A stretch of DNA of 23,039 nucleotides from a virus: IMG/VR virus record IMGVR_UViG_3300012000_000132, positions 1 through 23,039 of that record. The stretch is one strand, 5' to 3'. Below the pieces are notes generated by a model, which saw only the letters and a program-made list of their open reading frames with translations, was not told the origin of the DNA and ran no database searches. The translations under genes were made by a program, and so were the position numbers. Positions 1 to 23,039 of this stretch are shown here, piece after piece (position 1 is the first letter of the stretch; each line of letters begins with the position of its first letter).

Positions 1-1121
1 CATGGCAGCATTTCAAAAAGTGTGCAGGATGGATCGACCGGCTGAAGTGCCGAAAGAATGGTCGCGCCTTCGCCAATAATGACGTTCCGAACGTGGTGCG
101 GGCGCAAGTTTCTGTAGGCTGTGCTTGTTCCGCTGGCAGTGCCGTTTGTGCGAAGCTGAAGTTTTATTGTATGAGGCACCTCGGTTTGCGCTCCTAACAA
201 ATAGTCATAATGGATGGCAATCGGTTGGCCTGTGCTGCCAGGACCGAACGAACGCTCGCTTCTGGAAACTGCTAGCCCGTCAACAACTAGCCGACAAGTC
301 CCGTAGGCGGAGCGATCCGCAGCCGTTGACGATGTTGCCAACGGGGCGACGAAAAAGTCCATGCGGTAAAGGTAATCATTAAGCTGGCTTGTCGGGGTCC
401 CGGGTATGGTCGAGCCTGGAACGTCAGCCCACGCGATGCCCATTTGCTGGGTCGATGCCAGCGTAGCGTTGTAGCGTTGCCGATAAATGGCAGCAACTTT
501 GCCAGCGACAGACGCGCCCGCCGCGCCGCGAATATCGACTGCGCTTGCCGCAGTGCCGGTCAGCCCGGTTGCTCCCACGTATTGACCTATGACTGGCTTG
601 GTCCCGCCGCCACCAACCCAATCGGGGATCTGCAGCACGCGCCGCTCACTGTCACTAACAAGCGAGAACACAGGTGACCAGCCGTTGCTTCCTGCCGCTC
701 CGTTGGTTCCGTTCGTCCCGTTCGTCCCGTTGGTGCCAGCTGCCCCGGTTGCTCCGGTTGCCCCGCGAACATCCACTGCGTTTGCCAGTGTCGAGGTCAA
801 TCCTGACGCGCCAATATACTGACCGGTCGAAGGTTTCGTCCCGCTGCCTCCGGTCCAGTCAGAGACCTGAAGAACCCGGCGAGCGCCATCTGTTTGAACC
901 GAAAGCACGGGAGACCATCCGTTTCCTGACCCTGCGCCCAACTCAAGGTAAGCTAACGAGTTCCACGCAGTTGACCCGTTCCCGATCTTTAAAACCTGCT
1001 GCGTGTTAGGAGAGTTGGTTACATAGCCAAGCTCTCCAACGGCAAGGACCGGGTTCGCGGAACTCCAGCCCGCCACGGTATCCCGGCGAACCTGAACGCG
1101 AGCATTAAGCGCCGTTGGCAT
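1..1121 (-). CDS. Tail fibre / receptor-binding protein, Mtd-type N-terminal domain, partial (3' end beyond window)
   Basis: The frame is open from an ATG at 1121-1119 to base 1, giving 373 residues with no stop, so the C-terminus lies outside the window. Residues 1-57 resemble the N-terminal domain of phage major tropism determinant-like fibres: a VRRDT stretch, then SANPVLAVGELGY and KIGNGSTAWNSLAY. Two copies of a module of about 53 residues follow (67-119 and 147-199; both begin GWSPV and share RRVLQ, a DW, GTKP and an AVD-RGA ending), joined by a Gly-Xaa-Thr/Asn repeat linker (120-146). Residues 210-373 look beta-rich and unfamiliar. The start overlaps the end of the upstream gene by 17 nt in another frame and has no clear Shine-Dalgarno, so coupled translation is likely. 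Position after the ejection genes matches T7 gp17. A particle fibre or adhesin role is inferred from domain pattern and context; the receptor is unknown. Confidence 0.8.
   Translation of the reverse strand, partial: MPTALNARVQVRRDTVAGWSSANPVLAVGELGYVTNSPNTQQVLKIGNGSTAWNSLAYLELGAGSGNGWSPVLSVQTDGARRVLQVSDWTGGSGTKPSTGQYIGASGLTSTLANAVDVRGATGATGAAGTNGTNGTNGTNGAAGSNGWSPVFSLVSDSERRVLQIPDWVGGGGTKPVIGQYVGATGLTGTAASAVDIRGAAGASVAGKVAAIYRQRYNATLASTQQMGIAWADVPGSTIPGTPTSQLNDYLYRMDFFVAPLATSSTAADRSAYGTCRLVVDGLAVSRSERSFGPGSTGQPIAIHYDYLLGAQTEVPHTIKLQLRTNGTASGTSTAYRNLRPHHVRNVIIGEGATILSALQPVDPSCTLFEMLP
525..923 (-). repeat. Duplicated module inside the fibre gene
   Basis: Two diverged copies of a unit of about 159 bp lie at 765-923 and 525-683 (fibre residues 67-119 and 147-199). 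They are separated by a low-complexity stretch of repeated GGAACNAACGGG-like codons encoding NGTNGTNG. The copies share the order GWSPV, RRVLQ, DW, GTKP, GQY-GA-GLT, AVD-RGA. They look like a tandem domain duplication in the fibre shaft. Confidence 0.75.
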
Positions 1122-1473
1122 CGAGGGTTAAGGAATTAAGGTTTGCGCCGACAGCGTCGCCCCCGTCGATCATGACGTCGCCAGCGAGGACGACGACGCT
1201 TGTTTGTCCTGTCGCCCCTGTCGCCCCGGTCGCCCCGGCAGGACCAGCAGGACCGACCGCCCCGGTCGCCCCAACAAGCGATGCGAGCCACTGGCTCTGT
1301 GTGCCGGTGAATCCATTTGCTTGAGCGACTTGGTAGGCAGAAAGCCCGGGCGCTCCGTTCTGCCCAGGCTGCCCCGTGTTCGCGGGCAGCGGCTGATGAA
1401 CAACGGACCCGCCCAACCGAACAGGCTTCGTGTTGATCGGCTCAATATTGAGCGCCTTGATTCGACTCCGCAC
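1105..1473 (-). CDS. Small collagen-like fibre-associated protein
   Basis: This 122-residue protein starts at a GTG (1473-1471); an in-frame TAG directly precedes it, so it cannot extend upstream. Residues 33-67 carry a segment common in phage tail-fibre linkers (NTGQPGQNGAPGLSAYQVA, then ANGF, then QWLASLVG). Eight Gly-Xaa-Yaa triplets follow (about 68-91), then a short Gly/Asp-rich tail. Such triplets form collagen-like trimeric shafts in phage fibres. The gene begins 20 nt after the integrase stop and overlaps the following fibre start by 17 nt, so it probably works with that fibre, for example as a trimerising or attachment piece. No convincing Shine-Dalgarno precedes the GTG. I do not recognise the exact family. 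Confidence 0.72.
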   Translation of the reverse strand: MRSRIKALNIEPINTKPVRLGGSVVHQPLPANTGQPGQNGAPGLSAYQVAQANGFTGTQSQWLASLVGATGAVGPAGPAGATGATGATGQTSVVVLAGDVMIDGGDAVGANLNSLTLDANGA

Positions 1474-1493
1474 CTAGCAAATATACATGCGTG

Positions 1494-2666
1494 TCAAGTT
1501 TGACGCAACGCTAGAGATTTCTCTTTAACAGAATCATAGATCAACGCCCAATATTGAGAGGCTTCTTCGGGAGTCCTCGCGTTCCGGTAGTGCCTAGCGA
1601 ACGTCTTGTAATCAGTGTGCCCCATCGCAGATCGAACGTCGTCAGATGACGCAACTGCGGCAAGATAAGACCCATAGCTGTGCCGCGAAATGTCTCGGGT
1701 CCATTCCACGATTTGAGTCCCATCTTCCCGCACACACAATTTCGTGCGCCACACTCGATGCCCACCGTGAGCGATCTTTCCGCTGTCCTGCTTAAACGCA
1801 ATGAGCCACGTCATCAGCGTAGAGTTGATCGGGACGTAACGGTGCGCGGCCCCTGTCTTGTCCTTGTTCTTGGAGTCGCGAACCTTGATGAGACGCTGAC
1901 TCCACAAAATATCTTCCCACCGAAGCCCGCTTGCGGAAAAGAACTCAGAGTGCGGGCGAAGTCCGGCGAAACAAAGGATGGCCAGATCGAGCGCCATGCG
2001 AGGTTGACGTCTAAGCGCAGACACAAGGAGTTCCTCAAGCTGCACCGGGAGCAAGACATCTGGCACGGTTGCAGGAACCGGGCGCGGGCGGATAGCTTGG
2101 ATCGGGTTGTAGGTGACCTTTCGTTGCGCAAACGCATGCTTGTAAAGACTGTTAAGCCACATCACTGTCTCATTGTAAGTGCGCGGCCCCCAGTCCTTAC
2201 GCCTGGCCACGGCGGCAAGCTCGTCCCGCCAGAAGTCTGTGTCCATTGTTGCGACCCGGGAAGCGCAGAGCGTCTCCCCCAGAGCGTTCCGAATGCGCGA
2301 CCAATCGTGCTTGGTTGACTTGGCGGGGTAGTCAACAAGGTAAGCATCGATCATCGAATCGAGTGTTGGCGATGCTTGATCAGCCATTAGCTGCCGCTCA
2401 AACGCCGCGCACGCTTCTGCCAGCCCCGAGAAGCCAAGGAACTGGAAAACCTCGTTGTAGTAGACGGCATCCCCCACCAGCTTCTCGTCAAGCCCTCGGC
2501 GCAACCTGGGGCGCAGCAATTCTTTCTGCCGGAACAAGGCTTCCTCTTCAGTCGCGAACCGTTCAAGCGTGCGTTTCCCAGTGTCTGCCTGGGTAGCCGG
2601 CACACTAACAACCCACACTTTTTCGGACTCAAGAAACCTGGGCTGAAACTTCGGCCTTTTCGGCAT
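1494..2666 (-). CDS. int: Tyrosine integrase (site-specific recombinase)
   Basis: The product is 390 residues, normal for phage integrases. It would catalyse recombination between attP and a bacterial tRNA-Ser attB. The catalytic domain (about 200-380) shows Arg237 in FAGLRPHSE, candidate lysines 267-270 after VRDSK, the RHSYGSY block (Arg328, His329), His350 in MGHTD and the nucleophile Tyr360 in ARHYRNA. The first residue of the usual HxxR box is Asp325 (DISR), a change seen in some family members. Residues 1-60 fit an arm-binding domain and about 100-190 the core-binding helical domain. The ATG at 2666 has GAGGAG upstream; the open frame continues to 3122, but that part is out of frame within the amidase gene and looks non-protein-like. 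The gene overlaps the amidase end by 38 nt. Confidence 0.93.
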   Translation of the reverse strand: MPKRPKFQPRFLESEKVWVVSVPATQADTGKRTLERFATEEEALFRQKELLRPRLRRGLDEKLVGDAVYYNEVFQFLGFSGLAEACAAFERQLMADQASPTLDSMIDAYLVDYPAKSTKHDWSRIRNALGETLCASRVATMDTDFWRDELAAVARRKDWGPRTYNETVMWLNSLYKHAFAQRKVTYNPIQAIRPRPVPATVPDVLLPVQLEELLVSALRRQPRMALDLAILCFAGLRPHSEFFSASGLRWEDILWSQRLIKVRDSKNKDKTGAAHRYVPINSTLMTWLIAFKQDSGKIAHGGHRVWRTKLCVREDGTQIVEWTRDISRHSYGSYLAAVASSDDVRSAMGHTDYKTFARHYRNARTPEEASQYWALIYDSVKEKSLALRQT

Positions 2667-3294
2667 AGCTCTGAACTCCTCGCGCAATGATTTGCCCCAA
2701 CTCTTCTGGCCGGGAACCCCACCGATGCCAGTCTCCGGGGTTGTCCCCGAAGAACGGCTCAACGATGACGCAGGGCAGCGGATGCGAAAGGAAAGCAACG
2801 CCCCTCCCTTCCGCCAGCTTGGTCCCACGGTCCCTGCCATCGGGCCATGCCGAGCGGATCGAGGTGCGGATGGATTCCGCCAAGGAATCGGCGGCACACT
2901 TCGACAAGACCTCATAACCCGTGGCGTTTCCGTTGGCCGCATTGAAGTGCAGCTCAACAGCAGCCGTTGCGCCGATGCGCTTGAGCTTTTCGCCAAGCCA
3001 CCGCTGGGCCGACCCATAGCCCGCCCCCACATAGGCAGAGATGACGACGCTTTGCCCCGGGAACGCTTTTTTCGCCGCCAGTGCAACGCGCACATTGTAA
3101 GCCCATTCAGAGACCCCACCAACGCTCACGGCCCCCCTGTCTCCCGGGCGCGAATGCCCAACGCAAAAGGCAACCAGTCCTCCACTCGGAACTGCAAGCG
3201 CCGCCCGGAGCGCATCGAGGTGCAGCTTCGCCGAGTGCCCCTCGGGCAACAGTCGGGCGACTTTGTTGATATGGTAGGAAATTGTAGTGTGCAT
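2629..3294 (-). CDS. N-acetylmuramoyl-L-alanine amidase (amidase_3 type endolysin)
   Basis: The chosen ATG at 3294 gives 221 residues. The amidase_3 zinc site is visible: His47 in FCVGHSRPGD, Glu63 in VGGVSEWAYN and His116 in VELHFNA, with the catalytic Glu179 in VIVEPFFGDN. These enzymes cut the bond between N-acetylmuramic acid and L-alanine in peptidoglycan. There is no signal peptide, so it is most simply a cytoplasmic endolysin that needs a holin. Residues 1-40 are an unassigned N-terminal extension. The frame stays open to 3438, but those 48 extra codons run through the integrase arm repeats and have no Shine-Dalgarno, so I reject that start. The 3294 start also lacks a Shine-Dalgarno and directly follows a terminator-like hairpin; a later alternative start is possible. 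Confidence 0.88.
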   Translation of the reverse strand: MHTTISYHINKVARLLPEGHSAKLHLDALRAALAVPSGGLVAFCVGHSRPGDRGAVSVGGVSEWAYNVRVALAAKKAFPGQSVVISAYVGAGYGSAQRWLGEKLKRIGATAAVELHFNAANGNATGYEVLSKCAADSLAESIRTSIRSAWPDGRDRGTKLAEGRGVAFLSHPLPCVIVEPFFGDNPGDWHRWGSRPEELGQIIARGVQSYAEKAEVSAQVS

Positions 3295-3317
3295 AAAAAA
3301 TGCCGGTCTTTCCCGGC
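3295..3317 (-). terminator. Terminator-like hairpin abutting the endolysin start
   Basis: Read on the minus strand this is GCCGG, loop GAAAGA, CCGGC, then A and six T. The stem is only 5 bp but all G/C. It would end or attenuate transcripts coming through attP from the late operon. The T-run touches the amidase ATG at 3294, which is odd. Confidence 0.55.
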
Positions 3318-3388
3318 TGTCATGAAGCGTTGTTTCCAGGGGGAGCGGCTTCCATGCCCCCGCCGATGATGAGAGCTTATAGTAGTTT

Positions 3389-3430
3389 GGAACGAAATCA
3401 ACCTTTTTTGGAACGAAATTGGAACGAACC
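3389..3430 (-). repeat. Left cluster of integrase arm-type repeats (three copies)
   Basis: On the plus strand GGAACGAAAT occurs at 3389-3398 and 3410-3419, and the variant GGAACGAACC at 3421-3430. Start-to-start spacings are 21 and 11 bp, close to whole helical turns. Two more copies lie on the other side of the tRNA core. Short direct repeats flanking the core on both sides are typical of lambda-type arm sites bound by the integrase N-terminal domain. Binding itself is inferred. Confidence 0.7.
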
Positions 3431-3515
3431 ATGACCATAAAGCTGGGAGTCTTAGGCGCAACAGCTTGATTCCTACGGGGACTTAAAGCAAATTATGGCA
3501 CCTCGAAAAAAAATC

Positions 3516-3580
3516 GCAAAGATCTTTGCTAAAGATGCGTGCCTGGAAGGGCACCGTGGGTTCGAATCCCACCCTGACCG
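3516..3580 (+). other. attP: attP core: 3' half of a tRNA-Ser(GCU) gene
   Basis: From the anticodon loop to the discriminator base the plus strand reads as a tRNA-Ser 3' half. The loop TTGCTAA (3526-3532) carries anticodon GCT; the long variable arm is GTGCC (3539-3543) with GGCAC (3550-3554); the T arm is GTGGG TTCGAAT CCCAC (3556-3572); the 3' acceptor strand is CCTGACC (3573-3579), then G3580, with no CCA encoded. Nothing upstream can supply the 5' acceptor strand or D arm, so this is a fragment. Phages often carry such a copy so that integration rebuilds the host tRNA. The anticodon-stem region contains the 14-bp palindrome GCAAAGATCTTTGC (3516-3529), a likely crossover core. With phage genes on both sides, this is attP and not attL or attR. 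Confidence 0.85.
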
Positions 3581-3675
3581 CTCTCTGAATGCGGTCAAAC
3601 AAAGACTCCAGACTAGCTTGTCAACGTAACCGGGAATTCACGCCTCGGCATGAATTCTAGTAGATAGGCTCCTAT
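3575..3675. repeat. Inverted repeats in the right half of attP
   Basis: Three inverted repeats lie between the tRNA fragment and the right arm cluster: TGACCGC/GCGGTCA (3575-3581 and 3591-3597), GAATTCA/TGAATTC (3634-3640 and 3651-3657) and ATAGG/CCTAT (3664-3668 and 3671-3675). None has a following T-run, so they are not intrinsic terminators on either strand. They may be binding sites for accessory proteins or simply structure. The remainder of 3439-3676 holds no gene that I can support. Confidence 0.4.
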
Positions 3676-3676
3676 T

Positions 3677-3697
3677 GGAACGAGATCGGAACGAAAT
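3677..3697 (-). repeat. Right cluster of integrase arm-type repeats (two copies)
   Basis: On the plus strand GGAACGAGAT (3677-3686) and GGAACGAAAT (3688-3697) are 11 bp apart start to start, in the same orientation as the three copies left of the core. The last copy runs into the stop codon of the giant ejection gene (3699-3697). Confidence 0.68.
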
Positions 3698-6600
3698 CAC
3701 TGGGCTTGAATCCGCGAGATTTGGTCCTGAACCGTGTTCGTCAAAAGCTCAGGGTATTGCTGCCACGCCTCAAGCTGCTCCTGCTGTTTTTCCGGCGACA
3801 ACTTCTCCAGCCGCTTGGCCATCACTGCCGCCCTGGCTCCTGACGAGATCTGGAAAGAGCGCAACTCGGTGATCTCGCGAGGTTCTTTTGCCCGGGGCGA
3901 CTTGAGTTCCATCAACCGGGAGAATTCGTCTTCGGTGATTTCCCCCCTTTCACGCATGGGGAGCAACTGTTTCATGCGCTCCTCATCGGGCAACGGGCGC
4001 ATTTTCCGAGAAAGCCGGTCATATCTTTCATCCGCAACCCGGCCCGCCCGCTCTGCGTCGTCCTCCCACAGGAGGTGTCCAATGTCATCGTCAATCCCAA
4101 TGCTTTTGGCGGCTCTCCCCGCAATTGGAATCGCGACAAGCTCGTTGCCTTTCAACGATCCTGCTGCGCTCAAGATCTCCCAAGAAATTTTTGTTATCTC
4201 CTCTGGCGAAATCCCGTCTTCAAAACTTTTCGGAATGCTGCTTGCAAGCTCGCCAATAAGATCGGCAACAGACTGCGTTGCTTGGTTGGGGCGTTCATTG
4301 ACAAATTGACCCAATGCCTTGCCAAGCCCAATCTGAAAACCTTGGCCGAGTGCGTAAACGCCAGCAAAAGGCCCGGTGGCCATAGCAAAGAAATACCGTT
4401 TTGCCATGCTAGCAGGATCAAACTCCTTTTCTCTTTCTTCGTCGTCAAGGCCCGGGAGCTTGGTCAAATCGACGACAGCTTGGAATATCATTGGCAAAAT
4501 GACATGTCCAACGACAAGCCTTCGAATAGCTTCTTCCTTCGCGCCCTTTCTCCCGGCCCGCCAGTCGCCTACTGCCATCCACGTGGAAAGGTAATACATT
4601 CGTGCATTGCTCAAAAACGTGGTGAACAGACGAGCCGCAGAACCACCCATCTCAAAAGTTGACATGTCCTTCAAGCCGGACCCTTGCTGGGTTCGCTCTG
4701 TAGCCTGCTGAAGAAGAGCTTCTCCCGCTTGCTCTGCCGCCTTAATCGCGGCTGGGCCGGTAACGTCCACGCCCAATTCTCGTTGCTCAGCAAGGTAGGT
4801 TTCGTAGCCGTGACGATAAGCGGCATAGCCCCCTACAATAATAGTAATCAGATCGCCGCCACGAGAAAAGATCATGCCGTCTTCGATCATCTGCATGTAC
4901 CGAGATTTTGGCAGCAACCGCCCGCCCGGGGCTTTGTCAAACGCACCGCTCAGAAGAGCAACAGTGTCCCGATCCGGTCCTTCCTCCCATCGCGCCTTAA
5001 CAAAGCCACGATCAAACATGAATTCCCAGTTCTTTTTAAGGTCGCTGAAAAATTCCCGCTCATACTTCAGGAACGTCCTGACTGGCATTTCATACATGTA
5101 AGCCAGCGCACCGGTCATTTGCTTGGGAGTCTGGGACCAGTTCCAGGCCAATCCCTTGATGACCGTTGCCTTGCGAATCTGGTCAAGCAGGGGGGCGATT
5201 TTTGCGCCAACGTCACCACCGTCAGCAAACACTTTAATTCTGCCGAGAATAAGCTGCTTCAACTTCTTCCCTCCAGATTGCTCAATCGCAGCTTGAACGT
5301 TTTTCGAACCAAACACTGCGCTAAGAATTCTGACAGGCTCGCTCCAATGAATGTAATGCGCGGCTTGGATGACGTGCTGCTGGTATTCTACCAAAGCATC
5401 AACGGCAAAATTAGGTTCACTCTTATTATTAATTCGACTAATCAAAAATGACGGGTTTACGCTTCCTGCGGTCTGCACTTTGCTAGAGATCATTGAATCA
5501 GGAAACGTGTTTTCTGGCAGTTTGGTAGCGGGCGAATAATTCGGGATCTTAGGCAACCGCGCCCCGGTCTGCGGAGCAAACACGTCATTGATTTCCGACC
5601 AACCTTCTTGGTATTTTTGGGCCAAGAAATCTCGAATTGCTTTACTCTCAGGGGTCAGGAACTTCTCTACCTGTTCAATGACTTCTGGCGTCCAGCCCCA
5701 ATAAATCAAATTGGCTTGCTGGTCTTCCTGCCTGGCGACAAGCGTAATTTTTATAGCTTGCGCCTGTGAAAGGCGCTGTTCTACTTCTGGTATAGAATTC
5801 CAATCTGTAATGTCTACATCTTTTAGCTCAGTTTGATTGAGCAGATTTTCTTTGCGTCGAGACAACTTGTTAAACCGCTCTCTTGTAGCTTGCTCTTCCG
5901 CAGAAGGCTTTTTCTTTGTGCCCTCTCTCAACCGCTTGTGCCGGTCAAGCTCTGCGATTTCTTCCTGCAAGGAATCTTCAACTGACGCAAGCTCTTCGTC
6001 ATGACGCTGTAAAGCATCAAGAACGTATTGCTTCTGGTCCTTAGACAAGGTTTGGGCGGCTACAGGGTCTTTCCCTTCTTGAATCTCCCGCGCAACCTCA
6101 ACCGGAAAGTTGATGACTCTTCGATCTTTTTCTTGCGGCTCCTTTCGAAAGACTTTGGTTTTGTCCTGAGGTTGCTGAAGCTGAGAATGAATGTTCCACA
6201 GCTTAAACCGCCAGCTCCATTTCTTGCCGTCTGGGTCCAGCCCAAACTGACGCGCTATAAATTTATTAAGCTCGTTAAGGCGGCTTGCAACCTGCCGCTT
6301 CTCGTCGTGCGTGGCCTTGTCAACCATCGCCCCATATCGCTTGTTCAAGGGGCTTTTTAGAGTGCCTGTGGTCTTGTCTTTTCTGCTGGCAGCATTCATG
6401 AGCCAGTCCCAAGTCATCATGTCTTTGAGGAAATCATCGACCTTTTCAAGCTGAGATCCTTGCTTGTCAGCCTCTCTGCTAGCGTCAGCAGATGACATGA
6501 GTCCTTTGCCGCCGGTAATCGTTTCAACGGCTTCCTCGCGAAGCTCTACAACCTTTTTGCGAAACGCCTCCGCAATAACTCGCTGTTGCAGTTTTCCGCC

Positions 6601-9600
6601 TTCAATCAAAGTTTTAAGGTCGGCAACCATTTGAAAAAGCGCCCCGCTGTCTTTCCCTTTCGCATTCCCAAACGCGACAGCTAGCAAATAGTCTTCAGTT
6701 GCATCGTTTAGTTTCTTGGTAGTATCAGCAGTTTGCATCAACTCTTCCTGCCTTTCAAGCTCAGCCAAGACCTCGGCATCAGTCAGCTCAATCAGCTGTT
6801 TGATCTTAGCCAATTGCGAACTAACCGCTTCTCCAGTAGTCGATTTAGGTTTCCCCTTGCTGCTTTGCTTTGCTGCCCCCGATGCGATAAGCCGGTCAAT
6901 GTCGTTGAGCAAAATCCCCTGCGCGTATCGCTCCAAGGTGCCCTGCGCTTTTTCGCCCCGCCTCACAATCTCTTTTCGCCTTGCAGCCGGTCCCATGCGG
7001 ACCAACGTGCCGAAGCCACCAATGTGGCCGCGAAGAGAAACGGGCATGGCCGCAAGGATGGACTCCAAAGCCCTCGTGTCTGCGATAAGGTCGAGCCGAT
7101 TCCGCATGGTCATGCGGTTTGGTGGAGCAACGCGATTTCTGGCGATGATGCCGTCAATCGTTTCAATTGCATCTTTCAGCCCCTCGCGATCCATCTTCGG
7201 CGGGCGCGGCTTTTTCCCAACGGACGCCGTGAGGTCCGCACCATCTACCTCCCCGGGAATATCAATTTTCCCTGCGTTGCGCTCAATCTCCTGAGTGCGT
7301 CGTTTGTCAGCTTCATAGGCCAACAACACTGCATCAGAGGTCTCCGGGTTCGCCTCAAGATAGGCGTCAACCTCTGCCTCGCTTTTCCCTCGGATGCTGT
7401 TGAATGCTGCCGCTTCTTTCGCATTTAACCCCTCAATGACATTCTTCCCATCGACAGAAAGACCGGCAGCTTCGGAGATCTTCGCCTCAAACTGCGGCGT
7501 GATCACCCCCGCTTGAATTGCCTTTTCCAGCCTAACGGCACGCCGCATGATGTCAGTCATCCATCGCGTGAGCCGAGTGAAGAACTCCTGCACAGATTGA
7601 GGGAGTGACCTTGTCGTGATGGCGCGGCCCGCCAGCATATCGACCGAAAGATCGGAGAACCATTCCAGCAAACCCTCCCTGGTATCTGATGCGCGACTCT
7701 TGACATCTGGGTCAAAAGTTTCCAAGCTCGCCCGTGCTTGCCGCAATTCGTCTTCAGACAATCTTCCGTCGTCGATAGCCTGTTTGGCCCATGCCTGGGC
7801 TTTTTCCCGGGCGTAATAAAGCGGAGCGTTCTCACCCTGCACAATCGCAATGGTGATCTGGCGTTGTTCGTTTCTCCAGTTCGCGCCGGTCAGATTGTAG
7901 GGGTCGCCATCATCTGGCGATTCATTGCCCTGAATTCGGTCCTCGGAAAGAGTCAGGGATTCTGAAGCTGCGATTGCCTCTTGCGTTGCATTTTGAACCT
8001 CGGCCTCAGAGGCGATCGTGTTGACCAAGTCTTCCAACTGGTTGTATTCCTTCAGAACCACCGTCTGGTCAACGGGCTTCCCCCTTTTGCGAGAAAGATC
8101 GTTATGATAGGCGATGAACTCGTCAAGAGTTCCAGTCGCCATGTCAGGTTCTGCAACAACAGGCTGGCGAAGGTTGCCTTGAATCGCGCTCTGAATTGTA
8201 GCAAACGTCGCGTTGCTTTTGAGACCAAGGACTTGTCGGAGCTTTTTTTGCTGACCCGTCGGAACACGCTTCCACATGTCGCGGAACTCTACGTCTGTCG
8301 CGTTTTCCAAAAGCGTTGCCGCTCTGTCACTAAGGATGGACCGCAGATCCGGCTTTGCCTCGGGGTCTGCTGGTGCGTCTGGAGTTGTCGCGGAAGAATT
8401 TTCGGGTGCCGCCGGTGCCTCAGATGCTAGCTCAACGCGAAACATCTCATCAACCTTTGCATCTGCTTCTCCCGCCTCAATTATCAATTTGCGGGCACGC
8501 TCCGTAGCGTCAGCAATGGCTTGCCTTGCCGCTTCTTTAACGTCATCCGGCGCATCCTTGCTTTGAATCACGCGATTGGCATTTCTGATTGCCGGGTGAT
8601 TCCCTTCAATTACGGACTGCGCTGAGTCGGCAGCAATTTTATTGACTGCTTTTTGAGCTTTTAGCAACACTTCCTTGTCGCTATATTCAAGCCCTTTGAT
8701 CGACGCGCCTGTCAAGCCACCAAGCAAAAACACATCGGCCATCTCTCCAGGCTCCCAGATTTTTCGATTAGGCTTAGCAACACCACCGTAAATTTCTACT
8801 GCGTTGCTTAGAGCTTGAGTAAAGACCTCAACCGATCCTTCTTCAAATCCGCCAAACAATCGCCGCGAAACCCCGGTTTCAACGTAGCGCCCGAACGGGG
8901 TCTTGTTGATCCATTTAAAGCCGCCTAACCCAAAAGCCTCCAGAGATCCAACTCCCGCCTTAAAATAAATCTGTTCTCGAATTTGATCTTCCGTTGCTCC
9001 TGCTGCACGAGCTTTTTGAACCCCCTCTTCAACTGATTGCCCCGCCCCCATGATTCCAAGTCCAACAGGACCACCAAGCATTGCAGCGGGCGCTTGACCA
9101 ATGATATTGCCAACAGCTTGTGGGACTTTGCTATAAAGAAAACTTTCGGCCAATGCCGGATTTTTAAGCAAACGAGACTCAACCTTTGACTGAAACAAAT
9201 CCTTGGTTTTTTGTCCAAGCATTTGAATCAAATACCCCATCATTGGGGTCGGGTCCATTCCGGTGTCCCAGTATTGCTCCTGAGCTTCTGTCGGATTTGG
9301 GAAGTAATCAATGTAAAGGCCGTCTTCGTCTTCTTCGACATCGATGCGCTCCCGGTCATAAAGTTGCTGCTTAAAAACCTCCAAGCCTTTTGGGTCCGTT
9401 TGCTTTAAGCGATAATAGTTTCTTTCAATTTGCGCCCGCTTTTCTTCTGGCAGGGTATAGAAATCCTCCTGATCCTTTGCGATGCGCTCATAAGGCTGCA
9501 TCATCAACCTACCCGTACCGGAGATGCCGTCTATTGCCTTTCCAACGCCAGTAATTAATTCACTGCTAGCGTGGACTCCCGGATTGACATTATTGTCAAT

Positions 9601-9804
9601 CGCGTTCATGCGATAATCCTCAAAGAACTTCTGCGCGACAGCACTGGCTTTTTCTGAAGAAACTCGCTCTTGGATCAAATAATCGTAAACGTGCTGACGG
9701 TGTGCAATCAGCAGCGCCATCCTGGCCTCCGGCGTGGCATCCGTCCAGTCTTTAGATCCAATGATCTTCTGCCAATTTTCCGGCTGAGTTACAAAATTAC
9801 TCAT
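3697..9804 (-). CDS. Giant internal virion / DNA-ejection protein (T7 gp16 position)
   Basis: With the ATG at 9804 the protein has 2035 residues; an AAGGA lies about 10 nt upstream, and the start overlaps the preceding stop as ATGAGTAA. An in-frame ATG at 9849 lies inside the previous gene and is less likely. Residues 228-255 form a Gly/Ala-rich hydrophobic stretch, and GGFEEGSVEVFTQA (318-331) resembles segments of other phage inner-virion proteins. Residues 640-780 (LLEWFSDLSVDMLAGR and following) resemble parts of large polyvalent phage proteins. Coiled-coil-like charged helices fill the middle, and two hydrophobic segments lie near the C-terminus (about 1763-1780 and 1806-1828). Place and size suggest the largest ejectosome protein, delivered with the DNA. 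T7 gp16 has about 1318 residues and an N-terminal transglycosylase; I see no such domain here. Exact family unproven. Confidence 0.78.
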   Translation of the reverse strand: MSNFVTQPENWQKIIGSKDWTDATPEARMALLIAHRQHVYDYLIQERVSSEKASAVAQKFFEDYRMNAIDNNVNPGVHASSELITGVGKAIDGISGTGRLMMQPYERIAKDQEDFYTLPEEKRAQIERNYYRLKQTDPKGLEVFKQQLYDRERIDVEEDEDGLYIDYFPNPTEAQEQYWDTGMDPTPMMGYLIQMLGQKTKDLFQSKVESRLLKNPALAESFLYSKVPQAVGNIIGQAPAAMLGGPVGLGIMGAGQSVEEGVQKARAAGATEDQIREQIYFKAGVGSLEAFGLGGFKWINKTPFGRYVETGVSRRLFGGFEEGSVEVFTQALSNAVEIYGGVAKPNRKIWEPGEMADVFLLGGLTGASIKGLEYSDKEVLLKAQKAVNKIAADSAQSVIEGNHPAIRNANRVIQSKDAPDDVKEAARQAIADATERARKLIIEAGEADAKVDEMFRVELASEAPAAPENSSATTPDAPADPEAKPDLRSILSDRAATLLENATDVEFRDMWKRVPTGQQKKLRQVLGLKSNATFATIQSAIQGNLRQPVVAEPDMATGTLDEFIAYHNDLSRKRGKPVDQTVVLKEYNQLEDLVNTIASEAEVQNATQEAIAASESLTLSEDRIQGNESPDDGDPYNLTGANWRNEQRQITIAIVQGENAPLYYAREKAQAWAKQAIDDGRLSEDELRQARASLETFDPDVKSRASDTREGLLEWFSDLSVDMLAGRAITTRSLPQSVQEFFTRLTRWMTDIMRRAVRLEKAIQAGVITPQFEAKISEAAGLSVDGKNVIEGLNAKEAAAFNSIRGKSEAEVDAYLEANPETSDAVLLAYEADKRRTQEIERNAGKIDIPGEVDGADLTASVGKKPRPPKMDREGLKDAIETIDGIIARNRVAPPNRMTMRNRLDLIADTRALESILAAMPVSLRGHIGGFGTLVRMGPAARRKEIVRRGEKAQGTLERYAQGILLNDIDRLIASGAAKQSSKGKPKSTTGEAVSSQLAKIKQLIELTDAEVLAELERQEELMQTADTTKKLNDATEDYLLAVAFGNAKGKDSGALFQMVADLKTLIEGGKLQQRVIAEAFRKKVVELREEAVETITGGKGLMSSADASREADKQGSQLEKVDDFLKDMMTWDWLMNAASRKDKTTGTLKSPLNKRYGAMVDKATHDEKRQVASRLNELNKFIARQFGLDPDGKKWSWRFKLWNIHSQLQQPQDKTKVFRKEPQEKDRRVINFPVEVAREIQEGKDPVAAQTLSKDQKQYVLDALQRHDEELASVEDSLQEEIAELDRHKRLREGTKKKPSAEEQATRERFNKLSRRKENLLNQTELKDVDITDWNSIPEVEQRLSQAQAIKITLVARQEDQQANLIYWGWTPEVIEQVEKFLTPESKAIRDFLAQKYQEGWSEINDVFAPQTGARLPKIPNYSPATKLPENTFPDSMISSKVQTAGSVNPSFLISRINNKSEPNFAVDALVEYQQHVIQAAHYIHWSEPVRILSAVFGSKNVQAAIEQSGGKKLKQLILGRIKVFADGGDVGAKIAPLLDQIRKATVIKGLAWNWSQTPKQMTGALAYMYEMPVRTFLKYEREFFSDLKKNWEFMFDRGFVKARWEEGPDRDTVALLSGAFDKAPGGRLLPKSRYMQMIEDGMIFSRGGDLITIIVGGYAAYRHGYETYLAEQRELGVDVTGPAAIKAAEQAGEALLQQATERTQQGSGLKDMSTFEMGGSAARLFTTFLSNARMYYLSTWMAVGDWRAGRKGAKEEAIRRLVVGHVILPMIFQAVVDLTKLPGLDDEEREKEFDPASMAKRYFFAMATGPFAGVYALGQGFQIGLGKALGQFVNERPNQATQSVADLIGELASSIPKSFEDGISPEEITKISWEILSAAGSLKGNELVAIPIAGRAAKSIGIDDDIGHLLWEDDAERAGRVADERYDRLSRKMRPLPDEERMKQLLPMRERGEITEDEFSRLMELKSPRAKEPREITELRSFQISSGARAAVMAKRLEKLSPEKQQEQLEAWQQYPELLTNTVQDQISRIQAQ

Positions 9805-11362
9805 TTGCAGAGAATCCTTGCCAGTTCCTGAGGTTACCCAGAATTCCAAGCGCAGAAGGCTGAAGCCCCATGCTGTTGATTATTTCTTCATCAGTTTTTT
9901 CTCTTGGAACATACAACCCTGGGGCCGCAATATTCGAAACGCCGCTACCCCGAACCTCGATGTTCATAGAGTCCAAGAACTTCATCATGTCCGCATCCGT
10001 CGCGCCGGGATTTGATTCCAAAAAAAGTGAAAGCTCGTTCTCTAGCACAACCTTAACTTTTTCTTTTTGCAGATTCACGCTATCTAAAGACCCGGGAGGT
10101 CTCGGCAAGATCGCATTGTCAACTGAAGCATTAATCAACCGGCTTCCTTGGCGGAACATGCGTGCCTGAAAGGAATTCTCATCCCCGGTCCTGTCGTTCA
10201 CTGAGTTGCTCAGCAGGTGAAGAAACTGCCCTCGATAGTCTTTGTGAACCTCGGTCCCGATCCGCTCTTGCATAGCCCAGATTTCTTCAACCTTGGATTG
10301 ATCGGTCAATTTCAGAACGTCTTGTCGAACTTTTGCCATTGCCTCAAAATCGGGCCTCAAGCCGTTCGTCCAATACTCTGTCAGCTTTGCCGTGGCCACC
10401 GGCTCAAGCAGTGGACCTTGATCTGAAAGAAGCTGTTGAAACTTGCTTTCGGACATATTGGGATCTGCTACAATAGCATTTTCGATCACGCCAAACTGCT
10501 CGATCCGCTTGTTGTGCAGGGACTGATCGATAGACCGGCTAGCCTTCATCGCGTCCATTGGAGTCAGCCACTCTGGTTTCCCATCAACAACTTGCTTTGC
10601 CATCACCGGATCATTTTCGATCAGCAGATCCAGCACTTCTCGGTTCACTTGAACCTGTCCTTTTTGCAGCGCGATTTCTCCTTCGCTCTGCCCAACAATC
10701 CCAGCCGCCACGCCTCCAGAAATAATTTCTGCATAGCTGTTAAGATCGTGGCGGGCCAAGGCTTCTTTTGCAGCAAAGTTCAGCTTCGCTTTAGCGATCT
10801 GGGCGTGACGCGAAATCGTCATGCTGCTTAGCCTAGTGGCAACTTCTGCATCCCAAAATTTAAAATTTTTTTCCAGCTTTTCTCGCCCAGCTTTGCTAAG
10901 TTTTGATTTTTCGACAACCTCTTGCCGTACCACTTGACTGGCTTTTTCCCACGTTGACTCCCAGTCATATGGGTCTTCGGGAAGCCCTTCTAAAAAATCA
11001 CTGCTTGCCCGCTTCATCCGAGCGTCTGCCTCCATCAGTTCCGCAGACTCTCGCGCCATGATCACCTTCTGCGCGATGCCGCCGATGGCAGACCCAACTT
11101 CGGTGACCGCACGGCTCATCGCATCGCCCCTGGTCAATTCGGCCCGCGCAGTTGCTGCCTGTCCTTGAGCTAACGCTGTACCATCCCGCATGACCCCGCC
11201 AACGCGCCGCTCAACTGAAGCAACCCTAGGGGTGAGCGCAACGCGAGGGACATCGATCGGACCAGGGATTCTGGCAGATGCGCCAGTTGCCCCGGGCATC
11301 ATACCTGCCGCCCCGGAAACGTCCGGTGGGCTTGGAAGTCGAGCTATAATTCGTTCAGCCAT
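9797..11362 (-). CDS. Internal virion protein (T7 gp15 position)
   Basis: The product has 521 residues from the ATG at 11362, which overlaps the upstream stop as ATGGCTGA. No Shine-Dalgarno is visible, so translation probably depends on re-initiation. A frame extension to 11443 would lie inside the previous gene. Residues 1-60 are Pro/Gly-rich; the rest is predicted mainly helical and charged, without cysteines that I can see and with no recognisable enzymatic motif. Second of three collinear genes downstream of the tail-tube genes, it occupies the slot of T7 gp15, a DNA-ejectosome component. The assignment rests on gene order and composition, since these proteins diverge quickly. Confidence 0.7.
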   Translation of the reverse strand: MAERIIARLPSPPDVSGAAGMMPGATGASARIPGPIDVPRVALTPRVASVERRVGGVMRDGTALAQGQAATARAELTRGDAMSRAVTEVGSAIGGIAQKVIMARESAELMEADARMKRASSDFLEGLPEDPYDWESTWEKASQVVRQEVVEKSKLSKAGREKLEKNFKFWDAEVATRLSSMTISRHAQIAKAKLNFAAKEALARHDLNSYAEIISGGVAAGIVGQSEGEIALQKGQVQVNREVLDLLIENDPVMAKQVVDGKPEWLTPMDAMKASRSIDQSLHNKRIEQFGVIENAIVADPNMSESKFQQLLSDQGPLLEPVATAKLTEYWTNGLRPDFEAMAKVRQDVLKLTDQSKVEEIWAMQERIGTEVHKDYRGQFLHLLSNSVNDRTGDENSFQARMFRQGSRLINASVDNAILPRPPGSLDSVNLQKEKVKVVLENELSLFLESNPGATDADMMKFLDSMNIEVRGSGVSNIAAPGLYVPREKTDEEIINSMGLQPSALGILGNLRNWQGFSANE

Positions 11363-12299
11363 TGGATCTGTAACGGTAACGCCAGTCGCCAACTTGATTT
11401 GCGGCGCTGCCAATAGAAGATACAAGCCCCATGCGCCCAGCACTAATGGTCGCGCCAGCCTGAGCCTGTGCCGCCGCCATGCCAGCCGCGCCGTATTGAC
11501 GTGTCAGTTTCGCCCTGGTGCGAGTGTCTGCGGCCTCACTGCGAATGTTCCTTGCAGTCTGCGCTGCATCTTTCAACGTCATGACTGCTTCCTGCTCAGA
11601 ATTCCACGCGTCAACAGAAGCAACGAACTTCCCAATCTCTGCATTGAGTCGAAGTTTTCGGGTCTGTTCTCCCCCCTCAAATGCAGCAACTTGCCCTTCG
11701 AACCTCGACATGTCACCGGCATAGCGCAGCTTCCTGCTTTCGCGGGCCGCGCCGAGGGCAATGTCATAGCGTTGAGTCTCAAGCCTCGACGCAGATTCGA
11801 CCAGCCGATCAAGCTCGCTGCCCGTCTGAGCAAACCCTGACGCAGCCGTGGCTTGACGTTGTCCTCCGAGAAACTGCCTGCCCTCCCTGGCTTGGCGAAA
11901 GATAGCAACCCCGGCAGACTCTTGAACTTCCGCAGCATCTCGGTCAAACTCTGCGCCCTTGAGGTTGGCCAGAGCAACCGCTTGCCCGGACTGCCGTTCA
12001 AGAACATCGGCAGTCCGCAACGCATCTTGATATTGGGCACTGGCAAGCTCGGAATTGATGGCGCTTTGTGCGCGAATTCGCTCCGCAATCACATTGCCGC
12101 GCCACACTGCTTGCCGTGCGTTGTAGTCAAGATCTCTAGCCTGTTTCTCAAGCAGTTTCGCGTTGGCGTTTGCTGCCCGTTGCTCAATGCGCCCAGCCGC
12201 AATCTGCGCCCTAGCAGAACGACCTGAAGCAATCGCCCCGCCCGCGCCAGCAGCAACAGAAGCGCCCGCCCCGACAAGTGCTAATAGAGCTGGAAGCAT
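11355..12299 (-). CDS. Internal virion protein (T7 gp14-like)
   Basis: This 314-residue protein begins with an Ala/Gly-rich hydrophobic segment (about 1-26, LPALLALVGAGASVAAGAGG), continues with a long Ala/Arg/Gln-rich helical region likely to form coiled coils (30-270), and ends with a second Ala/Gly-rich stretch (271-303). This layout is typical of T7 gp14-type proteins, which enter the outer membrane during DNA ejection. It lies first in the three-gene ejection block, 29 nt after the tail-nozzle gene. The short gap is A/T-rich and holds no Shine-Dalgarno. The family call is by pattern and order. Confidence 0.75.
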   Translation of the reverse strand: MLPALLALVGAGASVAAGAGGAIASGRSARAQIAAGRIEQRAANANAKLLEKQARDLDYNARQAVWRGNVIAERIRAQSAINSELASAQYQDALRTADVLERQSGQAVALANLKGAEFDRDAAEVQESAGVAIFRQAREGRQFLGGQRQATAASGFAQTGSELDRLVESASRLETQRYDIALGAARESRKLRYAGDMSRFEGQVAAFEGGEQTRKLRLNAEIGKFVASVDAWNSEQEAVMTLKDAAQTARNIRSEAADTRTRAKLTRQYGAAGMAAAQAQAGATISAGRMGLVSSIGSAANQVGDWRYRYRSNG

Positions 12300-12328
12300 A
12301 TGTTAGGTTATGATATTTAGCGTATATG

Positions 12329-14593
12329 TCAACGCTCCGTTGTCCTCCACGAGACAGCAAGACCGAGAATCGTAGCTGGTAAAGGCTCTGTCTGACGGAA
12401 CGCCAGTTGAGGAGTTCGTGAGTGCCCTCCTGCGACGGGGATTTGAACAGGTTGCGACACAAGCGGAGGAGGAAGCATAGGGGCGTCTGTGCCTTTTCGA
12501 GAGGTCAGCGCATACCAACGCCCCACACTTAGGTCAGAGTATTCCAGCCCAAACGTCCGGTGAATATCGACTGTCATCTCTGCAATGCGCCCAAGCAGAT
12601 ACCGAGTGGAGCCTGATTGTGTCTGAGCCACAAAAGGAAGCATCTCAACCGTAGATATCATTGGCAAACCTACCGCAATCTTAACCCCCGAACGGCTTAG
12701 AGTAATGCTGCCAGAAGACACCACGCAAGGAGGATGCGTCCCCCCATCGACCAGCACGTTTACCGTTCTGCCCTCAAGGTGCCCTAACCCTGTCACGGTT
12801 GTTCCTGCTGGAGACAATGTTGCTAGCACTCCAGCGTCAAGGAAAAGGCTCTCGGCGGTGTTGCCAGCAAACGCACGGTCTGGAGTTTCTGGGTGAAGCC
12901 GCTCAATTCGAATTGTTCCGGTCCGCCGCACGGAAACCCATACCTCGTCCCCGATGCTGCCAGGGATCGTCGCCACGCTCAAGATCTCTCCATCTGTTTC
13001 ATGCCGGTGCCAGCCCATCACCTGCTCGGCACGGTCATAGGTCAAGCCCATGAGCTTCCCTTCGACGACAGCCCACAGCACCGGGTCAGGTTGTTGACTC
13101 GCGGCCATCTGGCGGATGCCTCCTCGGGTGATGTGTTCAGCTACCCGGGTCAAGTCTCCTGCTGCGTAGGGGTCTCTGGCAAGGTCATCCCGTTGCACGT
13201 CCAGGCCGATATAGTCTCGCATCCGCTCTCCTTGACGCTCGACAAAGATCAGTGAATCATTTAACTCAACGGCGCTGATGTCTGCGGACCCATAAGCGGT
13301 TGCCTTCGATGCCGTAGCGTTGTCGGCATCAGACGCGGCACGAATCACCCATTCGTCTCCTGCCGTGCCAACAATCAAAGCGCCGCCCCTGGAGGCAAGC
13401 CACTGGATTTGATCGGCAGTTGAGCTATACAGCGACCGTTGAAGGCTAAGGTCAGGAGCGCCCGGGACTCTTCGGAAATTGTCGTAAACGTCCACCTCGG
13501 AAGCCCACAAAGTCAACGGTTCTGAGCTTGTGCCAGCGAACCACAACCGACCTTCATGTAAGATGACTTGGCGAGGATACCCAGATGCGGCGCTCCACGA
13601 TCCTTCGGCGTGGTAATACGTTGCACTTGAGGCAAACAGCGGCTCCTCGACCACTGCGGTCACGCTTGTGCCGGAAGCCCTAGACGTGATTCGCACGCTG
13701 CCCCAAACAACCGGATCTGCCGCGTCGATGGCCGCAACAGGTGCCCCGCTTGATGCCGTGTAGGCAGTCACAGCAATTCGCACGTAGACCGGGCCGGGAG
13801 AAAAAGCGGAATAAGTGATGTTCTGGTCCCCGGCAACCGTCCAACTCTGGACCGTCTCCCAGGTGGTGTCGTCAATTGATTCTTGAACCGCGATAGTCGC
13901 AGCCCAGGTTCCTGCGGTTCGAAACATGTAGTCTCCCTGCACAAGCAAAGACGATGAAGTCGCAATCGAGGTGATCGGCGTTGACACTGTATTGACAGTC
14001 CTGACGTGGCCAATCCTCCATCGAGCATTGACGTGAGAACTCGTCCACAGCGAGGACGATGCCGTGAGCGTGATGGTCCCAGACGTGCCGGAAGGCGTGA
14101 TCGTAAGCGTCTTGTTTGTGTTCTCGTCCTTAAAAGGCCAGGACTCAAACGTCATCGCAACCATTGTCCACGATGTTGCCGACACTCTCGTCAGTCTGTA
14201 AGGCGGGTAGTTTGGATGAACGAGAAACACTACGTTTCCAATTTGCTCCCACTTCACGCCGGGTAAATCTGCGGCGGAATAAGGGGACGTGAGTTGAACT
14301 GGACTGCCGCCTTGAGTCACTGCCGCTCCGTTTGTGTAGATGCGAATCGTCAGATCGCTGAACGCAAGAACTGAAGCGGCTTCGGCAGAGTATCGAAACG
14401 GGATCAACCAAACGTCCGTAGAACCAAACACGTCAATGTGTTGGAGTCCGGCTCTCCTAGAAATACCGCCATAAGGCAGCGTTACAAAATTGGTGAGCGT
14501 CGCAACAGAAGAAAAATACCTAGCAAGGTCAGCACGGCTCCACAACCTGCGAGAGATTTCCCCTCCGTTCAGACTGTAGATTTGACTAATCAT
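12329..14593 (-). CDS. Tail tubular protein B-like (nozzle, T7 gp12-like)
   Basis: The product is 754 residues. The N-terminus (MISQIYSLNGGEISRRLWSR, then a Tyr-containing stretch and FVTLPYGGISRRAGLQ) is the hallmark of gp12-type nozzle proteins, which often show GGEISPRL...N...P.GG..RRPG. The remainder is beta-rich with many Ser/Thr/Val repeats, as in nozzle propeller domains, plus a WFAGTSSEPLTLWASEVD segment also common in the family. It would form the distal tail tube below the adaptor. The start overlaps the adaptor stop as ATGA, so the two are translationally coupled. Length agrees with T7 gp12 (about 794 residues). Confidence 0.86.
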   Translation of the reverse strand: MISQIYSLNGGEISRRLWSRADLARYFSSVATLTNFVTLPYGGISRRAGLQHIDVFGSTDVWLIPFRYSAEAASVLAFSDLTIRIYTNGAAVTQGGSPVQLTSPYSAADLPGVKWEQIGNVVFLVHPNYPPYRLTRVSATSWTMVAMTFESWPFKDENTNKTLTITPSGTSGTITLTASSSLWTSSHVNARWRIGHVRTVNTVSTPITSIATSSSLLVQGDYMFRTAGTWAATIAVQESIDDTTWETVQSWTVAGDQNITYSAFSPGPVYVRIAVTAYTASSGAPVAAIDAADPVVWGSVRITSRASGTSVTAVVEEPLFASSATYYHAEGSWSAASGYPRQVILHEGRLWFAGTSSEPLTLWASEVDVYDNFRRVPGAPDLSLQRSLYSSTADQIQWLASRGGALIVGTAGDEWVIRAASDADNATASKATAYGSADISAVELNDSLIFVERQGERMRDYIGLDVQRDDLARDPYAAGDLTRVAEHITRGGIRQMAASQQPDPVLWAVVEGKLMGLTYDRAEQVMGWHRHETDGEILSVATIPGSIGDEVWVSVRRTGTIRIERLHPETPDRAFAGNTAESLFLDAGVLATLSPAGTTVTGLGHLEGRTVNVLVDGGTHPPCVVSSGSITLSRSGVKIAVGLPMISTVEMLPFVAQTQSGSTRYLLGRIAEMTVDIHRTFGLEYSDLSVGRWYALTSRKGTDAPMLPPPLVSQPVQIPVAGGHSRTPQLAFRQTEPLPATILGLAVSWRTTER

Positions 14594-15174
14594 TGAAATC
14601 TAGCGTTGATGCTTTCGCTTTGAAGCCGGTAATCGGGGATGCGCTCGTAGCTCTCGTTCTGGTTCGCTGCCGCCGCCGTCTCGCTCAGTCCAACAGCCTG
14701 TTGTTCCAAAAGCATGCCAAGCTGGGGATCTCCGGTGACCGCTGGAGCAATCCTGGCCGCGAGAAGGTGAGCAAATGCCGCCGCGAACTGCGGGGTGAAC
14801 TGGTTAGGATCTGTCACGTCTGCGACGTAGCGCAGCTTGCAGGTCGCTGAATCGCTCAAGAGGGCGTTGCCTTCGACCATGTATGCTTCGGGAGGCAAAC
14901 GCGAATCGTCTTCTGCATTCGCATCGATCACCGACAAATAGTCGGTAGGAAGCTGGAATGCGTAGGCGAACCCGAACGCCGGAGCCGCCGAAAGTCTAGG
15001 GACCAACACGCGGCGCGTCGCAAAAGGCCAATGAACAGAGGCTAGCACTTCGCGCCTCACAAGATCGAAATGCGTCCGCACCTGCTCCGCCACCACAGTC
15101 TGCTCATCCAGCGAGACAAGCGCAGGTTGTGCAATTTTTGCTAGTGCCAAGTTGGCAATTTGTGTGTTAGTCAT
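14590..15174 (-). CDS. Tail tubular protein A-like (head-tail adaptor, T7 gp11-like)
   Basis: The 194-residue product matches the gp11 / tail tubular protein A pattern: an N-terminal NLALAKIAQPALVSLDE segment, a helix (VRTHFDLVRREVLASV) and then HWPFATRR, the conserved W-x-FA-x-R block. Residues 85-110 include FAYAFQLPTDYLSVI, also typical. The protein forms the ring between portal and nozzle. It starts 104 nt after the capsid stop, just past a strong terminator, and overlaps the nozzle gene by ATGA. No clear Shine-Dalgarno precedes the ATG; the upstream bases are the U-tract of the terminator. Confidence 0.9.
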   Translation of the reverse strand: MTNTQIANLALAKIAQPALVSLDEQTVVAEQVRTHFDLVRREVLASVHWPFATRRVLVPRLSAAPAFGFAYAFQLPTDYLSVIDANAEDDSRLPPEAYMVEGNALLSDSATCKLRYVADVTDPNQFTPQFAAAFAHLLAARIAPAVTGDPQLGMLLEQQAVGLSETAAAANQNESYERIPDYRLQSESINARFQ

Positions 15175-15214
15175 AACAAAAATGGGGCGAGAAGTTTAGA
15201 ACACTCCCCGCCCC
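15175..15214 (-). terminator. Intrinsic terminator after the capsid gene
   Basis: On the minus strand the arms GGGGCGGGGAGT (15214-15203) and ACTTCTCGCCCC (15195-15184) form a 12-bp stem with two G-U pairs and a 7-nt loop, followed by ATTTTTGTT directly before the next ATG. It is the strongest intrinsic terminator in the window. Partial termination here would keep capsid mRNA in excess over tail and ejection genes, as T-phi does between T7 genes 10 and 11. Confidence 0.82.
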
Positions 15215-15249
15215 ACTCCAACCCCTATTAAAGAAATCAGGTCCGTGCT

Positions 15250-15272
15250 TTAATTAGCAAGATGCTAATTAA
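15250..15272 (-). other. Perfect hairpin just after the capsid stop codon
   Basis: TTAATTAGCA and TGCTAATTAA form a perfect 10-bp A/T-rich stem with a 3-nt loop, starting a few bases after the capsid stop. On the minus strand the T-run precedes the stem instead of following it, so it is not a standard terminator. It might protect the capsid mRNA 3' end once the downstream terminator has acted. Function inferred only. Confidence 0.5.
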
Positions 15273-15277
15273 AAAAG

Positions 15278-16210
15278 TCAGGCTGCGACTTTGATCTTGA
15301 TCACACGATCATCGTCGTAACGCAAGGCACCGATGCGCCCGGTCATACGAAGCTGAAGCGCATGAGAGCGTTCCGGCAGGATGTCCATGTAAGAATTCCA
15401 CTGACCGGCATGCACTTTCACGCCGCTCGGGATCCACATCGGGAGGTCAGCCACGCCGCTTGTAATGTTGATTTGCTCCGTTTGCAGGAACTTCACGCCG
15501 ATGATCTTCTCAAGCAGATCGACAGAGAAAACATCCGGCAAGCTGTAGTCCAAATTGGTGCGGCTCAACTGACCCCACAAAGCGTTCATGTCTTTGTAGC
15601 GGCATGCAAGAACCGGGCGATCATTCCCAAGAGCTTCGGCAGAACCAAGCAGGGTTTTGCCTTCGCGGATTTTGTCCATCGTCAGCGCAAGGTTGGTTGC
15701 GGGCGAACCCGGGGTGCCAGGGGTATACCCATCGGTCCCGTAGAAAAACGTCGCAGCAATTTCCTTGCTAGCCGAAAACGTCACCGGAGAACCGGTGCCC
15801 AGCTTGCCGACATAAACCCCAGCAAAGATGCTGTCGAGGATCTTCTTGTCAGCAGTCCGGTCGCAAGCCGCCTTCATCGAAGCGATCACGCCGCTCTTAG
15901 GAGAGGTGATGTCGGCAAGGAACTCGTCATCGTATTCATCGATATGAACCGCATCGTCGAAGAGTTCAGTGTCCAGCCAGCGAAGGTCAGACTCTTGGTC
16001 GCGAACCTTGGTCGGAGTGGCTCGACCTTCTTTGACGGTCAGGTTCGCCCGCTTTGAAAAGCGGTTGAAGCGTTTGCGCTCACCGACAAAATTCTCGACG
16101 GTGCAGTATTGCTCAAGACGCTTACCGACCTGCTGGGCCGCCATGTCCCAGTTGGTGGAGAATGCGTCCCGAAAATGATTCGGGATAAAGGTAGCAGCAG
16201 TGGAAGCCAT
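15278..16210 (-). CDS. Major capsid protein
   Basis: This 310-residue protein has the composition and order of a podovirus capsid protein. It lies after portal and scaffold and before the tail tube. Visible features are an N-terminal helix with FSTNWDMAAQQVGKRL, a charged early region (GERKRFNRFSKR), an acidic block (ELFDDAVHIDEYDDEFLADI) and a C-terminal LQLRMTGRIGALRYDDDRVIKIKV segment usual for the axial domain of HK97-fold subunits. I judge it closest to the Phage_capsid_2-type families, but this is pattern recognition. No good Shine-Dalgarno precedes the ATG (upstream CTAAGACACTATC). A strong terminator follows, fitting high expression. Confidence 0.85.
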   Translation of the reverse strand: MASTAATFIPNHFRDAFSTNWDMAAQQVGKRLEQYCTVENFVGERKRFNRFSKRANLTVKEGRATPTKVRDQESDLRWLDTELFDDAVHIDEYDDEFLADITSPKSGVIASMKAACDRTADKKILDSIFAGVYVGKLGTGSPVTFSASKEIAATFFYGTDGYTPGTPGSPATNLALTMDKIREGKTLLGSAEALGNDRPVLACRYKDMNALWGQLSRTNLDYSLPDVFSVDLLEKIIGVKFLQTEQINITSGVADLPMWIPSGVKVHAGQWNSYMDILPERSHALQLRMTGRIGALRYDDDRVIKIKVAA

Positions 16211-16229
16211 GATAGTGTCTTAGTTGAAA

Positions 16230-16583
16230 TTAGGTGTATTGAATTTCCGCGACTTTGACCCAAGCGTTGTTAAGAAACACAAGTTCGATCATTCGGGTCG
16301 CCCCGCTAGCAACAACCCCAATATCCAAAAGCGCAGCCCCTTTGATTCCCGCACCTTGAGTAAGTGTGCGGCTAGCGCCGCTAGCGGTGAACAGGTAACG
16401 AACTTGCTGTCCTTCGCGGCCACCGGTTGGAGCGTTAAAGGTAGCCGCCCCGGTAAGGGTAGCCTTGGCAATGACCACATCTTTCAAAGCTGCGGCGGCA
16501 AGGTCCAAAGTTCCGGACGCTCCCAAGGTAACAACCTCGGCGGTGTCCCGTTCCCAGTGATGAAGCATGCGATCGGTAGGCAT
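16230..16583 (-). CDS. Small structural protein next to the capsid gene, possible decoration protein
   Basis: The gene encodes 117 residues, between scaffold and capsid, with 12 nt and 19 nt gaps. The sequence is rich in Ala/Gly/Thr/Val and looks like alternating beta strands (VVTLGASGTLDLAAA, YLFTASGASRTLTQGAG, MIELVFLNNAWVKVAEIQ). Such a fold and place suit a head decoration or fibre-like virion protein, but I do not recognise a family. No Shine-Dalgarno is evident: the bases before ATG are TTTTATACA. Confidence 0.65.
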   Translation of the reverse strand: MPTDRMLHHWERDTAEVVTLGASGTLDLAAAALKDVVIAKATLTGAATFNAPTGGREGQQVRYLFTASGASRTLTQGAGIKGAALLDIGVVASGATRMIELVFLNNAWVKVAEIQYT

Positions 16584-16595
16584 TGTATAAAAGTG

Positions 16596-17267
16596 TTAGG
16601 ATGCAAGCAGCTTTAGAACAAGGTCTCTTGTTGCAAGGTCGCCGCTTCTATATTTTTCATGAAGAGGATTGGCGGCATTCCTCATAATGTCAAGACCCTT
16701 TTCCCGGGAATTCTCTGCAATGATAGAGTTTTGTGTTCCGTTAAAGCCCATAGCCTGACGAAACGCCGAATCTTGCTGAACAAATCCTGCGATTTTGTAG
16801 AACGCCTTGATGGTTGCTGCATCTCCGATGGCATCAAGATCCACGCCAAGCGCCTTTGCGGCTTCCGCGGCTGCGATAGTGTTAGGTCCAATTTTGTTGC
16901 CCCACTCTGCTTGCAGCAACGCTTTTTGACCTTCGATGAATTTCTGATCTTCTTGTCGCTGTGCTAGTGCCGCGGCGGTATTTCGTGCGGCAAGTTCTTT
17001 TGCAACGCTGGCAGGGACGTTGTACTGGTGAAGGAGCGCCGCCATTTCAAGCTGAGGCTTTTCGTCCCAGTCATCTTCCCAGCCTTCAGGCTTAACGTGA
17101 ATCCCGTAACCTTCAGCGGTTTCTGGCACGCCAAAGGTAGCCCGCCACGCAGAGAGTTCTTCTGCGGTTGGGCTTGCGCTCAGGGTCCGAAACTCAAAGA
17201 CCGGGGATGTCGTCGTATCGACCGGAGTGGTCGAGGGTTCAATTGGTTGTTCTGTTTGTTCAGTCAT
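16596..17267 (-). CDS. Probable capsid assembly (scaffold) protein
   Basis: The ATG at 17267 gives 223 residues and has GAGGA five nt upstream, better than the in-frame ATG at 17279. The N-terminus is Thr/Pro/Glu-rich and probably disordered. Residues 45-53 (FGVPETAEGYGI) resemble the P-E-(S/T)-x-x-GY motif near the start of many podovirus and siphovirus scaffolds. The remainder is charged, helical and Gln/Ala-rich, ending in a basic, leucine-containing tail (DLATRDLVLKLLAS). It lies between portal and capsid, the usual scaffold slot. It overlaps the end of the 71-aa gene by 8 nt. No protease motif is visible. Confidence 0.78.
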   Translation of the reverse strand: MTEQTEQPIEPSTTPVDTTTSPVFEFRTLSASPTAEELSAWRATFGVPETAEGYGIHVKPEGWEDDWDEKPQLEMAALLHQYNVPASVAKELAARNTAAALAQRQEDQKFIEGQKALLQAEWGNKIGPNTIAAAEAAKALGVDLDAIGDAATIKAFYKIAGFVQQDSAFRQAMGFNGTQNSIIAENSREKGLDIMRNAANPLHEKYRSGDLATRDLVLKLLAS

Positions 17268-17475
17268 ATTCTTCCTCAAATTCGATGTCGATAAGCCGGA
17301 TCAAAGACTGCCGCCCCTCGATGTATGCGGCCCGGTGCGGCTCAAACCCGGCAGCGTCCCACGGACCCTGACCCCACCACGATTCAGATCGGAGCCAGTC
17401 CAGCACCGCTTTAAAATCAGGATTGCCCTTCAAGTTCCTAATCGCAGCTTGTTTCCGTTCGTAAAGATCGATCAT
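17260..17475 (-). CDS. Small acidic protein of unknown function between portal and scaffold
   Basis: The ATG at 17475 overlaps the portal stop as ATGA and gives 71 residues; its stop overlaps the scaffold start. The sequence starts MIDLYERKQAAIRNL, contains SESWWGQGPWDAAGFEP and ends with a very acidic tail (DIEFEEEYD). The tight coupling on both sides argues that it is a real gene for head assembly. I do not recognise the family; small genes in this place occur in many podoviruses. The longer open frame to 17856 is only antiparallel-free overlap within the portal gene in another frame and looks non-protein-like. Confidence 0.68.
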   Translation of the reverse strand: MIDLYERKQAAIRNLKGNPDFKAVLDWLRSESWWGQGPWDAAGFEPHRAAYIEGRQSLIRLIDIEFEEEYD

Positions 17476-19088
17476 TGTTCTTGAGATTGAACCTCTGCCG
17501 CCGCCAGCACCTGGGCTTGCTGGAATGCTCTCTGCTCGCGCATGGTCTCGACTTCTGACAACGGGCGCAGACGCTTCGGGTCTGCCCCAGTTGACGTGAA
17601 GAACTCTCGCGAAATTTCTTGCGTGTTGAAGTTGTCGAGAAGCTCGGGCTGCACTTGAAGGAACCCAGCCAACCGCTCCAAAGCCCGAAGAGCGGCGGCA
17701 TCCTTGGTAGCCTGGATAGCAATAGCCAACCGATTTGAGAATTCCACCCGGGGCACCGGCACGCCAACAGACTGCCCATCTGGAGCAACAAGCTGAAGGT
17801 TTGGCGGAACATCGAATCCGAATTCGCCGGCTTCTAGCAAAGTCACAAAAATCCACTCGACCAACGGGGCCAAAAGCTCGTCGTGATACAAGCCCAGAGT
17901 CGGGGAGATGTTGTCGAGCTTTTCGCCAAGCCTAGCCTGAACCTCCGTCGCAGTCATCTCTCGCTCAAGTTGCTGAAACATCGCAAAGAGCGGAACGTGA
18001 AACGCATCATTGATGCGCTTCCGCTTTTCTTCAAGCGAGTTGCTCACCTCGATGGTCCGGGGTTGATAGTCCCACAGTTCTGGCTTTCGCCCGTCCTGAC
18101 CGAGAGAGGTTTGCCCCCGGGGCCGGAAATCCACGCGCCCCTTCCATCCTGCTGGAACAATGATCGGAGGATTAAGACTCACTTCCACAGCAACATCACG
18201 AAGTTGCTCCATGCGGTTGCACTGCTTCAAATCGGGCAGAGTCTGAATCGCTGGAGAAAACCCGTAGGGTGCAGAAGGGTCACTGCTCCATTTGAGGTAT
18301 CTGGTGATCAAGTAAGGAGACTGGTCAAGACCAGAGTCAGAGCAGATGTGCCCGTCGCTGGCGTGAATGTAAATCGACCTGTAGCGGCGTTGTGTAGCTA
18401 GGATTGATCCCTCGACGTAATCTGGGTTAGGGAAGATCAGGTGCTGATACTCGCTTGCCTCCAGACGTTTCGCCGGATCTTTCGCGATCTTGGCAATCGC
18501 CGGGGCGAGCTTGTCCTCCCCGAACATCCCAAGCGCCATTTGTGCCGTCAGCGTTTTCTCGACCACGACGGTGTCGGCCACCCCGTCAGGACTGCTTTCG
18601 GCACAAGCGAACCGGCGCTCCGAGGAAAAAACCAACCGGCGCTTCACGGGGTCCCAAGCCCTCGACAAGCACGCAGTCCCAAAAGCTGACCGGCACACGT
18701 TCAATTCAAACAAGGCCGTGAACAAGTTGCTGCTGGTGATATGCCGGTAAGCGATGTCTGTGGCTGAGTTCAGCCAGAACTTGGCGTCTTCGTCCTCATC
18801 AAGCTCAGGGGGCACCGTAAACGCAAACCAACGCTCTTGCCGGGGAGTCATCCACGCCAGCACACCGCCCGCATTGATGTTAAGGGCAAGCACGCCAGTA
18901 GTGTCGAACAGTTCTGCGATTGGTTTCTCGTCAGGCTTGCTAAGCAAATGCGTCCCGGGAGCCTGTTGCTGCGACTGTTGCAATCGAGGGATGACATACT
19001 TGGCAACATCTTCCCACCCAGAGCGCCACGTAGCAACCTTGGTCAGCAGGGTCTTCGCAAGTTGTCTGGCGCTGTCGTGGATTTCCAT
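17472..19088 (-). CDS. Portal (head-tail connector) protein, podovirus type
   Basis: The 538-residue product matches the size and pattern of T7 gp8-type head-to-tail connectors. Typical segments are the N-terminal helix with WRSGWEDVAKYVIPR, LFDTTGVLALNINAGGVLAWMTP (61-83, the conserved 'A-x-x-L-A-G-G-L-x-x-x-L-T-P' area), NVCRSAFGTACL, and a region near 370-410 with REMTATEVQARLGEK and LDNISPTLG-x-x-x-x-EL that is well conserved in the family. The C-terminus is Gln/Glu-rich. It forms the dodecameric ring through which DNA is packaged by the terminase. The start has no clear Shine-Dalgarno; an inverted repeat lies upstream. The stop overlaps the 71-aa gene by ATGA. Confidence 0.92.
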   Translation of the reverse strand: MEIHDSARQLAKTLLTKVATWRSGWEDVAKYVIPRLQQSQQQAPGTHLLSKPDEKPIAELFDTTGVLALNINAGGVLAWMTPRQERWFAFTVPPELDEDEDAKFWLNSATDIAYRHITSSNLFTALFELNVCRSAFGTACLSRAWDPVKRRLVFSSERRFACAESSPDGVADTVVVEKTLTAQMALGMFGEDKLAPAIAKIAKDPAKRLEASEYQHLIFPNPDYVEGSILATQRRYRSIYIHASDGHICSDSGLDQSPYLITRYLKWSSDPSAPYGFSPAIQTLPDLKQCNRMEQLRDVAVEVSLNPPIIVPAGWKGRVDFRPRGQTSLGQDGRKPELWDYQPRTIEVSNSLEEKRKRINDAFHVPLFAMFQQLEREMTATEVQARLGEKLDNISPTLGLYHDELLAPLVEWIFVTLLEAGEFGFDVPPNLQLVAPDGQSVGVPVPRVEFSNRLAIAIQATKDAAALRALERLAGFLQVQPELLDNFNTQEISREFFTSTGADPKRLRPLSEVETMREQRAFQQAQVLAAAEVQSQEQ

Positions 19089-19104
19089 CTTCGCTATAGT
19101 GATC

Positions 19105-19130
19105 TTAGGAAATTATGCTTCTTTTCCTAA
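19105..19130 (-). other. Inverted repeat upstream of the portal gene
   Basis: TTAGGAAA and TTTCCTAA (plus-strand arms 19105-19112 and 19123-19130) form a perfect 8-bp stem with a 10-nt loop in the 49-nt gap between the 80-aa gene and portal. There is no T-run after it on the minus strand, so it is not an intrinsic terminator. It might be an RNA processing or regulatory hairpin. Confidence 0.45.
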
Positions 19131-19137
19131 TATAAAA

Positions 19138-19380
19138 TCAGGGCATCTGTGACTGCATTTCTCCGGTGCCGCCAGAACCGAGGGTCGCCATCAGCCCCGA
19201 TGCACGTTTTCTCCGCCTCATCATTTCACCGATTCTTGTGCTGTTGTTGTATTGCTTGGCCGCAGGTTCCGGGCTTGGAGCCATTGGTGGGGCTGCGCTG
19301 TTGGACTGAGTCAGGTAGGCCGGAAGAAACTCACGAAGCTGCTGAATCAAGGACTGGCTTGTCGCTGGCATGTCTCGCAT
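19138..19380 (-). CDS. Small protein between terminase and portal, unknown function
   Basis: The gene encodes 80 residues from the ATG at 19380 (a second in-frame ATG is at 19371). The centre is Pro/Ala-rich; residues 54-73 read MMRRRKRASGLMATLGSGGTG. This resembles the RRGRAST-ILTG-x-x-G motif of short proteins often found beside podovirus portals; the role of that family is not known to me. The gene sits 21 nt after the terminase stop. No Shine-Dalgarno is visible for either ATG. It is probably a minor virion or assembly component. Confidence 0.62.
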   Translation of the reverse strand: MRDMPATSQSLIQQLREFLPAYLTQSNSAAPPMAPSPEPAAKQYNNSTRIGEMMRRRKRASGLMATLGSGGTGEMQSQMP

Positions 19381-19401
19381 TACAACATGTTACAATGTTA
19401 G

Positions 19402-20958
19402 TCAAACCCCAATGACTTCGACCGCCCCATACTCAAAGGAGGCTGCTCCCATATAAGGAGAAATCAGCCCCAGGATTCGTGCCTCGGCAAATGTCCGAAA
19501 CGCATCCGCCGCGTGCGATGTGTGATCGTGAACCGGAGTGGGGTTCATGCTTTGACCATCTTCATAAATGCGTTTTCGGTATTGCCCCAGCAATTCCCTG
19601 CCCTTCTCTGTGCGTGCGTGCCACACACAGTTCTTCATCAACTCTCGCGCCTCATTGATGCCCATCCAGATGTTCCGCGTCTGCGGCACCACCTGACAAT
19701 CCTGAAGTCCAGCTTCTCGCGCATCGCCAAGGAACGTCCTCCCACTGCGGGAATTCTGCTCGGCGTCGTGCGGCAAAAGATTCTGGCGGATCGGTGCCCA
19801 CCTCGACCACTCTTGGACTTTGTTGATGTAGTGTGACACAGGGTTTCCAGACCCCTGGTAAAAATCCAAGATGCGGTAGTCGAGCCGGGTCGCCTGGATA
19901 AGCCACATAGCTGTTGAGTCGCTGAACCCCAAGTCCCACGCCACCAAGCAAGGCCAATGCGGCTCCACCCCGAAATGCCCCACCCTGCCTTCAGCTTCGG
20001 CTTCCGCGAGACGCTCCCCGTAAATGGAACCCTCAACCGGCGCTCGAAACATGTCCTCGATGCATGCGGGCCATTCCCGAAATGTGTCATGTTTAAGCGT
20101 CCGATACTCGTTCGCCCAGAACGCTTTCTGGTCCGGGGATAATTTAATGCCCTTGGCTTGCCAAGCCTCAAAAATCTTCTCTTCTTCCGGTCTCAATGCC
20201 ACTTGATTCGCCGGGATGACGTTCTTCGGATCTTGATAGAACGGGAAGAACAGCATCTTGAACTCTCGCGGGTTGTGCGCCTTCCCTTGCCGCGCCAATG
20301 CTTCGCGAATCAACTCGTAATGCTCCCCGCCCTTGCCTCCTTTGTGAGTCGATTCAAAGTTGACCATGTTTCCCGATGCCACGGCAGGAAGCGCACCGGT
20401 CAAAATCTTTCGTGCATCCATCGGTCGATGCAATGCAATGGGACCAAACTCCGAAACGTGCAGGTATTGCAACGCGCCTCCCCGGAATGTTGTGCTGCAA
20501 GTGAATCTTGACCCGTTCTCCCAGCTAATTGTTTCCGCAGGGATCTTGTCAGGGGCGCACGTAGTCGGGAATTCCTTCAAAAGGAAGGCATTCAACTCGT
20601 GCCGCTCTTGTTCTTCCAGCCCTTCCACCCCTAGCCCCATAGTTCGATAGGCTTCCGCCATCACCGCCAGCTTCTTTTTGGCGTCAGTGATGGTCAAATC
20701 GATCAAGCCTATGCTTTGGTTGCTATTAAAAATAGCCCTATCTAGCCCTATGATGTCGATGATCGTGGAAAACCCTAGCCTTCTTGCCTTGGCAATGAGG
20801 TTCCAGTAATGCCGGTTGCGCAGATACCACAACTGCCCCGCGTTGGGCCGAAACGGCACCAGCTTTCCCCACGGGTCGCGCACCATGTAGAGGTTTGAAA
20901 TCCTCCAGGTGACATCCGAAAGGATTTTTCGATAAACTTCTTGCTCGGCAGAGGTCAT
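19402..20958 (-). CDS. terL: Terminase large subunit
   Basis: From the ATG at 20958 the protein has 518 residues; the frame extends to 21102, but that part overlaps the phosphoesterase gene and is not protein-like. The ATPase domain shows a Walker A-type ARRLGFST (58-65), a Walker B-type LQYLHVSEFG (163-172, with Glu170) and a coupling-motif STHKG (203-207). The C-terminal RNase H-fold nuclease shows acidic residues at Asp342 (VAWDLGFSDS), Asp398 (LPHDAE) and Asp485 (HAADAFR). It packages DNA into the head through the portal. Unlike T7, where the terminase genes lie near the end, here it heads the morphogenesis cluster. The upstream gap is 19 nt with only a weak AAGAAG before the start. Confidence 0.93.
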   Translation of the reverse strand: MTSAEQEVYRKILSDVTWRISNLYMVRDPWGKLVPFRPNAGQLWYLRNRHYWNLIAKARRLGFSTIIDIIGLDRAIFNSNQSIGLIDLTITDAKKKLAVMAEAYRTMGLGVEGLEEQERHELNAFLLKEFPTTCAPDKIPAETISWENGSRFTCSTTFRGGALQYLHVSEFGPIALHRPMDARKILTGALPAVASGNMVNFESTHKGGKGGEHYELIREALARQGKAHNPREFKMLFFPFYQDPKNVIPANQVALRPEEEKIFEAWQAKGIKLSPDQKAFWANEYRTLKHDTFREWPACIEDMFRAPVEGSIYGERLAEAEAEGRVGHFGVEPHWPCLVAWDLGFSDSTAMWLIQATRLDYRILDFYQGSGNPVSHYINKVQEWSRWAPIRQNLLPHDAEQNSRSGRTFLGDAREAGLQDCQVVPQTRNIWMGINEARELMKNCVWHARTEKGRELLGQYRKRIYEDGQSMNPTPVHDHTSHAADAFRTFAEARILGLISPYMGAASFEYGAVEVIGV

Positions 20959-20977
20959 ACTTCTTGCTAGGCAACCA

Positions 20978-21847
20978 TTATACAAACGCGGATTCGTGCA
21001 TTCTTCCGACCTCGCAATAGGCATCCCAGGTCCGCGATTCAAATCGAGGGGAATTGATAGGCAATGACCAGCCGTAGCAGACCGCATTGCCCCACATCGC
21101 ACTAAAGTGCCGCTCCATGTAGCCGGGATACAGGTCTCTCACGCACCCCGCATTCAAATACCACCACGGCAACGGGCGGCGCTTGGTCTTCATAGCTTGT
21201 CGAGGCTCCCCACGGGTGGGTCGATGAGTGTGCCCACTAACAAACAACCCGTTGGGCCACCCCAAGTCAATAGCTTGGTTCTCATCGCTCGAAACATCAC
21301 AGGCATACCCATGCGAAAACACGGTTGCCCCAATCCGATACACCCCACGCTTCCGCGAATAGCGGTAGTCTGCCCCAACTTTCCATTCCTCGATGAACTC
21401 TTGATTGATGTAAACCGGCTTTCCTCCTTTCCTGACCGGCACATGCTGCGGATATCGCCATGAAAGCAACTGACGCACATTCCGAGGGTGACGGTTGATC
21501 GCCTCAATGTTCGCGTCATGGTTTCCCGGCAAAAACACACACTTCACCTGGGCCGGGTCAGGGTGCGCCAAACGGATCTCTCTGAGCATTGCCGAGGCTG
21601 ACACGTATTCGTCTTCAATGCTCCAGTCATATTCGCTCGGCCATTTGCTTGCACTTTCCGCCTCATGCAGATCTCCAAGCATGACGATGCGGTCAGGACG
21701 AAAATCTCGCACCGCTTCTTTCACCAAGTCCACGGCTTCAGGGTCTTGAAGCGGACAATGACTGCAACTAAACGCGACCCATTTGACCGCCCCAGGCTTT
21801 GGTTCTCGTGTTCGTATCACCATAAAATGTCGGTTGGTTTGTTTCAC
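20978..21847 (-). CDS. Metallophosphoesterase (calcineurin-like)
   Basis: The 289-residue product begins at a GTG (21847-21845) with GGTGG about 9 nt upstream; an ATG at 21823 is a weaker choice. Metallophosphoesterase motifs appear in order: SCSH (27-30), GDLHE (58-62), GNHD (108-111), FSHGY (178-181) and GHTH (205-208). The first motif is normally D-x-H, but here Cys28 replaces the aspartate that binds a metal, so activity may be altered. Substrate unknown; related enzymes cut phosphomonoesters, phosphodiesters or nucleic acids. It lies directly upstream of the large terminase and is probably cotranscribed with it. A short leader reading frame overlaps its GTG. Confidence 0.88.
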   Translation of the reverse strand: MKQTNRHFMVIRTREPKPGAVKWVAFSCSHCPLQDPEAVDLVKEAVRDFRPDRIVMLGDLHEAESASKWPSEYDWSIEDEYVSASAMLREIRLAHPDPAQVKCVFLPGNHDANIEAINRHPRNVRQLLSWRYPQHVPVRKGGKPVYINQEFIEEWKVGADYRYSRKRGVYRIGATVFSHGYACDVSSDENQAIDLGWPNGLFVSGHTHRPTRGEPRQAMKTKRRPLPWWYLNAGCVRDLYPGYMERHFSAMWGNAVCYGWSLPINSPRFESRTWDAYCEVGRMHESAFV

Positions 21848-21888
21848 GAAGGAGTTCCACCCTGTCCAAGGCTCTCCCTTGGCACCAT
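21844..21888 (-). CDS. Possible 14-codon leader peptide upstream of the phosphoesterase
   Basis: The ATG at 21888 opens 14 codons (MVPRESLGQGGTPS) that end in TGA at 21846-21844, overlapping the phosphoesterase GTG as GTGA. An AGG lies 7 nt before the ATG. The frame spans a perfect hairpin, CCAAGG/CCTTGG with a 5-nt loop (21866-21882). It could couple or control translation of the enzyme, but so short a frame may be chance. Confidence 0.3.
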   Translation of the reverse strand: MVPRESLGQGGTPS

Positions 21889-21895
21889 GCCCAAC

Positions 21896-22267
21896 CTAAA
21901 AGTCTTCCGCTCGCATCCGGGATCTTTCGTCAATCCTCGCAATGGTCGAAATCGCCTCAACATATCGAGCCTCTGCCGCTTCAAGCGCCACAATCCGGTC
22001 CCTCAACGGATCGGTCACCATCTTCCCCGCCGCCCCACTCAATCCCAACACAACCGCTGCACCTGCCAACAACACGTTCCAATCCGTGCCAGCATTCAGC
22101 TTGGACGAAATCTCCCGCAGCCCAGTGCTAAGCTCCCCCAACGCAGTCTTAATTCCAATCAACTCCGAATCTGTCCTCGCTTGTGCCGTCGCTTGTGCGT
22201 TAATCTGCCGGTACAGATCTCGCAAGATCTCCACTTCCGTGCCAGTCCCAAGCTCCACCGTGGACAT
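21896..22267 (-). CDS. Small coiled-coil membrane protein, possible holin-like
   Basis: This 123-residue protein has an N-terminal helical, heptad-like region (about 10-58), one hydrophobic segment (64-80, NVLLAGAAVVLGLSGAA) and a second charged helix (86-118). One transmembrane helix with coiled coils is seen in some holins and spanin-like or XhlA-type proteins, and in some virion-associated membrane proteins; I cannot decide. The endolysin lies far away at 2629-3294, so a lysis role is speculative. It begins 5 nt after the 70-aa gene stop. No Shine-Dalgarno is evident. Confidence 0.7.
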   Translation of the reverse strand: MSTVELGTGTEVEILRDLYRQINAQATAQARTDSELIGIKTALGELSTGLREISSKLNAGTDWNVLLAGAAVVLGLSGAAGKMVTDPLRDRIVALEAAEARYVEAISTIARIDERSRMRAEDF

Positions 22268-22272
22268 AGGAT

Positions 22273-22485
22273 TCAGATAGGGTTCAACTGATCGGTGTCG
22301 TCGTCAGGGATGCCAGCAATCGAACGCAGCATGTTGATCGCACCCAACGCAATCGCACGAGACTTTTTCGGTTGCTCCGCTTGCTTCTCAAGCAGCAGCT
22401 TCTCAATAATGTCAAGCAGCATGTCCTTGTCCGCAGAGTCCATCACGGACCATGCCATGTTCACAATAATTTGCAGCGGTTTCAT
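22273..22485 (-). CDS. Small protein of unknown function
   Basis: The gene encodes 70 residues; its ATG (22485-22483) overlaps the preceding stop as TAATG, so translation is coupled. The sequence is helical with a charged centre (DIIEKLLLEKQAEQPKKSRA) and an acidic tail (IPDDDTDQLNPI). There is no membrane segment. I do not recognise a family. It is too short to be assigned as a small terminase without further evidence. Confidence 0.62.
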   Translation of the reverse strand: MKPLQIIVNMAWSVMDSADKDMLLDIIEKLLLEKQAEQPKKSRAIALGAINMLRSIAGIPDDDTDQLNPI

Positions 22486-23039
22486 TAGTAGTATTCAGTT
22501 ATGATAAGCAGACCCCCGCCACCCTGTCCACCAGGGGTTGCGGCCTTGGATGCGACTCGCCCAGTGTTGTTGGCACCTCTCCCACCCAGTGCAGCGGGTG
22601 ATGCTGGCACGGACGCTACGTCAAATAGAGGTGAAACCAATCCCGGGAAGCCCCAAGACAGGCCAGGCGTTGATGGCAAAGCAGCAAACGCATCATTTGA
22701 GGTTTTAAAACCAATCCCTCCATTCCCACCGTTCACAATGAAAGAGGTATTTACAAGCGCCGAAATGTTGGTCCCGAGCGCCGCCGTTCCGCCCGCTCCT
22801 CCTGTAATTAAAAATGATCCAGTGCTTGTACTTCCCCCGGCCCCGCCAATCCCCCCCCCTGCCAAGGCAAGCGATGAACTTCCATCTGCACCACCCAAAA
22901 ATTGACTAGCAGTACCGTCGTTCCCAGCATTGCCAGTGGTAGTAGAAGCACTCCCGGAAGACCCACCACTACCAATGGTGTATTTGAAGACTTGCGCCAT
23001 GTTGGTAATCCACAACCGCACGTAGGCTCCACCACCGCC
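22485..23039 (-). CDS. Glycine-rich fibre/appendage protein, C-terminal part (start beyond window)
   Basis: The frame stays open from the stop at 22487-22485 to the right edge, 184 residues, so the N-terminus lies outside. An internal GTG at 23021 is not the real start, since GGGGAY directly before it continues the same domain. The sequence is Gly/Ser/Ala-rich, with motifs such as GGGIGGAGGS and GGAGGTAAL, and it ends GGQGGGGLLIITEYY. This pattern (Gly-rich loops ending in a strand like GLVIVEY) is characteristic of the glycine-rich domain found at the end of phage tail appendages and fibres. It probably binds the cell surface or builds a polyglycine-helix bundle. The remainder of the protein, and so its exact role, cannot be seen. 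Confidence 0.75.
   Translation of the reverse strand, partial: GGGGAYVRLWITNMAQVFKYTIGSGGSSGSASTTTGNAGNDGTASQFLGGADGSSSLALAGGGIGGAGGSTSTGSFLITGGAGGTAALGTNISALVNTSFIVNGGNGGIGFKTSNDAFAALPSTPGLSWGFPGLVSPLFDVASVPASPAALGGRGANNTGRVASKAATPGGQGGGGLLIITEYY

Follow-up and report, generated by a model that had tools for sequence, protein, structure and literature searches.

The window, by which we mean the whole stretch of DNA analysed, is a viral record 23,039 bases long, in which all recognised genes are encoded on the minus strand, in the order terminase, portal-type connector, head and tail proteins, a 2050-amino-acid gene, the phage attachment site (attP), an amidase and an integrase. The 2050-amino-acid gene (3697-9849, minus strand), homologues of which adjoin attP in all three relatives described below, encodes a protein that gave no match in Pfam, PHROG or NCBIfam and is probably a virion protein, judged by gene position. 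Between attP and the integrase gene lies an amidase endolysin (Amidase_3; 2629-3294, minus strand), and the integrase is a 390-amino-acid tyrosine recombinase (1494-2666, minus strand; PHROG integrase, E 2.4e-24). A terminator-like hairpin with a T run (3302-3317, minus strand) immediately precedes the presumed amidase ATG at 3294, so that this start is tentative and a control element may lie here. One further record (L017) has a terminase identical to that of the window, but is without attP.

The presumed attP core is the 3′ half of a tRNA-Ser(GCU) gene (3522-3580, plus strand), within which the anticodon loop TTGCTAA (3526-3532) is the presumed strand-exchange region. Positions 3529-3580 weakly matched an Rfam model resembling a tRNA 3′ half, and 3522-3580 holds this half only, with no whole tRNA gene. 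The 59-bp block recurs with few changes in the related record L001, which was the sole match in a scan with a degenerate core; an exact match to the tRNA-Ser core was found in neither genome_contigs nor viral_contigs, so that the host attB was not located in these collections. Since attP is seemingly intact and has phage genes on either side, the window should represent the unintegrated form. A sequence matching the IHF consensus exactly, a weak candidate, lies between the core and one repeat cluster (3459-3471, minus strand), and L001 has an IHF consensus only with one mismatch, on the opposite side of its attP from that of the window (3994-4006). Between the core and the other cluster is a near-perfect 11-bp inverted repeat (3634-3657; GAATTCACGCC / GGCATGAATTC).

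Five repeats, all in the same orientation, flank this core. Motif search confirmed the starts given in the earlier note (3389, 3410, 3421, 3677 and 3688), as well as the spacings of 21 and 11 bp on one side and 11 bp on the other, which are near whole helical turns. Its description of them as five copies of one 10-mer holds for three, since GGAACGAAAT occurs exactly on the plus strand at 3389-3398 (outermost on the amidase side), 3410-3419 and 3688-3697 (abutting the stop codon of the large gene), whereas the plus-strand copies at 3677-3686 (GGAACGAGAT) and 3421-3430 (GGAACGAACC, innermost on the amidase side) carry one and two mismatches, respectively. The invariant part of all five is the 7-mer GGAACGA, which on the plus strand of the window occurs at these five positions. 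That the motif should be infrequent elsewhere in the genome was borne out, with a single extra copy in the remaining 22.7 kb, at 22924 on the minus strand.

With up to two mismatches allowed, the window contains 25 occurrences of the 10-mer, which is the number expected by chance, so the signal resides in the clustering of the 7-mer, together with the relatives. In dinucleotide shuffles of the window, 12 of 200 contained some 7-mer five times within 330 bp, and the five of these that were listed were homopolymers; when the attP region was shuffled 500 times, four copies of a 7-mer with at least three different letters were never obtained. Searching IMG/VR for GGAACGA in tandem returned 15 matches, by our rough estimate about the chance expectation for a collection of this size, and there were no convincing integrase relatives among them.

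Three IMG/VR relatives encode integrases 43-52% identical to that of the window (L001, 52%; L024, 44%; L025, 43%). L024 and L025 were found with a profile that included the integrase of Akkermansia phage Chantilly (ON453895), which was itself the sole match among 50,697 phage records, at 24% identity. Two records with more distant integrases (L026 and L027) were left out, having no flank on the relevant side or being partial, and an integrase scan of genome_contigs gave no match. The gene order of the window (large gene, attP, amidase, integrase) is shared by L001, L024 and L025, and in each a tRNA half is flanked by two clusters of repeats on the same strand. The L001 repeats are TGTTCY (TGTTCC or TGTTCT) in a 2+3 arrangement, oriented as the CGTTCC of the window on that strand; counted from the large-gene end they lie at 11 and 21, the core at 162, and the others at 280, 301 and 321, compared with GTTCC at 6 and 17, the core at 166, and 273, 284 and 305 in the window. 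A motif matrix from the window did not single out attP in L001; the L001 motif has drifted, and the comparison therefore requires a de novo search. After the tRNA half was taken out, 1 of 5000 shuffles produced a 5-mer that both phages carry at least twice on either side of the core; in the real sequences this 5-mer is GTTCC. L001 taken alone is weaker, its top 6-mer having four copies and being matched in 6 of 500 shuffles.

L024 and L025 each carry six repeats in a 3+3 arrangement, AATGACY in L024 and RRTGCC in L025 (site forms AATGACC versus AGTGCCAC), at positions 88, 99 and 111, with the core at 204, and then at 310/311, 321/322 and 344/345. Elsewhere in the whole L024 record AATGACY occurs four more times, all scattered. 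The tRNA half of both differs from that of the window, having the anticodon loop CTTTTAA, being tRNA-Lys-like and lying in the other orientation. As L024 and L025 keep the two-cluster arm layout with another tRNA target, the specificity of the core can apparently change independently of that of the arms.

At the fifth repeat base the six L024 copies uniformly read A, and the six L025 copies uniformly read C. Outside the repeats, where the alignment is 80% identical, only 4 of 74 L024 A's are changed to C in L025, and other shifts of the six-position frame gave at most four parallel changes, the shift giving four falling on another repeat base. A shared reader of the DNA is the best explanation for the concerted change of all six sites. 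The two integrases are 75% identical in residues 1-52 (13 of these 52 residues differ) and 88% in the remainder, which is suggestive, short of proof, of an N-terminal domain that changed together with the arm sites.

The window integrase has tyrosine recombinase core-binding and catalytic domains, with a Pfam PF00589 score below the cutoff (E 5e-5). AlphaFold modelled its residues 1-60 as three strands and a helix (beta-beta-beta-alpha; mean pLDDT 80.5), the arrangement of the arm-binding domains in the lambda and Tn916 integrases, and the predicted arm-binding-type domain spans residues about 9-52. Structural matches of residues 1-60 were weak and included AP2 DNA-binding domains and the lambda integrase N-terminal domain (1z1b, Z 3.0), the latter ranking amid unrelated folds. 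Foldseek with the N-terminal model returned no match at E <0.001, Pfam models, arm-binding models included, did not match this domain, and when the sequences of the integrase pair were compared with solved structures, the matches were weak only. The full-length model was poor (mean pLDDT 51.9). An N-terminal arm-binding domain is carried by most phage and ICE tyrosine recombinases, and the catalytic set of the family is the pentad RKHRH plus a tyrosine (PMC8138268). R237, R328, H350 and Y360 are conserved in the window, the three relatives and Chantilly, and K266 in the window and the three near relatives. Where motif alignment places the first pentad histidine (HxxR motif), the window, L001, L024, L025 and Chantilly apparently have an aspartate (D325 in the window). 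The Chantilly integrase thus resembles that of the window in its N-terminal segment and in the active-site-motif aspartate, although it is distant and was compared by protein only.

Based on these observations, we propose that the phage's own tyrosine integrase very probably binds the five repeats as its arm-type sites. The earlier note had read them in this way, and its reading is strengthened by the flanked tRNA-half core, the helical spacing and the near absence of the motif elsewhere, above all by relatives that kept the layout while their lineage-specific motifs changed in concert, and it also fits the predicted N-terminal domain of the nearby integrase. Counting against it are the weak structural similarity of this domain and its lack of a Pfam match, the host attB that the scans did not locate, and the apparent aspartate in place of the first catalytic histidine. 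With such repeats on both sides of the core, attP and integrase would form a lambda-type (complex) tyrosine recombinase system, a known kind with its own motif. We infer integrase binding, bridging, the crossover point and the host site at attP as follows. The small N-terminal domain of the integrase would bind the repeats on both arms, and the tRNA-Ser(GCU) core that the arms enclose would be occupied by its core-binding and catalytic domains; arms and core would be bridged in this complex, with strand exchange in the anticodon loop, and the phage would insert at a host tRNA gene, the 3′ end of which would be restored.

Alternatively, the repeats could be operators with no connection to recombination, at which a transcription factor of the phage or of its host controls the amidase-integrase pair. 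The amidase-side cluster precedes the amidase start, and the promoter -10-like element CTACTATAA (3377-3385, minus strand), at which a sigma-70 scan called no promoter, adjoins the outermost arm repeat; an element of this type lies directly beside an amidase-side repeat in all four phages (the window, L001, L024 and L025). However, in all four the second cluster is located beyond the tRNA half, near the 3′ end of the large gene, and an amidase regulator needs no flanking of an attachment core, which makes this explanation quite unlikely. It is still less probable that the repeats are bound, in place of the integrase, by an excisionase or some other accessory protein that bends DNA: such proteins also bind near attachment sites and the repeats could serve them, but in count, spacing and presence on two arms the repeats resemble the arm-type sites of ICEMlSymR7A and lambda (five each), and general gene annotation of the window brought out no excisionase. 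A short word might also cluster by chance, for which the chance-level frequency of the degenerate 10-mer over the window and the tandem pattern at unrelated places in IMG/VR might speak; this reading is contradicted by the conserved layout and concerted change in the three relatives and can be virtually dismissed.

Arm-type sites of the integrase, our preferred explanation, have close counterparts in described systems. Lambda is not known to use a tRNA gene for attachment, as the window presumably does; the lambda motif is also different, and in the window an endolysin gene lies between attP and int, and any IHF or Xis sites are putative. Five sites on two arms are common to both, and those of lambda are bound by a small N-terminal domain and bridged to the core, with bending proteins in between (PMC4880445). 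Five arm motifs in a short attP are also shared with ICEMlSymR7A and its integrase IntS, where motifs of about 10 bp lie within 283 bp and efficient integration is reported to need all five (PMC11963761). That element differs in its motif (TGKTGGTATC), in being an integrative conjugative element and in an int gene that immediately adjoins the attachment site. The KplE1 prophage, with its own IntS, resembles the window in combining attachment at a tRNA gene (argW) with arm-type sites (PMC2951348).

The position of the repeats may also bear on lysis. In all four phages attP lies between the structural-type large gene and the amidase, so integration would split the endolysin from structural-gene transcription. 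The arm-type sites of KplE1 overlap a promoter and thereby allow its integrase to regulate transcription (PMC2951348), and in ICEMlSymR7A IntS bound at attP is reported to prevent intS transcription (PMC11963761). If CTACTATAA is a promoter element, arm-bound integrase could likewise repress the amidase-integrase pair, with the difference that the KplE1 promoter is that of intS itself, whereas the promoter predicted in the window precedes the amidase and then int. Another repeated element, TTMTAGTAG, occurs once per arm, at 3655-3663 and at 3377-3385 (the coordinates of CTACTATAA), 278 bp apart, and is absent elsewhere in the window. A joint reading, in which the integration state gates lysis, and the arm code and the integrase N-terminal domain seem to co-change so fast that they differ even between integrases about 86% identical, is put forward tentatively and is rather doubtful as a whole.

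These results define an attachment site for an essentially undescribed phage group. The machinery is of a known kind, and the trace of its evolution is unusually clear. The four integrases provide a natural panel in which the layout is constant and the arm motifs are of at least three kinds; within it the L024/L025 pair makes the recognition code of the arm-binding domain directly testable through the 13 N-terminal residue differences and defined base differences in every arm site. As new orthogonal integrase/attP pairs, they would be useful genetic tools.
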